NCBI RefSeq assembly: GCF_014204935.1
Contig: NZ_JACHMJ010000001.1
Location: forward strand, 1,736,001-1,800,000
Length of the DNA stretch: 64,000 nt
Reading direction: 5' to 3'
Source: Conyzicola lurida
GTDB taxonomy: Bacteria; Actinomycetota; Actinomycetes; Actinomycetales; Microbacteriaceae
In this document: positions 1-64,000 of the stretch, in pieces
Layout of the letters: every line of letters begins with the position of its first letter
How positions within the stretch are numbered: position 1 is the stretch's first letter
Notes under the pieces: generated by a model
Database searches by the model: none
Told to the model about the DNA's origin: nothing
Seen by the model: the letters and a program-made list of their open reading frames with translations, nothing else
Position numbers and translations under genes: made by a program

Positions 1-245
1 TCAATGGGCTGTGCCTCGCCACCGGGCGAGATGTCGAGCACCCCCAGCAGGATGTCGTTGTCGCTCGTGATGAAGTCCCCGTCGGGGTAGCACATGGGCG
101 AGCTGCCGTCGCAGCAGCCGCCCGACTGGTGGAACATCAGCGGACCGTTGTTGCCCCAGAGCTTGCGCAGCAGGTCGACGGTTTCCGCCGTGGCGGCGAT
201 GCGCGGCAGGGTCTCCCCGGGAATGACGACACTGGCTTCGATCAT
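1..245 (-). CDS. DUF779 domain protein (partial, runs off the left edge)
   Basis: The reading frame starts at ATG (243-245) and stays open to the window edge, giving 81 residues that begin MIEASVVIPGETLPRIAAT and contain the Cys/Gly-rich stretch HQSGGCCDGSSPMCYPDGDF. This matches the small DUF779 family, which in actinobacteria and proteobacteria usually sits just downstream of an aldehyde dehydrogenase gene, as here (69 bp gap, same strand). The paired cysteines and His suggest metal or redox chemistry, but no reaction is established for the family. The C-terminus lies outside the window. The DUF779 call is from recall of the motif and the neighbour. Confidence 0.8.
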   Translation of the reverse strand, partial: MIEASVVIPGETLPRIAATAETVDLLRKLWGNNGPLMFHQSGGCCDGSSPMCYPDGDFITSDNDILLGVLDISPGGEAQPI

Positions 246-314
246 GGTGTGCTCCGATGGTTCGGTGGCCGGCCCGCACTCGCGGATGAGGCCGGCCACC
301 GGGCTGGTGGTGGT

Positions 315-1838
315 TTAGAAGAAGCCGAGCTTGTTCTCCGAGTAGGAGACGAGCAGGTTCTTGGTCTGCTGGTAGTGCCCGAGGGCGAGCTTGTTGTTCT
401 CGCGGCCGATGCCCGAGCTCTTGTAGCCGCCGAACGCCGCCCCCGCCGGATAGGCGTGGTAGTTGTTCACCCAGACCCGGCCGGCTTGGATGTCGCGGCC
501 GGCACGGTAGGCGACGTTGCCGTTGCGCGACCAGACGCCGGCGCCGAGCCCGTAGAGGGTGTCGTTGGCGATGGCGATCCCGTCGTCGTAGTCGTCGAAA
601 CTGGTGACCGCGACGACGGGGCCGAAGATCTCCTCCTGGAAGATGCGCATCCGGTTGTCGCCCTCGAAGATCGTCGGCTGCACGTAGTACCCCTCGCTCA
701 GGTCGCCGCCGAGGTCGACGCGCTCGCCGCCGAGCAGCAGCTTCGCGCCCTCCTGCTTGCCGATGTCGATGTAGCTGAGGATCTTCTCCAGCTGGTCGTT
801 CGACGCCTGCGCCCCGACCTGGGTGTCGGTGTCGAGCGGGTTGCCCTGCACGGAGAGTTTCGTGCGCTCGATACCCGCGCCGAGGAACGAGTCGTAGATC
901 GGCTTCTGGATGAGTGCCCGGCTCGGGCAGGTGCACACCTCGCCCTGGTTGAAGGCGAAGAGCACGAACCCCTCCTGCGCCTTGTCGTAGAACGCGTCGT
1001 CCTTGTCCGCGACATCCGAGAAGAAGATGTTCGGGCTCTTGCCGCCCAACTCGACGGTCGACGGGATGAGGTTGGCGCTCGCGTACTGCAGGATCAGCCG
1101 GCCCGTGCTGGTCTCGCCGGTGAAGGCGATCTTGCGGATGCGCGGGCTCGACGCGAGCGGCTTGCCCGCCTCGACGCCGAAACCGTTGACGATGTTGACG
1201 ACGCCGGGCGGCAGGATGTCGCCGACGAGTTCGATCAGCACGAGGATCGATACCGGGGTCTGCTCGGCGGGCTTGAGCACCACGGCGTTGCCCGCGGCGA
1301 GGGCCGGGGCCAGTTTCCAGACGGCCATCAGGATCGGGAAGTTCCACGGGATGATCTGGCCCACCACGCCGAGGGGTTCGTGGAACTGGTACGACACGGT
1401 GTCGTTGTCGAGTTCGGCGTGGTCGCCGTCCTGGGCCCGGATGGCGGACGCGAAGTAGCGGAAGTGGTCGGAGGCGAGCGGCAGGTCGGCGTTGAGCGGC
1501 TCACGGATCGGCTTGCCGTTGTCCCACGTCTCCGCGACTGCGAGCAGCTCGAGGTTCGCGTCGATGACGTCGGCGATTCGGTTCAGCACCGCGGCACGCT
1601 CGGTGGAGCTGGTCTTCCCCCACGCGGGGGCCGCTTTGTGAGCGGCATCCAACGCGGCGTCGATGTCCTCGGCGGTTCCGCGTCCGACCTCGGCGAACGG
1701 CTTGCCGGTGACGGGCGAGATGTCCTCGAAGTACTGGCCCTTGACCGGCTTGACCCACTCGCCCCCGATCCAGTGCTCGTAGCGGGGTTTGAAGGTGACT
1801 TTCGCGTCCGGTGTCCCCGGGGCTGCGTATACGGTCAT
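315..1838 (-). CDS. NAD-dependent aldehyde dehydrogenase (acetaldehyde/AldB-ExaC type)
   Basis: A complete 507-residue aldehyde dehydrogenase, the normal length for the family, which oxidises an aldehyde to the acid with NAD(P). Visible motifs are PWNFP (164-168), VELGGKSPN with the general base Glu263, and [12 protein letters not shown] with catalytic Cys302. The ATG at 1838 is preceded by AGGAGATACGCC, a good ribosome binding site. A DUF779 gene follows and a GAF-domain regulator precedes it on the same strand. That trio is typical of inducible acetaldehyde/alcohol-oxidation loci controlled by AcoR-like proteins. The natural substrate cannot be read from the sequence. Confidence 0.95.
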
Positions 1839-1909
1839 GGCGTATCTCCTGTCGACGTCGTTGTCAGTGGAGGCGCGGGTAAGCGCCACGCTCAGGCTAG
1901 ATCGGGCTA

Positions 1910-1929
1910 GGTTGCATCCCGTTGCATCT
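1910..1929. promoter_or_regulatory. Tandem GTTGCATC direct repeat, putative operator of the aldehyde dehydrogenase gene
   Basis: The octamer GTTGCATC occurs twice at exactly 10 bp spacing (1911-1918 and 1921-1928), one helical turn apart, about 75-90 bp upstream of the aldehyde dehydrogenase start and just after the regulator gene. The position and phasing fit an activator site. Binding by the adjacent GAF regulator is inference. Confidence 0.35.
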
Positions 1930-2002
1930 CCCTCTCGATGTGTTCCAACCGGGTCACGACGGCGGCGCGCTTGGGCGACCGCGGCGGCAGCAGCCGGAGG
2001 CA

Positions 2003-3214
2003 CTAGCGCCACACCTCCCAGTCGTACGCGGCGTCGTCGGTGCGCGCGTAGGCGAGCAGGGTGTCGACGGCCGCGTCGGTGAGCAGCGCCTCGCGCAGCC
2101 GCGCGCCCACCTCGGCCCGGATCTGCTCGATACCCGGCGCGCGCGATGTCGGCAGCAGCGGGCCGGGATAGGCGCCGAGCGCGACCCGGTGCGCGCCCCG
2201 GTCGAGGAAGGCGAGACAGCGGAGTGCGTCGAGCTCGATGTGCCCGGGCAGCCGGTACGGGCGCGAGAGCGGCACGAGCGCGGCATCGACCGGTTCGAGG
2301 GCACGCCGCAGCCGCACCATCTCGGCCCGCAGGGTGACGGTGGCGTCGCCGCGTCCGTAGAGCAGCTCGGCGAGGTGCTCCGCCGAGAGTCCCTCGGTGT
2401 GCCAGGCGAGCAGCGTGAGGATCTCGGCGTGCCGCGTCGTGAGTTCGAGCGGGGCGCCTCCCGCCTCGAGCCGGCCAGAGTCGGAGCCCAGCACGCGCAG
2501 CAGCGGGCGCGCCGCCGATTCCGCGTGGGCGATGCGGCGCGGGCGGCTCGCCCGCTCGTCCAGCCGGCGGATGCGCAGTTCGGCCTCCACCGCCGCGACG
2601 GCCGCCTCGAGCAGCGGCAGGGTGACGGGTGCCACGGCGTCGTCTCCCCCGGTGATGTCGATGACACCGAGCACGGCGTGTGACTCGGGGTCGTGTACGG
2701 GCACGGCGGTGCAGCTCCACGGGTGCACCATGCGGGTGAAGTGTTCGGCACGCTGGATCTGGACACCGCGGTCGAGGGCGAGCGCGGTGCCGGGCGCGCT
2801 CGTTCCCACGGCACTCTCCGACCAGTCGGCGCCCTCGACGAACAGCATGGCCTCGGCCCGACGGCGCAGGTCGGCGTCGCCGTCGATCCAGAGCAGTCGG
2901 CCCGACTGGTCGCCGACGGCGACGATCAGGCCCGCGTCGACGGTGTGGCGCACGAGCAGGCGCTGGATGGTGGGGAGGGCGAACGAGAGCGGGTGGGCGT
3001 CGCGGTAGTCACGCAACTCTCCGGCCCCGAGGTCGAGCCGCACGAGCGGATGGTCGGGATCGAGGTCGAGCCGCAGCGACCGCTGCCACGAGTCACGGAC
3101 GAGGCTGCGTACTCCCGCCGCCTGCTGCCCGTCGCCGACGACCGCGTCGTGGGCCGACGCGAGGCGTTGCCGCAGGGATCGGTCGAAGCGTTCCGTGCCC
3201 CATACAGCGCTCAC
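2003..3214 (-). CDS. GAF-domain transcriptional regulator (AcoR-like, non-sigma54)
   Basis: A 403-residue protein. Its first half resembles the sensory half of AcoR-like activators: an N-terminal helical part with the SWQRSLR motif, then a GAF domain at about residues 70-215 including [14 protein letters not shown] and the [13 protein letters not shown] segment. There is no AAA+ sigma54-interaction domain. The C-terminal half (about 240-400) instead has a winged-helix-like region ([18 protein letters not shown], then [12 protein letters not shown]), as in actinobacterial GAF regulators found beside aldehyde dehydrogenases. It lies 164 bp upstream of the aldehyde dehydrogenase gene on the same strand and probably activates it in response to an aldehyde or alcohol. 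Confidence 0.82.
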
Positions 3215-3280
3215 CGGCGACTCCGATCATCGTTGGTCGAATGCCTCCAGCGTAGTTGTTCGCACCCCCGAATGGACCGG

Positions 3281-5254
3281 TCAGGGGGCGATCGACGCGC
3301 CGAGATACGGGGCCAGCGACCTCGAGAACGACGCCGTGAGATGGTGCTCGTCGATGTAGACGACGGCGCCACCGATGAGCGCGTGACAGCGGTCGGCCGA
3401 GCAGAAGTACGGCTCGAGGTCGAGGGACCGCACGCCCGCCACTCCCCGCGCAACCTCGGCGACGATGTTGCCGTGCTCCCCCATGCGCTCGGTCGAGCAC
3501 GGGTCGTCCTCTCCGCGGTGCAGGTACACGCAGTCGGGCACCGGCTCGCTGCTGCCCGGCACGTCGCCGACAGCCACGACGGTGTGGCCGGTCGAGACGA
3601 GGGCGGCGAAATTCGCCGCGATCCCCGCGCGTAGCTCCGTCTGGTCCGCGTCGTCGTCGGCCAGGTAGTGCAGCGAGTCGTTGTTGGTGGCGAACACGAC
3701 CACGTCGATGTCGTCGCGGCCCACGCGCTCGAGCACGTTCCGCGCCCACTCCCGGCAGCCCGTCTCGGTGAGCGGCGACGTCGATGTTCCGGTGCAGCCG
3801 GTCTTGCGCATCAGCACGACCCGCCAGCCGTGCTCCTTGCCGTAGGCGTCGAACCCGGCGATCAGGTGGCCGGCGTGCGAGTTGCCCACCACGGCGACCG
3901 TGCGGGTCGGATGCCGCGTCTCGCCGAACTCGCAGGTCACGAGCTCCGCGGCCGGGGCCGAGCAGGGTTGCGCGAGCGAACCCTTGTCTGCGGCGGCGAA
4001 CGCCGTGTCCAGTGACGCGGGGACCGCGAACGGGTCGGCGCAGTCGTTCGCCGGGTCCATGGCCGCGGCGCCGTAACAGGGATCGGTCTCGAACCCCTGC
4101 AGCGCGGCGCGGGCCGCCGAGGCGCCGCTGGCCTGCAGCAGGCCGGTCGTGGAGACGCCGGCGACGAGCAGCACGACCGCGACGCCCGCGGCCGCCGCAT
4201 AGGCGCGCCGGTGATGGGGAACGAGGCGGGCGCGCCCGTGCAGCGGTCCCTCCACGAATCGCACGGTCAGCCAGGCCAGCAGGAGGCTCGCGGCGAGCAC
4301 AGCCCACGTCCACGCCCCGTCGAGCGGCGCGCCGAGCAGGTACGGGGAGAGCACGACGAGCGGCCAGTGCCAGAGGTAGAGCGGGTACGAGACCGCGCCG
4401 AGGAACTGCACGGGCCGCGCGAGGATCGGTCGAGAAGCCGGTCGCGCCGCGATCACCGCCATCGTGCCGACGACCGGCAGCAGCGTCCACGCGCCGGGGA
4501 ACGGCGTCTGCTCGGTGTAGAACAGCGCGGGCAGCACGATGAGACCCGCTCCGGCCAGCGCGAGGACCCCGCGCACGGCGGGCCGCATCCGGCCGACGAC
4601 GCCCGCCGGCACACAGGCGAGCAGGCCGCCCGCCGCGAACTCCCACGCCCGCCCGGGGGTGCTGAAGTAGGCCGCCGGGTCGCCGGTCTGTGCGACGGCC
4701 AGAGCGAGGGAACCGGCGAAGACGACGCCGAGCACCAGAGCGACGGCGCGCAGCGGGCGGCGGCGAGCCACCAGCACGGTGAGCACGATGAGCACGGGCC
4801 AGGCGAGGTAGAACTGTTCCTCCACTGACAGCGACCAGTAGTGCTGCACGAGCGTGGGCGCTCCGTCGGCCCCGAGGTAGTCGACCGAGTTCGCGGCCAG
4901 GACCCAGTTCTGCACCGAGAGCGCGCTCGCCGCGATCTCGGTCACGGTGCGCTGCCAGAGCGATTGCGGCACGATGGCGAGCATCGCGACGAAGCTGGCA
5001 CCGAGGACCACGGATGCCGCGGGCAGCAACCGCCGGATGCGACGACCCCAGAATCCGAGCAGGGCGACGCTGCCCGTCCGCCCGACTTCGGCGCGCAGGT
5101 GCCCCGTGATGAGGAACCCGGAGATGACGAAGAACACGTCCACACCGATGTACCCGCCGCGCACGGCACCGGGCCAGAGGTGGAACGCCAGCACGAATGC
5201 GACCGCGATCGCCCGCAACGCCTGGATCTCGGGGCGGAAGACGGAACGGGTCAC
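3281..5254 (-). CDS. Membrane acyltransferase with C-terminal SGNH domain (OafA/YrhL type)
   Basis: A 657-residue protein starting at GTG 5254 with FRPEIQALRAIAVAFVLAFH, the classical start of acyltransferase-3 proteins, followed by about ten hydrophobic segments to residue ~370. The extracytoplasmic C-terminal part carries an SGNH-hydrolase fold, with VAVVGNSHAGHL (GNSH block) and a late catalytic-type motif YIDEHHLT near the C-terminus. Such two-domain proteins O-acetylate or otherwise acylate cell-wall or exported polysaccharides: the membrane part passes the acyl group and the SGNH part transfers it. It stands alone, 66 bp from the upstream regulator start. The target glycan is unknown. 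Confidence 0.92.
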   Translation of the reverse strand: MTRSVFRPEIQALRAIAVAFVLAFHLWPGAVRGGYIGVDVFFVISGFLITGHLRAEVGRTGSVALLGFWGRRIRRLLPAASVVLGASFVAMLAIVPQSLWQRTVTEIAASALSVQNWVLAANSVDYLGADGAPTLVQHYWSLSVEEQFYLAWPVLIVLTVLVARRRPLRAVALVLGVVFAGSLALAVAQTGDPAAYFSTPGRAWEFAAGGLLACVPAGVVGRMRPAVRGVLALAGAGLIVLPALFYTEQTPFPGAWTLLPVVGTMAVIAARPASRPILARPVQFLGAVSYPLYLWHWPLVVLSPYLLGAPLDGAWTWAVLAASLLLAWLTVRFVEGPLHGRARLVPHHRRAYAAAAGVAVVLLVAGVSTTGLLQASGASAARAALQGFETDPCYGAAAMDPANDCADPFAVPASLDTAFAAADKGSLAQPCSAPAAELVTCEFGETRHPTRTVAVVGNSHAGHLIAGFDAYGKEHGWRVVLMRKTGCTGTSTSPLTETGCREWARNVLERVGRDDIDVVVFATNNDSLHYLADDDADQTELRAGIAANFAALVSTGHTVVAVGDVPGSSEPVPDCVYLHRGEDDPCSTERMGEHGNIVAEVARGVAGVRSLDLEPYFCSADRCHALIGGAVVYIDEHHLTASFSRSLAPYLGASIAP

Positions 5255-5333
5255 GCCGCGGCACGCTACGCGGCCGGTGTGAACCGGGTGTGAACGGGAG
5301 GTGTGCGGCCGAGGTCGACGAGACTGTCGAACG

Positions 5334-5381
5334 CGGTCCCTGAGCTTGTCGAAGAGCCACTTCGACAGGCTCGGCGACCGG
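5334..5381. repeat. Dispersed hairpin repeat, GGTCCCTGAGCTTGTCGAAG type (copy 1)
   Basis: An imperfect inverted repeat. The left arm CGGTCCCTGAGCTTGTCGAAG (5334-5354) pairs with CTTCGACAGGCTCGGCGACCG (5360-5380). It sits between the 5' end of the acyltransferase gene and the 3' end of the DUF1684 gene. A near-identical copy is at 14607-14667. I recall this sequence as a common intergenic hairpin in Microbacteriaceae and relatives. A terminator or mRNA-end role is likely but not shown. Confidence 0.75.
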
Positions 5382-5389
5382 GTGCCGCG

Positions 5390-6223
5390 CTACTCGGCGT
5401 GCAGCAGCGAACCGTCCTTCTGCAGCACCTGCTTCTCGCCGGCCTCGATCGGCACGGCGAAACGGTTCTGCTTCGGGGGCATCGGGCAGTTGAAGTTGTA
5501 GCTGAACGCGCAGGGCGGCAGCACGGCCCGGTTGAAGTCGAGGGTGATGGTGCCGTCGGCGTTGGGGGCGACGAAGAGGAAGCGGCCGACGCTGTAGGTG
5601 CTGTCGCCGCTCGTGGCGTCGGCGAACACGAGCTGCAGCGCGCGGCCGGCCTTGAAAGCGGCGAGGTCGTAGTCGACGCCGTCCTTGGTGAAGGTGATCT
5701 CGCCCGGGACGACCTGGTCGCGGGTCTTGCCGTTGTCCTTGAGGTGCTCGAAGCCGATGGCCTTGCCGCCGGGGATCTCGGTGAACTTGGCCGTCACTAC
5801 CCAGTCGGGGTTGTAGTCGAAGGAGTCGATCGAGCCGAACTTCTGGATCTCCTCGGAGTTCGCATCCCAGACGCGCAGCGCGTAGTTGCCCTCTTCGCTC
5901 GCGATGACGAAGCCGGTCTTGCCGTCGCCGAAGTCGATGTCGCCCGGGGCGTCCGAGTCTTTGCCGCGCACGACCGCGGTGCCGTCGACGAGCTGGCCGT
6001 CGACCGTGATGGCGTCGGATGCCGCGGCCGTCACGAGCAGGCCCGATTCACCGGCGGGCAGCGGGGCCCAGCGACCGGGCACGCCGTAGATCGTCTGCTC
6101 GGAGTCGATCCACTGGGTGTTGACGAGGGCGAGGTTGCCCTTCGGCTGCACCACGCTCAGTTCGCGACGCTCGTGGTAGGTCGCGAGCAGGGATTCGGGC
6201 GTGGGCGTCGTCGTGTCGGTCAT
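5390..6223 (-). CDS. DUF1684 domain protein
   Basis: A 277-residue soluble protein without signal peptide or membrane segments. The C-terminal half carries the DUF1684 signature: DLAAFKAGRALQLVFAD, a GRFLFV strand, LDFNRAVLPPCAFS, and PMPPKQNRFAVPIEAGEK at the end. The start ATG at 6223 is followed by MTDTTTPTPESLLATYHERR. DUF1684 proteins are widespread in actinobacteria and have no agreed biochemical role. The gene stands alone, back to back with a 64-codon gene on the other strand. Confidence 0.85.
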   Translation of the reverse strand: MTDTTTPTPESLLATYHERRELSVVQPKGNLALVNTQWIDSEQTIYGVPGRWAPLPAGESGLLVTAAASDAITVDGQLVDGTAVVRGKDSDAPGDIDFGDGKTGFVIASEEGNYALRVWDANSEEIQKFGSIDSFDYNPDWVVTAKFTEIPGGKAIGFEHLKDNGKTRDQVVPGEITFTKDGVDYDLAAFKAGRALQLVFADATSGDSTYSVGRFLFVAPNADGTITLDFNRAVLPPCAFSYNFNCPMPPKQNRFAVPIEAGEKQVLQKDGSLLHAE

Positions 6224-6344
6224 GGTTCCATCCTTATCGAGTCACCCGGCATAACCAAAAAGGACACGCGTTTATTGCACGCGGTCGAAAGCAAGCCCCG
6301 GCGTGCCATTTCGGCACACCCCGCCGCACTGTTACCGTCCAGAC

Positions 6345-6539
6345 ATGACCGATACGACTGACGACACAGGCATGACCGACGACGAGAAGCGCCGCGACCA
6401 GCTGCTGCGGCTCTCGGGCTCCACCGAGGCCGACGCCGCACCGCGCATCACGATCGAAGAAAAAGAGGACGGCGTCACCCGCATCGACGTCGCCGACAAC
6501 GCAGCGGTGCGACCCGGCGACCCCGAGAACAAGGAATAG
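6345..6539 (+). CDS. Small acidic hypothetical protein (64 aa)
   Basis: A 64-residue ORF starting at ATG 6345 (MTDTTDDTGMTDDEKRRDQ) and ending 1 bp before the stop of the Pr6Pr gene on the other strand. An alternative start at 6303 would add 14 residues with atypical codon use. The protein is rich in Asp/Glu, has no Cys and no membrane segment, and contains the motif PRITIEEKEDGVTRIDVAD. GC-rich third positions support coding. I do not recognise a family. Confidence 0.6.
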   Translation: MTDTTDDTGMTDDEKRRDQLLRLSGSTEADAAPRITIEEKEDGVTRIDVADNAAVRPGDPENKE

Positions 6540-6540
6540 C

Positions 6541-7212
6541 TCAGTCCGCTGTGCGGGCGGGCTCGCGGCGCGACAGCCAGAGCACGCCCGCCCCGACCGC
6601 GGCGATGACGACCGCGATCAGCACCACATAGAACCAGACCGTGAGGTAGCCGCCGTCGCTCGCGTGCGGGTTGAGGAACGGGTACGGGTACCAGAACGCG
6701 TTGCCGCGGATCTCGTCGACGACGAACGGGCCACGCAGCAGCGTGTATGCGGTCCAGGCCAGCGGGAAGATCAGGACGACGAGCAGCCGCTTCGCCCGCA
6801 CGGGGGTCCGGCCCGGCGCGAACAGCCAGTCGACCAGCAGGTAGAGCGGGGCCACGAGGTGCAGCACTTCGTTCGACCAGCCGAGGGTCTCGCCCTGCGG
6901 CAGTTCGATGCCGCGGAGCAGCGTGTTGTACACGATGCCGGTGACGACCATGTAGGTCACGGCGCAGGCGCGGAGCAGCGTGAACCAGCCGGGATCGGCG
7001 CCGTCGCCCCGCAGCAACAGCACGGCCCCGATCAGCAGGACGACCGCGGCGAGCACGTTCGACCCGATCGTGAAGAAGCTGAAGAAATTGACCAGGTTGG
7101 TGCCCGTCGCCACGCCCGCCCAGACGTCCAGGCTGACCAGCAGCTGGCCGACGATCGCTGCGTCGATACCGACGGCCACCACGGTGCGGAGAATGGCGAA
7201 CGTCGGTCTCAT
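6541..7212 (-). CDS. Pr6Pr family six-helix membrane protein
   Basis: A 223-residue membrane protein with six hydrophobic helices. It shows the Pr6Pr (FAR-17a/AIG1-related) pattern: FFSFFTIGSNVLAA in helix 2, VTGIVYNTLLRG before helix 4, EVLHLVAPLYLLVDWLF, LAWTAYTLLRGPFV, and a WYPYPFLNP motif before the last helix. The human relatives AIG1 and ADTRP hydrolyse fatty-acid esters of hydroxy fatty acids. Whether bacterial members do so is unknown. It is monocistronic and convergent with the 64-aa gene. Confidence 0.88.
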   Translation of the reverse strand: MRPTFAILRTVVAVGIDAAIVGQLLVSLDVWAGVATGTNLVNFFSFFTIGSNVLAAVVLLIGAVLLLRGDGADPGWFTLLRACAVTYMVVTGIVYNTLLRGIELPQGETLGWSNEVLHLVAPLYLLVDWLFAPGRTPVRAKRLLVVLIFPLAWTAYTLLRGPFVVDEIRGNAFWYPYPFLNPHASDGGYLTVWFYVVLIAVVIAAVGAGVLWLSRREPARTAD

Positions 7213-7353
7213 GGCGGTTCCCCCGGGTCTGTCGAGATTGAATCCCTGTCGGTTCTATCGAATCACGGGGTGTTCGCGCGGCGCTAGCACGACACCCGGC
7301 GAGAGTCGAGGTGTATGCATGGATTCGCGGACGAACGTAGCGTGGCCAGTCCC

Positions 7354-8394
7354 ATGCAATTGCCCTCCCCCGCTCCGGTCCGTCTCGGCGCCCACGAAAC
7401 TCCCGCGGGTCCGTTGCTCACCGCACTCCTCGCCGGGGTGCCGGCCGACGTCGACGCCGCGCTCGCCGCCGCGCCCGCGCTCGGCGCTCTCGCCCCCTCG
7501 CCCGGCACCGGCGCCACCGCCGATCTGTGGGAGGGACTGGCCACCGTCGCGGCCGTCGACCTCGGCGCCGCGCGCGCTCTCGAACCGCATCTCGACGCCC
7601 TCGCCATCCTCGACCAGGCTCTGATTCGGGATGCCGCGGCCGACCCCGCCCGCACCTGGGGAGTCTTCGCCGCCGAGGGCGGGGCCGACCCGCTGCAGGC
7701 CACGCAGACACCGCAGGGCTGGGCACTCACCGGCACCAAGCCGTGGTGCTCGCTCGCCGGCCGGCTGAGCCACGCGCTCGTCAGCGCGCACCTCGCCGAC
7801 GGCCGCCGCGGGCTGTTCGCCGTCGACCTCGCGTCGGGCGGGGTGAGCTCCGCCCCCGGCGACTGGGTCGCCCGCGGCCTCGCCGAGATCCCCAGCACCC
7901 CGTTGCGCTTCGACGCCGTCGCCGTCGATCCCGTCGGCGACCCCGGCTGGTACCTCTCCCGTGCCGGCTTCGCCTGGGGTGGCATCGGCGTGGCGGCCTG
8001 CTGGTTCGGGGGTGCCGTCGGCGTCGCCCGTACCGTGTTCGCCGCGGCCCGTGACGACGAGCCCTACGCACTGATGCACCTCGGCGCCGTCGACGAGCTG
8101 CTCGAGACCGCGCGCCGGGCGCTCGCCGAGGCCGCGCTGCGCGTCGACGGCGGCGACGCCATCGGCGGAGCGGGGTCGCTGCTCGCCAAGCGGGTGCGCG
8201 CCACCGTCGCGCGCGCGGCGGAAGAGATCCTCGACCGGGCGGGCCACGCGCTCGGCCCCGCACCGCTCGCGCTCGACGAGTCCCACGCCAAGCGCGTCGC
8301 CGACCTGCAGCTGTACCTGCGCCAGCACCACGCCGAACGCGACCAGGCCGGGCTCGGCCGCGCCATCCTCGCCACCGGGAACGCGCCATGGTGA
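7354..8394 (+). CDS. Acyl-CoA dehydrogenase-like protein, first gene of a glycan-type operon
   Basis: About 346 residues if started at ATG 7354. An in-frame ATG at 7315 would add 13 residues, but those codons lack the usual GC-rich third positions, so 7354 is preferred. The fold is that of an acyl-CoA dehydrogenase: an N-terminal helical part, TWGVFAAEGGADPLQATQTP, then GWALTGTKPWCSLAGR as the FAD-contact beta region, and a C-terminal helical bundle. It is shorter and more divergent than fatty-acid ACADs, so a redox role on a non-standard acyl or sugar substrate is possible. It overlaps the next gene by 7 bp. Confidence 0.75.
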   Translation: MQLPSPAPVRLGAHETPAGPLLTALLAGVPADVDAALAAAPALGALAPSPGTGATADLWEGLATVAAVDLGAARALEPHLDALAILDQALIRDAAADPARTWGVFAAEGGADPLQATQTPQGWALTGTKPWCSLAGRLSHALVSAHLADGRRGLFAVDLASGGVSSAPGDWVARGLAEIPSTPLRFDAVAVDPVGDPGWYLSRAGFAWGGIGVAACWFGGAVGVARTVFAAARDDEPYALMHLGAVDELLETARRALAEAALRVDGGDAIGGAGSLLAKRVRATVARAAEEILDRAGHALGPAPLALDESHAKRVADLQLYLRQHHAERDQAGLGRAILATGNAPW

Positions 8395-9740
8395 GCTTCG
8401 ACTCCACGCTGCCCGGCACCTCCGCCGCCACCTGGCGCGATGACGGCCGGCTCGCCACCCTGCCCGCGCTCGACCTGACCGGCATCGACCGGCTCGTCGT
8501 GGTGGCCGCCCACCCCGACGACGAGACGCTCGGCGCCGGCGCGCTCATCGCCGAGAGCGCGCGTCGCGGACTCGGCGTCACCGTCGTGATCGTCACGGAC
8601 GGCGCGGCGTCGCACCCCGCGTCGACCACCACGGGCGCCGACCGGCTGCGCGCCTTCCGCGCCGACGAGGCGACGGCGGCGATACGGGCGCTCGCGCCCG
8701 ACGCCACGCTGCACCGCCTCGACTTCCCCGACGGCGCCGTGCTCGAGAACCGTGCCGCGGTGACCGAGGCCGTCGCGCGCCTGCTCGACGCCACGGCCGG
8801 CACGGTGCTGCTCGCCTCCACCTGGCGCGGAGACGGTCACCGCGACCACCGCATCGTCGGCGAGATCTGCGCGGAGCTCGCCTCGTCCCGCGCCTCCCGG
8901 TTCGTCGAATACCCGGTCTGGCTCTGGCACTGGGCGTCGCCCGACCACCCCGACGTGCCGTGGTCCGAGCTCGTCGCGATCTCCCCCGACGCCGCGGTGC
9001 TGGCAGCCAAGACGGCGGCCATCGCCGCCCACGTCTCCCAGGTGACCCCGCTGAGCGACCTCCCCGGCGACGAGGCGGTGCTGCTGCCCGACTTCCTCGA
9101 GCACTTCCGCGGCGACCGAGAGGTGTACATCGCCCCGGCTCCCGCCCTCGACCGCGGCTACTTCGACGACCTGTACACCCGCCACGAGGACCCGTGGGGC
9201 TTCACCGACCGCTGGTACGAGCAGCGTAAGCGCGCGATCACCCTCGCCAGCCTGCCCGAGGAGCGCTACGGCTCCGTGCTCGAGATCGGCTGCTCGATCG
9301 GCGTGCTCACGGCGCAGCTCGCCCCGCGCAGCGTCTCCCTTCTCGCCGTCGACGTCTCCGAGATCGCCGTCGCCCGCGCCCGCGAACGGCTCGCCGGGGC
9401 CGACCACGTCACGATCGAGACCGCGGACATCCAGGCGGGCTTCCCAGCAGGCCCCTTCGACCTCGTCGTGCTGAGCGAGGTCGGGTACTACTTCACTCCC
9501 GCCGCGCTCGCCCGCGTGGTCGACGACGCGGTCGCGTCCCTCGCACCCGGCGGCACCCTGATCGCCTGCCACTGGCGCCACGTCGTCGACGACTACACGA
9601 TGACCGGCGACGACGTGCACGCGATCGTCGCCGAGAGGGTCGGGATGCCGCGGCTGGCGCACCACGACGAAGACGACTTCCGCATCGACGTGTACAGCGC
9701 CGACGGCCGCTCGGTCGCGGCCCGGACGGGCCTGCGATGA
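8388..9740 (+). CDS. Bifunctional PIG-L deacetylase / SAM-dependent methyltransferase fusion
   Basis: A 450-residue two-domain protein. Residues 1-250 are a PIG-L/LmbE zinc deacetylase with AHPDDE (41-46) and the distal zinc ligands GDGHRDH (His151 and His154). Residues 255-450 are a class I methyltransferase (NodS/SAM type) with glycine-rich motif I VLEIGCSIG (297-305), an acidic LLAVDVS loop and a LVVLSEVGYYF segment. PIG-L enzymes remove N-acetyl groups from amino sugars; the fused methyltransferase would then modify the same or a related product. It overlaps genes on both sides (7 and 4 bp), so the three proteins are probably made together. Confidence 0.9.
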   Translation: MVSFDSTLPGTSAATWRDDGRLATLPALDLTGIDRLVVVAAHPDDETLGAGALIAESARRGLGVTVVIVTDGAASHPASTTTGADRLRAFRADEATAAIRALAPDATLHRLDFPDGAVLENRAAVTEAVARLLDATAGTVLLASTWRGDGHRDHRIVGEICAELASSRASRFVEYPVWLWHWASPDHPDVPWSELVAISPDAAVLAAKTAAIAAHVSQVTPLSDLPGDEAVLLPDFLEHFRGDREVYIAPAPALDRGYFDDLYTRHEDPWGFTDRWYEQRKRAITLASLPEERYGSVLEIGCSIGVLTAQLAPRSVSLLAVDVSEIAVARARERLAGADHVTIETADIQAGFPAGPFDLVVLSEVGYYFTPAALARVVDDAVASLAPGGTLIACHWRHVVDDYTMTGDDVHAIVAERVGMPRLAHHDEDDFRIDVYSADGRSVAARTGLR

Positions 9741-10453
9741 TTCCCGCCGCCGTGCTCGTCGTCATCCCCGCCCGTGACGAGGAGGCCCTCGTGGCCCGCT
9801 GCCTCGACTCCGTGACCGAGGCGACGCGGGTGCTGCACGCCCGCTACCCCGACCTCGCGGTCTCGGTGCTCGTGGTGGCCGACTCCTGCCTCGACGCGAC
9901 CGCGCGGATCGCGCGCGGCTACCCCGGGGTCGAGGTGCTCGAGATCGACGCGGCGAACGTCGGGATCGCCCGTGCCACCGGCGTGCGGCAGCTGCTCGCG
10001 TCATCCGGCCCCCTCGCCGACCGGCTGTGGATCGCCAACACCGACGCCGACTCCGTCGTGCCGCGCCGCTGGCTTCTCGAACAGGTGGAGCTCGCCGAGA
10101 GCGGCCACCGGCTCGTCGTCGGCACCGTGTCCCCCGACCTGGCCGACCTCAGCCCCGCGCAGGTGTCCGCGGTCAGGGCCAGCCAGCCCGACGGCGTGCC
10201 GATCGCCAACGGCCACGTGCACGGCGCCAACCTCGGCCTGCGCGCCGACGTCTACCTCGAGGCGGGCGGCTTCACCGGCCTGCCCGAGCACGAGGACGTC
10301 GCCCTGGTCGACCGCTGCGTGGCGCTCGGCGTCGTGCCGCACGCCAGCAACCGCGCCGACGTGCTCACCTCCGGCAGACAGGTCGGGCGCACCCCGGGCG
10401 GATTCGCCCGGTACCTGCGCGTCGATCTGCTGGCCGAACCGGCACCCCTGTAA
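9737..10453 (+). CDS. Family 2 glycosyltransferase
   Basis: A 238-residue GT-A enzyme with VVIPARDEEALVARCLDS (9-26), VLVVADSCLDAT for nucleotide-sugar binding, and IANTDADSVV with the DxD-type metal motif at 103-105. A later GANLGLRADVYLEAGGF and LPEHEDVALVDR are typical of GT2 acceptor/base regions. There is no membrane helix, so it acts in the cytoplasm or at its edge. The ATGA overlap with the PIG-L/methyltransferase gene makes it the third member of the operon. Donor and acceptor are unknown. Confidence 0.88.
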   Translation: MIPAAVLVVIPARDEEALVARCLDSVTEATRVLHARYPDLAVSVLVVADSCLDATARIARGYPGVEVLEIDAANVGIARATGVRQLLASSGPLADRLWIANTDADSVVPRRWLLEQVELAESGHRLVVGTVSPDLADLSPAQVSAVRASQPDGVPIANGHVHGANLGLRADVYLEAGGFTGLPEHEDVALVDRCVALGVVPHASNRADVLTSGRQVGRTPGGFARYLRVDLLAEPAPL

Positions 10454-10474
10454 CCCCCAAGGAAAGGAAAAACA

Positions 10475-11029
10475 ATGTCCACCATCGAACGCAATGTCCA
10501 GGCCCCCGCCGACGGAGGCGCCAAGCCCACCCGTCGCCAGAACGCCGAGAAGGGCTTCACCGCCTCGAAGATCCTCGTCGAGAGCATGCAGCGCGTCCAC
10601 GTCGACCTGATCGAACTGCACCTGCAGGGAAAGCAGGCGCACTGGAACGTCGTCGGCAAGAACTTCCGCGACCTGCACCTGCAGCTCGACGAGATCGTCG
10701 AGGAGGTGCGCGAATTCAGCGACACCGTCGCCGAGCGCCTGCGCGCCCTGCACGCCGTGCCGGACGGACGCAGCGACACCGTCGCGGCCGGAACCAGCCT
10801 GCCCGAGTACCCGAACGGCGAGATCGACACCGCGGACACCGTCGACCTGATTACCCAGCGCCTCGAAGCTACGGTCGGTACCATGCGGGAAGTGCACGAC
10901 GACGTGGACGACGAAGACCCCACGAGCGCCGACATCCTGCACGGCATCATCGAGCGCCTCGAGCAGTTCGCCTGGATGGTCTCCGCCGAGAACCGCAAGC
11001 CCGCTACATCACCCTCGAAGAAAGGCTGA
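10475..11029 (+). CDS. dps: Dps-family ferritin-like DNA-binding/iron storage protein
   Basis: A 184-residue Dps protein that oxidises and stores iron and shields DNA during stress. The family core is clear: VDLIELHLQGKQAHWNVVGK with ferroxidase His56, FRDLHLQLDE, and FSDTVAERLRAL with Asp83 and Glu87. The N-terminus (about 25 residues, Lys/Arg-containing) and the C-terminal PATSPSKKG tail are basic extensions that could contact DNA, as in other actinobacterial Dps proteins. A strong AAGGAAAGG lies 7 nt before the ATG. It is followed within 4 bp by a GH15 gene. Confidence 0.93.
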   Translation: MSTIERNVQAPADGGAKPTRRQNAEKGFTASKILVESMQRVHVDLIELHLQGKQAHWNVVGKNFRDLHLQLDEIVEEVREFSDTVAERLRALHAVPDGRSDTVAAGTSLPEYPNGEIDTADTVDLITQRLEATVGTMREVHDDVDDEDPTSADILHGIIERLEQFAWMVSAENRKPATSPSKKG

Positions 11030-11033
11030 CCGA

Positions 11034-12833
11034 TTGGCACGCCGCACCACCGCCCCGCCCGCCAGCAGAGACTCCGGATACGTGGATCTGCGTTCGTACG
11101 GGGCGATCGGTGACGGCCGTACCGTCGCTCTGATCGCCGAGGACGGCTCCGTCGACTGGCTGCCGATCCCGAGTCTCGACTCGATACCGGTGTTCGCCCG
11201 GCTGCTCGACGCCGACGGGGGCGGAGCCATCGCGCTCGCCCCCGTCGAGCCGTTCACGGTGAAGCGCCGCTACGTACCGGCGACCAACGTGCTCGAGACC
11301 ACGTTCACCACGGATTCCGGCGTGGCCCGGGTCACCGACGCTCTCGTCACCGGCGTCGCGGGTCGCCTGCCGTGGGTGGAGCTCGCCCGCCGCATCGAGG
11401 GTGTCGACGGCGACGTGAAGTTCCGCTGGAAGGTCGCACCCGGCTCCCGCCTCGGCAGTGCCTCCCCGTGGATCGACGTCACGACGCACGGCCAGGTCAT
11501 CCGCATCGACGGCGTCACGATCGCCGTGCGCGGCATCGACAACGGCGCCCGCCGCAGCGGCAACCAGGCGATCGCCGGCACCTTCACCACCGCGGCCGGT
11601 TCGCTGCACCAGGTCACGGTGGTCGGCACCTCGAACGAACCGCTGCACCTGCCCGACCCCGGCAATGTCGACCGCGGGATCGACCGTACGATCGAGAACT
11701 GGCGCGCCTGGTCGCGGGAGTTCAACTACGACGGCCCGTGGTCCGACGCGGTGCAGCGCAGCGCGCTCGCCCTCAAGCTCCTGATCTTCAGCCCCACCGG
11801 CGCGATCGCGGCGGCCGCCACCACCTCGCTGCCCGAGTCCCTCGCCGGCGGCAAGAACTGGGACTACCGGTTCGCCTGGGTGCGCGACCTCGCCTACACG
11901 GTGACGGCGCTCATCCGCTTCGGACTGCGCGAGGAGACGCACGGCTCGGTCTCCTGGCTGCTGCGCACGATCCGGGACAACGGCCCCGACCTGCACGTCT
12001 TCTACACGCTCGACGGCGACGTGCCGTCGGGCGTCGAAGAACACGACATGGCCGGATGGCGCGGCAACAAGCCCGTCGTCACGGGAAACCCCGCGGGCGG
12101 CCAGCTGCAGCTCGGCGTCTACGGCGACCTCTTCGACGTGATGCGGCGCTACGTCGAGGCCGGCAACATCCTCGACGCCGAGACCGGCCGGCTGCTCGCC
12201 GAGGTCGCCGACACCACCTGCGACGCCTGGCACCGGCAGGACCACGGCATGTGGGAACTGCCCGACGTGCACCACTACACCTCGTCGAAGATGGGCTGCT
12301 GGAGCGCCCTCGACAACGCCGTGAAACTCTGCGAACTCGGCCAGATCCCGGGCAGCGCCGCGCGCTGGGCCGCAGAGCGCGACGCCATCAAGGAGTGGGT
12401 GGAGGAGAACTGCTGGAGCGAGGAACGTCAGGCGTACACCTTCTACGCCGGCAGCGACGACCTCGACGCCTCGATCCTGCTGCACGGGCCGAGCGGCTTC
12501 GAGCGCGGGCCGCGCATGGCCTCGACGATCGACGCCATCCGCGACGAACTGGGCGCCGGACCGCTGCTCTACCGCTACAGCGGTGTGCAGGCGGAAGAGG
12601 CGACCTTCGTCTCGTGCGCGTTCTGGGCAGCGGCGGCACTCGCCTGCGTCGGACGCCAGGACGACGCGGTCGCCCTCATGGACGAACTCGTCGATCTCGG
12701 CAACGACGTCGGCCTGTACTCGGAGATGATCGACGCCGAATCGCACGCGTTCCTCGGCAACTTCCCCCAGGGGCTGAGCCACCTCGCGCTCGTCAACACG
12801 GCGATCACGATCGAGGAACTCAGCCGCGACTGA
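11034..12833 (+). CDS. Glycoside hydrolase family 15 protein (trehalase/glucoamylase-like)
   Basis: A 599-residue GH15 protein beginning at TTG 11034 behind GAAAGG. The N-terminal beta-sandwich (1-230) opens with YGAIGDGRTVALIAEDGSVDWLPIP, characteristic of actinobacterial GH15 trehalases. The (alpha/alpha)6 barrel follows with KNWDYRFAWVRDLAYTVTAL, EEHDMAGWRG, MWELPDVHHYTSSKMGCW and EEATFVSCAFWAA. Members split alpha-glucosides; the mycobacterial relative is a trehalase. Position directly behind dps suggests a stress or carbon-reserve role. The 3' end overlaps the convergent SMP-30 gene by 14 bp. Trehalose as the substrate is inference. Confidence 0.9.
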   Translation: MARRTTAPPASRDSGYVDLRSYGAIGDGRTVALIAEDGSVDWLPIPSLDSIPVFARLLDADGGGAIALAPVEPFTVKRRYVPATNVLETTFTTDSGVARVTDALVTGVAGRLPWVELARRIEGVDGDVKFRWKVAPGSRLGSASPWIDVTTHGQVIRIDGVTIAVRGIDNGARRSGNQAIAGTFTTAAGSLHQVTVVGTSNEPLHLPDPGNVDRGIDRTIENWRAWSREFNYDGPWSDAVQRSALALKLLIFSPTGAIAAAATTSLPESLAGGKNWDYRFAWVRDLAYTVTALIRFGLREETHGSVSWLLRTIRDNGPDLHVFYTLDGDVPSGVEEHDMAGWRGNKPVVTGNPAGGQLQLGVYGDLFDVMRRYVEAGNILDAETGRLLAEVADTTCDAWHRQDHGMWELPDVHHYTSSKMGCWSALDNAVKLCELGQIPGSAARWAAERDAIKEWVEENCWSEERQAYTFYAGSDDLDASILLHGPSGFERGPRMASTIDAIRDELGAGPLLYRYSGVQAEEATFVSCAFWAAAALACVGRQDDAVALMDELVDLGNDVGLYSEMIDAESHAFLGNFPQGLSHLALVNTAITIEELSRD

Positions 12834-13707
12834 CGAAGACCCGGGCGGCCCGCCCGCTGGTTCCGGTCTGCAGGGCGAAGACCGAGCCAGAGAGCGGATG
12901 CCGCTGCAGTTGTCCCTCGGTGAGGTTCTCCCGCGCGCTCGCGACGTAGAGGGTCGCGCTGTCGCCGCCGCCGAACGCCACCGACGTGAGGTTGGGCGCC
13001 GGGAACTCGTGCCGCTCGAGCTCGGTTCCCGCCCCGTCGTAGCGCACGACGACCCCGCCGCCGTAGACCGCGCCCCACAGGCAGCCCTCGGCGTCCATGG
13101 CAAGTCCGTCGTGCATCTCGCCGGTGTGGAACACCTCGACGCCCGAGATATCGCCGTCGGCGGAGTAGGCGCCGGTGTAGATCGTCTGGGTGCTCGTGTC
13201 GGTGTAGTAGATGCGGGTGCCGTCGGGCGACCACTCCAGGCCGTTCGCGGTGCCGATGCCGCCGGCGATCACGCGAGCCCCCTCGGCTGTCACGGAGTAG
13301 AACGCGCCGTCCGGCTCGCCCCGGGTGAGATCCATCGACCCGGTGACCCAGCGGCCCGCCGGGTCGACCTTGCCCTCGTTGAGCCGCAGCCCGTCGTGCG
13401 CGTGGTCGATCGCGGCCAGCTGGCGCACGATGTCCCCGGCGGCGTCGACGAGCACGACGCGGTCGCCGAGCGAGACGACGTAGCCCCTCGCCCCGTCGAG
13501 GTCGGCGAGGTGGAACGAGGCGACCGGTGCCGGCAACGCGATGACCCCGTCGTCGGAACCGTCGGCCGCGCCGTCGAGCGGGCTGCGGTGGAGGAGCCCC
13601 GCCGTGATGTCGCACCAGAGCATGGCGGGGGCGTCGGACGCGGCATCCGCCACCAGGCTCTCGCCGAGAATCGCGCGGGCAGAACGAAAGACGGTCGGAG
13701 AAGGCAT
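12820..13707 (-). CDS. SMP-30/gluconolactonase/LRE family protein
   Basis: A 295-residue six-bladed beta-propeller of the SMP-30/regucalcin type: LRLNEGKVDPAGRWVTGSMD near residue 130, IGTANGLEWSPDGTRIYYTDT, and HDGLAMDAEGCLWGAVYGGG. Conserved Asn/Asp residues in these segments bind the metal (Ca/Zn). Enzymes of this family hydrolyse sugar lactones such as gluconolactone. No signal peptide is present. It is convergent and overlapping with the GH15 gene, and diverges from an SDR gene 85 bp away, with which it might form a sugar-oxidation pair (inference). Confidence 0.9.
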   Translation of the reverse strand: MPSPTVFRSARAILGESLVADAASDAPAMLWCDITAGLLHRSPLDGAADGSDDGVIALPAPVASFHLADLDGARGYVVSLGDRVVLVDAAGDIVRQLAAIDHAHDGLRLNEGKVDPAGRWVTGSMDLTRGEPDGAFYSVTAEGARVIAGGIGTANGLEWSPDGTRIYYTDTSTQTIYTGAYSADGDISGVEVFHTGEMHDGLAMDAEGCLWGAVYGGGVVVRYDGAGTELERHEFPAPNLTSVAFGGGDSATLYVASARENLTEGQLQRHPLSGSVFALQTGTSGRAARVFVSRG

Positions 13708-13792
13708 GCCCCCAGCCCACCACGCCGCTTGTCCGGCGGCAAGCGCTTGTCAAGGTCAGGGCGAAATCAGGGGGCCGACATACGGTGGAGGA

Positions 13793-14593
13793 ATGGATCT
13801 GAAAATCGCAGGCAAAAAAGCACTCATCACCGGCGCCGACTCGGGAATCGGCTGGGAAACCGCACGCATCCTCCTCGGCGAGGGCGTGACCGTCGTCATC
13901 AGCGACAAAGACCAGGACTCGCTCGACGAAGCGGCCGCCAAGCTCGACGCCGCCGAGGGAACGCTCTTCGCCTTCGCCGCCGACGTCACGAGCGTCGAAT
14001 CGATCGCCGCGTTGGAGAAGAACGTGAGCGGTGCCGTGGGCGACATCGACATCCTCGTCCAGTCCGCGGGCATCACGGGCGCACAGGGGCTGTTTCACGA
14101 GATCGACGACGAGGGGTGGACCTCGACCCTCGAGGTCGATCTGATGGGGCCCGTACGGCTCGTGAGCGCGTTCCTTCCCGCGCTGCGGACGGGCGGCTGG
14201 GGCCGCCTCGTGTTCCTCGCCTCCGAGGACGCCGTGCAGCCGTACGACGACGAGCTGCCCTACTGCGCCGCGAAGGCCGGCATTCTCGCGCTGGCCAAGG
14301 GGCTGTCGCGCAGCTACGCCACCGAGGGCCTGCTGGTGAACGCGGTCTCCCCCGCGTTCATCCACACGCCGATGACCGACGCGATGATGGAGAAGCGTGC
14401 CGACAAGCTGGGCACCGACGTGGATGACGCGATCGAGTCGTTCCTCGACGAGGAACGCCCGTACATGGAGCTCAAGCGCCGCGGCGAGCCCGACGAGGTC
14501 GCTAACGTGATCGCGTTCCTCTGCTCGGACCTGGCCAGCTTCGTCAACGGCTCGAACTACCGCGTCGACTCGGGGTCGGTCGCGACGATCTAG
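13793..14593 (+). CDS. SDR-family NAD(P)-dependent oxidoreductase
   Basis: A 266-residue classical short-chain dehydrogenase. It has KKALITGADSGIGWETA for NAD(P) binding (TGxxxGIG), a DILVQSAGITG segment replacing the common NNAG, and catalytic YCAAKAG (Tyr-x3-Lys) preceded by VFLASEDA with the serine. The C-terminal PDEVANVIAFLCSDLASFVNGSNYRVDSG is typical. The chosen ATG has GGAGG directly upstream (1 nt spacing), unusually close. A 61-bp hairpin repeat follows. Substrate unknown; similar proteins include 3-oxoacyl-ACP reductase-like and sugar dehydrogenases. Confidence 0.9.
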   Translation: MDLKIAGKKALITGADSGIGWETARILLGEGVTVVISDKDQDSLDEAAAKLDAAEGTLFAFAADVTSVESIAALEKNVSGAVGDIDILVQSAGITGAQGLFHEIDDEGWTSTLEVDLMGPVRLVSAFLPALRTGGWGRLVFLASEDAVQPYDDELPYCAAKAGILALAKGLSRSYATEGLLVNAVSPAFIHTPMTDAMMEKRADKLGTDVDDAIESFLDEERPYMELKRRGEPDEVANVIAFLCSDLASFVNGSNYRVDSGSVATI

Positions 14594-14606
14594 CGGCTAA
14601 CGCCCG

Positions 14607-14667
14607 CGGTCCCTGAGCTTGTCTAAGGGTGCCTCGCGATGAGGCCCTTCGACGAGCTCAGGGACCG
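14607..14667. repeat. Dispersed hairpin repeat, GGTCCCTGAGCTTGTCGAAG type (copy 2)
   Basis: The left arm CGGTCCCTGAGCTTGTCTAA (from 14607) and right arm TTCGACGAGCTCAGGGACCG (ending 14667) pair almost perfectly around a ~15-nt loop. It lies between two convergent SDR genes, where it could end transcription from both sides. It is related to the element at 5334-5381. Confidence 0.8.
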
Positions 14668-14681
14668 GGTGTTGTAGCGCC

Positions 14682-15575
14682 CTAGTGCAGCGGCTCTCCG
14701 CCGCTCACGACGATGGTCTCGCCGCTCGTGTAGCTGGCCTCCTGCGAGGCGAGGTACACGTAGGTCGAGGCGATCTCGGCCGGCTGTCCGGGACGGCCGT
14801 ACGGCGTCTCCTCGCCGAAGACCTCGATCTTCTCGTTCGGCACCGAGCTCGGCTGCAGCGGCGTCCAGAACGGGCCGGGTGCGACGCCGTTGACGCGGAT
14901 GCCGTCCTGCGCGAGCTGCTGCGCCATTCCGCGCGTGAAGTTGGCGATGCCGGCCTTGGTCACCGCGTACTCGACCAGCGCGGGCGACGGGTGGAAGCCC
15001 TGCACCGACGAGGTCGTGATGATCGCGGCGCCGGGAGCGAAGTGCTTCTTTGCCGCCTTGGTCATCCAGAACATGTTGTGCACGTTGAGGCGCAGCAGGT
15101 GGTCGAAGGTCTCGGTGTCGAAGTCGTCGATGCTGTCGACGGTGGGCATCTCGCCCGCGACCATCACGAGGATGTCCAGGCCGCCGAGCTGCTCGGCCGC
15201 GTCGTCGACGACCTTGATGCTGGCCTGCTCGTCGGAGAGGTCGGCCGGCAGCTGGACGGCCTTCTGGCCCGCCTTCTCGACCCACGACGCGGTGCTGTCG
15301 CCCTCGGGCTGTTCCACGTCGAGGTAGCTCAGGGCGACGTCGGCGCCCTCGCGCGCGAACGCGATCGCGACCGCACGTCCGATGCCGGAGTCGGCGCCCG
15401 TGACGAGTGCCTTGCGACCGGCCAGACGTCCGTGGCCGATGTAGCTCTCTTCACCGTGGTCGGGCTTCGGGTCCATCGCCGGGGCGGTGCCCGTGTCGTC
15501 CTGCTGCTGCGGCTTGAACGGCGGTGCGGGGTAGAGGTCGATCGGGTTTTTGGGGCTGTAGATGTCGGATGTCAT
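14682..15575 (-). CDS. SDR-family oxidoreductase of the general-stress (YhdF/YhxC) type
   Basis: A 297-residue SDR with the long N-terminal extension of stress-related SDRs (YPAPPFKPQQQDDTG, then MDPKPDHGEESYIGHGRL) before the nucleotide site KALVTGADSGIGRAVAIAFA. It has an acidic SYLDVEQPEGDS loop, VMVAGEM in place of NNAG, and catalytic VEYAVTKAGI (Tyr-x3-Lys). The C-terminus VYLASQEASYTSGETIVVSGG is complete. The reaction is unknown. Bacillus homologues are sigmaB-controlled, but no comparable promoter was identified here. Confidence 0.9.
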   Translation of the reverse strand: MTSDIYSPKNPIDLYPAPPFKPQQQDDTGTAPAMDPKPDHGEESYIGHGRLAGRKALVTGADSGIGRAVAIAFAREGADVALSYLDVEQPEGDSTASWVEKAGQKAVQLPADLSDEQASIKVVDDAAEQLGGLDILVMVAGEMPTVDSIDDFDTETFDHLLRLNVHNMFWMTKAAKKHFAPGAAIITTSSVQGFHPSPALVEYAVTKAGIANFTRGMAQQLAQDGIRVNGVAPGPFWTPLQPSSVPNEKIEVFGEETPYGRPGQPAEIASTYVYLASQEASYTSGETIVVSGGEPLH

Positions 15576-15625
15576 TCCCCCGGTCTACCAGCGGCACCCG
15601 AATAGACCCCGATCTGCGCCCGGGC

Positions 15626-16366
15626 CTAGCTTTTGCGGTCGACCTCGGCTAGCCACGCGGAACCGCCCCGTACGTGGACGACGGGCGCGCCATCCGCATT
15701 CACTTTCGTCCTGACGCTCTCGACCGCCCGAGCGGCCGCGGAGTCGACGACCGTGTGGCCGGAGAACCCGAGGCTGCGGATGATGCCGGTGCCGTCGACC
15801 GGTTCGCCGCGCCGCTCGATGAGCACGCGCAGCAGTTGCACCTCGAGGCTCGACAACAGCACGGGCTGGCGGGCGCGCCAGACCTGGCTCGTGGCGGTAT
15901 CGAGCACGACGTCGCCGAAGACCAGGCTGGTCGGCGCGAGTCCGCTGCGGCGGAAGACGCCGCGCAACCGGCGGGTGACCTCCTCGAGGCCGAACGGCTT
16001 GGTCATGTAGTCGTCGCCGCCCGCGCCGAAGGCGGCGATGCGGTCCTCCAAGGCGGTGCGGCCGGTGAGGAAGATGACGGGGGTGTCGATGCCGCTCTCG
16101 CGCAGGCCCGTGACGACCTCGATGCCGCTCAGGTCGGGCAGCATCATGTCGAGCAGGATCGCGTCGGGGGCGAAACGGGTCGCGGCCTCGACGGCGCCCG
16201 TGCCGTTCGCCAGTGTCTCGACCTGCCAGCCCTCGAAGGTGAGGGCGAGGGTCAGCAGGTTGGTGAGCGGTTCCTCCTCGTCGATGACGAGCACCCGGTT
16301 CGGTCGCGGCGACGGGAAGGACGCGTCGATGCGGTCGATCACGCCGGTGTCGGATCCGACGGTCAC
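15626..16366 (-). CDS. Orphan OmpR-like response regulator
   Basis: A 246-residue regulator. The receiver domain (24-140) has the acidic pocket VIDEEEP, phospho-acceptor Asp73 in LLDMMLPD, FLTGRT and the lysine in YMTKPFGLEEV. The C-terminal winged helix (about 150-240) retains LLSSLEVQLLRVLIERRGEPV and the wing VVHVRGGSAWLAEV but diverges from standard OmpR recognition helices. There is no histidine kinase next to it. The GTG start shares 4 bp with the stop of a 38-codon upstream ORF, so translation may be coupled. Confidence 0.88.
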   Translation of the reverse strand: MTVGSDTGVIDRIDASFPSPRPNRVLVIDEEEPLTNLLTLALTFEGWQVETLANGTGAVEAATRFAPDAILLDMMLPDLSGIEVVTGLRESGIDTPVIFLTGRTALEDRIAAFGAGGDDYMTKPFGLEEVTRRLRGVFRRSGLAPTSLVFGDVVLDTATSQVWRARQPVLLSSLEVQLLRVLIERRGEPVDGTGIIRSLGFSGHTVVDSAAARAVESVRTKVNADGAPVVHVRGGSAWLAEVDRKS

Positions 16367-16479
16367 CAGGTCACGCTCACGCTCGTCGTCGGCGGCAGCT
16401 CGAGTGCGGCGGGGCTGACCGCCACACTCTGCTCACGCGGATCGGTGCTGACTACGGTGTTCGACACGATGACGGCCAC
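16363..16479 (-). CDS. 38-residue ORF translationally overlapping the orphan response regulator
   Basis: GTG at 16479, preceded by AAAGAGG with 6 nt spacing, opens a 38-residue frame (MAVIVSNTVVSTDPREQSVA... ending SVSVTW). Its TGA overlaps the GTG of the response regulator gene in a GTGA junction. Third positions are mostly G/C. It could be a leader peptide that couples translation, or a small functional protein. I recognise no family, and expression is unproven. Confidence 0.45.
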   Translation of the reverse strand: MAVIVSNTVVSTDPREQSVAVSPAALELPPTTSVSVTW

Positions 16480-16611
16480 GGTGTACCTCTTTCGACGGCT
16501 GGGATGCATCCAGCCTGCTCCCCCGTCGCCGGGATCGCGTCGTCCATTGAGGGGATATCCGTCTAATCCATTCGGCGTACATAGCCGTGAGTTCGCTGGG
16601 CGTGCGGCGCG

Positions 16612-18933
16612 CTACTTCACGGTGACGACGACAGTCGCGGACGACGGCGTCGTGTTCGCCCCGCCGGTGTAGCTGAACACCAGCGTGTGCTTGCCCGCCG
16701 TGAGCGAGCCGAGGGCGAAGGTGCCGGTGCCCTTATTGGCGGCGTTCAGGGCGATGGGCTTTCCGGCCGCTCCGTTGTCTGCCACGGTCACGGTGCCGAC
16801 CAGGCCGACGCCCGGGATCGTCGCGGAGACCTTGACGGCGGCGGTCGTGTCGCCCGCGGCGATCACCGTGGCGGTGGCCCTCGCGACCGTCGTCGACTTC
16901 GCCTTCGCGACCGTGTGGCTGACGCTCCCCGACTGCACGGCGGTGGTGGAGTGCACGAGGCGGTAGGTGTGGGTGCCCGCCGACACGGTCTTCGGCAGGG
17001 CGAAGCTCGCTGTGCCCGTGGCGGGGACCGCGACGGCGCCGACCTTCGTGGACCCCTCGTAGACGGTGACGGTGCCGGCGACGCCGACACCCTTGCCGTT
17101 CTTGGCCGTGATGGCGAGGGTGCCCTGGTTCGCATAGTAGGTGGAGGCTCCCGCCGACGTGGCGGTGACGCTGGCCGCGTTCGCCGCGTCGACCGCGGTG
17201 ATCACGACGCTGGACTTCGCGGGCAGAGTGTTCCCGGCGCCGGCGTAGGAGAAGGTCAGCGTGTGCTTGCCCGCGGTGAGTGCTCCGACGGCGTAGCTGG
17301 CGGAACCCTTGCTCGCGCTGGTCAGGCTGAGCGAGCCGGCGGCCGCGCCATCCTTCGTCACCGTGACCGTGCCGGACAGCGGGATGTTCGTGGGAATCGT
17401 GAGCGTGATCGCCGTCGTGGCGCCCGCCGTGCCGGCCGTGACCGTTGTCGCGGATGCGGTGGCGGCCAAGGTGGGTGTCGCCTTGGCGACGGTGAGGGCG
17501 ACGGAACCGGATCGCACACCCGGGACGGAGTGCACGAGAGTGTAGTGATGGACGCCGGCGGTGGCGGTCTTCGGAATGGTGACGGTCGCGGTGCCGGTGC
17601 TCGTGATCGTCGCGGTGGCGATCGCTGTCGATCCCTCGGAGACGGCGACGGTGCCCGTGATCGCGGCGCCCTTGGCATCGCGGGAGACGATCGTCAGGGT
17701 GCCCGCCGTGCCGTAGTAGCTGGCGGTGGTGGAGGCGGTGGCCGTGACCTGGGGCGTCGCGGCGTCGGCCTTCGCCTGGTACGCGGCTGCGGTCTGCGGG
17801 GTGAGCCTGACGACGGAGACCGTGGCGCGGGTGGCGCTGACGTTGGTGATCGTCACGCCGAGGGTCTGGGAGGCGTTGACGAAGGTGCTGCCCGCGTCCC
17901 AGGTCTGCTTGCCGTCGGTGTTGAGCTTCTTCAGGGTCGGGGTCGGGTCGAGTGTGACGGACCCGCCGCCGGCGCTGTTGGCCTTGAGTATCTTCACGCC
18001 GGCGCGCACGCCCACGGCGTCGGCGGAGTCGAGGCCGACCGCAGTACGCAGTTCGACGTAGAACGGGATGCCGGTGCTGCTGTCGGTGATGCGGATGGCC
18101 TTGGCGGTGGTGATCGTGTCGTCCGCCCACGGGAGCAGCGTGTAGCTGGTGGCCGTGGCGGTCGGCGTGACGGTGAGGACGTCGGTGGCCTTGGTGAAGC
18201 CGGCCTCGCTCGCCAGCACGGAGTTCAGTGCGCCGCGTGCGTAGCCGTTCGACATGACGTCGTTGTTGTCGTCGTACTCGACGGTCGCGCAGGTGGTGTT
18301 CTGCCAGCCCTTGCCGTTCGCGGCGGGCAGCGAGTCGACGTGGCCGTCGCCGCAGCCGAGGCGGTTGGCGTGGCCGATGCTGAACAGGTGGCCGAACTCG
18401 TGGGTCACGATGTTGGCGAGCACGGTGTCGGTCTTCGGCTTCGCGCTGACGATGATCTGTCCGCCGTTCTCGGTGCTGTTACCGTAGGTGGCCGCTGCGA
18501 CCGACGCGCCGCTCGCCGAGATGACGCTGGTGGCCGGGGTGAACACGACGAGCGTCTTGTACGCGCCCTGGGTGAACCCGATCTCGGAGGCGACCGTGGC
18601 GAGAACGCTCTTCGCCGAGTCCGTGGACCTCGCGGCGGTGCGCACGACCGTGATGGCGCTCGGCACGGGGATGACGACGCTGCCCTGGGTCTCTGCGGTC
18701 CAGTAGCTGTCGGCGCTGGCGAGCAGACTGCGCATCCGCGCGGTAGTCCAGGTGTTGTCACTTGTCGACTTGTCGGCAGGGATCGCGACGACGACGGTGA
18801 GCGCCATGGTGTGGGCGCTCGACGTGGCGGCGTTCGCGGCGGGCGCGGAGGCCACGACGGAGCCGAGGACGATGGCGAGGAAGGCCAGGATAGCGACGGA
18901 CAGACGCGCGACAGCGCGGGGGTGGGTAGGAAT
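16612..18933 (-). CDS. Secreted metzincin-like metalloprotease with four Ig-like repeats; probable ATT start
   Basis: Reading from ATT at 18933 (GGAG plus 6 nt spacer) gives 773 residues. The first ~35 form a good signal peptide: THPRAVARLS, then VAILAFLAIVLGSVVASA, then AANAATSS. A GTG at 18855 would leave 747 residues and delete most of the signal. The catalytic zinc motif HEFGHLFSIGH spans 178-188 in the 773 numbering (metzincin pattern, with Ser where Gly is usual). NDVMSNGYARG near 227 may be the Met-turn. After a linker domain come four ~90-residue Ig-like repeats in an alternating A-B-A-B pattern (ASYYGTAGTLTI / SASYAVGALTAGKHTLTFSYAG). No sortase signal or C-terminal helix is present, so release or wall association is expected. 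Confidence 0.85.
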   Translation of the reverse strand: MPTHPRAVARLSVAILAFLAIVLGSVVASAPAANAATSSAHTMALTVVVAIPADKSTSDNTWTTARMRSLLASADSYWTAETQGSVVIPVPSAITVVRTAARSTDSAKSVLATVASEIGFTQGAYKTLVVFTPATSVISASGASVAAATYGNSTENGGQIIVSAKPKTDTVLANIVTHEFGHLFSIGHANRLGCGDGHVDSLPAANGKGWQNTTCATVEYDDNNDVMSNGYARGALNSVLASEAGFTKATDVLTVTPTATATSYTLLPWADDTITTAKAIRITDSSTGIPFYVELRTAVGLDSADAVGVRAGVKILKANSAGGGSVTLDPTPTLKKLNTDGKQTWDAGSTFVNASQTLGVTITNVSATRATVSVVRLTPQTAAAYQAKADAATPQVTATASTTASYYGTAGTLTIVSRDAKGAAITGTVAVSEGSTAIATATITSTGTATVTIPKTATAGVHHYTLVHSVPGVRSGSVALTVAKATPTLAATASATTVTAGTAGATTAITLTIPTNIPLSGTVTVTKDGAAAGSLSLTSASKGSASYAVGALTAGKHTLTFSYAGAGNTLPAKSSVVITAVDAANAASVTATSAGASTYYANQGTLAITAKNGKGVGVAGTVTVYEGSTKVGAVAVPATGTASFALPKTVSAGTHTYRLVHSTTAVQSGSVSHTVAKAKSTTVARATATVIAAGDTTAAVKVSATIPGVGLVGTVTVADNGAAGKPIALNAANKGTGTFALGSLTAGKHTLVFSYTGGANTTPSSATVVVTVK

Positions 18934-19466
18934 GGGGTACTCCGAGGTAAGCGACGTTCACAGCGGCCGGGAATCTCTCGGCCGTCGGTAGTCCCGCGAT
19001 CTCGGGCATAAACGCGGCGTTCTCGGCGATCGGACATCGGGGGCGGGTGACCGCGACGCCATCGGAGAGAGGGTCGGCGGCGACACCCGAGATGTGGAAC
19101 ATCGGGTCACCCACCTCGTTGCCCGCGGGGACGGGCAACGCTGGAGGCCAGGACTAGGGGAGACTGCTTCCAGCGGTGCGGTGACTCGATATGTATCCGT
19201 AAGCATGGACCTTGCGGATTGGGCAACCTGTGAACAAGTTCGCGACACCCTCGGCCGCGTACAGCCTCACCATATCGCTGAAACGCCTTCAGAAACGGAA
19301 AAACCCCAGATCGGGGCAAAGTTTATAACGAAACAGTTTCACTACAGGCGTTGTTCGCCACCGTGTCGCGGCGCTACTAGCACCCCCGAACTGGGGGTGC
19401 GGGGTGGCGCAGTCCGGGCCGCCGTGGGCTCGGCGGGGTGGCGGGTTGTGGCAGCTCCACCGCCGT
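18934..19466. other. Non-coding stretch with a GAAACAGTTTC palindrome
   Basis: No frame here has both a ribosome binding site and GC-rich third positions, so I call no gene. The part around 19290-19345 is A/T-rich for this genome. It contains TTTATAAC and the perfect 11-bp palindrome GAAACAGTTTC (19330-19340), which could be an operator. It also contains CCCCAGATCGGGG next to an A-tract, which read on the minus strand is a short hairpin followed by TTTTT. Which gene these serve is unclear; the nearest starts are the protease (minus) and the VOC gene (plus). Confidence 0.4.
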
Positions 19467-19566
19467 GTTGTGGAAATTCAGGAAGTCTGAACATCGCGGC
19501 CGAGCGCTCCCCCGCCATTCCGCGGCGCGGTCACGGCTTCGCACGCAGAGTTCCTGAATTTGCAAC
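19467..19566. repeat. Palindromic intergenic element, copy A
   Basis: The left arm GTTGTGGAAATTCAGGAAG and right arm TTCCTGAATTTGCAAC flank a ~65-bp GC-rich core. It is the first of eight copies of the TCGGAAATTCAGGAAGTCT family in the window, and the only one left of the tRNA island. Its outer bases (GTTGTG/GCAAC) differ from the TCG/CGA of the other copies yet still pair with each other. That suggests compensatory change to keep a stem. Confidence 0.85.
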
Positions 19567-19663
19567 ATGGGCCGCGCTCGGGGCGGCGTCGGCGTCCGGC
19601 GCCAGACCCTCGTGCGGCACTGCGCGCCGGGTCTAGCCTGTCGAGCGAACCGAGGAGGACACC

Positions 19664-20485
19664 ATGCCCGAGCAGCGCACCTACCCGACCGGCGTCACGT
19701 GCTGGATCGCCGCCGAGGAACCCGATCCCGAAGCCGCCAGCCGCTTCTACGGCCGGCTCTTCGGCTGGTCGTTCCACAACGTCATGCCGCCCGACGCACC
19801 GGTCTACCTGATGGCGTCGCTCGACGGCGCCGACGTCGGTGCGATCTCGGCCGGCACGGGCGCACCACGCTGGACGACCTTCGTCGCGACGGACGACGTC
19901 GACGCGACCACCACCGCCATCGGGCGGGCGGGTGGCACCGTCGTCGCCCCGCCGCGGGATGCCGGCACCGACGGCCGCACCGCGACCGCGCTCGATCCGC
20001 AGGGAGCCGAGTTCCGCCTCTGGCAGGCTCAGGACCACCCGGGGGCGCAGCTCGTCAATGTGCCCGGCACGTGGAACTTCAGCGACCTGCTCTCGAGCGA
20101 CCCGGAGGCGGCGCGACGGTTCTACACGGGGGTGTTCGGCTGGCGGTACCTCGACTTCGGAGCGACGGTCGAGGCGATGATCGCCGTGCCCGGGTACGGG
20201 GACTATCTCGCCGCGACATCCGACCCCCATATCTACGAGCGTCAGGCCGGCGCCCCCGAAGGCTTTGCCGACGTGATCGGCGCCGTCGAGCCCGCCCCCG
20301 CGGGTACGGCGTCCCGTTGGCGGGTGAAGTTCAGCGTCGCCGACCGCGCATCGAGCATCGCTCTGGTCGAGGACCTCGGCGGCACGGTGCTCGCGACCGA
20401 CGACCAGGTCTGGGCGCTTCTCGCCGACATCCGCGACCCGCAGGGCGCCGAGTTCACGATCAGCGAGTTCCGCGACCCGCGCTGA
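19664..20485 (+). CDS. VOC-family protein with two glyoxalase-like domains
   Basis: A 273-residue protein made of two vicinal-oxygen-chelate modules. Residues ~8-120 start TGVTCWIAAEEPDPEAASRF and ~130-270 start NFSDLLSSDPEAARRFYTGV. Each has the YGRLFGW or YTGVFGW turn and ends with a PQGAEF strand. The pattern matches actinobacterial glyoxalase/bleomycin-resistance-like proteins (27-kDa antigen type). A reaction cannot be assigned. GAGGAGGACACC precedes the ATG. The stop is 5 bp from the stop of the convergent deoxyribosyltransferase gene. Confidence 0.9.
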   Translation: MPEQRTYPTGVTCWIAAEEPDPEAASRFYGRLFGWSFHNVMPPDAPVYLMASLDGADVGAISAGTGAPRWTTFVATDDVDATTTAIGRAGGTVVAPPRDAGTDGRTATALDPQGAEFRLWQAQDHPGAQLVNVPGTWNFSDLLSSDPEAARRFYTGVFGWRYLDFGATVEAMIAVPGYGDYLAATSDPHIYERQAGAPEGFADVIGAVEPAPAGTASRWRVKFSVADRASSIALVEDLGGTVLATDDQVWALLADIRDPQGAEFTISEFRDPR

Positions 20486-20490
20486 CGGGT

Positions 20491-20979
20491 TCAGCCGCGC
20501 GACGCCCACCACTTGGCGACGGCCGCCATGGCGTCGTCCTGCCCGGCGACGACCGATTCGACGGATGCCGCGATCATCAGGTTGTCGACCGCGCCGTGGT
20601 CTTCCACCCGCAGGCCGTCGGGCGCGACCTTCTCGCGGTACTCCCGGAGATCCTCGGTGTAGCCGAAGACGGGCTTGCCCAGGGCGACCGCGAAGCCGAT
20701 TTCCCAGACCGTCCCGGGGTCGGCGCTCGGGCCGCGGAATGGCGTCAGGTCGGCGACGACCGCGTCGGAACGGAGCAGCCGGTCGACGTTCAGCCGGTAG
20801 ATGTCCTGCATCGTCGGCTGCGGCGGGAAGTCCACAGGGCGGTCGAGCACGTCGCCCGGGACGATCGCCACGAGCCCGTGCGCGTCGGCGTTGCGGTGCG
20901 ACGCGGCGATACGCTCGGCGAGGTCGGGGAAGAAAACGGCGGGGCCGGCGGTGTAGACGCGGGCACGGGTCGAAGTCAC
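20491..20979 (-). CDS. Nucleoside 2-deoxyribosyltransferase family protein
   Basis: A 162-residue protein starting at GTG 20979 behind GAAAGGACCC. It matches the NDT family: ARVYTAGPAVFFPD at the N-terminus, a short region naming the nucleotide pocket (DIYRLNVDRLLRSDAVVADLTPFRGPS), and DPGTVWEIGFAVALGKPVFGY with the conserved acidic catalytic glutamate in VWEIG. These enzymes swap or hydrolyse the base of deoxynucleosides in nucleotide salvage. It is shorter than fused forms and stands alone between the VOC gene and the quinone reductase operon. Confidence 0.9.
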   Translation of the reverse strand: MTSTRARVYTAGPAVFFPDLAERIAASHRNADAHGLVAIVPGDVLDRPVDFPPQPTMQDIYRLNVDRLLRSDAVVADLTPFRGPSADPGTVWEIGFAVALGKPVFGYTEDLREYREKVAPDGLRVEDHGAVDNLMIAASVESVVAGQDDAMAAVAKWWASRG

Positions 20980-21049
20980 AGGGGTCCTTTCGGAGGGCGA
21001 GCTTCGAGGCTACAACGGGCCGCGGGCTCGGCCCGCCCCCGCCCCCTCG

Positions 21050-21670
21050 TTACAGTTGCACCTTCCCAGCTCCCGCGAGCACGGCGAGCTGTGCATCGAC
21101 GTGCGCGGTGTAGTCCTCGATTCCCGCGGTGATGTCGGTGCCGCGGAAGATGTCGAAGATCCCGTAGCTCTGCAGCACGGTGAAGCCCACGAACCTGTAG
21201 CTCGCGCTGATGCCGAGCAGCAGGTCGTCGACGGTCTTCCCCTCGAACAGCACGCTGTCCGGGTTGCCGAATGTTCCCGCGGGCGCACTCCACGTGGCGG
21301 CGACGAAGAACCCCTTGCCGTGCATGTGGCCGCCCGTGCCGTACTGACGGGTCGGGTCGCTCCGGGTGCGTCCGTCGTTGTCGAGCAGCCTCCTGCTGTG
21401 CAGACCGGCATTGAAGACCTCGTCGACGTACCGCTTGTACGGCCACGGTGCACCGAACCAGTTGATGGGCGTCTGCAGGATCACCAGGTCGGCGTCGATA
21501 TAACGCTGGACTTCGCTTTCCGGGTCGACACCGTCCTCGATCGCGGTCTCCGTCACCTCGTGGCCGAGGGCTCGGAGGTGGTCGCGCGCCCTGTCGGCCA
21601 TCGAGCGGTTGAGTCCGCCCTCCGTCCAGTCCGGGTAGACGAGGTGGGCGTTGACGATATGTATCTTCAT
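21050..21670 (-). CDS. NAD(P)H quinone reductase, flavodoxin-like fold (MdaB/YwrO type)
   Basis: A 206-residue flavoprotein with KIHIVNAHLVYPDWTEGGLN for FMN/FAD phosphate binding, LVILQTPINWFGAPWPYKRYVDEVF as the isoalloxazine loop, and GKGFFVAATWSAPAGTFG. This is the NAD(P)H dehydrogenase (quinone) family, which makes two-electron reductions of quinones and electrophiles. The gene follows ridA by 15 bp, and both diverge from an HxlR regulator, a common arrangement for quinone- or electrophile-inducible reductases. Control by the HxlR protein is inferred from position. Confidence 0.9.
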   Translation of the reverse strand: MKIHIVNAHLVYPDWTEGGLNRSMADRARDHLRALGHEVTETAIEDGVDPESEVQRYIDADLVILQTPINWFGAPWPYKRYVDEVFNAGLHSRRLLDNDGRTRSDPTRQYGTGGHMHGKGFFVAATWSAPAGTFGNPDSVLFEGKTVDDLLLGISASYRFVGFTVLQSYGIFDIFRGTDITAGIEDYTAHVDAQLAVLAGAGKVQL

Positions 21671-21685
21671 CTCTTCGTTCTCCGC

Positions 21686-22096
21686 TCAGTCGAGGACCGC
21701 GTAGGCCTCGACCTCGACGAGCACGTCGTCTTCGAACAGGATGTCGACACCGATAAGCGACGCGGGCGGCAAAGGCAGCGGCAGGGCGAGCTCCTCCGCG
21801 ACCAGCGCCACACCCGCCATGAACGCGTCCATCTTCTCCGGCGCCCACTGGGTCACGAAGAATCGCAGGCGCACGACGTCGGCGAACGTGGCGCCCGCGC
21901 CCGCGAGGCCGCGCGCGGTGTTGCGCAGCGATTGCGCGACCTGTCCGGCGAGATCGCCGACGGCGATGTGGTTGCCGTCCGCATCGCGGGAGATCTGCCC
22001 GGCGACGTGGACGTGGCGGCTGCCCGTCGCGATGGAGACGTGCTCGTAGGGCACGGGCTGGAACATTCCCTCGGGCGAGAAGAGCTGGACTGTCAT
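21686..22096 (-). CDS. RidA/YjgF-like enamine deaminase family protein
   Basis: 136 residues from ATG 22096, which has AAAGGAATCTC directly upstream; an in-frame start at 22129 lacks this. The trimeric YjgF fold is clear: VSIATGSRHVHVAGQISRDADG, DLAGQVAQSLRNTARGLAGAGA, DVVRLRFFVTQW and the C-terminal PPASLIGVDILFEDDVLVEVEAYAVLD. The family arginine that binds the substrate carboxylate in true RidA (usually RxxxxV near the end) is not obvious, so this is probably another subgroup. First gene of the HxlR-divergent operon. Confidence 0.9.
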   Translation of the reverse strand: MTVQLFSPEGMFQPVPYEHVSIATGSRHVHVAGQISRDADGNHIAVGDLAGQVAQSLRNTARGLAGAGATFADVVRLRFFVTQWAPEKMDAFMAGVALVAEELALPLPLPPASLIGVDILFEDDVLVEVEAYAVLD

Positions 22097-22133
22097 GAGA
22101 TTCCTTTGATCGGTGAGCAGGTACCCCATGTCT

Positions 22134-22169
22134 ACCTAGTGCACGAAAGGAACTTCAACGAGACTAGGT
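22134..22169. promoter_or_regulatory. Inverted repeat ACCTAGT-N22-ACTAGGT, putative HxlR operator
   Basis: Perfect 7-bp arms (22134-22140 and 22163-22169) lie in the short divergent promoter region between ridA (start 22096) and the HxlR regulator (start 22173). The right arm ends 3 bp before the regulator start, well placed for autorepression. HxlR proteins bind inverted repeats as dimers, so the assignment is reasonable but untested. Confidence 0.45.
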
Positions 22170-22172
22170 GGC

Positions 22173-22556
22173 ATGGAAGAAACCAGACACCCGGATGCCG
22201 CCCTCCTAGAGGTTGACGCCCCGCACCGCGAACTCCTCGATCAGGTATTGGACAAGTGGTCGCTCCGCGTCCTCGATTCGCTGTGCGGTCGCCCCATGCG
22301 ATTCAACGAGCTCCGTCGTGAGATCCCGGCGGTCGGCCAGAAATCGCTGACCGCGACTCTGCGTCGCCTGGAACGGAATGGCATGGTCGAGCGGGTCGTC
22401 ATCGATACCCGGCCGCTCGCCGTGGAATACCGCGTGGCGCCGATCGGCAACACCCTGAACGAGCTCATCGACTCACTGCTGCGCTGGACCACGATGAACA
22501 TGCCCGAGGTCGAGCGCGCGCGCGAACGTTTCGACGACGAGGCCGACGCCGTCTGA
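22173..22556 (+). CDS. HxlR-family winged-helix regulator
   Basis: A 127-residue single-domain regulator with the HxlR core: LLDQVLDKWSLRVLDSLCGRPMRFNELRREIP, QKSLTATLRRLERNGMVERVV and VEYRVAPIGNTLNELI. One cysteine (Cys38, in SLCGRP) could sense electrophiles or oxidants, as in the quinone sensors YodB and QorR (inference). It is transcribed away from the ridA/quinone reductase genes, which it probably represses together with itself. The stop lies 43 bp before the tRNA-like duplication, so this gene is just outside the island. Confidence 0.92.
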   Translation: MEETRHPDAALLEVDAPHRELLDQVLDKWSLRVLDSLCGRPMRFNELRREIPAVGQKSLTATLRRLERNGMVERVVIDTRPLAVEYRVAPIGNTLNELIDSLLRWTTMNMPEVERARERFDDEADAV

Positions 22557-22598
22557 ACCGGTGATGGCGTCGGGCCGCGGGCGCGCCGCCGCCATTCT

Positions 22599-22635
22599 GT
22601 AGGGCGGACGGGACTTGAACCCGTAACCGACGGAT
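22599..22635. repeat. Left attachment-site copy: 37-bp duplicate of the tRNA(CAU) 3' part
   Basis: Positions 22599-22635 match 28945-28981 at 36 of 37 bases (A/G difference at 22625), in the same orientation. The match covers the tRNA from just 3' of the anticodon to one base past its end. No tRNA can form here because the 5' half is missing. This is the usual trace of site-specific integration into a tRNA 3' end. The DNA to its left would then be the original tRNA-downstream chromosome. Confidence 0.8.
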
Positions 22636-22809
22636 CGAGTCGACCTGTTCGGCTGGAGGGACGATCCGATCCACGACCTCGGCGACATCGCTTCGTCCCG
22701 TGGTGCCGAGATGTACTCTCCCCTGTTGCTCGAGCTCTCCCGCAAGCTCGGATCCTTCGACTTCGGCATCGGCATAGACCTCGCGGTACATCCCGTACCG
22801 CGACCGTAG
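22627..22809 (+). pseudogene. 5'-truncated gene fragment abutting the left att copy
   Basis: A plus-strand frame without a start codon runs from the att copy to TAG 22807-22809. It reads DLFGWRDDPIHDLGDIASS, then EMYSPLLLELSRKLGSFDF, then GIGIDLAVHPVP. Codon third positions are mostly G/C, and the composition is protein-like. I recognise no family. It looks like the tail of a gene cut by the recombination that formed the island edge. A coincidental open frame is possible. Confidence 0.3.
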
Positions 22810-22831
22810 AGCGTCGCTCGGGGCGTTGGAC

Positions 22832-23707
22832 CTACTCGACGGTGGCGGCACTCACGTGGTTCGCGGCCCAGCTGGCCAGTAATCTCAACCGTTCGGAAGA
22901 CGGCGACCCCGGTTCGGCCGTGTACACCATGAGCACGAGGCCGGGATCGGCCGTGATGTGCAGTTCCTCGTAGGCGAGTGTTACCTCGCCGACGAGGGGG
23001 TGGGTGAAGCGCTTCGTCCCCGACCCGTGGCTGCGGACGTCGTGGGCACCCCACAGGCGACGGAAGATCTCGCTGCGGGTGGACAGCTCACCGACGAGGT
23101 CGTGGAGCCCCTTGTCGTGCGGGTCGCGGCCCGCCTCCGTCCGCATGATAGCGACGCACATCTCGGAGAACAGGTCCCAGTCGGGGTAGAAATCCCGGGA
23201 TGCCGGGTCGAGGAACTGGAACCGGGCGAGGTTCGGAGTTCGCCCGCCGTCGCCGATCAGCGGCGAGTAGAACGCACGCCCCAGCTCGTTGGTCGCTAAC
23301 AGGTCCTGGTGCTGGTCGCGGACGAACGCGATGCCCTCGGTGATGGAATTCAGCACCCACTGCAGGCTCTCCCGGCTTCCCGCCGACCTAGCGGAACGGC
23401 GCCGCGGCCGTCCGGACAGCGGGATACCGTCGGCGGCCCTGGCCAGGTCGAACAGGTGCACACGCTCGGTGTCGTCGAGTTGCAGCGCCGAGGCGATCGC
23501 GTCGAGGACCGACGACGACGCGCCGGCGATCGCTCCTCGCTCGAGCTTGGAATAGTACTCGACGCTCACTCCGGCGAGGACGGCCACCTCGGTGCGTCGT
23601 AGCCCGGGCACCCGGCGGTTCGGTCCGGCCGGTAGTCCCACCGTGTCCGGAGTCACCTTCGCACGTCGGGACACCAAGAATTCGCGAACTTCAGCCTGAT
23701 TGTCCAT
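22832..23707 (-). CDS. XRE-family regulator with MmyB-like ligand-binding domain
   Basis: A 291-residue protein. The N-terminal Cro/C1-type helix-turn-helix has RRTEVAVLAGVSVEYYSKLERGAI at about residues 37-60. It is followed by LDAIASALQLDDTERVHLFDLARAA and a C-terminal MmyB-like PAS/ligand domain with SITEGIAFVRDQHQDLLATNELG, PNLARFQFLDPASRDFYPDW and VMLVYTAEPGS-like ending. In actinobacteria such proteins usually control a neighbouring SDR, MFS or oxidoreductase gene. It diverges from the MFS gene across 125 bp containing a 44-bp box that recurs upstream of the decarboxylase-like/alcohol dehydrogenase genes, so it probably controls the island. Confidence 0.92.
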   Translation of the reverse strand: MDNQAEVREFLVSRRAKVTPDTVGLPAGPNRRVPGLRRTEVAVLAGVSVEYYSKLERGAIAGASSSVLDAIASALQLDDTERVHLFDLARAADGIPLSGRPRRRSARSAGSRESLQWVLNSITEGIAFVRDQHQDLLATNELGRAFYSPLIGDGGRTPNLARFQFLDPASRDFYPDWDLFSEMCVAIMRTEAGRDPHDKGLHDLVGELSTRSEIFRRLWGAHDVRSHGSGTKRFTHPLVGEVTLAYEELHITADPGLVLMVYTAEPGSPSSERLRLLASWAANHVSAATVE

Positions 23708-23739
23708 AGTCCGACATTATTGCCCGGGCCGTGTCCGTG

Positions 23740-23784
23740 GGGTCCCCTGCGAGTACACGCTTCGGCAGGGACTCCCTCGCGCGC
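23740..23784 (+). promoter_or_regulatory. Island promoter box, copy 1 (MFS gene)
   Basis: This sequence and 27861-27903 read on the minus strand share TCCCCTGC-N2-GTACAC-N2-TTCG-N-CAG-N-GACTCCC and a following CGCGCG. Inside it GTCCCCTGC and GCAGGGAC form an inverted repeat around 14 bp. It ends 49 bp before the MFS start. The same spacing logic at the second copy points to a shared operator, most simply for the adjacent XRE regulator (inference). Confidence 0.6.
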
Positions 23785-23832
23785 GGCTACCCGCTTTCAC
23801 TGGTTGTATCTTTCCGATCAACGAGGAGCCGC

Positions 23833-25029
23833 ATGACCGCCACACCCACCACGGCCCCCACCGACATCGTCGGCACGAAGCGGCTGCCTCTGGTGACGTT
23901 GACCTCCCTGGCGGCGATCGGCTTCGTGCTCGTCGCGATGGAGACCATGCCCGCCGGGCTGCTGCCAGTCATCGCCGACGGCATGCACATCAGCGAAGGG
24001 ACAGTCGGTCTGTTCGTCAGCGCCTACGCTCTCGGGACCGTGGTCGTGACGGTGCCGGCTATCAGCCTGACCCGGGGTGTGCGGCGGAAGCCGCTCCTGC
24101 TCGCGGCGATCGCCGGACTGATCGTCGCCAACAGCATCACCGCGATCTCCGGCGACGCGACGCTGTCGCTCGCCTCTAGGTTCGTCGCTGGGGCGTTCTC
24201 CGGTGTCATCTGGGGCATGCTCGCCGCGTACGGCAGGAAAATCAGCCCCACCCGGTACGCCGGGCTGTCGCTGTCGATCGTGTCCGTCGGCGCCCCGGTC
24301 GGTTTCGCCCTCGGAACCCCGCTCGGCTCCTGGCTCGGGATGACCTTCGATTGGCGGTGGGCCTTCCTCGGCCTCTCGGCTGTCGCCGTCCTCGCCGGCA
24401 TGCTGATCGCGGTTGTCGCGCCGGACGCCCCCGGCCAATCCGGCACATCCCGGCTCCCACTGCTGCGGGTCGTGCGCATCCCGGGGATCGTGGTCATCCT
24501 CGCGGTCATCTTCACCTGGATGATCGCGCACAACACCATCTACACCTACATCGCCCCGTACCTCAGAGCCACCGACGCGACGATCACCGTCGACGTTCTC
24601 CTCTTCGTCTTCGGCATCGCGTCGATCGGCGGCATCGTCGTCACCGGCGCCCTCCTCGACCGCCACCCCCGACTTCTGCTGCACGGCAGCGTCGCCGTTT
24701 TCGTCGCTTCCGGGGCATTCCTCCTCGCGGGCCACATGGCCACGGCGGCAGTGGTCGTCGCGACCGTCCTATGGGGAGTCACATTCGGCGGCGCGTCGGC
24801 CCAGCTGCAGGCTGCCCTAACCACGACCGGTGGGAAGGACGCCGATGTCGCCAACTCGTTCCTCCCCGTCGCATTCAACCTCGCGATCTTCACTGCCGGC
24901 ATCCTCGGAGCCGCCCTGCTGACCGCCTTCGACGGCCTGGTGCTCCCGGTCGTTTTGATCGCCTTCGGCCTCGTCGCGCTGCTGCTGACCGTCTACGGCC
25001 GCCGGTCCGCGTTCCCCGCACGCATCTGA
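23833..25029 (+). CDS. MFS drug/sugar-type exporter (12 TM)
   Basis: 398 residues from ATG 23833, preceded by GAGGAGCCGC; in-frame starts further upstream would run through the promoter box. Twelve hydrophobic helices are visible. The segment between helices 2 and 3 reads SLTRGVRRKPLLLAAIAGLI, and a motif-C-like SIVSVGAPVGFALGTPLG lies in helix 5. These are features of DHA1-type exporters (AraJ/arabinose-efflux or chloramphenicol-resistance-like). It is the first plus-strand gene of the island. Its substrate may be a compound handled by the neighbouring dehydrogenases. Confidence 0.92.
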   Translation: MTATPTTAPTDIVGTKRLPLVTLTSLAAIGFVLVAMETMPAGLLPVIADGMHISEGTVGLFVSAYALGTVVVTVPAISLTRGVRRKPLLLAAIAGLIVANSITAISGDATLSLASRFVAGAFSGVIWGMLAAYGRKISPTRYAGLSLSIVSVGAPVGFALGTPLGSWLGMTFDWRWAFLGLSAVAVLAGMLIAVVAPDAPGQSGTSRLPLLRVVRIPGIVVILAVIFTWMIAHNTIYTYIAPYLRATDATITVDVLLFVFGIASIGGIVVTGALLDRHPRLLLHGSVAVFVASGAFLLAGHMATAAVVVATVLWGVTFGGASAQLQAALTTTGGKDADVANSFLPVAFNLAIFTAGILGAALLTAFDGLVLPVVLIAFGLVALLLTVYGRRSAFPARI

Positions 25030-25096
25030 CAGACTGCCCGGCATCCGGGCGTACCGCCCACAACACCAGATCCATCCGCACCGCAGAAGGGATGAC

Positions 25097-25621
25097 ATGA
25101 AGAGGATTCTGCCCACGCTTATCGCAGTCGCGCTGCTCTCGGGCTGCGCACCCGCGCCGGGCAGCTCCACGCGTCAGGAGTCCGGTCCGAGCACGACCCG
25201 GGAACGGACATCCGCTCCGACACCGGTACTGCCCACGGGCGCCCCGCACGACGTGGTCGGCACCGTCGTGCGATTCTCGTCGGATCGCACATCCGTCGAC
25301 GTCACCGTCGACCAGGACACCCCCGCGGTGCGCGAATTCCTGTCGGTACTTCCGCTCGAACTCGTCGTCGAGGAATTCAACGGCAAGGAGAAGATCGCCT
25401 ACCTGCCCCGTGAGCTGGACGCCGCCGAAACGCCGGGGTCCGACCCGGAAGACGGCGATCTCATCTACTTCACCCCGTGGGGCAACCTCGGGTTCTTCTA
25501 CGACGCGACTGGAATCGGGTACACCGACCAGACCCTCCACATCGGCACCTTCACCGCCGGCCGCGAGGAATTGGCTCTTCTCGAAACGGGCGCGGTGACC
25601 GTGGCGGTCGTGGAAGAGTAG
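25097..25621 (+). CDS. Lipoprotein with cyclophilin-like fold domain
   Basis: A 174-residue lipoprotein. Its signal peptide MKRILPTLIAVALLSGC ends in a lipobox with Cys17, followed by a Ser/Thr/Pro linker to about residue 48. The C-terminal domain (50-174) has VDVTVDQDTPAVREFLSVLP, then EEFNGKEKIAYLPRELD, then GNLGFFYDATGIGYTDQTLHIG, matching the small cyclophilin-like (DUF/MrpA-like) fold proteins. No enzymatic residue is evident. Behind GAAGGGATGAC, 67 bp after the MFS gene and 4 bp before the SDR, so probably co-transcribed. Confidence 0.82.
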   Translation: MKRILPTLIAVALLSGCAPAPGSSTRQESGPSTTRERTSAPTPVLPTGAPHDVVGTVVRFSSDRTSVDVTVDQDTPAVREFLSVLPLELVVEEFNGKEKIAYLPRELDAAETPGSDPEDGDLIYFTPWGNLGFFYDATGIGYTDQTLHIGTFTAGREELALLETGAVTVAVVEE

Positions 25622-25625
25622 CGGC

Positions 25626-26360
25626 ATGGCTCGAATCTTCGTCACCGGGTCCGCAGACGGACTCGGACGGGCGACCGCCCAGTCGCTCCTCCTCGACGGC
25701 CATGAGGTCGTCGCCCACGCGCGCAATCCGCAGCGCGCAGAATCGATGGGCTGGTTCACGCAGCGCGGGGCGGATGTCCTGATCGCCGACCTCTCGGTGC
25801 GGGCCCAGATTCTCGAGCTCGCACACCAACTGCTGGGGATCGGTCCGCTCGACGCGGTCGTCCACAACGCCGGCGTCATATCGGGCCGGACCCTGATGCC
25901 GGTGAACGTGGTGGCGCCCTACCTGCTGACGGCGCTGCTGCGAGACGTCCCTCGGCATGTCTACCTCAGCAGCGGTATGCACCGGGGCGGGAGCAGCAGC
26001 CTCGACGGCATCGACTGGGAGGGCCGGCGCGCATCGGGCAGCTATGCCGACAGCAAGCTGTTCGTCACCGCTCTCTCCGCAGCCGCGGCCCGGATCCGGC
26101 CCGCGGTCATGAGCAACGCGGTAGACCCGGGATGGGTCGCGACGAAGATGGGAGGCGCCGGTGCGCCCGACGATTTCGCGCAGGGCCATCAGACGCAGGA
26201 GTGGCTCGCGGCCGGCGCCGCGCCGGAAGCCATGACATCCGGGGGCTATTGGTACCACCGCGCGCCCAACCGCACCCATCCGGCGGTGCACGACGTCGCA
26301 TTCCAGCAACGCCTGCTCGAGTCCCTCGAGGCCGCGACCGGGGTGCCGCTCACCGCCTGA
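25626..26360 (+). CDS. SDR-family NAD(P)-dependent oxidoreductase
   Basis: A 244-residue SDR: ARIFVTGSADGLGRATAQSL for cofactor binding (TGxxxGxG), VVHNAGVISG as the NNAG-like loop, VYLSSGMHRGG with the serine and GSYADSKLFVTAL with Tyr-x3-Lys. A C-terminal YWYHRAPNRTHPAVHDVAFQ segment is typical of dehydrogenases near MmyB-type regulators. The substrate is unknown. It is the third gene in the MFS-lipoprotein-SDR string and converges on the alcohol dehydrogenase gene. Confidence 0.9.
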   Translation: MARIFVTGSADGLGRATAQSLLLDGHEVVAHARNPQRAESMGWFTQRGADVLIADLSVRAQILELAHQLLGIGPLDAVVHNAGVISGRTLMPVNVVAPYLLTALLRDVPRHVYLSSGMHRGGSSSLDGIDWEGRRASGSYADSKLFVTALSAAAARIRPAVMSNAVDPGWVATKMGGAGAPDDFAQGHQTQEWLAAGAAPEAMTSGGYWYHRAPNRTHPAVHDVAFQQRLLESLEAATGVPLTA

Positions 26361-26371
26361 AAAGCGAAGAA

Positions 26372-26408
26372 ACGTGCCGGGCGACCCCGAGGGACCGCGC
26401 CGGCACGT
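26372..26408 (-). terminator. Intrinsic terminator between convergent SDR and alcohol dehydrogenase genes
   Basis: Perfect 9-bp arms ACGTGCCGG (26372-26380) and CCGGCACGT (26400-26408) with a 19-nt loop. Read on the minus strand the stem is followed by TTTCTTCGCTTTTC, a good uridine-rich tail for ending the alcohol dehydrogenase transcript. It lies in the 56-bp gap between two converging genes. Confidence 0.7.
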
Positions 26409-26416
26409 CGAGGGTG

Positions 26417-27460
26417 TTACGGGGTAACCAGAACCTTGAGCGCTTCGCGGGCGTCCATGGCGGCGTACCCTGCAGGGATGTCGTCGATGGCCACCGTGCG
26501 GTCGAAGACCTTGCCCGGGTCGATCGTGCCGTCGAGCACGAGCGGGATCGCCTCGTCGATGTATGCCCGCACGGGGGCGGGCCCGCCGGTCAGGGTGATG
26601 TTCTTGCCGAACAACGACATGAATCCGACGGGGGCGTCTTCGTACTGCGGGACGCCGACGCGGGAGATCACACCGCCGGCACGGACGATGCCGACCGACT
26701 GCGTGTAGGCGGGCATGTGGCCGACGGCTTCGAGGACCACGTGCGAGCCGTACCCGCCGGTCAGGTCGAGGACCTTCTGGATGCCTTCGTCGCCGCGTTC
26801 GGCGATCACGTCGGTGGCGCCGAACTCGATACCGAGGTCGGTGCGGGCCTTGTGGCGGCCCATCAGGATGATCCGTTCGGCACCGAGCTGCTGCGCGGCG
26901 AGAACCGCCGACAGACCGACGGCGCCGTCACCGATCACCGTGACGGTCTGCCCGTCCCGGATGCGGGCCATGTGGGCGGCGTGGTAACCCGTGAGGTACA
27001 CGTCGGAGAGGGTCAGCAACGATGGAAGGACCGCGGTGTCGTTCTCGGTGACCCCGGGGACGACGACGAGGCTGCCGTCGGCCAGCGGCACCCGGGACAG
27101 CTCCGCCTGCAGGCCCGCGGTGTCGGGAGTGGCGTAGAAGCCGCCGTGCGGGCACGCGGTCTGGAAGCCGTCCTTGCAGATCGGGCAGGTGTTGTCGGCG
27201 AATGCGAACGGGGCGATGACGAGGTCGCCCTTCTTCACGGTGCGCACCGCGGATCCGACTTCCTCGACGACCCCGAGGAGCTCATGGCCCATGCTCTGGC
27301 CGTGCTCCGTCGCGGGCATGTCGTGGTACGGGTGCAGGTCGGAGCCGCAGACGCAGGTGACGACGGTGCGCACGATGGCGTCAGTCGGCTGCTGGATCGT
27401 CGGGTCGGCGACGGTTTCGACGCGGACGTCGCCCGCACCGTACATGATGGTGGCCTTCAT
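26417..27460 (-). CDS. Zinc-dependent alcohol dehydrogenase
   Basis: A 347-residue medium-chain dehydrogenase. The catalytic zinc site is formed by Cys38 (CVCGSDLHPYH) and GHE (His59-Glu60), and the Rossmann motif is VIGDGAVGLSAVLAAQQLGA. The structural-zinc loop has only three of the usual four cysteines (Cys92, Cys95, Cys103 in NTCPICKDGFQTACPHGG), as seen in a known subgroup of this family. It probably oxidises or reduces an alcohol/aldehyde with NAD(P). It lies 26 bp downstream of the decarboxylase-like gene on the same strand and shares its boxed promoter. Confidence 0.93.
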   Translation of the reverse strand: MKATIMYGAGDVRVETVADPTIQQPTDAIVRTVVTCVCGSDLHPYHDMPATEHGQSMGHELLGVVEEVGSAVRTVKKGDLVIAPFAFADNTCPICKDGFQTACPHGGFYATPDTAGLQAELSRVPLADGSLVVVPGVTENDTAVLPSLLTLSDVYLTGYHAAHMARIRDGQTVTVIGDGAVGLSAVLAAQQLGAERIILMGRHKARTDLGIEFGATDVIAERGDEGIQKVLDLTGGYGSHVVLEAVGHMPAYTQSVGIVRAGGVISRVGVPQYEDAPVGFMSLFGKNITLTGGPAPVRAYIDEAIPLVLDGTIDPGKVFDRTVAIDDIPAGYAAMDAREALKVLVTP

Positions 27461-27486
27461 GATGGTGGTCCTTTCGAAGGTGGTTG

Positions 27487-27807
27487 TTACTCGGAGAAGA
27501 CGCGCTTGGCGACGTCGATGGCGGACAGTGCCTTCGGCCAGCCGGCGTAGAACGCGAGATGGGTGAATTCCTCGAGGATCTCGTCCTGGTTGAGTCCGTT
27601 GCTCAGACCGATCCTGATGTGGGACTCGAGCTGGGTGAAATTGCCTCCGGTGACCAGAGACGAGATCGTGATGAGGCTGCGGTCGCGCTTGGACAGCTCG
27701 GGACGTTCCCAGACGTCTCCGAACAGGACGTCGTCGGTGAGATCGACGATCTTCGGGGCGAAGTCGCCGAGCATCTTCCGGATCGCGCTGGGCTGGGTGT
27801 CAGCCAT
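27487..27807 (-). CDS. Carboxymuconolactone decarboxylase-like (AhpD fold) protein
   Basis: 106 residues from ATG 27807, which has GAAAGGAACCACC upstream; starts further upstream run into the promoter box. The fold signature is ERPELSKRDRSLITISSLVTGGN, then LESHIRIGLSNGLNQDEILEEFTHLAFYAGWPKALSAIDVAKRVF. It has no cysteine pair, so it is not a peroxidase of the AhpD kind. Related single-domain proteins are often annotated as 4-carboxymuconolactone decarboxylases without proof. First gene of the operon with the alcohol dehydrogenase. Confidence 0.9.
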   Translation of the reverse strand: MADTQPSAIRKMLGDFAPKIVDLTDDVLFGDVWERPELSKRDRSLITISSLVTGGNFTQLESHIRIGLSNGLNQDEILEEFTHLAFYAGWPKALSAIDVAKRVFSE

Positions 27808-27860
27808 GGTGGTTCCTTTCTCCACGGATTGCTTTATCCCACTAGACGCCTTCCCACACG

Positions 27861-27903
27861 CGCGCGGGAGTCTCTGTCGAAAGGTGTACCGGCAGGGGAT
27901 CCC
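27861..27903 (-). promoter_or_regulatory. Island promoter box, copy 2 (decarboxylase-like/alcohol dehydrogenase and cupin genes)
   Basis: Read on the minus strand this is GGGATCCCCTGCCGGTACAC followed by TTTCGACAGAGACTCCC, about 80% identical to the box at 23740-23784. It sits ~54 bp upstream of the decarboxylase-like start and 32 bp upstream of the divergent cupin start, so one site could control both directions. Confidence 0.6.
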
Positions 27904-27935
27904 AATCCTCTTCCCGCCGTCGTAGCGTCGCACTC

Positions 27936-28334
27936 ATGCAGATCCAACCCAAATCCCCCACAACCAAGAATCCGGCGGAGCAGTTCACCGGCGACGTCTA
28001 CCTCGACATCATCTCGACCCCTCAGTCCGACCAGCAGCAAACGGTCGTCGCCAAGGTCCGGTTCTTGCCGGGCGCGCGCACGGCGTGGCACTCGCATGCC
28101 AACGGCCAGACACTTCACGTCACCGAGGGCCTGGCCTGGATGGGCACCCGGGATGGCACCGTCATCGAGGTCCACCCGGGCCAGACCGTATACACCCCGG
28201 CCGACGAAGAGCACTGGCACGGTGCCACCCCGACCGACTACATGGAACACCTCGCGATCGTCGAGAACGGTGACGACCCCGCCGCGACGACCACTTGGCT
28301 CGAGCACGTCGCCGACGAGGACTACCACCTCTGA
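27936..28334 (+). CDS. Cupin-domain protein
   Basis: A 132-residue single-cupin protein. Motif 1 reads VRFLPGARTAWHSHANGQTLHVTEG with the metal-binding pair HSH and a Gln/Glu position. Motif 2 is PGQTVYTPADEEHWHGATP with the last His. Such small (R)-mandelonitrile-lyase- or quercetinase-like cupins often accompany carboxymuconolactone-decarboxylase and alcohol dehydrogenase genes, as here. The reaction is unknown. It diverges from the decarboxylase-like gene across the boxed promoter. Confidence 0.92.
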   Translation: MQIQPKSPTTKNPAEQFTGDVYLDIISTPQSDQQQTVVAKVRFLPGARTAWHSHANGQTLHVTEGLAWMGTRDGTVIEVHPGQTVYTPADEEHWHGATPTDYMEHLAIVENGDDPAATTTWLEHVADEDYHL

Positions 28335-28539
28335 CAATGCGCCTCCCAATGGGGTGGGGGCGGGCGGAAGGCACCGCGCCGGAAGGCGGCGCCGTGCCTC
28401 GCAGCACTGTGCGTCCGATCGAATTGGATACAGATCACCGATGACCGCCCGCACCACCCCGCTCGTCCCTCCTCCCCCGGCACAATTTCGCCGACAGCAC
28501 GCTGTCGAGTCCCGGTATGCGCGAAATCGCGGCCGTCCC

Positions 28540-28902
28540 GACGCCTATGCACGCCCGGCTGCAGCTCCAGATCGAATAAGCGCGCAAGTCGGCCGTGCCG
28601 CTCCACCTCCAGGTGATCCAGCCACCACGTGATGGAGGCGAAGTCGGTCCTCCCGGTCCGCTCCCGCGGATTGTCTATATCCAGCGTTCCGCGTAGAAGA
28701 GACAGGATCTCGGGCAGAACATCGCCGCACTGACGGACAGGGAAAGGTGTTCAGCATCCATGGCACTGAGGTGTCCGAGGCCATCCCAGATGGGTAGAAC
28801 CGGGCCGAGGAACCTCATTGTGAGGGACCTAACCGCCGGTTCTTCCGGGTAAGCCGTGAATAAACGGTGAGCCCATCGAGTCTCGTCCCTTCCTTTGGAC
28901 AA
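28540..28902 (-). pseudogene. Possible frameshifted remnant gene near the tRNA end of the island
   Basis: Two minus-strand frames join into one protein-like reading. From about 28902 it reads GRDETRWAHRLFTAYPEEPA and continues through MRFLGPVLPIWDGLGHLSAM to the segment EHLSLSV. After a one-base shift near 28735 it continues VRQCGDVLPEILSLLRGTLD, then TDFASITWWLDHLEVERHGR and LARLFDLELQPG. Neither half alone looks complete. Third positions are less GC-rich than native genes. No family recognised. The rest of 28335-28945 holds no gene I can support. Confidence 0.35.
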
Positions 28903-28917
28903 GAAACCCCGGTCAGA

Positions 28918-28949
28918 CCGTCGTTCCAGTAGGCCGTCGTTCCAGTAGG
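28918..28949. repeat. 16-bp tandem direct repeat entering the tRNA 3' end
   Basis: CCGTCGTTCCAGTAGG occurs twice in tandem (28918-28933 and 28934-28949). The second unit runs into the last bases of the tRNA gene and the att core. Such repeats beside att cores can be integrase arm sites, or they may record strand slippage. Only the repetition itself is observed. Confidence 0.7.
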
Positions 28950-28981
28950 GCGGACGGGACTTGAACCCGTGACCGACGGAT
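28945..28981. repeat. Right attachment-site copy at the 3' end of tRNA(CAU)
   Basis: These 37 bp are the 3' part of the intact tRNA gene and match 22599-22635 with one mismatch. Together they bracket about 6.3 kb. The island lies on the 3' side of the tRNA, as expected for tyrosine-recombinase integration that restores the tRNA gene. No integrase gene remains inside. Confidence 0.8.
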
Positions 28982-29019
28982 TATGAGTCCGCTGCTCTAA
29001 CCAGCTGAGCTACCACCCC
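28946..29019 (-). tRNA. tRNA with CAU anticodon (tRNA-Ile2 or elongator tRNA-Met)
   Basis: The minus strand folds as a full cloverleaf of 74 nt: acceptor GGGGTGG, D arm GCTC-AGCTGGTTA-GAGC, anticodon stem GCGGA with loop CTCATAA (anticodon CAU), variable CGGTC, T arm ACGGG-TTCAAGT-CCCGT, no encoded CCA. It has no initiator features. The acceptor closes with G1-U72 rather than G-C, perhaps because the 3' end comes from the integrated element. CAU may be read as Met, or as Ile after lysidine modification. The arm pattern resembles Ile2 slightly more. Confidence 0.92.
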
Positions 29020-29165
29020 GCGCACCGCCCCGGTCACCGGAGCGAGCGCAGGCGGCCCGAGAGCCGCCGCGCATCCACGATACAGGCTCGGAACGCGCGG
29101 GCGCGTGAGGGCGCACGGCGCCGCCGACGCGCGCGTCGGCCGCGCCATCCACCGCCCGCCCCTCA

Positions 29166-29262
29166 GTGGAAATTCAGGAAGTCTGCGCACCAGGCGCCAG
29201 CGTGCACCCGGAATTGCGCCGCGCGTGATCGCGGCGGCCTACAGACTTCCTGAATTTCCGAC
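29166..29262. repeat. Palindromic intergenic element, copy B
   Basis: GTGGAAATTCAGGAAGTCT (from 29166) and AGACTTCCTGAATTTCCGAC (29243-29262) are near-perfect inverted arms around a ~58-bp core. The right arm overlaps the 3' end of the NUDIX gene and provides its last residues and stop codon. The element lies between that gene and the tRNA. Confidence 0.92.
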
Positions 29263-29835
29263 AGCGGGGGTGGGAGGGAGGGCGGCCAGGGCGGTGAGGA
29301 TGCCGGCGAGCCGGCGTCCGAAGCCCGGGGGCACGCTCGGGGGCAGAGCGTCGACGGGCCACCAGGCGACGTCTTCGCTCTCGTGGCTGGTGACCGGCAC
29401 GGCGTCCGCGGGGGCGAGGGCGACGAACCCGAGGTCCCAGTGCACCGCGCACGATCCGAACGCGCCGGGGAGGGCGTGGCGGTCGACGTCGAGCGGAGTG
29501 CGGCCGAGCGGCGTGAGGTCGGCGATACCGGACTCCTCGAGCGCCTCGCGGAAAGCCGCGGAGGCGACGTCGGGGTCGCCCGGCTCGATGTGTCCGCCGA
29601 GCTGCACCCAGAACTGCCCCTTGCGGTGGAAGCACAGCAGCACGCTGGAGAGGTCGGGCGTGAGGACGAAGCAGCTCGCCGTCAGGTGTTCCGGGCCGCC
29701 GGAACGGTCGAGCGCCGCGTCTCCCCCGGCATCGACGAACGCGACGTACTCGGTGCGCAGCGCCGCCTGGGCGGGATCGGCGGGGGTCCAGCGCAGCAGG
29801 TCGGCGCGGATCGTGGCGGCGGGGTGCGAGAGCAT
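29239..29835 (-). CDS. NUDIX hydrolase
   Basis: A 198-residue NUDIX protein, cleaving a nucleoside diphosphate linked to some group. The box is GGHIEPGDPDVASAAFREALEESG, with REALEES as the metal-binding core and a slight deviation at the first Glu. SCFVLTPDLSSVLLCFHRKG and FWVQLGG precede it. The final residues VGNSGSL and the stop codon are encoded by an arm of the palindromic element, so the original C-terminus may have been replaced. It is separated from GT4 by 124 bp. Confidence 0.9.
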   Translation of the reverse strand: MLSHPAATIRADLLRWTPADPAQAALRTEYVAFVDAGGDAALDRSGGPEHLTASCFVLTPDLSSVLLCFHRKGQFWVQLGGHIEPGDPDVASAAFREALEESGIADLTPLGRTPLDVDRHALPGAFGSCAVHWDLGFVALAPADAVPVTSHESEDVAWWPVDALPPSVPPGFGRRLAGILTALAALPPTPAVGNSGSL

Positions 29836-29959
29836 CCGGTCAGCTTACGTCGGGTGCGGCATCCATTCGACAGGACAAAACGGGCCGGACGCGCACTCGA
29901 CAGGACCGAACGCGGCGTGCCGAACGTGGTCGACCTGTCGGACGGGTGCCAGAGAGAGC

Positions 29960-31192
29960 CTACGGCGCCGGCGTCACCGTCGGGGTGTCGATGACCACGT
30001 CGGGGATCGGCTCGCCGCGGTAGATCGCCTCGAAGGTCGAGACCGTGCGCTGGATGTCGTGCGCGGCCACGATGCGGAGGCTCTCCTGCTTGAATCGCTG
30101 CAGCTCGTCCTCGGGCATGCTGAGGATGTCGGTGAGGCGGGCCGCGAATTCCTCGACGTTGCCGGGCTCGAACAGGAATCCGTTCTCGCCGTGGTGCACG
30201 AGGTGGGGCAGCGCCATCGCGTTGGCGGCGACGACCGGGAGGCCGGACGCCATGGCCTCCATCGTCGCGATGCTCTGCAGCTCGGCGATCGACGGCATGG
30301 CGAAGACGGTGGCGCGGGTGAGCGCGTGGCGCAGATAGTCCTCTTCGGCGTAGCCGGTGAAGGTGACGCGGTCGCGCACGCCGAGCTGCGAGGCGAGCGA
30401 CTTGAGGTTGTTCTCCTGCTCGCCGCCGCCGACCAGTTCGAGCTTCGCGTCGAGCGCGGGGTCGAGCTGCGCGAACGCGCGGATGAGCTTGTCGAGCTGC
30501 TTCTCGTGCGTGATGCGTCCGACGAAGACGATGAGGTTCTCGGTGCGGGGCGTGAAGTCGGGGGTGTAGTGCTGCGCGTCGACTCCGCAGGAGATCGCGA
30601 GTACTCCGCGCACCTTGGTGTAGTGCTCGAGGAAGTCGGCGGCCTTGCGCGTCGGGGTCGTGACGACCTCGGCGCGCGCGAAGGAGCGGGCGGCGGCTTC
30701 CCAGGCCAGCTTGACCGCGCGGCCCTGCACGAACTTCGGAAGCAGGGTGTGCTCGAGCATGTTCTCGGGCATGAAGTGGTTGGTTCCGACTATGCGGATG
30801 CCGCGCTTGACTGCCTGGTTCGACAGGCCGCGGCCGACGATGATGTGCGACTGGAAATGCACGACGTCGGGCTTCACCTCGTCGAGGACGCGCGCGCTGT
30901 TCTTCTCGATCTGCCACGGCAGTGCGAAGCGCAGCCACGGGTGCGGGTACCAGCGCCAGCTCTTGAGGCGGTGCACCGTCATCGGCTGGCCCTCGAGCGT
31001 CTCGGTCCACGTGCCGTGCTTGCGGCTCGCGGCGGGCGCGACGATGTGCACGTCGTGTCCGCGCTCGACGAGGCCCGCGGCCAGTCGGGCGGCGAAGGTC
31101 GCTGCGCCGTTGATCTCGGGGGCGAACGTGTCAGCGCCGATCAGAATGCGTAGCGGCTTCTCGGTGGTCGGCGTTTTCGGCGAATCAGGCAA
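29960..31192 (-). CDS. Family 4 glycosyltransferase (PimB/MgtA-like)
   Basis: 410 residues from TTG 31192, which overlaps the upstream transporter stop by 8 bp behind GAGGAAAC; ATG 31222 is an alternative. The GT-B fold shows ILIGADTFAPEINGAATFAARLA at the N-terminus (glycine-rich, typical of actinobacterial mannosyltransferases), HFQSHIIVGRGL, IVFVGRITHEKQLDKLIRAF, and the donor-site ELQSIATMEAMASGLPVVAA (E-x7-E). These resemble enzymes adding mannose or glucuronate to lipid anchors in cell-envelope glycolipids. The actual donor cannot be told from the sequence. Confidence 0.92.
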   Translation of the reverse strand: MPDSPKTPTTEKPLRILIGADTFAPEINGAATFAARLAAGLVERGHDVHIVAPAASRKHGTWTETLEGQPMTVHRLKSWRWYPHPWLRFALPWQIEKNSARVLDEVKPDVVHFQSHIIVGRGLSNQAVKRGIRIVGTNHFMPENMLEHTLLPKFVQGRAVKLAWEAAARSFARAEVVTTPTRKAADFLEHYTKVRGVLAISCGVDAQHYTPDFTPRTENLIVFVGRITHEKQLDKLIRAFAQLDPALDAKLELVGGGEQENNLKSLASQLGVRDRVTFTGYAEEDYLRHALTRATVFAMPSIAELQSIATMEAMASGLPVVAANAMALPHLVHHGENGFLFEPGNVEEFAARLTDILSMPEDELQRFKQESLRIVAAHDIQRTVSTFEAIYRGEPIPDVVIDTPTVTPAP

Positions 31193-32147
31193 CAGGTTTG
31201 GTTTCCTCAGGTGTCGGCACATGGACTCTGGACAACAGGAACACACCGTAGATGGCGATCCCACCCGCTATCAAGAGGGCGAACATGGTCCAGAGCGGCG
31301 CGCCGGCCATTTCATTGAGGACCACGATACCGATCGTGACCGCGACGAGCGGGTCGATCACGGTGAGTCCCGCGACCACGAGGTCGGGCGGGCCGTGCGA
31401 GTGGGCCGACTGGACGAAATACGAACCGAGGGCGGATGCCGCGAGCAGAGCCACCACACAGAGCAGTGTCAGCCACTCGAAGCTGTCCGGTTCGAACCCG
31501 GCCATGGTGATGGTGGTGATGCGGTCAATGACGGTCTTGGCCAGGGTCGCGACGAAGCCGAAGAGCACTCCCGCTCCGAGGATGTAGAAGACGGCCTTGA
31601 ACTTCTTGCGCAGCGTGACGAAGATCACGGCGAAGATGACGAGCACGATGGCCAGCAGGATCAGCACGGTCGCCAGCTGCGATGCCTCGATCGGCGACGA
31701 CTTCGCGAACGGCGCGGCGAAGGCGACGAACAGCGTCACGCCGCCGACCGAGAAGACGATCGCGCGGATCGCCTGCCGGGTGAGCTTCACCTTGCTGATG
31801 CGCGAGTTGACGATGGCGGTGACCACGAGGGCGACGGCGCCGAGCGGCTGCACCACGATGAGCGGCGCGAATTTGAGGCTGAGCAGCTGCAGCACGATCG
31901 CGGCGCCGAGCATCAGCGTGCCGATGACCCACGAGGGGCGGCCGAGCAGCGCGGTCAGCTGGCGGACGCTGAGACCGGCTTTCGCGCCGGAACCGAGGTT
32001 GTCCTCCACCTTGGTGACACCGCGGTGTTGGAACTGGGTACCCAGAGCGAGGAACACGGCGCCGACCAGAGCAATCGGGATTCCGATGTACTGGTCAGGG
32101 GTCAGGGAAGTGACCTGGTCTGTCAGGTCGCTGAGTTCGGGCGGCAC
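31185..32147 (-). CDS. DMT-family (EamA-like) membrane transporter
   Basis: A 320-residue integral membrane protein with about nine or ten hydrophobic helices: GIPIALVGAVFLALGTQFQH first, then VIGTLMLGAAIVLQLLSLKF, PLIVVQPLGAVALVVTAIVN, and others to the C-terminal LLIAGGIAIYGVFLLSRVHV. The arrangement matches the actinobacterial DMT group with a long N-terminal loop. GTG start at 32147. Its 3' end overlaps the glycosyltransferase start, so the pair is probably coupled. It diverges from def. Transport substrate unknown. Confidence 0.88.
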   Translation of the reverse strand: MPPELSDLTDQVTSLTPDQYIGIPIALVGAVFLALGTQFQHRGVTKVEDNLGSGAKAGLSVRQLTALLGRPSWVIGTLMLGAAIVLQLLSLKFAPLIVVQPLGAVALVVTAIVNSRISKVKLTRQAIRAIVFSVGGVTLFVAFAAPFAKSSPIEASQLATVLILLAIVLVIFAVIFVTLRKKFKAVFYILGAGVLFGFVATLAKTVIDRITTITMAGFEPDSFEWLTLLCVVALLAASALGSYFVQSAHSHGPPDLVVAGLTVIDPLVAVTIGIVVLNEMAGAPLWTMFALLIAGGIAIYGVFLLSRVHVPTPEETKPVA

Positions 32148-32187
32148 CTGTCCAAGCTACCCGCACTCGGACGGATATTCTTGACGA

Positions 32188-32754
32188 ATGGCCGTACTCC
32201 CCATCCGAATCACTGGTGATCCAGTTCTCCACTCCCCCGCCGTCGAGGTCGAAGATTTCGACGACGAGCTGCGAACGCTCGTCGCCGACATGTACGAGAC
32301 GATGGAGCTGGCGCCCGGCGTCGGGCTCGCCGCACCCCAGGTGGGCGTGAATCTGCGCCTGTTCGTCTACCACTGGGTCGACGACGACGACGTTCTCTGG
32401 CGCGGAGAGGCGATCAACCCGCAGCTCTGGATCAGCCCGCCGCCGATCGGCGCCGCCGACGAGGACGAGGAATCCGAGGGCTGCCTGTCGATCCCCGGCG
32501 AACGCTTCCCGCTCCGGCGTGGCGAGCTCGCGATCCTCACCGGCGTGAACCTCGAGGGCGAACCCTTCGAGATCAAGGCCGAGGGCTGGCTCGCGCGTAT
32601 CTTCCAGCACGAGTACGACCACCTCGACGGCATCCTCTACGCCGACCGTCTCGAAGCGAAGCACGCGAAAGCCGCTGCCCGCGAGATCAAGCGCAACGGC
32701 TGGGGCGTCGACGGGCTCGAATGGATGCCGGGAGTCGACAACCTCGACGAATAA
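32188..32754 (+). CDS. def: Peptide deformylase
   Basis: A 188-residue peptide deformylase, which removes the formyl group from new proteins. All three motifs are present: GVGLAAPQ (44-51), EGCLS with metal ligand Cys99, and HEYDH with His141, catalytic Glu142 and His145. The acidic insertion DEDEESEG before motif 2 is typical of actinobacterial enzymes. Its stop is 3 bp from the stop of a convergent receiver gene, so there is no room for a terminator. Confidence 0.97.
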   Translation: MAVLPIRITGDPVLHSPAVEVEDFDDELRTLVADMYETMELAPGVGLAAPQVGVNLRLFVYHWVDDDDVLWRGEAINPQLWISPPPIGAADEDEESEGCLSIPGERFPLRRGELAILTGVNLEGEPFEIKAEGWLARIFQHEYDHLDGILYADRLEAKHAKAAAREIKRNGWGVDGLEWMPGVDNLDE

Positions 32755-32757
32755 CCG

Positions 32758-33147
32758 TCAGCGGTTCGCCGCCGCCGCGCGCACGATCGACAGCAGGACC
32801 TCGGGTTCGACGTCCTTGTAGACCATGGCGTAGACGCCCGCGTCGGCGGCCGGCGGCACCTGGTCCTCGAGTTCGAGGGCCGTGACGAGCACGATCCGCG
32901 GAGCGGGACCCAGCGCGCGCACCCGGGCGTCGGTGGTGATGCGTTCGCTCGCGACGAGACCGTTCACCCGCGGCATCCGCACGTCCATCAGCACCACGTC
33001 GGTGACGGTACGGCGCACCTGGGCGAGCGCCTGCGCACCGTCGCCCGCCTCGCCGAGCACCTCGATGTCGGGCTGGCTGTCGAGCACCATGCGGAACCCG
33101 GCACGCTGCAGCGGCTGGTCGTCGACGATGAGGACGCCGATCGTCAC
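32758..33147 (-). CDS. Receiver-only response regulator (no output domain)
   Basis: A 129-residue protein ending right after the receiver domain: IVDDQPLQRAGFR, phospho-acceptor Asp55 in VVLMDVRMPR, VLVTALELED, and YKDVEPEVLLSIVRAAAANR, then stop. NarL-type partners of such kinases are usually ~210-220 residues with a LuxR helix-turn-helix, which is absent here. The tyrosine in MVYKD precedes the conserved lysine. It overlaps its kinase gene by 4 bp (ATGA). It may act by protein contact or have lost its DNA-binding half. Confidence 0.88.
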   Translation of the reverse strand: MTIGVLIVDDQPLQRAGFRMVLDSQPDIEVLGEAGDGAQALAQVRRTVTDVVLMDVRMPRVNGLVASERITTDARVRALGPAPRIVLVTALELEDQVPPAADAGVYAMVYKDVEPEVLLSIVRAAAANR

Positions 33148-34058
33148 GACGGGTCCAGATTCACTCCGTGCACGCCGTTGTGGTACCGCAGCGACGGGAA
33201 ACTCGCCGCGATCGAGAAGCCGACCCCCGCGTTGAGGGTCGACGTGAAGACGCCGCCGAACAGCTCGGTGCGTTCGCGCATCTCGGTGATTCCCGCGCCG
33301 CCGATCACGCCGGTGAGGGCGGTGAGGTCGTCGTCGATCTCGCCCGGACGGTGCTGCGACGCGTCGTTGGGGTTGAGGCCGCTGCGGCGCAGCTCGTTGC
33401 GGATGCCGTCGTCGTCGACGCGCAACTGGAAGCCCTCGCCGGTCCAGGTCTGCACCACGGTGACGTTGGTTCCCTCTCCTCCGTGCGTGAGCGCGTTGGT
33501 GAGCGCCTCCTGGAGGATGCGGTAGATCGCGAGTTCGGCGCCCGGCTTGAGGTCGTAGCGGTCGCCGCTCTCCTCGATGGTGAGGCGCAGCCCCGCTTCG
33601 GTCATGACCTTGAACAGGTGGCGCGAGCTCTTCAGCTGCGGGTGCACGTCGACGTCGACTTCACCCTCGCGGACGACGGTCATCACCCGTCGCAGGTCGG
33701 CGAGGGTGTTGCGCGCCACGTCGGCGATGGTGGCGACGGCCCGCACGGCGGCGGTGGGGTCGGATTCGGCGGCGTAGCGCGCACCGTCGGCCTGGCCGAT
33801 GATGACCGACATGTCGTGCACCGAGACCTCGTGCAGCTCGCGGATGATGCGGAGGCGGCCCTGCTGCTCGGCGAGCGAGAGCTCGAGGTCGATGCGCTCG
33901 CGGTCGAGCCGGATGCGCTTGGCGGCCTCGCGGCGTCGGGTGCGACGCGCACGCAGCCAGAGCGCCAGCAGCACGAGGGTCGCGAGCAGCAGCGCAGCGC
34001 CGGCGGCGGCCAGCGCGATGATGAGAACCATCGAGTTCTCGGCGATCCAGTCGTTCAC
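33144..34058 (-). CDS. Sensor histidine kinase (NarL-partner type)
   Basis: 304 residues from GTG 34058, behind GGGAGACGCCGC. An upstream in-frame ATG at 34106 lacks this site. One N-terminal membrane helix (MVLIIALAAAGAALLLATLVLLALW) is followed by a basic coiled segment, a HisKA_3-like region RELHEVSVHDMSVIIGQADG with the phospho-His, and a HATPase domain (IYRILQEALTNALTHGGEG N-box; DDDGIRNELRR; GGAGITEMRERTELFGG). No sensory domain outside the membrane. It pairs with the overlapping receiver-only regulator. Confidence 0.9.
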   Translation of the reverse strand: MNDWIAENSMVLIIALAAAGAALLLATLVLLALWLRARRTRRREAAKRIRLDRERIDLELSLAEQQGRLRIIRELHEVSVHDMSVIIGQADGARYAAESDPTAAVRAVATIADVARNTLADLRRVMTVVREGEVDVDVHPQLKSSRHLFKVMTEAGLRLTIEESGDRYDLKPGAELAIYRILQEALTNALTHGGEGTNVTVVQTWTGEGFQLRVDDDGIRNELRRSGLNPNDASQHRPGEIDDDLTALTGVIGGAGITEMRERTELFGGVFTSTLNAGVGFSIAASFPSLRYHNGVHGVNLDPS

Positions 34059-34122
34059 GCGGCGTCTCCCTCTCGGCCCGGTGTGGCCGTGGCCGGTGTG
34101 GGCCAAGAGAGAGACTATCGCG

Positions 34123-34479
34123 TCAGCGCTCGGGTGCTCCCTCGGGATAGGCGTTCGCCCGCAGCACCTCGAGGCGGGCGCGGTACTCCTTCTCGTCGAT
34201 ATCGCCCTGCGCGAAGCGCTCGGCGAGGGTCGACTCGGCGCGGCGGGCCGGCTGGGCCCACGGTGCGCCCGGACCGAAGCCGCGCGCGAACATCGCGCGG
34301 CGCGAACGGCGTGCGATGAAGAAGACGAGCGCGATCACGGCGATCCAGAAGAACGGGATGAGCAGGAAGAACCAGCCGAATCCCGCGCCCCACGGGCCGC
34401 CCGCATGGGCGGCGATTCCTACAGTGGCAAGTGTGTCTAACACGGTCTGTCCATTCGTCAGGGGTTCCGGCGGAACCAC
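34123..34479 (-). CDS. Small membrane protein with C-terminal SHOCT motif
   Basis: 118 residues as given; a GTG at 34443 giving 106 residues is equally possible. One membrane helix, WGAGFGWFFLLIPFFWIAVIALVFFIA, is followed by an Arg-rich patch and a SHOCT motif, ESTLAERFAQGDIDEKEYRARLEVLRA. SHOCT segments are short helical hairpins found at the ends of bacterial membrane proteins and may mediate oligomer contacts. The function is unknown. It lies between two two-component systems. Confidence 0.8.
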   Translation of the reverse strand: MVPPEPLTNGQTVLDTLATVGIAAHAGGPWGAGFGWFFLLIPFFWIAVIALVFFIARRSRRAMFARGFGPGAPWAQPARRAESTLAERFAQGDIDEKEYRARLEVLRANAYPEGAPER

Positions 34480-34616
34480 TGCGTCCAGACTCGCCGTGAC
34501 GCGTCCCCGGCGAATCTGCCCGCGGGCGGCTCGTGGATACTACCGGGAGAGCAGATTCGAGGCGGGCAGCTACACCGCGTCGGTCAGACCATGCGGCGAA
34601 CAGGCAGAGCGGCCGA

Positions 34617-35282
34617 CTACACCGCGCGCCCGGGGCGCACCAGACCGGTCTCGTAGGCGACGACGACGAGTTGCACGCGGTCGCGGGCGTGCAGCTTCGA
34701 CATGATGCGCGAAACGTGCGTCTTGGCCGTCAGGGGGCTGAGGAACAGCTCGCGGCCGATCTCCTCGTTGGTGAGGCCGAGGCCCACGTGGCCGAGAACC
34801 TCGCGCTCGCGGTCGGTCAGCACGGCGAGCTGGCGCTGGTCCGGCGCCTCGGTCAGGTCGCCGGCGATCCGCTCGAGCAACCGCTTGGTCACGCCGGGGC
34901 TGAGCAGCGCGTCGCCGCCCGCGACGACCCGCACCGCCCGGATGAGTTCGACCGGTTCGGTGTCTTTGACGAGGAACCCGCTGGCCCCGGCGCGGATCGC
35001 CTGGCCGACGTACTCGTCGAGCTCGAAGGTCGTGACGATCACGATGTGGGTGCCGGCGAGGGCGGGGTCGGCGGCGATCTTCTCCGTCGCCCAGAGACCG
35101 TCGCCGTCGGGCATCCGGATGTCCATCAGCACCACGTCGGGCCGTTGGGCCGTGACGAGCGCGACGGCCTCGACGCCGGTGCCCGCCTCCCCCACGACCT
35201 CGATGTCGGGCTCGGAGTCGAGCAGGCTGCGGAAGCCGCCGCGGATGAGCTGCTGGTCGTCGGCGATTGCGACACGGATCAT
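34617..35282 (-). CDS. NarL/FixJ-family response regulator
   Basis: A 221-residue regulator. Receiver: VAIADDQQLIRGGFRSLL, phospho-acceptor Asp54 in VVLMDIRMPDGDG, FLVKDTEPVELIRAVRVVAGG. Output: a LuxR helix-turn-helix LTDREREVLGHVGLGLTNEEI then GRELFLSPLTAKTHVSRIMS. Full length for the family. It overlaps the upstream histidine kinase by 4 bp (ATGA) and is its evident partner. Targets unknown. Confidence 0.95.
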   Translation of the reverse strand: MIRVAIADDQQLIRGGFRSLLDSEPDIEVVGEAGTGVEAVALVTAQRPDVVLMDIRMPDGDGLWATEKIAADPALAGTHIVIVTTFELDEYVGQAIRAGASGFLVKDTEPVELIRAVRVVAGGDALLSPGVTKRLLERIAGDLTEAPDQRQLAVLTDREREVLGHVGLGLTNEEIGRELFLSPLTAKTHVSRIMSKLHARDRVQLVVVAYETGLVRPGRAV

Positions 35283-36547
35283 TGCTGGTCTTCTCTCGGG
35301 GTCTTCTTCGGGATGCTCGCCGCGACGCCGAACCCGCCGCCCGGGAGCGGCCCGGCGTCGAGGGTGCCGCCCAGTAGTTCGGCGCGTTCGTGCATGCCGA
35401 GCAGCCCGCGGCCGCCCGGTTCGGAGTCGCGCTCGGTGTGATCCTGCGGGCCGGTTCCGTCGTCGGTCACCCGCACGTCGTACCGGTCGGGCGTCTCGCG
35501 CAGTTCGACCCGGGCTCGGGTGGCCCGCGAGTGCCGCACGACGTTCGTCAGCGACTCCTGCACGATGCGGTAGATCGCCAGCTGGGTCGCCTGGGGCACG
35601 TCGCCGAGGGCGTTGTCGAGGTCGACCTCGATTCCCTGCGAGGTGACGGATGCCGCGAGCCCGGCGAGCCGCGACAGGTCCGGTTCGGGCACGAGCGGTG
35701 CGGAGGGATCCCCGCCGGTCTCGGCCCGGAGGATGCCGAGCACGGCCCGCACCTCGTCGAGGGCGGTCTTGCTCGTCTCCTTGATGTTGGCGAGGGCTTC
35801 CGCGGCCTTGTCGGGCTGCCGTTCCATCAGGTGCAGGCCGACGCCCGCCTGCACGTTGATCTGGCTGAGCGAGTGGGCGAGCACGTCGTGCAGCTCGCGG
35901 GCGATGCGCACCCGCTCGGCCTGCACCTCGGCCTGGCGCCGCACGGCGATGCGGCGGCCGAACTCGGCGACGCGCTCCTTCTGGGTGCGCACCCCCTCGG
36001 CCGCGGCGACGACGAGCAGGATGCCGATCGTGATGCCCGCGATGCGCCACGGCTGCCAGGAGACACCGACGAACGTCGAGAGCACGATCGTCGCGAACCA
36101 CGCCACGCCGATCGACACCCACGCCCAGACCCGGGCGCCGCGCACGATCGCCGACCCGATGGCGAAGGCGAGCGCGATGTACGGCGGACCGTCGGTGTTT
36201 CCCGAAAGCAGCAGGTCGATGCTCGCGGCGAGAGCCACGACGGCGACGACCGGTCCGGGGAACCGTCGCGCGAACAGCAGCGCCGCCGGTCCGACGAGCG
36301 CGAGCCCGAGGGTGAGCGCGAGGTCGTCGCCCGCGACGAACTCGGGCCGTGCGCCCACGCGCCAACGAAAGAGGGATGTCGGTACCTGCACGAACAGGGA
36401 GATGACGACGGGGCCCCACAGCCGCACCCATTGCGGCGACCGTCCGCTGAACCGCCCCGACGCGATCTCGGGGTCCCACGGGCCGTGCCAGCGGGCGTCG
36501 GCGTTCGCCCGCCACTGTCGGGGGCGGAAACGACCGGGGGTGGGCAT
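35279..36547 (-). CDS. Sensor histidine kinase (HisKA_3 type)
   Basis: A 422-residue kinase. After a basic N-terminus, five or six membrane helices (about 45-185) act as the sensor. The cytoplasmic part has VRIARELHDVLAHSLSQINVQAG with the phospho-His, the N-box IYRIVQESLTNVVRHSRAT, the G1 box VTDDGTG, and GRGLLGMHERAELLGGTL. This is the DesK/actinobacterial five-helix group often linked to envelope or antibiotic stress. Forms a two-gene operon with the NarL regulator. Confidence 0.94.
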   Translation of the reverse strand: MPTPGRFRPRQWRANADARWHGPWDPEIASGRFSGRSPQWVRLWGPVVISLFVQVPTSLFRWRVGARPEFVAGDDLALTLGLALVGPAALLFARRFPGPVVAVVALAASIDLLLSGNTDGPPYIALAFAIGSAIVRGARVWAWVSIGVAWFATIVLSTFVGVSWQPWRIAGITIGILLVVAAAEGVRTQKERVAEFGRRIAVRRQAEVQAERVRIARELHDVLAHSLSQINVQAGVGLHLMERQPDKAAEALANIKETSKTALDEVRAVLGILRAETGGDPSAPLVPEPDLSRLAGLAASVTSQGIEVDLDNALGDVPQATQLAIYRIVQESLTNVVRHSRATRARVELRETPDRYDVRVTDDGTGPQDHTERDSEPGGRGLLGMHERAELLGGTLDAGPLPGGGFGVAASIPKKTPREDQQ

Positions 36548-36640
36548 AGTGCGAGCTTATTCGCGGCGTCGGCCCGCGGCATCCACTAGGCGGATGCCGG
36601 CCGTCTACTCCCCCGGGAGTAGCCCTCGCGGCTTAAATGA

Positions 36641-36679
36641 AGAAAAGCCATGGAGGGTGGAGCCCCACATGGCTTTTCT
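36641..36679 (-). terminator. Terminator of the tRNA-Asn transcript
   Basis: Perfect 12-bp arms AGAAAAGCCATG (36641-36652) and CATGGCTTTTCT (36668-36679) with a 15-nt loop. They lie 3 bp beyond the tRNA-Asn 3' end in its direction of transcription. Read on the minus strand the stem is followed by TCATTTAAG. Confidence 0.75.
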
Positions 36680-36681
36680 AG

Positions 36682-36754
36682 CTCCCCGACTTGGACTCGA
36701 ACCAAGAACCTACGCATTAACAGTGCGTTGCTCTGCCAATTGAGCTATCGAGGA
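36682..36754 (-). tRNA. tRNA-Asn (GTT anticodon)
   Basis: A 73-nt cloverleaf on the minus strand: acceptor TCCTCGA pairing TCGGGGA, D arm GCTCAATTGGCAGAGC, anticodon arm ACGCA-CTGTTAA-TGCGT (GTT), T arm CTTGG-TTCGAGT-CCAAG, discriminator G, no encoded CCA. A TTGACA promoter and a hairpin terminator bracket it, so it is an independent unit. Confidence 0.97.
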
Positions 36755-36774
36755 TTGGCTGAAACAGCTTGGCT

Positions 36775-36801
36775 ACTTTACCAAAGGTTTCGGGCTGTCA
36801 A
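36775..36801 (-). promoter_or_regulatory. Promoter of tRNA-Asn
   Basis: On the minus strand a consensus TTGACA (36796-36801) is followed after 15 bp by TAAAGT (36775-36780). Transcription would begin about 13 nt before the tRNA. The short spacing is slightly suboptimal, but the -35 is perfect. Confidence 0.6.
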
Positions 36802-36867
36802 AACCGCGCTGCGCCCCCTGCGCGCCGGTCGACGCCCAAAATCCGCGAGATTCCGCCGATCCACGGT

Positions 36868-37839
36868 TCAGACCGCCAGCAAAAATATTGGCGACGGCAC
36901 CTCGATGGGGGGCTCGATCAGCGTCGGAATGCCGTCGTCGCCGAGGCGGAAACTGGCGACCGTGTTCGACCGTTCGTGGGCCACGTGCATCACATCGCCG
37001 TCGACCACGTGGTGGCGCGGCCAGTCGCCCTCGGCGCTCACCGAGGTGACGGCGCTGAGCGCGCGTCCGCCGTGCGAGACCCCGAGCACGGCGATGCGGT
37101 TGCTACCGCGCAGACCGGCCCAGACGAAGTCGCCCGCGGCGCTCAGGGTGAGGGCGGCGGCGTGGTCGCCGGGGCGCGCGCCGGGAAGCGGCGTCCGGCC
37201 GACGAAGGTGAGCTCGTCGTCGAAGACCAGCACCTCGAGGCTGAGTTCGCCGAGCACGTAGAGGTAGCCGCCGGGGCCGCGGAGGAAGTCGCGCGGGCCG
37301 GTGCCGGCCGGCAGCTCGATCTCGCCCGTGCGCGTCAGCACGCCGTCGACGAGCGCGTGCAGGTAGAGGCGGTCGGCGCCGAGGTCGGCCGACACGATGG
37401 AGCTGTCGTCGAGGGCGACGGTGGCGTGCGCGTGCGAGCCGTCCTGCGCCGGGTGCGGGCCGCTGCCCTGGCCCTCGAGCACCGCGTCGAGGCCGAGCGG
37501 GTCGGTCGAGAGCACGCCGAGGTGCCCGTCGACGTAGCAGGAGGTGATCACGGTGTCGCCGTACCGGGCGACGTGGCAGGGCGCGGCTCCGCCGGCCGGG
37601 GACTCCCCCGTGGCGTCGAGCGCGAAACCGTCGCCGCGGGTGAACTCGCGGACGGTGCCCGCTGCCTCCTCGACGGCGTACACGCGGTCGCCGTGCGACG
37701 CGAGGTAGGCAGGCGAGTCACTGACCGCGGCGAGACCGAGGTACTCGAGCGATCCGTCGTCGAGACGGCCGAGGGCGGCGATGCCGGTGGCGGTGCCGCC
37801 CATGTCCGCCGAGTACGCCCCGACGAAGTAGGCGACCAT
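36868..37839 (-). CDS. Lactonase family (beta-propeller) protein
   Basis: A 323-residue seven-bladed propeller of the 6-phosphogluconolactonase/YncE type: YFVGAYSADMGGTATGIAAL at the start, SGPHPAQDGSHAHATVALDD in the middle (conserved His/Asp cluster), GPRDFLRGPGGYLYVLGEL, and EGDWPRHHVVDGDVMHVAHE near the end. Its ATG shares one base with the TGA of the hydroxyacid dehydrogenase gene, so it is the last gene of the peptide/oligosaccharide importer operon. It could open a lactone made by the dehydrogenase (inference). Confidence 0.9.
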   Translation of the reverse strand: MVAYFVGAYSADMGGTATGIAALGRLDDGSLEYLGLAAVSDSPAYLASHGDRVYAVEEAAGTVREFTRGDGFALDATGESPAGGAAPCHVARYGDTVITSCYVDGHLGVLSTDPLGLDAVLEGQGSGPHPAQDGSHAHATVALDDSSIVSADLGADRLYLHALVDGVLTRTGEIELPAGTGPRDFLRGPGGYLYVLGELSLEVLVFDDELTFVGRTPLPGARPGDHAAALTLSAAGDFVWAGLRGSNRIAVLGVSHGGRALSAVTSVSAEGDWPRHHVVDGDVMHVAHERSNTVASFRLGDDGIPTLIEPPIEVPSPIFLLAV

Positions 37840-38843
37840 CAGTAGCCGGCCGCGGTGTCGACGACGCCGACGAACCGGCCGTCGCCGAGCAGTGCCGTCA
37901 CGTTGACTTCGATGCGCCCGGCGAGCAGCGGCGCCGTCATGGCCTTGGTGTCGGCGGAGTGCGAGGTGATGATGCAGCGCGGCTCGGTCCAGAGCGGGTG
38001 GCCGTCGGGCAGCGGTTCGGGGTCGGTGACGTCGAGTGCCGCGCCGTCGATTTCTCCGGCCGCGAGTGCCTCCACCAGGGCGTCGGTGTCGATGAGGGCG
38101 CCGCGCGCGATATTCACGAGCACGGCGCTGGGCTTCATCGCGGCGAACTCCGCGGCCCCGAGCAGGTGCTTGGTCTCGGTGGTGCTCGCGGCGGCGAGGA
38201 TGACGACGTCGGCGTGGGGCAGTACCTCGAGCAGTTCGCTCGCGGCCACGGTGCGGTCGGCGCCGGCGAGCGGGGTCGCGGTGCGGCGCACGACGGTGAC
38301 GGTCGTGTCGAACACCGAGAGCAGGCGCATGATCTCGACGGCGATGCCGCCCGCGCCGACGATCACGACGTTCATGCCGAACAGCGACTGCCCGATCTCC
38401 GTCGTCGCCCAGCTCGTGGCGCGCGCCTTCTCGGGCAGGCCGCGCAGCAGCGCCAGCGTCAGCGCGAGTGCGTGCTCGGCGACGGGCTCCGAGTAGGCGC
38501 CCTTGGCGCTCGTCCAGAGCGGCAGCGGCCGGTCGGCGTAGCCGGCGAGCAGGCCGGAGAACGCGTCGACACCCGCCCACGGCAGCTGCACCCACTCGAT
38601 GCCCGGGTGCGAGTCGAGGATGTCGGTGAGTTCGTCGGGCCGGGAGGCGACGAGCCAGACCACACCACGGGTCTCGTCGGAGAGCGGGCCGACGGTGCCG
38701 CCGGCGGCGATCACGGCGTCGGCGAACTCCTTCTTGTCGTGCGGCAGGATCGCGACGGGGCCGGCCGTGGGCCGACGGTCGGCCGCCACGGGGACGGCGT
38801 CGGAGCCGGCAGGATCACGGTGTTGGCCGGGGGCGCGGGTCAT
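37839..38843 (-). CDS. D-isomer-specific 2-hydroxyacid dehydrogenase
   Basis: A 334-residue NAD-dependent dehydrogenase of the D-2-hydroxyacid family. It has an N-terminal catalytic part (WVQLPWAGVDAFSGLL), then the Rossmann domain MNVVIVGAGGIAVEIMRLLS (GxGGI), ILAAASTTETKHLLGAAEFA, VNIARGALIDTDALVEAL and the C-terminal LDVTDPEPLPDGHPLW with the catalytic-type Asp/Glu. Catalytic His appears as TSHSADT. About 25 extra N-terminal residues are probably disordered. Start overlaps the ABC gene by 4 bp. Substrate unknown. Confidence 0.92.
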   Translation of the reverse strand: MTRAPGQHRDPAGSDAVPVAADRRPTAGPVAILPHDKKEFADAVIAAGGTVGPLSDETRGVVWLVASRPDELTDILDSHPGIEWVQLPWAGVDAFSGLLAGYADRPLPLWTSAKGAYSEPVAEHALALTLALLRGLPEKARATSWATTEIGQSLFGMNVVIVGAGGIAVEIMRLLSVFDTTVTVVRRTATPLAGADRTVAASELLEVLPHADVVILAAASTTETKHLLGAAEFAAMKPSAVLVNIARGALIDTDALVEALAAGEIDGAALDVTDPEPLPDGHPLWTEPRCIITSHSADTKAMTAPLLAGRIEVNVTALLGDGRFVGVVDTAAGY

Positions 38844-39685
38844 ACGGAGATCCTCTTCGTGGGTGCTGTGGGGCGACGGCGCGACCGCGCCAGCCCTTCG
38901 ACGTAGGGGTGGGCGGGGGCGGCGAGCACCTGGTCGACCTGTCCCTGGCCGACGACGGCGCCGCGGTGCATCACGATGACCTGGTCGGAGATACGGCGTA
39001 CCTCGTCGAGGTCGCTCGACACCAGCAGCGCCGAGAAGTGCCGCCGCGCCTGCAGCTCGCGGATCACGTCGAGGATGGCCGAACGCACGGTCGGGTCGAT
39101 GCCCGAGGTCGGGTCGTCGGCGACGAACAGCGCGGGCTCCAGGATGAGCGCCTGCGCCATGGCGACGCGCTGGCGCTGGCCCCGGCTGAGTTCGTGCGGG
39201 TAGCGGTTGAGAATGCCGAGCGGAAGGCGCACCGAGTCGATGAGGGTGGCCACGGCCTCGTTCGCCTCGCGCTGATTGAAGCGGCGGTCGCGCTCGAAGA
39301 TCGGTGCCGCGACGTTCTCGGCGACCGTCAGGCGCCCGGACAGCTGCTCTCCGCCATCCTGCCGCAGATAACCCACGCGGAGCGTCACCAGGTCGCGTTT
39401 GCGGTCGGAGATGCCCTTCATCGTGTAACCGAGCACGCGCAGCTTTCCGCCGTGGATCACCGGGTCGTGCGCGTTCCCGGTGTCGGCCGCGCCGGCGACC
39501 GCGGCCGCCAACGTGCTCTTGCCCGAGCCGGATTCGCCGACGACCGCGACGATCTCGCCCTGTTCGAGCGAGAACGTCACGCCGTTGACCGCGAGGTCCT
39601 GCGCGTCCGGCCGTCGCGACGGGTACCTGATCGACAGGTCGCTCGCGAAGATCACGGGCGGGATCGGAACGGCACTCGTCGTCAT
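38840..39685 (-). CDS. Peptide-type ABC transporter ATPase with degenerate catalytic residues
   Basis: A 281-residue DppD-like ATPase. The Walker A GESGSGKST (50-58) and Q-loop Gln109 are intact, but other key positions have changed. The signature is LSRGQ (166-170) instead of LSGGQ, the Walker B ends VADD so the catalytic Glu is Asp191, and the switch His is Ser224 in LLVSSDLDEV. It may bind ATP but hydrolyse it poorly. The C-terminal HPYVEGLARSRRR is family-typical. It sits 4 bp after a two-domain ATPase that already supplies both subunits of a normal importer, so it is a third, perhaps regulatory, ATPase. Confidence 0.9.
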   Translation of the reverse strand: MTTSAVPIPPVIFASDLSIRYPSRRPDAQDLAVNGVTFSLEQGEIVAVVGESGSGKSTLAAAVAGAADTGNAHDPVIHGGKLRVLGYTMKGISDRKRDLVTLRVGYLRQDGGEQLSGRLTVAENVAAPIFERDRRFNQREANEAVATLIDSVRLPLGILNRYPHELSRGQRQRVAMAQALILEPALFVADDPTSGIDPTVRSAILDVIRELQARRHFSALLVSSDLDEVRRISDQVIVMHRGAVVGQGQVDQVLAAPAHPYVEGLARSRRRPTAPTKRISV

Positions 39686-39689
39686 GGTC

Positions 39690-41351
39690 TTACTCGGCCC
39701 TCAGCGTTCGCAGCGACTCGCGACGTACGGCCTGCTCGGCCGGGTCGGGCACGGGCAGCGAGGCGAGGAGCCTCTGGGTATACGGATGCCGCGGCTGGCC
39801 GAGCACCTGCGAACCGGGACCCTCTTCCACGAGCTCTCCGTGGTACAGCACGGCGATGCGGTCGGCGAGCATGTCGACGACGGCCAGGTCGTGGCTGATG
39901 AACAACGCCGCGAACCCGAACTCCTTCTGGATCTCGGCGAACAGCTCGAGCACGCGGGCCTGCACCGACACGTCGAGCGCGCTGGTGGGCTCGTCGGCGA
40001 TGAGCAGGCTCGGCTCGAGCGCGAGCGCCCGCGCGAGGCTGGCGCGCTGGCGCTGGCCGCCACTCAGTTCGTGCGGGTAGCGGTCGCCGAAGTGTTTCGG
40101 CAGCTGCACCGCCTCGAGCAGTTCGTCCACCCGCGTGCGGGCGGCGGCGGCGTCTCCGGCGCGCTTGTGCACGATGAGCGGCTCGGCGACGGCCTGCGCG
40201 ATGGTGAGCAGCGGGTTGAAGCTCGACGCGGGGTCCTGGAAGACGAATCCGATCTGGCTGCGCACGGGACGGAACGTGCGCTCCTTGATGCCGAGCATCT
40301 CGTGGCCGAGCACCTCGAGCGAGCCGCCGGTGATCTTGGTGAGGCCGCCGATGGCGCGGCCGATCGTGGTCTTGCCCGATCCGCTCTCGCCGACGAGGCC
40401 GAGCACCTCGCCGGGCGAGATGCTGAAGCTCACGCTGTCGACCGCGCGGAAGCCCGAGCTGCCGAGGCGCCCCGGATACTCGATGACGAGGTCGGTGGCG
40501 GTGACGACCGGTGCCCCGAGCGCTTCGGTGCGGGCGTCGGCGCGGGCCTGCGCCCTGGCCGCACCCGATCCGAGGCGCGGCACCGAGCCGAGCAGCTTCT
40601 GCGTGTACGGGTTCTTCGGGTTGGAGAACAGCTCGGCGGCCGTCGCCTCCTCGACGATGTCGCCCTGGTACATCACGACGACGCGGTCGGCGAGGTCGGC
40701 GACGACGCCCATGTTGTGGGTGATCAGCAGGATGGCGGTGCCGAACTCGTCGCGCACGCGGCGCAGCAGGTCGAGGATCTCGGCCTGCACCGTCACGTCG
40801 AGCGCCGTCGTGGGCTCGTCGGCGACGATGAGGCCGGGCTCGAGCACGAGCGCCATCGCGATGACGACGCGCTGCTTCTGCCCGCCCGAGAACTGGTGCG
40901 GGTAGTAGTCGACGCGGGTCTCGGGGTCGGGGATTCCGACCTTGCCGAGAATTTCGATCGCTTTCGCCCGCGCCTGCTTCTTGGTGAACTTGCCGTGGGC
41001 GCGCAGACCCTCGGCGATCTGCCAGCCGACCGTGTAGACGGGGTTGAGTGCCGTCGAGGGCTCCTGGAAGACCATGGCGACGTCGGTGCCCCGGATGTCG
41101 CGCAGCTGCGATTTGCTCAGTGACACGACGTCGTTCGCGCCGAGGAGCACCGCTCCCCGGGCGACGGCCGTCTCGGGCAGGAGGCCGAGGATCGTTTTGG
41201 CGGTCACGGTCTTGCCGCTGCCGCTCTCGCCGACGATCGCCACGACCTCGCCGGCCGCGACGGTCAGGCTCACGTCGTTGACCGCGACGACGTCGCCGGC
41301 GTCGGTCGCGAAGGTGATCTTCAGTTTGTCGATGTCGAGAACGTTGGTCAC
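39690..41351 (-). CDS. Fused double-ATPase of a dipeptide/oligopeptide ABC importer (DppD-DppF)
   Basis: A 553-residue protein starting at GTG 41351 with two complete ATP-binding domains. First: Walker A GESGSGKT (41-48), signature FSGGQ, Walker B LIVADEP, switch THN. Second: Walker A GESGSGKT (321-328), signature LSGGQ, LLIADEP, SHDL. Each is followed by the peptide-importer C-terminal motif (NPYTQKLLGSVP and HPYTQRLLASLP). Fusion of the DppD and DppF roles is common in actinobacteria. It overlaps the permease gene by 4 bp. Confidence 0.95.
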   Translation of the reverse strand: MTNVLDIDKLKITFATDAGDVVAVNDVSLTVAAGEVVAIVGESGSGKTVTAKTILGLLPETAVARGAVLLGANDVVSLSKSQLRDIRGTDVAMVFQEPSTALNPVYTVGWQIAEGLRAHGKFTKKQARAKAIEILGKVGIPDPETRVDYYPHQFSGGQKQRVVIAMALVLEPGLIVADEPTTALDVTVQAEILDLLRRVRDEFGTAILLITHNMGVVADLADRVVVMYQGDIVEEATAAELFSNPKNPYTQKLLGSVPRLGSGAARAQARADARTEALGAPVVTATDLVIEYPGRLGSSGFRAVDSVSFSISPGEVLGLVGESGSGKTTIGRAIGGLTKITGGSLEVLGHEMLGIKERTFRPVRSQIGFVFQDPASSFNPLLTIAQAVAEPLIVHKRAGDAAAARTRVDELLEAVQLPKHFGDRYPHELSGGQRQRASLARALALEPSLLIADEPTSALDVSVQARVLELFAEIQKEFGFAALFISHDLAVVDMLADRIAVLYHGELVEEGPGSQVLGQPRHPYTQRLLASLPVPDPAEQAVRRESLRTLRAE

Positions 41352-42382
41352 GGTCGTACCTCCGGTGTCTTCAGGCCGATGACGTCGTCGAGGCTGTTGC
41401 CCGTCGAGACCGCGCTCGCTTCTGCTGTGGCGCTCGGCGCGCCCTTGTCGGCGCGACGGCGGGTGCGCAGTCGCGGGTCGGCGAGGTCGTTGAGGCTCTC
41501 TCCGACGAGGGTGATGCCGAGCACGACGAGCACGATGGCGGCGCCGGGGAAGACCGAGGTCCACCAGATTCCACTGGTGACGTCGGAGATCGACGCCTTG
41601 AGGTCGTAGCCCCACTCGGCCGCCGACGACGGCTCGATGCCGAAGCCGAGGAAGCCGAGGCCCGCGAGGGTGAGGATCGCCTCCGACGCGTTGAGCGTGA
41701 AGATGAGCGGCAGGGTGCGGGTGGCATTGCGGAAGACGTGCCGGAACATGATTCGGGCGGTGCTGGTTCCGATGACCTTCGCCGATTCGACGTAGGCCTC
41801 CGCCTTGATCCGCACGGTCTCGGCGCGGATGACGCGCAGGTACTGCGGGATGTAGACGACGGTGATCGAGATCGCCGCCGCGAACACGCCGCTCCAGAGA
41901 CCGGACTGGCCGCCGCTGATAGCGATGGCCGCGACGATCGCCAGGAGCAGCGTCGGGAAGGCGTAGACGGCGTCGGCGATCACGATGATCACGCGGTCGA
42001 GCCAGCCCCCGAGATAGCCCGAGATGAGACCGAGGATGACGCCGATGAAGATCGACAGCAGCACGGCGACGACGATGACGGCGAGAGCGGTCTGCGCGCC
42101 CCAGATCACGCGGGAGAGCACGTCGTAGCCGCCGACGGTGGTACCGAGCAGGTGCTTGCCGCCGGGCTCCTGCTGGGCGCCGAAGAGGCCGTCCTCATCG
42201 CGCAGCTGCGCGAAACCGTACGGGGCCAGGAACGGCGCGAAGAGCGCGACGAGCAGGAACACACCGGTGATGACGAGGCCGGCGATGAGCATCCCGCGCT
42301 GCAGGCCGACGCTCTGGCGCAGCTGGTGTACGACGGGGAGGCGCTTCCAGAGGGAAACGCGGGGGGCGGTGGTATCAGTCAT
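41348..42382 (-). CDS. ABC importer permease, DppC type
   Basis: A 344-residue membrane permease. An N-terminal helix, GMLIAGLVITGVFLLVALFAPFLAPY, is followed by a periplasmic-type loop with HLLGTTVGGYDVLSRVIWGA and about five further helices. The EAA loop reads EAYVESAKVIGTSTARIMFRHV. C-terminal SGIWWTSVFPGAAIVLVVLGITLVGESLNDLADPRLR is the classical DppC/OppC end. A 35-residue hydrophilic tail follows. Start 2 bp after the DppB stop. Confidence 0.95.
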   Translation of the reverse strand: MTDTTAPRVSLWKRLPVVHQLRQSVGLQRGMLIAGLVITGVFLLVALFAPFLAPYGFAQLRDEDGLFGAQQEPGGKHLLGTTVGGYDVLSRVIWGAQTALAVIVVAVLLSIFIGVILGLISGYLGGWLDRVIIVIADAVYAFPTLLLAIVAAIAISGGQSGLWSGVFAAAISITVVYIPQYLRVIRAETVRIKAEAYVESAKVIGTSTARIMFRHVFRNATRTLPLIFTLNASEAILTLAGLGFLGFGIEPSSAAEWGYDLKASISDVTSGIWWTSVFPGAAIVLVVLGITLVGESLNDLADPRLRTRRRADKGAPSATAEASAVSTGNSLDDVIGLKTPEVRP

Positions 42383-42384
42383 GG

Positions 42385-43482
42385 TTAGAACCTCACCCTC
42401 GGGTCGATGATCGCGGCGACGATGTCGACGATGAAGTTGCTCAGCGCGACCACCACCGCCAGGAGCGCGACGATGCCCTGAACGGCGATGAAGTCGCGGG
42501 CGGTCAGGTATTCGGCGAGCTTGAAGCCGAGACCCTTCCACTCGAAGGTGGACTCGGTCAGCACCGCGCCACCGAGGAGCAGGGCGATCTGCAGGCCGAT
42601 CACCGTGATGATCGGGATGAGGGCGGGCTTGTAGGCGTGGCGGCGCACCAATCGGTACTCCCCCACTCCGCGCGAGCGGGCGGCGTCCACGTAGTCCATC
42701 GAGAGGGTGCCGATCACGTTGGTGCGCACGAGGCGCAGGAAGATGCCGGCGGTGAGCAGACCGAGCGCGACGCCCGGGAGCACGGCGTGCTGCAGCACGT
42801 CGGCGACGGCCGCGGGGCTGCCGAGCTGGATCGCGTCGACGAGGTAGATGCCCGTCTTGTTGTCGAGGCTGGACATCTCGAGCTCGGTGCGGGTCGACGC
42901 GCGGCCGGCCACGGGGAGCACCTTGAGCCAGACCGAGAAGATGAGCTTGAGCAGGAGGCCGGCGAAGAACACCGGCGTCGCGTAGCAGAGGATTGCGAAG
43001 ACGCGGAGGAACGCGTCGGGGGCCTTGTCGCGGAAGTACGCGGCGACCATGCCGAGCGGGATGCCGACGATGAAGGCGACGATGAGCGCGTAGACGACGA
43101 GTTCGAAAGTGGCGACGCCGTAGGTGACGAGCAGCTCGGTCACCGGGCGGCCGTCGGAGATCGCGGTACCGAAGTTGCCGGTGAAGATCTGGCCGAGGTA
43201 CTCGAAGTACTGCACGATGATCGGGCGGTCGTAGCCGGCCTCGTGGATGCGCTCCTGCAGCTGGGCCGCGGAGAGGCGTCCGCCCAGAGCGGCGGTGATC
43301 GGATCGCCGATCGTGCGCAGCAGGAGGAAGACCATCGTGACGAGGATGAATACCGTCGGGATGACGAGGAGGAAGCGGACGACGATGTACCGTCCCAGAT
43401 TCCCGCCGGGGAACTTGAAGCTCCTTGTGGGAGCTGACGGCGGGCCCTGGCTTGAGGGCGCCGTCTGAATGGTCGTGCTCAT
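42385..43482 (-). CDS. ABC importer permease, DppB type
   Basis: 365 residues from ATG 43482 (GAGGTTATTA upstream). It starts the membrane part with RYIVVRFLLVIPTVFILVTMVFLLLR and has the DppB marks GDPITAALGG, YDRPIIVQYFEYLGQIFTGNFGTAISDGRPV, and an EAA loop MDYVDAARSRGVGEYRLVRRHAYKPALIPIITVIG. A helix/loop of unusual length around residues 195-235 separates helices 3 and 4. Cotranscribed with the DppC and ATPase genes; a hairpin 39 bp upstream separates it from the binding-protein gene. Confidence 0.95.
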   Translation of the reverse strand: MSTTIQTAPSSQGPPSAPTRSFKFPGGNLGRYIVVRFLLVIPTVFILVTMVFLLLRTIGDPITAALGGRLSAAQLQERIHEAGYDRPIIVQYFEYLGQIFTGNFGTAISDGRPVTELLVTYGVATFELVVYALIVAFIVGIPLGMVAAYFRDKAPDAFLRVFAILCYATPVFFAGLLLKLIFSVWLKVLPVAGRASTRTELEMSSLDNKTGIYLVDAIQLGSPAAVADVLQHAVLPGVALGLLTAGIFLRLVRTNVIGTLSMDYVDAARSRGVGEYRLVRRHAYKPALIPIITVIGLQIALLLGGAVLTESTFEWKGLGFKLAEYLTARDFIAVQGIVALLAVVVALSNFIVDIVAAIIDPRVRF

Positions 43483-43520
43483 TAATAACCTCACGTGGCA
43501 GTACCGGTGGGAATCGAAAA

Positions 43521-43549
43521 GGGGCGACCCGCAAGTAGCGGGTCGCCCC
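43521..43549 (-). terminator. Hairpin between the binding-protein and permease genes
   Basis: A perfect 12-bp stem GGGGCGACCCGC (43521-43532) / GCGGGTCGCCCC (43538-43549) with a 5-nt loop. On the minus strand it is followed by TTTTCGATTCC, so it can end transcription after the binding-protein gene. Partial read-through would give more binding protein than permease, as in many importers. Confidence 0.8.
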
Positions 43550-43609
43550 TGATCGCGCTAGAAAGACTCTAGCTGGCTGATCGAATCAGCCATGACTATC
43601 CGCGTTCGA

Positions 43610-45238
43610 CTAGCCCTTCACGAGCGAGCCGTAGCGGAACTTGAAGGAGCCGTCGAGCACTGCGCCCGAGACGTCCTTGCCGGTGACCGCGACCTGCGAG
43701 CCCTGGAGCAGCGGAACGGTGGACAGGTCGGCGGCGACTGCAGCCTGGATGTCCTCGATCAGTGCCTGGCGGGCTGCGGGGTCTGCCTCCGACGCCTGCG
43801 CGACGATCATGTCGTTCACCGCGCTGTTGTCGTAGTGGTTGCCCAGGAAGTTGTCCGTGGAGAAGAACGGCGTGAGGTAGTTGTCAGCGTCCGAGTAGTC
43901 GGGGAACCAGCCGAGCTGGTAGGCCGGGTACACGTCAGCGGTGCGGTCCTTGGAGTAGGTGACCCACTCGGTGGACTGCAGGTTGACGGTGAACAGGCCG
44001 GACTCTTCGAGCTGGCTCTTCACGAGGGCGTACTCGTCACCGGACGACTCACCGTAGTGGTCGGGGTTGTACTGCAGGTTGAGCGTGACGGGGGTCGCGA
44101 CGCCTGCCTCGGAGAGGACTGCGGCCGCTGCGTCTGCATCGGGTCCGCCTTCGCCGTCGCCGTACAGGTCCTTGAGGACCGTGGTGGCACCGGTGAGTCC
44201 GTCGGGCACGTAGGAGTACAGGGGCAGGTAGGTGCCCTTGTAGACCTGCTCGGAGATCTCTTCACGGTCGACGAGGTCGGCGACAGCCTGGCGCACGGCG
44301 AGCGACTTGGCCGGGTCGGCCTCGGGGGTCGTCGCGCCGAAGGGCTGCGTGTCGAAGTTGAAGACGATGTAGCGGATCTCTCCACCCGGGCCGATCTCGA
44401 CGTTGACGTCGTCGTTCGACTCGAGGTCGGCGATATCGGTCGCGGAGAGGCTGCGGTGCGCGACGTCGATGTTGCCTTCCTGCACGTCGAGCTTGAGGTT
44501 GGACGCGTCGGTGTAGTACTTCAGCGAGATGTTCTCGGTCTTCGCCGCACCCAGGTTGCCCTGGTAGTCGGGGTTGGCCTTGAACGAGACGAGGTTGTTG
44601 AAGTCGTAGCTCGCGATCGTGTACTGGCCGGCGAATGCCTCGCCGTCGACGATCTCGTCGTCGGGGGTGATCGAGTCGGCCGAGAAGACCTCTTCGTCGA
44701 CGATGGGTGCGGCCGGGCTGGAGAGGATCTGGCCCCAGGTCTGGTCGTTCGGGTTGGTGAGGGTGAAGACGACGGTGGTGTCGTCGACGGCCTCGACGCT
44801 GGCGAGGTTGCCGAGGAGGGTCGAGGGACCGTTCTCGTCGGCGATCGCGAGCTGGCGGTCGAAGGAGAACTTGACGTCGGAGGAGGTCAGGTCGTTGCCG
44901 TTGGCGAACGTCAGTCCTTCCTTGAGGACGACCGTGTACTCGGTCTCGCTGGTGAACTCGGCGGACTCGGCGATGTCGGGGGTGACATCCGAGGTGCCCT
45001 GCACCGAGTTGACGAGGAACGGGTACACCTGGTTCATGACCGCGAACGAGCCGTTGTCGTAGGAACCGGCGGGGTCGAGGAACGTGACCTTGTCCGTGGT
45101 TCCGACGATGAGCGTGCCCGACGAGGTGCCTTCGTCGGCGCCTCCGTCGTTGCTCTGGGCGCATCCCGTGAGCACGAGAGCGAAAGCCGCGGTACCGGCG
45201 ACGACGCCGAATACTCGCTTGCTGGTTGTGGACGTCAT
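43610..45238 (-). CDS. Dipeptide/oligopeptide-type ABC substrate-binding lipoprotein
   Basis: A 542-residue SBP_bac_5 protein. Lipoprotein signal: MTSTTSKRVFGVVAGTAAFA then LVLTGC with Cys26. Typical motifs are VTFLDPAGSYDNGSFAVMNQVYP, FTSETEYTVVLKEGLTFANG, DLTSSDVKFSFDRQL and GDVYPAYQLGWFPDYSDADNYLTPFF near the end. Full length, GAGGTAGACGCAT before the ATG. The mature protein captures a peptide or oligosaccharide-like ligand on the outer face of the membrane for the permease pair. The ligand could relate to the lactonase/dehydrogenase genes in the operon. Confidence 0.95.
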   Translation of the reverse strand: MTSTTSKRVFGVVAGTAAFALVLTGCAQSNDGGADEGTSSGTLIVGTTDKVTFLDPAGSYDNGSFAVMNQVYPFLVNSVQGTSDVTPDIAESAEFTSETEYTVVLKEGLTFANGNDLTSSDVKFSFDRQLAIADENGPSTLLGNLASVEAVDDTTVVFTLTNPNDQTWGQILSSPAAPIVDEEVFSADSITPDDEIVDGEAFAGQYTIASYDFNNLVSFKANPDYQGNLGAAKTENISLKYYTDASNLKLDVQEGNIDVAHRSLSATDIADLESNDDVNVEIGPGGEIRYIVFNFDTQPFGATTPEADPAKSLAVRQAVADLVDREEISEQVYKGTYLPLYSYVPDGLTGATTVLKDLYGDGEGGPDADAAAAVLSEAGVATPVTLNLQYNPDHYGESSGDEYALVKSQLEESGLFTVNLQSTEWVTYSKDRTADVYPAYQLGWFPDYSDADNYLTPFFSTDNFLGNHYDNSAVNDMIVAQASEADPAARQALIEDIQAAVAADLSTVPLLQGSQVAVTGKDVSGAVLDGSFKFRYGSLVKG

Positions 45239-45284
45239 ATGCGTCTACCTCTTCCTGTTGATTGCAAGGAACATACTGTGCGTT

Positions 45285-45300
45285 TTGTCGCGCACGACAA
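45285..45300. promoter_or_regulatory. Palindrome TTGTCG-CGCA-CGACAA upstream of the binding-protein gene
   Basis: Perfect 6-bp arms around 4 bp, located 47-62 bp before the start of the substrate-binding protein. This is where an operator overlapping the promoter would be. No regulator gene is adjacent. Confidence 0.4.
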
Positions 45301-45402
45301 CGTCATGCGCCACAGATTGCTGTGGTCTAGTAGTAACACACAAGTAAGCGACGCCCAGCGCTGACGGCGTCCCGGCCGGGGATGTTTACACGAAAGCAAC
45401 AT

Positions 45403-45419
45403 AGGCCCGTGAAGGGCCT
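45403..45419 (-). terminator. Short hairpin after dnaG
   Basis: AGGCCC-GTGAA-GGGCCT (45403-45419), 16 bp past the dnaG stop. On the minus strand the tail ATGTTGCTTTCG is only moderately T-rich, so termination may be partial. Confidence 0.5.
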
Positions 45420-45434
45420 TCAGCTCGTGCGGTC

Positions 45435-47279
45435 TCAACTGTCGCGAAGAGCTCGCCGCTCGGCCTCGACGCGCACCAGATCGCGCTGGATCTGTCCGTA
45501 CGCGTCGGCCTCTGCCGCGGCATCCGTTCTCTGCAGGGCACCGAGCAGCTCTTTCTTCTGCCGCAGCAGATCGCGGTCGATCAGGCCGGCGACGACGTCC
45601 TTGCAGTACGAGCCGATGACCTCGGGCCGCTCGGGGATGGGCGCGACGCCGAGCTGCTTGACCAGGGTCGCGAAGGGCAGCGGCACCTCGTCGGAGACAC
45701 GGGCGAGCCAGTCGGGCGCTTCCCAGTGCTCGGCGCTCGTCGCGATCGCGTCGCTGACGACGGCGAGCGTGTTGTCGGTGAACGTGACGTTGGCGCCGCG
45801 GCGGATGAAGTCGAGCCCGACGTCGACGGGATACTGCAGCATCGCCATCAGCGCGTCCCGTTCGAGCCGCGTGGTGGGGTCGGTCGGCAGTTGCATGAGC
45901 GACAGGCTGTTGTCGAGCGACTGTTCGCCGGCGGCAGGGTCGGTGGATGGCGCGGACCGCGCGGTCTGCACGGCGCGACGCACCTCGTCCATGTCCATGC
46001 CGAGCCACTGGGCGGTCTGGCGGACGTAGCCGACCTCGAGCGCTTCGTCGCGGATGCCGGCGACGACCGGGGCCGTGGCACGAAGCGCGGCGACCCGGCC
46101 CTCGACCGTACGGAGGTCGTGGGCGTCGAGCACGCGCCGGATCATGAACTCGAACATCGGCTTGCGCGTCGTGACGAGGCGGCGCACCGCGTCGTCGCCG
46201 CGCGCGAGGCGCAGGTCGCACGGGTCGAGCCCGTCGGGGGCGACCGCGACGAAGGTCTCGGCCGAGAAGCGCTGCTCCTCGTCGAAGGCGCGGCTCGCGG
46301 CCTTCTGGCCGGCAGCGTCGGGGTCGAACGTGAAGATGACCTCGCCGGTGCTGCGCACGTCGCCCGCGACGTCGCCCATCACCCGGCGGATCATCTTGAT
46401 GTGGTCGATGCCGAAGCTGGTTCCGCAGGTGGCGACGGCGGTGGTCACACCGGCGAGGTGGCACGCCATGACGTCGGTGTAGCCCTCGACCACGACGACC
46501 TGCTTGCCGCGGGCGATGTCCTTCTTGGCGAGGTCGAGCCCGTAGAGCACCTGGCTCTTGTGATAGACGGGGGTGTCGGGGGTGTTGAGGTACTTCGGGC
46601 CCTTGTCGTCGTCGAGCAGGCGGCGCGCGCCGAATCCGACGGTCTGGCCGGTGGTGTCGCGGATCGGCCAGACGAGCCGGCTGCGGAAGCGGTCGTAGAC
46701 GTCGCCGCGGTCTCCCCTGCCGAGCAGTCCGGCGATGACGAGCTCGTCCTCGCTGTAGCCGAGCGTCTTGAGGTGCTTGCCGAGGGCGCCGCCGCGGGGC
46801 GCGAAACCGATGCCGAAGCGCTCGGCGGCGCTCTGGTCGAAACCGCGTTCGCCCAGGAACCGGCGGCCGGGCTCGGCTTCGTCGCTGCCGAGGCTCGCGA
46901 CGTAGAAGTCGGACGCGGCCTGATTGGCGCTGAGGATGCGCGCGCGGTTGCCGTGGTCGCTCGCCTGACCGCCGTCTTCGTAGTGGAGCTCGTAGCCGAG
47001 TTTGCCGGCGAGCAACTCGACCGCCTCGGAGAAGGAGACGTGGTCCATCTTCTGCAGGAACGAGTAGACGTCGCCGCCCTCGCCGCAGCCGAAGCAGTGG
47101 TAGAAACCGACGCCGGGCCGCACGTGGAAGCTGGGGCTGCGCTCCTCGTGGAACGGGCAGAGGCCCTTCATCGAGCCGACCCCGGCGCTCTTCAGCGTCA
47201 CGTAGTCGCCGACGACGTCGGCCAGATTGGTGCGCGACCGAACTTCGTCGATATCGCTTCGTCGAATCAGGCCTGCCAC
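45435..47279 (-). CDS. dnaG: DNA primase
   Basis: 614 residues from GTG 47279 (VAGLIRRSDIDEVRSRTNLA), making RNA primers for replication. The zinc finger is CPFH...CFGC (Cys41, His44, Cys62, Cys65). The TOPRIM core follows with VVVVEGYTDVMACH and IFTFDPDAAGQKAA. The C-terminal helical part binds the helicase. No ribosome binding site precedes the GTG, but TAGAAT lies 7 nt upstream, which suggests a leaderless transcript. Palindromic element C separates it from dgt. Confidence 0.96.
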   Translation of the reverse strand: MAGLIRRSDIDEVRSRTNLADVVGDYVTLKSAGVGSMKGLCPFHEERSPSFHVRPGVGFYHCFGCGEGGDVYSFLQKMDHVSFSEAVELLAGKLGYELHYEDGGQASDHGNRARILSANQAASDFYVASLGSDEAEPGRRFLGERGFDQSAAERFGIGFAPRGGALGKHLKTLGYSEDELVIAGLLGRGDRGDVYDRFRSRLVWPIRDTTGQTVGFGARRLLDDDKGPKYLNTPDTPVYHKSQVLYGLDLAKKDIARGKQVVVVEGYTDVMACHLAGVTTAVATCGTSFGIDHIKMIRRVMGDVAGDVRSTGEVIFTFDPDAAGQKAASRAFDEEQRFSAETFVAVAPDGLDPCDLRLARGDDAVRRLVTTRKPMFEFMIRRVLDAHDLRTVEGRVAALRATAPVVAGIRDEALEVGYVRQTAQWLGMDMDEVRRAVQTARSAPSTDPAAGEQSLDNSLSLMQLPTDPTTRLERDALMAMLQYPVDVGLDFIRRGANVTFTDNTLAVVSDAIATSAEHWEAPDWLARVSDEVPLPFATLVKQLGVAPIPERPEVIGSYCKDVVAGLIDRDLLRQKKELLGALQRTDAAAEADAYGQIQRDLVRVEAERRALRDS

Positions 47280-47381
47280 GCACACGATTCTACGGTCGCG
47301 GCGGCTCCCCCGCCGACGCGCGCACGCTGCGGTGGAGAGGAAGGCAAACCCCACCCTGCGAACAACCAGCCGCGCTCCGTT

Positions 47382-47490
47382 TTCGGAAATTCAGGAAGTC
47401 ATGGATGGCGCTGCCGGGCGAGCCGCGGAACCCCGCGGGTTCCGCGGCGTCGCGTCGCGGCATCCACCGCACTCTTCCTGAATTTCCGAA
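47382..47490. repeat. Palindromic intergenic element, copy C (long core)
   Basis: The arms TTCGGAAATTCAGGAAGT and CTTCCTGAATTTCCGAA flank a core with its own perfect hairpin, GCCGCGGAAC / GTTCCGCGGC, and an outer TGGATG / CATCCA pairing. The whole 109 bp can fold as one long stem. It lies between dgt and dnaG, genes transcribed in the same direction. Confidence 0.92.
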
Positions 47491-47570
47491 GGGGAGGCCG
47501 CGCGGGGAGGCCGCGTGTGGCCGTGCTTGAAGCCGCGCGCTGGCGACGCGGGCGGGGCGGGAGCGGCGGC

Positions 47571-48824
47571 TCAGCCGACCAGTCGGGCGTGCCAGGCCAG
47601 CGCGGACTGGTCGGTCAGCGACGCGACCTGGTCGACGATCACGCGTTTGCGCGCGCTGTCGTCGGCGGCGTCACGCCAGTCGGCTGCGAATCCGGCGTCG
47701 AGGTTGCGCTCCCCGGTGGCGAGCAGCGCGTCGGCGAGATCGGTCAACGTATCCCGCTGCTCGGCGTAGATCGGCTTTCGCGCGTTCGTCGACATGACGT
47801 TGGCGGCGACGATGCCCTTGAGCACCGCGATCTCGGCCTGCGTGTTCTTCGGGATGACGACGTCGGCCCCGAACCGGATGAGCGCGCCCGAGGTGTGCGC
47901 CGCGCGGGTGGCGTGCACGGCCTCGTGCGCGAAGCGTCCGATCAGCTGGCTGGTGAGGTTCTTCAGTCGGGCGAGGTCGACGCGCGAGCCGTTCCACGCG
48001 CTCAGCCAGTAGTCGAGGCTGTCGAGGCGGTCGAACGCCGCGATCAGCTCGTCGTGGGTGAACTCGCCGCCGATCCAGACGAACATCGACTCGACCAGTT
48101 CGTCGTGGTCGACCCGGTCGCCGAGCGCGGGCACGTCGAGGTAGCCGCCGACGACCGCGTCCTCGAAGTCGTGCACCGAGTAGGCGATGTCGTCGGAGAG
48201 GTCCATGACCTGCGCCTCGATGCAGCGGCGGCGGTCGGGGGCTCCGTCGCGGAGCCACTCGAACACGGGCGTGTCGTCGTCGTAGAAGCCGAACTTGCTG
48301 CGCCCGCTCGGGTCGGGGATGCCCTGCGACGCCGGCCACGGGTATTTCGTGCTCGCGTCGAGGGAGGCGCGGGTGAGGTTGAGGCCGTAGGTCTTGCCGT
48401 CACGGCCGAAGACCTTGGGCTCGAGGCGGGTGAGCAGGCGCAGGGTCTGCGCGTTGCCCTCGAAGCCGCCGAAGTCCATCGCCCAGTCGTTGAGCGCTTT
48501 CTCGCCGTTGTGGCCGAACGGCGGGTGTCCGATGTCGTGCGCGAGGCAGGCGGTATCGACCACGTCGGGGTCCAGGCCCAGGCTCTCGGCGAGCTCGCGG
48601 CCGACCTGCGCGACCTCGAGCGAGTGCGTCAGGCGGTTGCGGGCGAAGTCGAGCCCCTGCGTCGGGCTGAGCACCTGCGTCTTGGCGGCGAGGCGGCGCA
48701 ACGCACTCGAGTGCAACAGGCGTGCGCGGTCGCGGGCGAAGTCGCTGCGGCGGCTCGAGTGCTCCTCGGGGAGCCAGCGCTCGGCGTCCGCCTCGCTGTA
48801 CTGCCCGGTATCTCCCCTAGCCAC
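47571..48824 (-). CDS. dgt: Deoxyguanosinetriphosphate triphosphohydrolase-like protein
   Basis: A 417-residue HD-domain dNTPase (start GTG 48824 or the adjacent GTG 48827). HD motifs: RNRLTHSLEVAQVGRELAES, then CLAHDIGHPPFGHNGEKAL with the metal-binding His-Asp pair, and DLSDDIAYSVHDFEDAV for the distal Asp. The enzyme converts dGTP (or other dNTPs) to the nucleoside and triphosphate. The start overlaps the dusB stop by 8 bp or more. This dusB-dgt-dnaG order is conserved in actinobacteria. Confidence 0.94.
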   Translation of the reverse strand: MARGDTGQYSEADAERWLPEEHSSRRSDFARDRARLLHSSALRRLAAKTQVLSPTQGLDFARNRLTHSLEVAQVGRELAESLGLDPDVVDTACLAHDIGHPPFGHNGEKALNDWAMDFGGFEGNAQTLRLLTRLEPKVFGRDGKTYGLNLTRASLDASTKYPWPASQGIPDPSGRSKFGFYDDDTPVFEWLRDGAPDRRRCIEAQVMDLSDDIAYSVHDFEDAVVGGYLDVPALGDRVDHDELVESMFVWIGGEFTHDELIAAFDRLDSLDYWLSAWNGSRVDLARLKNLTSQLIGRFAHEAVHATRAAHTSGALIRFGADVVIPKNTQAEIAVLKGIVAANVMSTNARKPIYAEQRDTLTDLADALLATGERNLDAGFAADWRDAADDSARKRVIVDQVASLTDQSALAWHARLVG

Positions 48825-49974
48825 CACTGTTGTGCAATTCGGCCTCGACCAACTCGGTACGGAAGCTCTCGTCGAGCGTCCGGCTGTCGAGCCAGCCGTA
48901 CGGCAGGCTCGGGTTCTTGGGGCTGCCGGCGCGGCCGCGGGGGCCCTCCGCCTCGCGGCCGGGGTACGGCTGGTCCGCGTCCAGCGTCGCGATGAGATCG
49001 TCGATCTCCTGCACGCTCGACGACATGGCGAGCGCGGCGCGCGTCTCGCCGCCGACCGGGTAGCCCTTGAAGTACCAGGCCACGTGCTTGCGCATGTCGC
49101 GGCAGGCGCGGGCCTCGTCGCCGTCATAGAACTCGATCAGCAGTTCGGCGTGACGGCGGTAGGCCTGCGCGACCTCGCCCAGCGTGGGCTGTGCCTGCAG
49201 TGTCTCACCGCGGAAGGCCGCGGCGAGATCGCCGAACAACCACGGTCGTCCCAGGCAGCCGCGCCCGACGACGACCCCGTCGCATCCCGTCTCATTGACC
49301 ATTCTGACGGCGTCTTCGGCCGACCAGATATCGCCGTTGCCGAGAACCGGCACGTCGGTGATGGTCTGCTTGAGCTTCGCGATCGCGCTCCAGTCGGCCT
49401 GGCCGGAGTAGAAGTCCGCGGCCGTGCGGGCGTGCAGCGCGATGCTCGCGACGCCGGCACCCTGCGCGGCCTTCGCCGCCTCGATGTAGGTGAGGTGCTC
49501 GTCGTCGATACCCTTGCGCATTTTGACGGTGAGCGGGATGTCGCCCGCGGCCTTCACCGCACCCTCGACGATGTCGCGGAACAGATCCTGCTTCCAGGGA
49601 AGCGCCGCTCCCCCGCCCTTGCGGGTGACCTTCGGCACGGGGCATCCGAAATTCAGGTCGATGTGGTCGGCGCGGTCCTCGGCGACGAGCATCGTGACGG
49701 CCTCGGACACGGTCTTCGGGTCGACGCCGTAGAGCTGGATGCTGCGGGTCGTCTCCGACTCGTGGTGCTTGATCAGCCGCATGCTCTCGGGCGTGCGCTC
49801 GACGAGGGCGCGGCTGGTGATCATCTCGGAGACGTAGAGGCCGGCGCCGTACTCGCGGCAGAGCCGGCGGAACGCGGTGTTGGTGATGCCGGCCATGGGC
49901 GCGAGCACGACCGGTACGTCAAGGGCGATCGGCCCGATCTGTAGGGTAGGAAGTGTGGCTGTCACGGCGGTCAT
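48817..49974 (-). CDS. dusB: tRNA-dihydrouridine synthase (DusB type)
   Basis: 385 residues from ATG 49974. This TIM-barrel flavoenzyme reduces uridine in tRNA D-loops. Markers are VVLAPMAGITNTAFRRLCRE, IQLYGVDPKTVSEA, DLNFGCPVPKVTRKGGG with catalytic Cys111, VKMRKGI, ALHARTAADFYSG and VLGNGDIWSAEDAVRM with FMN-binding Gly/Asn. The C-terminal ~45-residue extension EAEGPRGRAGSPKNPSLPYG and onward is actinobacterial. Divergent from ybaK. Confidence 0.95.
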   Translation of the reverse strand: MTAVTATLPTLQIGPIALDVPVVLAPMAGITNTAFRRLCREYGAGLYVSEMITSRALVERTPESMRLIKHHESETTRSIQLYGVDPKTVSEAVTMLVAEDRADHIDLNFGCPVPKVTRKGGGAALPWKQDLFRDIVEGAVKAAGDIPLTVKMRKGIDDEHLTYIEAAKAAQGAGVASIALHARTAADFYSGQADWSAIAKLKQTITDVPVLGNGDIWSAEDAVRMVNETGCDGVVVGRGCLGRPWLFGDLAAAFRGETLQAQPTLGEVAQAYRRHAELLIEFYDGDEARACRDMRKHVAWYFKGYPVGGETRAALAMSSSVQEIDDLIATLDADQPYPGREAEGPRGRAGSPKNPSLPYGWLDSRTLDESFRTELVEAELHNSGG

Positions 49975-50020
49975 TTGTTCAATTCTTCCACGTTCTTTCA
50001 CAACGGATACGCGAGGCGCC

Positions 50021-50482
50021 ATGAGTGGTCGAGATCTGGTGCAGGCGGATGCCGCGGCGCGGGGCATTTCCATCGAGTTCGTCGAGCGTCCCGCCGCGGG
50101 GTCGCTGGAGGAGGCGGCCGCGCTGATGGGCCTGTCGCCCGCGGGAATCGTGAAGACCCTCGTGGTCAAACGCCACGACGGCACCTATCTGTTCGCGCTA
50201 GTCCCGGGCGACCGGCAGATCTCGTGGGGCAAGCTGCGCGGCGTGGTCGGGGTCAACAAGCTGCGGCTGCCCGAGGCGCACCTCGCCCTCGAGGCGACCG
50301 GGTTCGAGCGGGGCACGATCACACCGCTCGGCTCGTCGACCGCGTGGCCGGTCTTCGCCGACGAGCGGATCGTCGGACTGCGCATCGCGATGGGTGCCGG
50401 GCAGCACGGGATGAGCGCGTTCGTCGACGCCGACGAGCTGATCGCCGGGCTGGGCGCCACGGTCGCGGATATCTCGGACTAG
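50021..50482 (+). CDS. YbaK/EbsC-type aminoacyl-tRNA deacylase
   Basis: 153 residues from ATG 50021 (GCGAGGCGCC upstream). It matches YbaK: IVKTLVVKRHDGTYLFALVPGDRQISWGKL with the conserved Lys and Asp, NKLRLPEAHLALEATGFERG, TPLGSSTAWPVFADERI and GMSAFVDADELIAGL. Such proteins free Pro-tRNA mischarged with Cys or related errors. It diverges from dusB, and palindromic element D follows its stop. Confidence 0.9.
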   Translation: MSGRDLVQADAAARGISIEFVERPAAGSLEEAAALMGLSPAGIVKTLVVKRHDGTYLFALVPGDRQISWGKLRGVVGVNKLRLPEAHLALEATGFERGTITPLGSSTAWPVFADERIVGLRIAMGAGQHGMSAFVDADELIAGLGATVADISD

Positions 50483-50521
50483 CGCGCCCGCGCCGCGCGG
50501 CCTGTTTCGCGCCGTGCAATT

Positions 50522-50617
50522 TCGGAAATTCAGGAAGTCCTGCTCCGCGCCGGGGCGTCGCCCGCACGATTCCGGGCCGCGCCCGCTGCTGCGCGGCCAG
50601 ACTTCCTGAATTTCCGA
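50522..50617. repeat. Palindromic intergenic element, copy D
   Basis: TCGGAAATTCAGGAAGTC and GACTTCCTGAATTTCCGA (18-bp perfect arms) with a GC-rich core containing GGCCGCG / CGCGGCC. It fills the gap between the convergent ybaK and UDP-glucose dehydrogenase genes and ends 4 bp before the latter's stop, so it could act as a bidirectional terminator. Confidence 0.93.
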
Positions 50618-50621
50618 TGGG

Positions 50622-52094
50622 TCAGCGCGGCTGCTGCGGTACCTGCCATACCTGCGCTGCCTGCGATGCCTGCCCTACCTGCGCAGGCTGCAGCTGCTGC
50701 GCAGGCTGCGCTACTCGCGCCACCGCCGGCACGGCCGCGGGGTGCGGCCCGGCCGGCAGCCCCAGCGCCCGGTACTCCCACCCGGCGGCGCGGTACCGGT
50801 CCGCGTCGAGGGCGTGCCGCCCGTCGACGACGTGCCGCGCCGCCACCAGCTCGCCGAGCGCGGCGGGGTCCGCGTCGCGGAACTCGTCCCACTCGGTCAG
50901 CAGCGCGACCACGCTCGCGCCGGTCACCGCCTCCGTGAGCGACGACGCGTAGTCGAGATCGGGGTAGGCGCGGTGTGCGTTCTCGGTCGCCTCCGGGTCG
51001 TAGACGCTGACGCTCGCGCCCTCGAGATAGAGCATCCGCGCCACGTCGAGCGCGGGCGCGTCGCGCACGTCGTCGGAGTTCGGCTTGAACGCCGCGCCGA
51101 GGGCCGCGACCCGCACGCCCTCGAGCGAGCCGCCCGCGAGTTCCCGCACGAGATCCACCGTGCGCACCCGCCGACGGATATTGATCGCGTCGACCTCCTC
51201 GAGGAACGCCACCGCCTGCCCGACCCCGAGCTCCGCCGCCCGGAACGTGAACGCCCGGATGTCCTTCGGCAGACACCCGCCGCCGAACCCGAGTCCCGGC
51301 TTGAGGAACCGCGGTCCGATGCGGTCGTCGTACCCGAGGGCCACGGCCAGCTGGTTCACGTCGGCCCCTGTCGCCTCGCACACCTCCGCCATCGCGTTGA
51401 TGTACGAGATCTTCGTCGCGAGGAACGAGTTCGCGGCGACCTTGACCAGTTCCGCGGTGGCCAGGTCGGAGACGACGAGCGGGGTGTCGTCGTCGAGGAT
51501 CGGCCGGAACGCCGCCCGCAGCTGCCCCTCCGCCCACTCCGACGAGACCCCGAACACCAGCCGGTCGGGGTGCAGCGTGTCGTCGACGGCGAAACCCTCG
51601 CGCAGGAACTCGGGGTTCCACGCCAGCTCGAGTTCGTCCCCGAGCGGCGATACCGCCTGCACCGCGGCCGTGATCCGCGACGCGGTGCCGATCGGGACGG
51701 TCGACTTGCCGACGAGCAACGCCTTCCGCGTCATCCGCCTCGCCAACTCGGTGAAAGCGGAATCGACGAAGCGCAGGTCGGCCGCGTTCGACCCGGGCAG
51801 CTGCGGGGTGCCGACACAGACGAAGTGGATGTCGCCGAACTCCGCCGCGCGGTCGAAGTCGGTGGTGAACCGCAGCCGCCCCGAGTCGAGCGCCTCGCGC
51901 AGCTTCTCGGGCAGCCCCGGCTCGAAGAACGGCGTGCGCCCCTCGGCCAGCGCCTCGATCTTGCCCTCGTCGACGTCGACGCCGAGCACGTCGAATCCGA
52001 GCGCCGCCATACACACGGCGTGCGTCGCGCCGAGGTAGCCCGTGCCGATCACGGTCATGCGCGGGTGGTCGACGATGGGTGCGCTGGTGGTCAT
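50622..52094 (-). CDS. UDP-glucose 6-dehydrogenase, last gene of a polysaccharide operon
   Basis: 490 residues from ATG 52094 (AGAAGGA at good spacing; ATG 52100 adds two residues). It oxidises UDP-glucose to UDP-glucuronate with NAD. Motifs: VIGTGYLGATH (17-22), FVCVGTPQLPGSN, GKSTVPIGTASRI, NPEFLREGFAVDD, and GFGGGCLPKDIRAF with catalytic Cys274. The C-terminal ~35 residues (PAVARVAQPAQQLQPAQVGQ then ASQAAQVWQVPQQPR) are an Ala/Gln repeat unlike the family. Same operon as the GT2 and beta-helix genes, so it likely feeds GlcA to that system. Confidence 0.95.
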   Translation of the reverse strand: MTTSAPIVDHPRMTVIGTGYLGATHAVCMAALGFDVLGVDVDEGKIEALAEGRTPFFEPGLPEKLREALDSGRLRFTTDFDRAAEFGDIHFVCVGTPQLPGSNAADLRFVDSAFTELARRMTRKALLVGKSTVPIGTASRITAAVQAVSPLGDELELAWNPEFLREGFAVDDTLHPDRLVFGVSSEWAEGQLRAAFRPILDDDTPLVVSDLATAELVKVAANSFLATKISYINAMAEVCEATGADVNQLAVALGYDDRIGPRFLKPGLGFGGGCLPKDIRAFTFRAAELGVGQAVAFLEEVDAINIRRRVRTVDLVRELAGGSLEGVRVAALGAAFKPNSDDVRDAPALDVARMLYLEGASVSVYDPEATENAHRAYPDLDYASSLTEAVTGASVVALLTEWDEFRDADPAALGELVAARHVVDGRHALDADRYRAAGWEYRALGLPAGPHPAAVPAVARVAQPAQQLQPAQVGQASQAAQVWQVPQQPR

Positions 52095-52148
52095 GGTCAT
52101 TCCTTCTCTCGGGTGAGCGGGATGCCGCGGCTGAGGCCGCGGCGGCGG

Positions 52149-53189
52149 TCAGTCCTGGCACTCGACGTTCGTGGTCCCCTCCGCCGCGCCGGTGGCCGTG
52201 TTCGAGCACTCGACGACGTTGTCCAGCTCGGGGGTCAGCGAATAGCCGAAGCCCGGACCGTCGACCGCGGCCTCGTTGTCGCGGAACACGTTGCCGGTGC
52301 CCCACCCGTCGAGGATCTCGTGCGTCTGGAAGCCGTCCTGCGGCGAGTTCGCGCCGGTGTTGCCCTCGATCAGCCAGTCGTTGCCCTTGACGTCGACCCA
52401 CGAGTCGGCGCCGGTGATCGCGGACCCGTCGAAGGTGTTGCCACGGACGATCCCGTCGGCGGTGCCCTCCTTGAGGTCGATGCTCTCCGAGGTGGTGTCG
52501 GCGATGTCGTTGCCCTCGACCAGGTTGCGGTCGCTCGCGTCGGGTTCGCAGTCGCTGATGTCGCACCAGTTGCTCTCGGCCGTGCCGACGTAGATGCCCT
52601 CGCCGAACTTGGCCTTGCGCAGCCCCGTGTCGCGGATCGTGTTGCCGACGACCCGGTTGTCGGTGCTGAAGTCGCGGAGGTGGATCGCCTCGTCGCCGGT
52701 CTGCGAGACGTGCAGCCCGCTGATCAGGGTGTTGGTCGTGGCGTCCGCCATGACGCCCTTCTGCCCGTTCTGCACCGAGAACCCGCTGAGCACCCAGTGG
52801 TCCACGCCGTCGAGGTGCAGCACGTAGCCCTTGCGCGTGCCTCCCCCGTCGAGCACAGCGTCCTCGGGACCGCAGAGGGTGATCGGCTCGTCGGCGGTGC
52901 CGTCGGTCTCCGCGGTGAAGCGGCCGGAGTAGGTTCCGGGCTCCAGCGCGATCACGTCGCCCGGCGCGGCATCCTCGAGGGCCCGCGTCAGTTGCTTTTT
53001 CGTCGACACGGTGACCGTCGGCGAATCGCAGTCGCCGTCCACCCGGGAGACCGTCTGGACCGCGTCATCCGGAGTACCGATCGTCGGCCCGGACGCGGGC
53101 GACGCGACGACCAGCGCGGTCGTGACTCCCCCGGCCAGGATGAGACCCGCGGCGGCGATCAGCACGCCTTTTCCTGAGTTTCCGAACAT
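52149..53189 (-). CDS. Exported right-handed beta-helix protein
   Basis: 346 residues from ATG 53189 (AGAGGTGA upstream); an ATGA overlap would allow a start at 53216. An N-terminal export signal GVLIAAAGLILAGGVTTALV precedes a parallel beta-helix with short repeats such as NRVVGNTIRDTGLRKAKFGE, NLVEGNDIADTTSESIDLKE and WLIEGNTGANSPQDG. Folds like this occur in polysaccharide lyases and C5-epimerases. Asp/Glu/Lys clusters on the DTGxxKAKFGEGIY coil could form an active site (inference). Third gene of the operon. Confidence 0.87.
   Translation of the reverse strand: MFGNSGKGVLIAAAGLILAGGVTTALVVASPASGPTIGTPDDAVQTVSRVDGDCDSPTVTVSTKKQLTRALEDAAPGDVIALEPGTYSGRFTAETDGTADEPITLCGPEDAVLDGGGTRKGYVLHLDGVDHWVLSGFSVQNGQKGVMADATTNTLISGLHVSQTGDEAIHLRDFSTDNRVVGNTIRDTGLRKAKFGEGIYVGTAESNWCDISDCEPDASDRNLVEGNDIADTTSESIDLKEGTADGIVRGNTFDGSAITGADSWVDVKGNDWLIEGNTGANSPQDGFQTHEILDGWGTGNVFRDNEAAVDGPGFGYSLTPELDNVVECSNTATGAAEGTTNVECQD
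53169..53185. repeat. Single half-arm of the palindromic family inside a gene start
   Basis: TTTTCCTGAGTTTCCGA resembles the right arm CTTCCTGAATTTCCGA with two differences, but there is no partner arm. It encodes GNSGK right after the start Met of the beta-helix protein, as the arm in the NUDIX gene encodes GNSGS. It may be an ancient remnant or chance. Confidence 0.4.
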
Positions 53190-53212
53190 GGTCGGCTCAC
53201 CTCTTCCGAGAG

Positions 53213-55084
53213 TCATTTCATCGATTCCCTGCTGACGAACCCGCGGGTGAAGGCCGAGATCGGCACGCGGTCAGCGTAGGGGTGGCGGATCGTCGCCGTC
53301 GACCGGCTGGCGCGGGTGGCGAGAGCGGTGCCGACCACGACGAGGGCGAGGAGGATCCAGACGATGGTGAGCGGCTGGAACACCGCGTTCACGACGGTCG
53401 CGACGGTGATCGCGGGGTGCCAGTCGGCCGTGTCGTTATGGGCGACCGTCCCGCCCTCGGAGTCCTCGGTGAAGATCGGGATGCTGCCGAAGCCGGCGAC
53501 GACGTTCGCGGTCACCGTCACGTCGCCCGCGTCGCCGACCAGGGTGACGCCGTGGTTGGAGACCCGGGAGACCGTGTTCCGCTCGACCGTCGCTCCCGCG
53601 TTGCGCACGTAGACGGCCGTGTCGCCGCCGGCGATGCTGTTGTCGACGACGGATGCCGCTCGGACGCCGTCCCGGATGGCGATCGACTGGCGCACCTGGT
53701 CGGTGAGCCTGTTGTCACTGATCGTCACGTCGCTCGCGTCGCCGTCGACGACGATGCCGCCGAGGTTGGCCGCGACCTCGTTGGTGCGGATCGACAGGTC
53801 GCTGCCGCCGCTCACCGCGATGCCGTAGCGCCCGTTGTGGCTGAACTCGCCGCGGGCGATCGTGCTGTCGCCGTAGTCGACGACCGCGGTGCCGGTCGCG
53901 CTCGGGCCCGCCGCGAGCGGACGGCCGTCGAGCGCGAGGCCGTCGCGCCCGTTGCCGGTGGCGGTGACCGCGGTGAACGCCACGTCGGTGCTCGACCGTG
54001 CCGCCCGGAATCCGTCGACGCCGTTGTCGCGGGATTCGGTGCGGACGATCGAGCTGTTCTCGACCGCGCGGTGGAAGACCACGCCGTCGACGAGGCTGTC
54101 GCTGATGCTCGAGTCGCGCAGCAGCACCCCGTGCGCGTTGGCGATGAAGACGCCGAACGCGTTGCCGCTGACCCGGAGGTTGTCGAGCCCCGCCGTCACG
54201 AGCGCGTCGGGGGTGGGTGAACCGGGCACGACGAGGGGTCCGGGAGGAAGGACCGGGGCACCGGTCGCCGTCGCAGCGGCCGACACGCTGTCGGGCGCGG
54301 GGTCGAGCAGCCCGTCGAACGTCGCCGCCTCGTCGGTGCCGGTGAGGGCGAGCCCCCCGGTGTTGCCGCTCCAGAAGCCGAGGTCGGAGACGTCTGCGTG
54401 CGAAACGGAAGCCCGGCCGCCGATCACCCGCACGTAGGCGCGGCCGTCGGTGGTCTGCGTATCGGGCGCTCCCGTGCTGCGGCTCCAGCTCGACAGCGAG
54501 ACGGGCGCGGTCTCGGTGCCGTCGACGACGAGCGAGCCGCCCGAGGTCACTATCGAGACGAAGAAGTCGGTGTCGCTCGCGAGGCGGATGTCGAGGCCGA
54601 CGCTCCCCTCCTCCGGGGCGAGGGCGAGGGTGGCGCCGCCGAGCACGACGATGTTCTCCGAGAGCAGGAAGAATCCGTCCGGGTCGCGTTGGAACGTGCC
54701 CGGGGCAAGGGCGGCGAGCTCCGGGGCGGAATACGGCTGCTCCCGGGGAGTCAGGACGAGCGTGTAGGTCGTCCCCGTCCGGACCCGGTACGGCGGAGTC
54801 GCGACGGTCGCGTCCCCGACCGCCGACGCCGAGACCCGGCGCACGTACGACAGCCGCTCCGACTCGGCCTCGACCAAAGCCGCCTCGGCCCGGGAGTCTC
54901 CCGGATACGCGCGCCCCGCCGCGACCGTCTCGGCGGCCGCGGTCGACGCGGCCATCGTGTCGGCCGCGTGCTCCCCCAGCAGCGACACCCGCACCACGAC
55001 GACCGACGCGAGTATGCCGACGAAGAGGCCGAACGCGATCCCGATCACCACCGGCTGCTTCGCCCCGGACTGCCGGCCGCTCAT
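53213..55084 (-). CDS. Large membrane-anchored NosD/beta-helix protein
   Basis: 623 residues from ATG 55084 (GGAGGTGGCGGC upstream). An N-terminal helix VVIGIAFGLFVGILASVVVV is followed by a coiled or helical linker, a beta-sandwich-like region (about 90-250), and right-handed beta-helix coils (about 290-560: NAFGVFIANAHGVLLRDSSI, GEFSHNGRYGIAVSGGSDLS, NEVAANLGGIVVDGDASD). A C-terminal helix FQPLTIVWILLALVVVGTAL then a basic tail. Two helices would hold the coils outside the membrane beside the synthase. It overlaps both neighbours (ATGA). Possible epimerase or processing factor for the polymer. Confidence 0.87.
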   Translation of the reverse strand: MSGRQSGAKQPVVIGIAFGLFVGILASVVVVRVSLLGEHAADTMAASTAAAETVAAGRAYPGDSRAEAALVEAESERLSYVRRVSASAVGDATVATPPYRVRTGTTYTLVLTPREQPYSAPELAALAPGTFQRDPDGFFLLSENIVVLGGATLALAPEEGSVGLDIRLASDTDFFVSIVTSGGSLVVDGTETAPVSLSSWSRSTGAPDTQTTDGRAYVRVIGGRASVSHADVSDLGFWSGNTGGLALTGTDEAATFDGLLDPAPDSVSAAATATGAPVLPPGPLVVPGSPTPDALVTAGLDNLRVSGNAFGVFIANAHGVLLRDSSISDSLVDGVVFHRAVENSSIVRTESRDNGVDGFRAARSSTDVAFTAVTATGNGRDGLALDGRPLAAGPSATGTAVVDYGDSTIARGEFSHNGRYGIAVSGGSDLSIRTNEVAANLGGIVVDGDASDVTISDNRLTDQVRQSIAIRDGVRAASVVDNSIAGGDTAVYVRNAGATVERNTVSRVSNHGVTLVGDAGDVTVTANVVAGFGSIPIFTEDSEGGTVAHNDTADWHPAITVATVVNAVFQPLTIVWILLALVVVGTALATRASRSTATIRHPYADRVPISAFTRGFVSRESMK

Positions 55085-56391
55085 GCCGCCACCTCCCGGG
55101 GACCGCCGAGGTCGTCGAGGTCGGATGCCGCGGCCGCCGTATCGACCGGTGCGAGGGTCGCGGCATCCTGCGCGTCGGCCCCCACCTGGTTGTCGTGCCG
55201 GGTCAGCCAGCCCTGCTTGTTCATCGTCACGAACGCGTACAGCTTCACGGGCAGCGCGACGAAGATCACGACGAGGGCGACGAGCGGGAGCAGCAGGATG
55301 TCGCCCGGGTTGCGGCGCAGATTCGAGATGCCCCGCAGCCCCCGCCCCAGCAGGAGCCACGCCGTCGCCGCCGTGATGCCGACGGCCGTGACATCCAGCC
55401 GGTTGAAAATCAGGTAGAACATGCTCAGGCCCATGGTCAGCGGCGTGATCAGGATCTGCAGCACCGTGATCTTCGCCACGAACGGAACCCGCCAGAGCCA
55501 GCCCTTCGCGATCGCGGTGAAGTAGCAGCGGTAGGAATTGCGGCTCCAGCGCACGCGCTGCTTGACGAACGCGCTGAACGTCGACGGGAACATCGACAGC
55601 GCCTTCGCCGACGACTGGTGCACGGTGCGCCATCCCGACGCCAGCACCAGCCAGGTGAGCCGGCCGTCGTCGCCCGAGATGCAGCGGCGGCCCATGAAGT
55701 ACTCGTTCTCGAGGTCGTCGAGCACGGGCAGCACGGCGTCGCGGCGGTAGACGGCGGTGCGCCCCGAGATGCACGGCACGGCTCCGGCGCGCCCCATCGC
55801 GGGCACGTAGTCGTAGTAGCGCAGGTTCACTAGCCAGTCGGCGATGCGGCGCCAGATGCTCGACCGGCGTTGGTAGACGTTCTGCTGCGTGCTCACCCCT
55901 CCGACGCGCGGGTCGGCGAAGGGCTTCTGCGCGTTGCGGAGGAGCCCCGGCGTCCACGACGTGTCCGAGTCGACGAGGAACAGAATGTCGGATGACGCCT
56001 CCCGGATGCCCGCCCCGAGCGCCGATCGCTTGCCGGCGTGGTGGAACAGCAGCGGGCGCACCCGGTCGTCCCCGAGCTCGGCGATCCGGTCGTATGTGTC
56101 GACGTCGGCGACATCCAGGACGATGATGATCTCGGTCGGGTCCTGCTCACGCCAGGTGTCGAGACAGCGCAGGAGGATCTCGGGGTCCTCGTGGAACGAC
56201 GGCACGACGACCGACGTCGTGCTGGCGAACCCGCTTTCGATCGGGCCGGCGAGGCGGGACGCGACGAAGCGGTAGAGCCAGAGCGCCCAGACGACGACGC
56301 CGGCGATGGCGACGGGCAGATACGGGCGTACCGCCCCGAACAGGTCGCCGAGATCGGCGAGCAGATACTGCAGTTCGTCGCTGAAGGTCAT
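55081..56391 (-). CDS. Processive family 2 glycosyltransferase (hyaluronan synthase/NodC-like)
   Basis: 436 residues from ATG 56391. After one N-terminal helix (LPVAIAGVVVWALWLYRFVA) comes the catalytic domain with all processive GT2 motifs: Asp93 in VLDVAD, DSD (141-143), ISGRTAVYRR, GDD (240-242, the TED position) and QRVRW (278-282). Four C-terminal helices follow. GDDGRLT...SGWRT and KQRVRWSRNSYR resemble hyaluronan synthase and NodC more than cellulose synthase. First gene of the operon that ends with UDP-glucose dehydrogenase, suggesting a GlcA-containing polymer extruded through the synthase. Confidence 0.93.
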   Translation of the reverse strand: MTFSDELQYLLADLGDLFGAVRPYLPVAIAGVVVWALWLYRFVASRLAGPIESGFASTTSVVVPSFHEDPEILLRCLDTWREQDPTEIIIVLDVADVDTYDRIAELGDDRVRPLLFHHAGKRSALGAGIREASSDILFLVDSDTSWTPGLLRNAQKPFADPRVGGVSTQQNVYQRRSSIWRRIADWLVNLRYYDYVPAMGRAGAVPCISGRTAVYRRDAVLPVLDDLENEYFMGRRCISGDDGRLTWLVLASGWRTVHQSSAKALSMFPSTFSAFVKQRVRWSRNSYRCYFTAIAKGWLWRVPFVAKITVLQILITPLTMGLSMFYLIFNRLDVTAVGITAATAWLLLGRGLRGISNLRRNPGDILLLPLVALVVIFVALPVKLYAFVTMNKQGWLTRHDNQVGADAQDAATLAPVDTAAAASDLDDLGGPREVAA

Positions 56392-56820
56392 GCCCGGGCC
56401 CTCCGCCCTCGTCGCATTCCGGCACCGTGGAGTCGCAACAAGCCGAACCCATGGCGCGCACCGGAGTGCCGCCATAGCCCCGGACATCGGTGGCCGTGAG
56501 CCTGCGATAGAACTGCAGAGTCGGCTATGACCTCAACCTAGGCAGGTCGTCGAGGAGGGTTCAAGAGAGCAGAGTGAATATGAATCGTTATTAATGCGAG
56601 GGATGACGTGGGGCCGCGTTCTCGCTTGGAAAACGCTGGTCAGCGGGCAAATCCCTCGCCGCGCGCCGATGAGACAGATCTCACGGATGCGGCCTTGCGC
56701 GTTGCGGCGCGCGGTGGGACCGCTTCTCGGCGGGCGTCGCGGCTCGCGGGGGCACCGCTTCTCTGCGGGCGTCGCGGCTCCTCACGGCGGGCGCCGCGGC
56801 CGCTTACGGCGGGCGCCGCG
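56392..56820. other. Intergenic region upstream of the polysaccharide operon with GC-rich tandem repeats
   Basis: No gene is supported. From 56570 to 56600 the DNA is A/T-rich (GAATATGAATCGTTATTAAT), unusual here and a possible promoter or nucleoid-protein target for the minus-strand operon. From 56717 to 56820 imperfect 22-35-bp tandem units repeat ACCGCTTCTCGGCGGGCGTC, then GGCGGGCGCCGCG twice. The operon would have a ~180-nt leader if transcription starts in the A/T-rich part. Confidence 0.5.
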
Positions 56821-56949
56821 TTAGACCCGGTCGGAATCCAACTGCCGGTTGACGATGGCCTGCTCGGGGTGCGCGGGGATCTCGCAGACGTCGCCGATGC
56901 AGACAGCAGCCTGCGGATCGCCGACGATCTGCAGCGGGAGGGTGCTCAC
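56821..56949 (-). CDS. 42-residue protein with a Cys-x4-Cys pair, coupled to the FrnE-like gene
   Basis: The GTG at 56949 overlaps the TGA of the upstream FrnE-like gene in a GTGA junction and opens 42 codons (MSTLPLQIVGDPQAAVCIGD, then VCEIPAHPEQAIVNRQLDSD, RV) ending TAA at 56821. Third positions are mostly G/C. Two cysteines (CIGDVC) beside a DsbA-type thiol oxidoreductase gene suggest a redox or metal link. I recall similar short ORFs with a VC..VCEIP motif in relatives but cannot verify this. Confidence 0.6.
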   Translation of the reverse strand: MSTLPLQIVGDPQAAVCIGDVCEIPAHPEQAIVNRQLDSDRV

Positions 56950-57611
56950 GCGGGCACGTCCTCGGACTCGGAGCGCTCGGCGCGGGCCTGCTCGAGGACG
57001 TTGACGAACGCGGCCGCGTCCTGGGCGCCGGACACTCCGTACTTGCCGTCGATCACGAAGAACGGCACGCCCTGGATTCCGTAGGCCTCGGCCTGTGCGA
57101 CATCCGCCTTGACGTCGGCGACGTAGGTGCCGGCTTCGAGTGCCGCGCGGACCTCGTCGCGGTCGAGCCCGATCTCTGCGGCGAGGTCGGCGAGGTCCTC
57201 GATGCGGCCGACGTGGCGGCCGTCGACGAAGTACGCCTTGAGCAGGCGCTCCTTCATGTCGAGCTGGCGGCCCTTCGTCTTCGCGAAGTGCAGCAGCTCG
57301 TGCGCCTTGATCGTGTTGGTCTGGTGCACATGGTCGTAGTCGTAGTCGAGGCCGACGCTCTTGGCGATGCCGGTCACGCGGTCGAGCATCATGTCGACCT
57401 GGTCGGGCGAGATGCCCTTGCGCTGGCTCAGGAAGTCCTTGGGAGATCCGTCGAAGTCGACCGGGGTGTCAGGGGCGAGCTCGAAGGAGTGGTACTCCAC
57501 CTCGACGTCGCCGTCGAACTGGGCGGCCCCGTCCTCGAACTTGCGTTTGCCGATGTAGCACCAGGGGCACTGCACGTCGGACCAGATGTCTACCTTGATT
57601 GCGTCACTCAC
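56946..57611 (-). CDS. DsbA-family (FrnE-like) thiol oxidoreductase
   Basis: A 221-residue cytoplasmic DsbA-fold protein starting at GTG 57611: VDIWSDVQCPWCYIGKRKFE with the redox pair CPWC (Cys15, Cys18), VEYHSFELAPDTPVDF, the helical insertion (TNTIKAHELLHFAKTKG), and the cis-Pro loop GIQGVPFFVIDGKYGVSGAQ. FrnE-like proteins catalyse disulfide exchange or polyketide-related isomerisation. It overlaps genes at both ends by 4 bp. Confidence 0.94.
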   Translation of the reverse strand: MSDAIKVDIWSDVQCPWCYIGKRKFEDGAAQFDGDVEVEYHSFELAPDTPVDFDGSPKDFLSQRKGISPDQVDMMLDRVTGIAKSVGLDYDYDHVHQTNTIKAHELLHFAKTKGRQLDMKERLLKAYFVDGRHVGRIEDLADLAAEIGLDRDEVRAALEAGTYVADVKADVAQAEAYGIQGVPFFVIDGKYGVSGAQDAAAFVNVLEQARAERSESEDVPA

Positions 57612-58642
57612 TCTGAACCCAACGCCACCGGCCGCGCCGTATTCCCACCTCCCCCCTTTTCGCGCTGTGTTTTCGGAAATTCAGGAGTTCTGTGCCGATG
57701 GCCGCGGCGGTGCCCCGGTTTTCCGGGCCTCTTCGGGAGGCGCGGGGGTGTTCTTCCTGAATTTCCGACCTGCGACGTGGATGCTCGGCCGGCGATGGCG
57801 GTCTCCACGGCGAGCACGACCTTCGGCCAGTGATGGAACACGGCGCGGGCGCTGGGGCGCAACGCGGTCAGGTTCGCGATCGTGATGTCGAGGTCCTTCA
57901 TCCGGTCGGGCTCGAACCGGTCCCAATGGAACTCGTCCCCGTCCGTCTCCATGCCCACACTCTCGTCGACGACGAGGTCGATGCGGTCGGCGTCGCCGCG
58001 GTGCGCCTGCGAGATCACCGAGTGGCCGAGCAGGCTCAGCCGAGTCCGCGCGAGACTCTCGGGCAGGCTCTCGCACAACGGGTCCACCCACTCGCGGATG
58101 AACCTCAGCTCGCGCGGCAGCGCTCTCACGATTTCCGCGAGCCCCGACGTGCTCAACAGCCGCGAGTGCAGTGCCCAGTCGATCGCCGCGACCGCCGTCT
58201 CGAACTCCTCGTCCAGCACGACCCGTACGAGGGCATCGCGCAGATCGACGACCGTCGCGGACCCGCGGGCTGCAACGGCGGCTCCGTCCCAGTGCAGCTT
58301 GAGATTGGGCGGATGTCGGCCGTGCAACTTGACGTGCCGGTTCCCCGGGGTGCGCAGTCGCGCCGCGTTGTCCCGCAGCGAGACGTGCAGCGGATGCCGC
58401 CCCAGCGACCACCCGCCGAGCGCGATCACCGCCGACATTCCGGTGAGCCTGCCGCCGACGCGCACCGCCCGCACCCGGGGGTCGTCGGACGGCAGCGTCG
58501 TGTACCAGCCCTGCCGGGCGCGCTCGACCTCTCCCCCGCGCACCGCGAGGGTCAGATCGAGGTCGCGCGCTCCCCGCGCGACGAGTTGCTGCTTCTGGGC
58601 CATCCCCCCGAGGGATGCGACGATCGCTGCGATATCGGGCAT
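57608..58642 (-). CDS. AbiEi/DUF559-like protein with a C-terminus encoded by a palindromic element
   Basis: 344 residues from ATG 58642. The N-terminal ~60 residues (AQKQQLVARGARDLDLTLAV, RQGWY) resemble the winged-helix of AbiEi antitoxin-like proteins. The C-terminal region DRIDLVVDESVGMETDGDEF, then FHWDRFEPDRMKDLDI, resembles the Vsr-like nuclease fold of DUF559 proteins. After RASTSQ the frame enters repeat E and runs through it (VGNSG...TPEFPKTQ), adding ~50 basic residues before a stop that overlaps frnE by 4 bp. The 96-bp repeat equals 32 codons, so insertion kept the frame. Function not known. Confidence 0.8.
   Translation of the reverse strand: MPDIAAIVASLGGMAQKQQLVARGARDLDLTLAVRGGEVERARQGWYTTLPSDDPRVRAVRVGGRLTGMSAVIALGGWSLGRHPLHVSLRDNAARLRTPGNRHVKLHGRHPPNLKLHWDGAAVAARGSATVVDLRDALVRVVLDEEFETAVAAIDWALHSRLLSTSGLAEIVRALPRELRFIREWVDPLCESLPESLARTRLSLLGHSVISQAHRGDADRIDLVVDESVGMETDGDEFHWDRFEPDRMKDLDITIANLTALRPSARAVFHHWPKVVLAVETAIAGRASTSQVGNSGRTPPRLPKRPGKPGHRRGHRHRTPEFPKTQREKGGGGNTARPVALGSE
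57673..57768. repeat. Palindromic element, copy E (inside a coding frame)
   Basis: TCGGAAATTCAGGAGTTCT and TTCTTCCTGAATTTCCGA arms around a core with CCCCGGTTTTCCGGG. Unlike the other copies it lies entirely within an open reading frame, and at 96 bp it does not shift that frame. Confidence 0.9.
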
Positions 58643-58778
58643 CGCCCCATGCTGATCGCCGGCGGGGGGCGACCGGGCCGCGGCGCGGCTATCGGTGTGG
58701 CGTGCATCCCGCACCGGGCCTGGGGAGGAGCCGCGTCATCCGCCCGCTTCTGAACCCGCCCGCCCCTCAGCCGCCCTG

Positions 58779-58874
58779 TCGGAAATTCAGGAAGTCTGGC
58801 GCACAGCCGCCGCAGCAGACCCGGGTTTCCGCGACCCCGTAAACAGCAAACGCCGCCTCTTCCTGAATTTCCGA
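58779..58874. repeat. Palindromic intergenic element, copy F
   Basis: TCGGAAATTCAGGAAGTCT (from 58779) and CTTCCTGAATTTCCGA (ending 58874), 96 bp overall. It lies between the DUF559-like gene start and the glyS stop, both minus strand, so it is in the path of glyS read-through. Confidence 0.92.
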
Positions 58875-58925
58875 AATCTCGGAGGACGAAATCTCGGGGC
58901 AGGGAGGGCGGCGATTGCCGTGCGA

Positions 58926-60311
58926 CTACGCGCCGAGCAGCTGCTCCGCGAGGTAGCCGCGCAGGCGGTCGAGCGAGACGCGCTCCTGCGCCATGGAGTC
59001 GCGCTCGCGCACGGTCACCGCGTTGTCCTCGAGCGACTCGAAGTCGACAGTGATCGCGAACGGCGTGCCGATCTCGTCCTGGCGGCGGTAGCGGCGGCCG
59101 ATAGCGCCGGCGTCGTCGAAGTCGACGTTCCAGTACTTGCGCAGGTCGGCGGCGACCGAGCGGGCGAGCGGCGAGAGCTGCTCGTTGCGCGACAGCGGCA
59201 GGACGGCGACCTTGACCGGCGCAAGCCGGCGGTCGAGGCGCAGAACGGTGCGCTTGTCGACTCCGCCCTTCGCGTTGGGGGCCTCGTCCTCGGCGTACGC
59301 GTCGATGAGGAAGGCCATGAGCGCACGGGTGAGTCCGAACGCGGGCTCGATCACGTACGGGATCCAGCGCTTGTCCTGCGTCTGGTCGAAGTACGACAGG
59401 TCGGTGCCGGACGCCTCTGAGTGCGTCTTGAGATCGAAGTCGGTGCGGTTCGCGACGCCCATGAGCTCGCCCCACTCGCTGCCGGCGAAGCGGAAGCGGT
59501 ACTCGATGTCGACGGTGCGCTTGGAGTAGTGCGACAGCTTCTCCTGCGGGTGCTCGAAGAGGCGCAGGTTCTCGGGGTTGATGCCGAGGTCGGTGTACCA
59601 GGCGAGCGAAGCGTCGATCCAGTACTGGTGCCACTCTTCGTCCGTGCCGGGCTCGACGAAGAACTCCATCTCCATCTGCTCGAACTCGCGGGTGCGGAAG
59701 ATGAAGTTTCCGGGCGTGATCTCGTTGCGGAAGCTCTTGCCGATCTGGCCGATTCCGAACGGGGGCTTCATCCGGGCGCTGCCCATGACGTTCGCGAAGT
59801 TGACGAAGATGCCCTGCGCGGTCTCGGGGCGCAGATAGTGCAGACCCTCCTCGTTGTCGACCGGCCCGAGGTAGGTCTTGAGCATGCCCGAGAAGTTCTG
59901 CGGTTCGGTCCACGATCCGGGCTGGCCGGTGTCGGGGTCCTTGATGTCGGCGAGACCGTTGACGGGCGGGTGGCCGTGCTTCTCCTCGTAGGCTTCGAGC
60001 AGGTGGTCGGCGCGGTAGCGCTTGTGCGTGTGCAGCGACTCGACGAGCGGGTCGGAGAAGACCTCGACGTGGCCGGACGCTTCCCATACCTTGCGGGGAA
60101 GGATGACGGCCGAGTCGAGGCCGACGACGTCGTCGCGACCCTGGACGACGGTCTGCCACCACTGCTTCTTGATGTTCTCTTTGAGCGCGACGCCGAGCGG
60201 ACCGTAGTCCCAGGCGGAGCGCGAACCGCCGTAGATCTCTCCCGACTGGAAGACGAAACCCCGGCGCTTGGCGAGGTTGACGATGGCGTCGAGGGAATTG
60301 GCGTTGGCCAC
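58926..60311 (-). CDS. glyS: Glycine--tRNA ligase (homodimeric type)
   Basis: 461 residues from GTG 60311, behind TTGGAGCTATCT; an ATG 12 bp upstream is less likely. Class II motifs: [22 protein letters not shown], the [19 protein letters not shown] block with the [10 protein letters not shown] motif 2, and [19 protein letters not shown] for motif 3. The C-terminal anticodon-binding domain begins [13 protein letters not shown]. Same type as other Gram-positive alpha2 enzymes. No T-box or glycine riboswitch is evident upstream. Confidence 0.96.
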
Positions 60312-60480
60312 AGATAGCTCCAAAATGATCAGCCGTGCTGGATGCGCGGTCGAGGTAGGTATTCAGTTTACGGGTGCGGTCGCCGGGCCGGCCGCGGCCG
60401 GGTGGGCGGGCACGGCGGGCTGCGGCCTTGCGCGGCGCGCTTCAGGCGGTGGCCGGATGCCGCGACCGGCGCCCCGCTCA

Positions 60481-60582
60481 GGCGCGGTTCCCGGGCTGGC
60501 GCGGTTCCCGCTCAGGCGCGGCTCTCGGGCCGGAGCGGTTCCCGGGCCGGCGCGACTCTAGGGCTGGCGCGACGCTCGCCCC
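60481..60582. repeat. 17-bp tandem minisatellite (six units)
   Basis: Six consecutive 17-bp units related to GGCGCGGTTCCCGGGCT start at 60481, 60498, 60515, 60532, 60549 and 60566, with drift in the last two. They lie in the 523-bp gap between glyS and the next gene, just before palindromic copy G. No frame through them looks like a native gene. Confidence 0.8.
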
Positions 60583-60592
60583 CGCGCAGCTT

Positions 60593-60677
60593 TCGGAAAT
60601 TCAGGAATTCACGACCGTGCCGCGCGCAACACGCCGCCGCATCGTGGTCGTGCCCCGCGTTCTTCCTGAATTTCCGA
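60593..60677. repeat. Palindromic intergenic element, copy G (tandem with H)
   Basis: TCGGAAATTCAGGAATTC and TTCTTCCTGAATTTCCGA arms, 85 bp, core with CACGACC / GGTCGTG pairing. Its left half and flanks closely match copy H, so the two arose by a ~127-bp tandem duplication. Confidence 0.92.
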
Positions 60678-60719
60678 TACGGGGGGTGAAAAAAGACACC
60701 GCCCTCGCCTCCGCAGCTT

Positions 60720-60804
60720 TCGGAAACTCAGGAATTCGCGACCGTGCCGCGCGCAACACGCCGCCACGGAGCGATCGTGCAGCCCGCTCTTCCTGAATTT
60801 CCGA
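60720..60804. repeat. Palindromic intergenic element, copy H (tandem with G)
   Basis: TCGGAAACTCAGGAATTC and CTCTTCCTGAATTTCCGA, 85 bp. The shared flank GACACCGCCCTC follows both G and H. The right half of its core has diverged from G while pairing ends are kept. It ends 30 bp before the stop of the oxidoreductase gene. Confidence 0.92.
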
Positions 60805-60834
60805 AACGGGGGTGCGAAGACACCGCCCTCCCCG

Positions 60835-61893
60835 TTACAACTGCTGCGCGTTCGCCGCGATCTCGTGCGCGCGCTGGATGATGCGCACGACCTCGAGCGA
60901 GTCCCGGGCGTCGACCGGAGACGGGGCGCCGTCGCGGATCGTCGCCGCGACGCCTTCGTAGAACGCCGGGTAGTCGCCGTTCTCGGTCGGGTACGGGGCG
61001 AGCCCCTCCGCGGATCCGTCGACGCCGAGCAAACCCCATTCGGACGGCGGCGTGATGCCGTAGCCCTCGGACCCGGGCCAGCGCGACTCCTTGAGGAACG
61101 GTTCCTGATTGTCCAGACCGTAGACGCTGTACGCGCTCTTGTTGCCCAGCACCCGGAACCGCGGACCGTTCTGCGCGGCCGCCCGGCTCATCGTCAGGTG
61201 CGAGCGCACGCCGCTGGTGTGCAGCAGCGAGATGAACGAGTCGTCGTCGCTGACTCCCCCGCGCACGATCGCGAGTTCGGCCTGCTCGACCGTCGCCGGA
61301 CCGAACAGCTGTAGCGCCTGGTCGATGAGGTGGCTGCCGAGGTCGAAGGTGATTCCGGCACCCTCCTCGATCGTGGTGGTCTCCTGCCAGAGGCCGGTCT
61401 TGGCGCTGCCCCAGCGCTCGAACGTCGACTCGAAGCGGTGCACGTCGCCGAGTGCGCCATCCCGAATCAGCTTTTTGATCGTCAGGAAGTCACCGTCCCA
61501 GCGGCGGTTCTGGAAGACGAAGACCGCGTTGCCGGTCTCTTCCGACTTGGCGATGAGCTTCTTCGCGTCGACGACGGACGGCACGAACGGCTTGTCGATG
61601 ACGATCGCGGCACCGGCCTCGAGGGCGGCGATGCCCTGGGCGAGGTGCACGTGCGGCGGCGACGCGAGGATGACGAGGTCGAGGTCTCCGGCGCGCTCGA
61701 GCAGCGCCTCAGGGGTGTCGACGATGGTCGCTCCGGGGTGGGCCTCGCGCGCCTGCGCTTGGCGGTCGACGTTGCCCGTGGCGATCAGGTCGAGCGAGAA
61801 CGCCGGATTGGTCGCGATGAACGGAGCGTGGAACACCCGGCCGGAAAGCCCGTAGCCGATGATGCCCGTGCGGATTGGTGTGGTGGTTGACAT
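60835..61893 (-). CDS. Gfo/Idh/MocA-family oxidoreductase
   Basis: A 352-residue NAD(P)-dependent sugar dehydrogenase-like protein. N-terminal Rossmann: RTGIIGYGLSGRVFHAPFIA (GxGxxG) and DLVILASPPHVHLAQGIAAL; EAGAAIVIDKPFVPSVVDAK with the conserved Lys-Pro pair; GAGITFDLGSHLIDQALQLF with the catalytic-type Asp-x3-His. C-terminal half is the dimerisation sheet. Actual sugar or inositol substrate unknown. Stands alone between repeats and a GNAT gene. Confidence 0.93.
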   Translation of the reverse strand: MSTTTPIRTGIIGYGLSGRVFHAPFIATNPAFSLDLIATGNVDRQAQAREAHPGATIVDTPEALLERAGDLDLVILASPPHVHLAQGIAALEAGAAIVIDKPFVPSVVDAKKLIAKSEETGNAVFVFQNRRWDGDFLTIKKLIRDGALGDVHRFESTFERWGSAKTGLWQETTTIEEGAGITFDLGSHLIDQALQLFGPATVEQAELAIVRGGVSDDDSFISLLHTSGVRSHLTMSRAAAQNGPRFRVLGNKSAYSVYGLDNQEPFLKESRWPGSEGYGITPPSEWGLLGVDGSAEGLAPYPTENGDYPAFYEGVAATIRDGAPSPVDARDSLEVVRIIQRAHEIAANAQQL

Positions 61894-61938
61894 CCGTCCA
61901 GACTAGCGAGATCAGACATCGGGATGCCGCGGCCGAGG

Positions 61939-62475
61939 TCAGCCCGTCGCGGACTCCAGCGCGAACTCAAAGACGAGCGACCAGCCGATGCCCGTGCCCT
62001 CGTACGACTTCTCGCGCTCGGGCACGCGCCGGAATCCCGCGCGCTCGTATAACCGCTGCGCGGAGTGGTTGAGGTCCCCGGTGTCGAGCACGACCGACGA
62101 CGCACCCCAGCGCCGCGCCTCGTCGACGGTCGCGGTGACGAGCAGCTCCCCGACCCCGCGTCCGCGGGCCTCGGGTGCGACCGTGAGCAGACGCAGTTCG
62201 GCCTCGTCACCGACCGCGAGGCGGGAGGCCGGGGTGCCCGAGCGCAGCAGGCTCGAGGTGCCGAGGAGAGCCCCGGTCGACGCGTCGACCGCGACCAGCA
62301 GCGCGCCCGAGGCGGCGCGGCCCGCGGAGTCGCGCTGCAACGCCCGGCGCGCGGCGGTGACGGGGAGGTGTCCGTACGGCCCGGCCGTGAAGCCGGCGTC
62401 GACGAGGTCGGCGACCGCGTCGAATTCGTCGGCCGTCGCGCTCCGCACGATGACGGGGGTCTGCTCTTCGCTCAC
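61939..62475 (-). CDS. GNAT-family N-acetyltransferase
   Basis: 178 residues from GTG 62475. The acetyl-CoA fold shows LRLLTVAPEARGRGVGELLVTAT with the RGxGxG pyrophosphate loop, preceded by ALLGTSSLLRSG and followed by WGASSVVLDTGDLNHSAQRLYERAGFRRVPERE. Substrate unknown. 45 bp downstream is the oxidoreductase start; 80 bp upstream is uppS. Confidence 0.93.
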   Translation of the reverse strand: MSEEQTPVIVRSATADEFDAVADLVDAGFTAGPYGHLPVTAARRALQRDSAGRAASGALLVAVDASTGALLGTSSLLRSGTPASRLAVGDEAELRLLTVAPEARGRGVGELLVTATVDEARRWGASSVVLDTGDLNHSAQRLYERAGFRRVPEREKSYEGTGIGWSLVFEFALESATG

Positions 62476-62555
62476 GTCGCTCCCTCTCCTATCGTCCGAC
62501 CAGTCTCGCCCCGCGGTCCCGGGGCGGCCGCCGCGTTATGTACTGCGACGTGCCC

Positions 62556-63365
62556 CTACGCGGTCGGCGCGTCGACGGCCCCGCCGAAGCGGCGGTTGCG
62601 GCTCGCGTAGAGCGAGACCGCCTCCCAGAGCTGCTCGCGCCCGAAGTCGGGCCAGAGGGTATCGAGGAACACCATCTCTGCGTACGCGCTCTGCCAGAGC
62701 ATGAAGTTGCTGGTGCGCTGCTCGCCCGAGCTGCGCACGAACAGGTCGACGTCGGGGAGGTCGGGGGTGTAGAGGTGTTTTTGGATCGACTTCTCGGTGA
62801 TACCGCTCGGTTTCAGACGGCCGGCCGCGACATCCTCGGCTAACAGCCGCACCGCGTCGGTGATCTCCTGGCGTCCGCCGTAGTTGACGCACATGGTCAG
62901 CGTGAGCACGTCGTTTCCCGCGGTCATCTTTTCGGCGAACTGCAGCTCTTTGATCACGGACGCCCACAGCCGCGGCTTGCGGCCGGCCCAGCGCACACGC
63001 ACACCCCAGTCGTTGAGCTGGTCCCGGCGGCGGTGCAGCACGTCGCGGTTGAACCCCATGAGGAACCGCACCTCGTCGGGGCTGCGCTTCCAGTTCTCGG
63101 TGGAGAAGGCGTACACGCTCAGATGCTTGATACCGAGTTGGATGGCGCCGGCGACGACGTCGAGCAGGCTGGCCTCGCCTGCCTTGTGCCCCTCGATGCG
63201 GGTGAGGCCTTTGCCATTGGCCCAGCGGCCGTTGCCGTCCATCACGATGGCGACGTGCTCGGGCACGGCTCGCTTGTCCATCACAGGCGGGTAGACGCCG
63301 GTCCAGTCCACCGGTTTGAAATCCACGGCGTCCGGATGCGTCATTCCGGGTTTGATGAATCTCAT
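62556..63365 (-). CDS. uppS: Isoprenyl transferase (polyprenyl diphosphate synthase)
   Basis: A 269-residue cis-prenyltransferase that makes the undecaprenyl or decaprenyl lipid carrier for wall synthesis. [20 protein letters not shown] holds catalytic Asp43, then [32 protein letters not shown], and [20 protein letters not shown] then [16 protein letters not shown] with the RxSGExRxSNF signature. An N-terminal ~25-residue extension is usual in actinobacteria. It overlaps recO by 4 bp (ATGA). Confidence 0.96.
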
Positions 63366-64000
63366 GCGGTGGACCTATCGACGTGTTGGAGCGAACGCAG
63401 AGTGCGTTCGAGGTGGAACTGGGTGTACGCGGCGACCACGCCGCTCGCCTGGCTCCGATGGCGCTCGTCCGACGTCTCGACCGCCTCCCAGTCGCCGGTG
63501 AGCAGTGCCGACAGCAGCTCGAGGGTCTTGATCTCGAGACGGGGCGAGCCCGGAGGCGCCACCTCGTCGGCGACCACGCCGCCGAGTTGGGCGACGAAGA
63601 CGGTGTGCGGGCCGGGTGCGCCCGTGACGGCGCAGTCGAGGAAGCTCGGCGCCCAGCCGGCGATCGACAGCGAGCGGAGGAGGTAGCTGTCGAGAGTGAC
63701 GCTGGAGCCGTGTTCGCGGCGGGCGAGCGACCGCAGCGCGCCGACGAGCAGCAGGTACTGCTGCAGCGATCCGTCGTCGTCGGTGATCTTGTCGGCCGTC
63801 TCGACCATGACGCTCGCCGCGGTGTAACTGCCGTAGTCGGCGGTGATCTCGGCGCCGTACGAGCCGAGCGACTCCGCCTGCGTGATGATGTCGAGGGTGC
63901 GACCCTCGAACAGTTGCACATCGGCGACCATGAACGGTTCGAGACGCGCGCCGAACTTGCTCGCGGTGCGCCGGACGCCCTTGGCGACGGCCCGGATCTT
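63362..64000 (-). CDS. recO: DNA repair protein RecO (5' end beyond the window)
   Basis: The frame is open to the window edge, giving 212 residues that start within [23 protein letters not shown], i.e. about 30 residues into RecO. The N-terminal OB-fold ([38 protein letters not shown]) and a helical domain ([40 protein letters not shown]) are recognisable. It loads RecA with RecR during recombinational repair. Partner genes era/leuA would be expected to the right. Confidence 0.92.

Follow-up and report, generated by a model that had tools for sequence, protein, structure and literature searches.

A recurrent actinobacterial operon that may encode a UDP-glucuronate-fed exopolysaccharide system with an AlgG-like beta-helix protein and a PL31-type lyase

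Introduction

What would an actinobacterium build with a hyaluronan-synthase-type glycosyltransferase encoded beside two beta-helix proteins and a UDP-glucose dehydrogenase, and what would the two beta-helix proteins do to the product? This question is raised by four genes of Conyzicola lurida that lie in a 64,000-nucleotide stretch of DNA, hereafter called the window. A preliminary description of the locus compared it with alginate systems and supposed that the beta-helix proteins might epimerise, cut or tether a uronate-containing polymer. In this study, we propose, with a probability of about 0.7, that the operon encodes a synthase-dependent exopolysaccharide system which follows the logic of alginate biosynthesis in a Gram-positive form and is fed by UDP-glucuronate (UDP-GlcA). 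The biosynthesis genes of glucuronan were still unknown according to a 2023 study of a producer of this polymer (PMC10180729), and bacterial glucuronyl C5-epimerases were called "elusive" in a 2015 review (PMC4432689). The operon is a concrete candidate for both.

Results and Discussion

All four open reading frames lie on the minus strand where the preliminary description had placed them, and the range that it named covers the operon. Gene 1 (55081..56391) encodes a processive family 2 glycosyltransferase (GT2) of hyaluronan-synthase (HAS) type, 436 aa long and a predicted uronan synthase, and gene 2 (53213..55084) a membrane-anchored AlgG-like beta-helix protein of 623 aa from its ATG. They are followed by gene 3 (52149..53189), for an exported or anchored PL31-type polysaccharide lyase of 346 aa from its ATG, and gene 4 (50622..52100), for a predicted UDP-glucose 6-dehydrogenase (UGD) of 492 aa that would supply UDP-GlcA. 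The overlap noticed earlier between the first two genes is borne out, the GT2 stop and the gene 2 start sharing a few bases (GGCATGAGC). The intergenic gaps are 23 nt between genes 2 and 3 and 48 nt between genes 3 and 4, and an alternative ATG start of gene 3 at 53216 would overlap the gene 2 stop. Pfam returned GT2, Beta_helix (twice) and UDPG_MGDP_dh on the operon; a promoter and terminator scan found none, and an Rfam scan gave no match.

The neighbourhood survey that had been proposed for this locus shows that the gene order recurs far beyond chance. A scan of 84,980 genomes gave 257 GT2 relatives, and the best of these led to the 79 loci that were examined. Among these 79 loci of the best of 257 relatives, the exact order GT2, beta-helix, PL31, UGD stands on one strand in 51 and, with extra copies, in nine more, for a total of 60; GT2, beta-helix and PL31 without UGD in the run are found in 14, of which several are truncated by contig ends, and the full four-gene run is missing in 19, in some cases from contig ends. 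By their record labels the 60 four-gene loci belong to 12 families and 27 genera, 59 of them Actinomycetota and one Vibrio, the latter probably a mislabelled genome. The layout is shared widely among Actinomycetota, including many soil actinobacteria, and does not belong to one genome alone. At 1e-120 the GT2 profile was found in 4 of 396 genomes of a phylum-wide sample, and at 1e-60 in 19 of 199 genomes of the family; the operon thus has a wide distribution but occurs in few genomes. In these 199 family genomes, GT2 matches of at least 52% identity adjoin PL31 genes. The host genome itself holds a second complete copy (C1:1258713-1264456). As a separate observation, two loci labelled Vibrio cholerae 35D (L120) and Stenotrophomonas maltophilia P13 (L103) have GT2s that share 72-73 percent identity with the query, a level like that in actinobacteria, in DNA of 66 and 63 percent G+C, respectively; both assemblies are probably mislabelled or contaminated.

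The product of gene 1 matches Pfam Glyco_tranf_2_3 (3.4e-27), and its nearest solved proteins are hyaluronan synthases (5e-18 with the single sequence, 7e-27 with a profile). The motifs DSDT, GDDGRLT and QRVRW, which answer to those of the preliminary description, are present and conserved in 15 relatives, and the D, DxD, GDD and QxxRW signature of processive GT2s of HAS type is invariant in the alignment (A1). By these relatives and motifs gene 1 is a HAS-type GT2, at a large distance from the hyaluronan synthases; therefore, its donor specificity is not readable from similarity.

Gene 4 scores 409 bits against TIGR03026 (nucleotide sugar dehydrogenase; cutoff 189.8), which places it in that subfamily, and 314 bits against a UDP-glucose dehydrogenase (4a7p) versus 190 against GDP-mannose dehydrogenase, figures that measure similarity only. 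The most likely precursor, as judged from these comparisons, is UDP-GlcA. The host genome has three matches to this UGD as query, each adjoining a HAS-type GT2. One of them belongs to a third GT2-UGD operon (L011, G000:C1:1676323-1681026), in which a GH26-like protein lies between GT2 and UGD and replaces both beta-helix genes. Together, the three UGD matches beside HAS-type GT2s and this GH26-like protein suggest a genome-wide pattern of synthase, depolymerase and UGD.

The preliminary description called the product of gene 3 an exported beta-helix protein and left it unassigned; it is a relative of the PL31 lyases. PsAly is an alginate lyase of family PL31 from Paenibacillus sp. FPU-7, and this sole solved PL31 enzyme prefers polymannuronate. 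Against its structure (6kfn), a search of solved structures with phmmer aligned gene 3 at 8e-47 over 253 residues, and the gene 3 model (pLDDT 91) fits it at Z 42.1 and 1.7 A over 285 residues, well above every other structure. Numbered by the ORF translation, Lys241 (52470..52472, minus strand) and Tyr201 (52590..52592, minus strand) of gene 3 align, with codons checked, with the catalytic base Lys221 and the catalytic acid Tyr184 of PsAly, and both are invariant in 55 sequences (A3). The first cation site is likewise intact, Glu198, Glu236 and Asp239 corresponding to PsAly Glu181, Glu216 and Asp219 and being invariant in A3. Itoh and colleagues identified residues of PsAly that are conserved or essential (PMC6796002); of these, K128, H154, R156, E181, Y184, E216, D219, K221, D250, K252, Q276 and H278 are identical in gene 3. 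Asp188, Lys191 and Tyr195 of PsAly are absent from it, and changing these three lowers activity without abolishing it (PMC6796002). Gene 3 is thus a PL31 relative with intact catalytic residues and a predicted lyase. It shares with PsAly the fold and the catalytic and first cation-site residues, but PsAly is encoded beside chitinases, whereas gene 3 lies in a synthase operon and carries an N-terminal anchor or signal. The operon-linked PL31 proteins form nearly one group in the tree (6 label changes versus 22.7 when shuffled). A lone secreted PL31-type protein of 41 percent identity to gene 3 was also seen outside GT2 operons (L003, G000:C1:2213736-2214608).

A uronate must carry a substituent at O4 to enter the PL31 reaction, and the most likely precursor here is UDP-GlcA; we therefore expect the product to contain 4-linked glucuronate. 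It could be argued that the polymer is instead hyaluronan- or heparosan-like, composed of GlcA and a hexosamine rather than of uronate throughout, because the GT2 is nearest to hyaluronan synthases and NodC and the UGD adjoins it. The GT2 is, however, too far from HAS for its donor specificity to be read, and homopolymeric uronans are the substrates of those PL31 enzymes whose activity has been reported, among them the PL31-containing enzyme ClGP, which is reported, as cited in PMC13235733, to cut glucuronan and alginate. We regard a hexosamine-containing polymer as unlikely.

The role of the first beta-helix protein is less easily assigned. The AF2 model of gene 2 (pLDDT 85.7), in line with hydropathy, begins and ends with a helix of transmembrane type; the beta-helix in the middle is predicted to lie outside the membrane. 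Structure comparison, which had been suggested for both beta-helix proteins, gave AlgG (4nk6) as the top fold match of gene 2 with Z 35.1 and 2.2 A over 351 residues, followed by AlgE4 and AlgE6 (Z 30) and NosD (Z 28). A profile of 57 gene 2 homologues also ranked AlgG first (4e-7). The Pfam NosD matches, together with the NosD fold match, would allow both beta-helix proteins to be NosD-like accessories of copper or ABC transport whose association with GT2 and UGD is incidental. We consider this very improbable, given the higher Z for AlgG, the intact PL31 catalytic residues and a gene order in which they strictly co-occur with GT2 and UGD. Membership in NosD was set aside, with Z below that of AlgG and no NosFY context seen. 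Gene 2 is a diverged AlgG relative that may or may not be catalytic.

Whether it could epimerise depends on the alignment of the active site, and beta-helix registers are ambiguous. The register between gene 2 and AlgG was drawn transitively through homologues of gene 2 from three loci (L082, L083 and L084), each beside a sister GT2, that have the AlgG motif intact as YGFDPHDLSND. These DPHD-bearing homologues align with the gene 2 family by hhalign at probability 100 and E 8.7e-42, and with AlgG at 5e-22, DPHD falling on DPHD. In this register, and numbered by a translation that starts one codon before the ATG, His339 (54071..54073, minus strand) aligns with AlgG His319 and Arg364 (53996..53998, minus strand) with AlgG Arg345, with codons checked; we take these AlgG residues to be the catalytic His and the carboxylate-binding Arg. 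Core members of the family keep His339 in 89 of 92 and Arg364 in 91 of 92 sequences. In place of an intact DPHD motif, gene 2 has DGVVFHR, in which the His is kept and Asp, Pro and Asp are lost, and the core members have other residues where YGxDPHD has its Tyr, Asp, Pro and Asp. A direct register between P0003 and AlgG from hmmsearch, which puts R340 on AlgG R345 and loses the catalytic His, was rejected as a one-coil shift because the model gives the insert at 254-295 low confidence and less than a full coil, and because the intermediate family aligns gap-free at the motif.

These findings bear on two readings of the AlgG-like protein. It may be a true C5-epimerase, with His339 as the catalytic base and Arg364 neutralising the carboxylate as in AlgG, that would place L-iduronate in a GlcA polymer made by the same machine; this would sharpen the proposed exopolysaccharide system and is compatible with it. 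The AlgG fold, the near-invariance of His339 and Arg364, the register through the DPHD-bearing homologues and the set of conserved Arg, His and Tyr in the family all point this way. On the other side stand the four replaced motif residues (Tyr, Asp, Pro, Asp), whose loss makes epimerisation by gene 2 uncertain, and the AlgG equivalog NF038177 (curated cutoff 700 bits), which had no match in the host genome at E 0.001 and which gave no match with P0003 and 15.5 bits with P0006. We hold this possibility as tentative, somewhat short of an even chance. The other reading is that the protein is non-catalytic and serves as a tethered guide across the wall, shielding the nascent polyanion from the lyase. 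The loss of DPHD, the two membrane anchors, the cationic conserved residues and a conserved N-terminal helix, EAxLVxxEDxR, are consistent with such a guide, but the near-invariant His339 and Asp358 beside Arg364 hint at more than a binding role. A purely guiding role comes near to even odds without reaching them. The earlier suggestion that the beta-helix proteins could epimerise or cut the polymer is partly supported: a lyase relative with intact catalytic residues speaks for cutting, and for epimerisation the His and Arg are kept but the rest of DPHD is lost. The boldest extension, a widespread and hitherto undescribed actinobacterial uronan in which a diverged AlgG epimerises GlcA to L-iduronate, giving an iduronate-containing glucuronan with its own lyase, seems to us doubtful at present.

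Within the proposed exopolysaccharide system, UGD would convert UDP-glucose to UDP-GlcA. The HAS-type GT2 would polymerise GlcA, into pure glucuronan or in alternation with a second sugar, and would extrude the polymer through a membrane channel of its own. On leaving, the chain would pass beside the AlgG-like beta-helix with its two anchors; conserved Arg, His and Tyr of this protein probably bind the chain. The protein would thread and protect it, and may turn some GlcA residues into L-iduronate by inversion at C5, via His339 with Arg364. Outside, the PL31-type lyase would act by beta-elimination at 4-substituted uronates and may trim, release or clear the polymer, in a way comparable to AlgL and alginate. 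The most likely product is a 4-linked glucuronate polymer that the AlgG-like protein would guide or C5-epimerise at the membrane and that the lyase would trim. Counting against this picture are the replaced motif residues of the AlgG-like protein, the transitive register to AlgG, a UGD specificity judged by similarity, the preference of PsAly for polymannuronate and the 19 of 79 loci that lack the full run.

The comparison with alginate made at the outset was well founded, with gene 2 AlgG-like by fold and profile, gene 3 a lyase relative and the GT2 of HAS type. The Pseudomonas alginate operon likewise joins a dehydrogenase, a processive GT2, an AlgG-fold helix and a uronan lyase, and the present genes appear to match AlgD, Alg8, AlgG and AlgL in predicted function, with families that are partly unrelated. 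In Pseudomonas, AlgD is linked to GDP-mannuronate, whereas the operon studied here has a dehydrogenase that resembles UDP-glucose dehydrogenases more than AlgD, with a HAS-type GT2; a PL31-fold lyase stands in for AlgL, and a membrane-anchored AlgG-like protein with a degenerate motif for AlgG. The Pseudomonas system also has outer-membrane parts, while the conserved unit is without them. The HasA/HasB and pneumococcal type 3 capsule operons also pair a synthase, a processive GT2, with a UDP-glucose dehydrogenase in Gram-positive bacteria, but the present operon adds an AlgG-like helix and a predicted lyase helix, and its GT2 is distant. A search of mostly open-access literature found no description of this operon composition. 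Our results suggest that synthase, AlgG-like helix and uronan lyase are paired in Gram-positives too, where the role of the helix can be studied without the remaining Gram-negative apparatus, and the operon family supplies many candidate uronan lyases.

The three sister loci, whose GT2s are 50-52 percent identical to the query GT2, appear to be a different type of operon. They share a membrane-anchored beta-helix protein homologous to gene 2, and differ in the intact YGFDPHD and in TIG repeats on the GT2 (three IPT/TIG repeats in L083), both of which the operon studied here lacks while having a UGD. No UGD was detected near any of the three. In L082 a PL31 gene and the epimerase-like gene lie roughly 3 kb apart, and no PL31 gene was found in the 17 kb read at L083 and L084. 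By its motif, the AlgG homologue of these loci is a candidate for a true C5-epimerase of Actinobacteria.

Inverted-repeat elements of the form GGAAATTCAGGAAG...CTTCCTGAATTTCC were also seen at window positions 29168-29259, 47385-47487, 50524-50615, 58781-58872 and 60595-60675. Most have a length of 92 bp, their GC-rich interiors differ from one another, and they are nearly absent from relatives. Sampled GC skew and the initial 6 kb of the contig located neither oriC nor the terminus. The window holds 13 half-sites of the repeat against 0.06 expected, and of the 12 paired copies in the genome 11 lie within 1.728-1.957 Mb of the 3.64-Mb contig.
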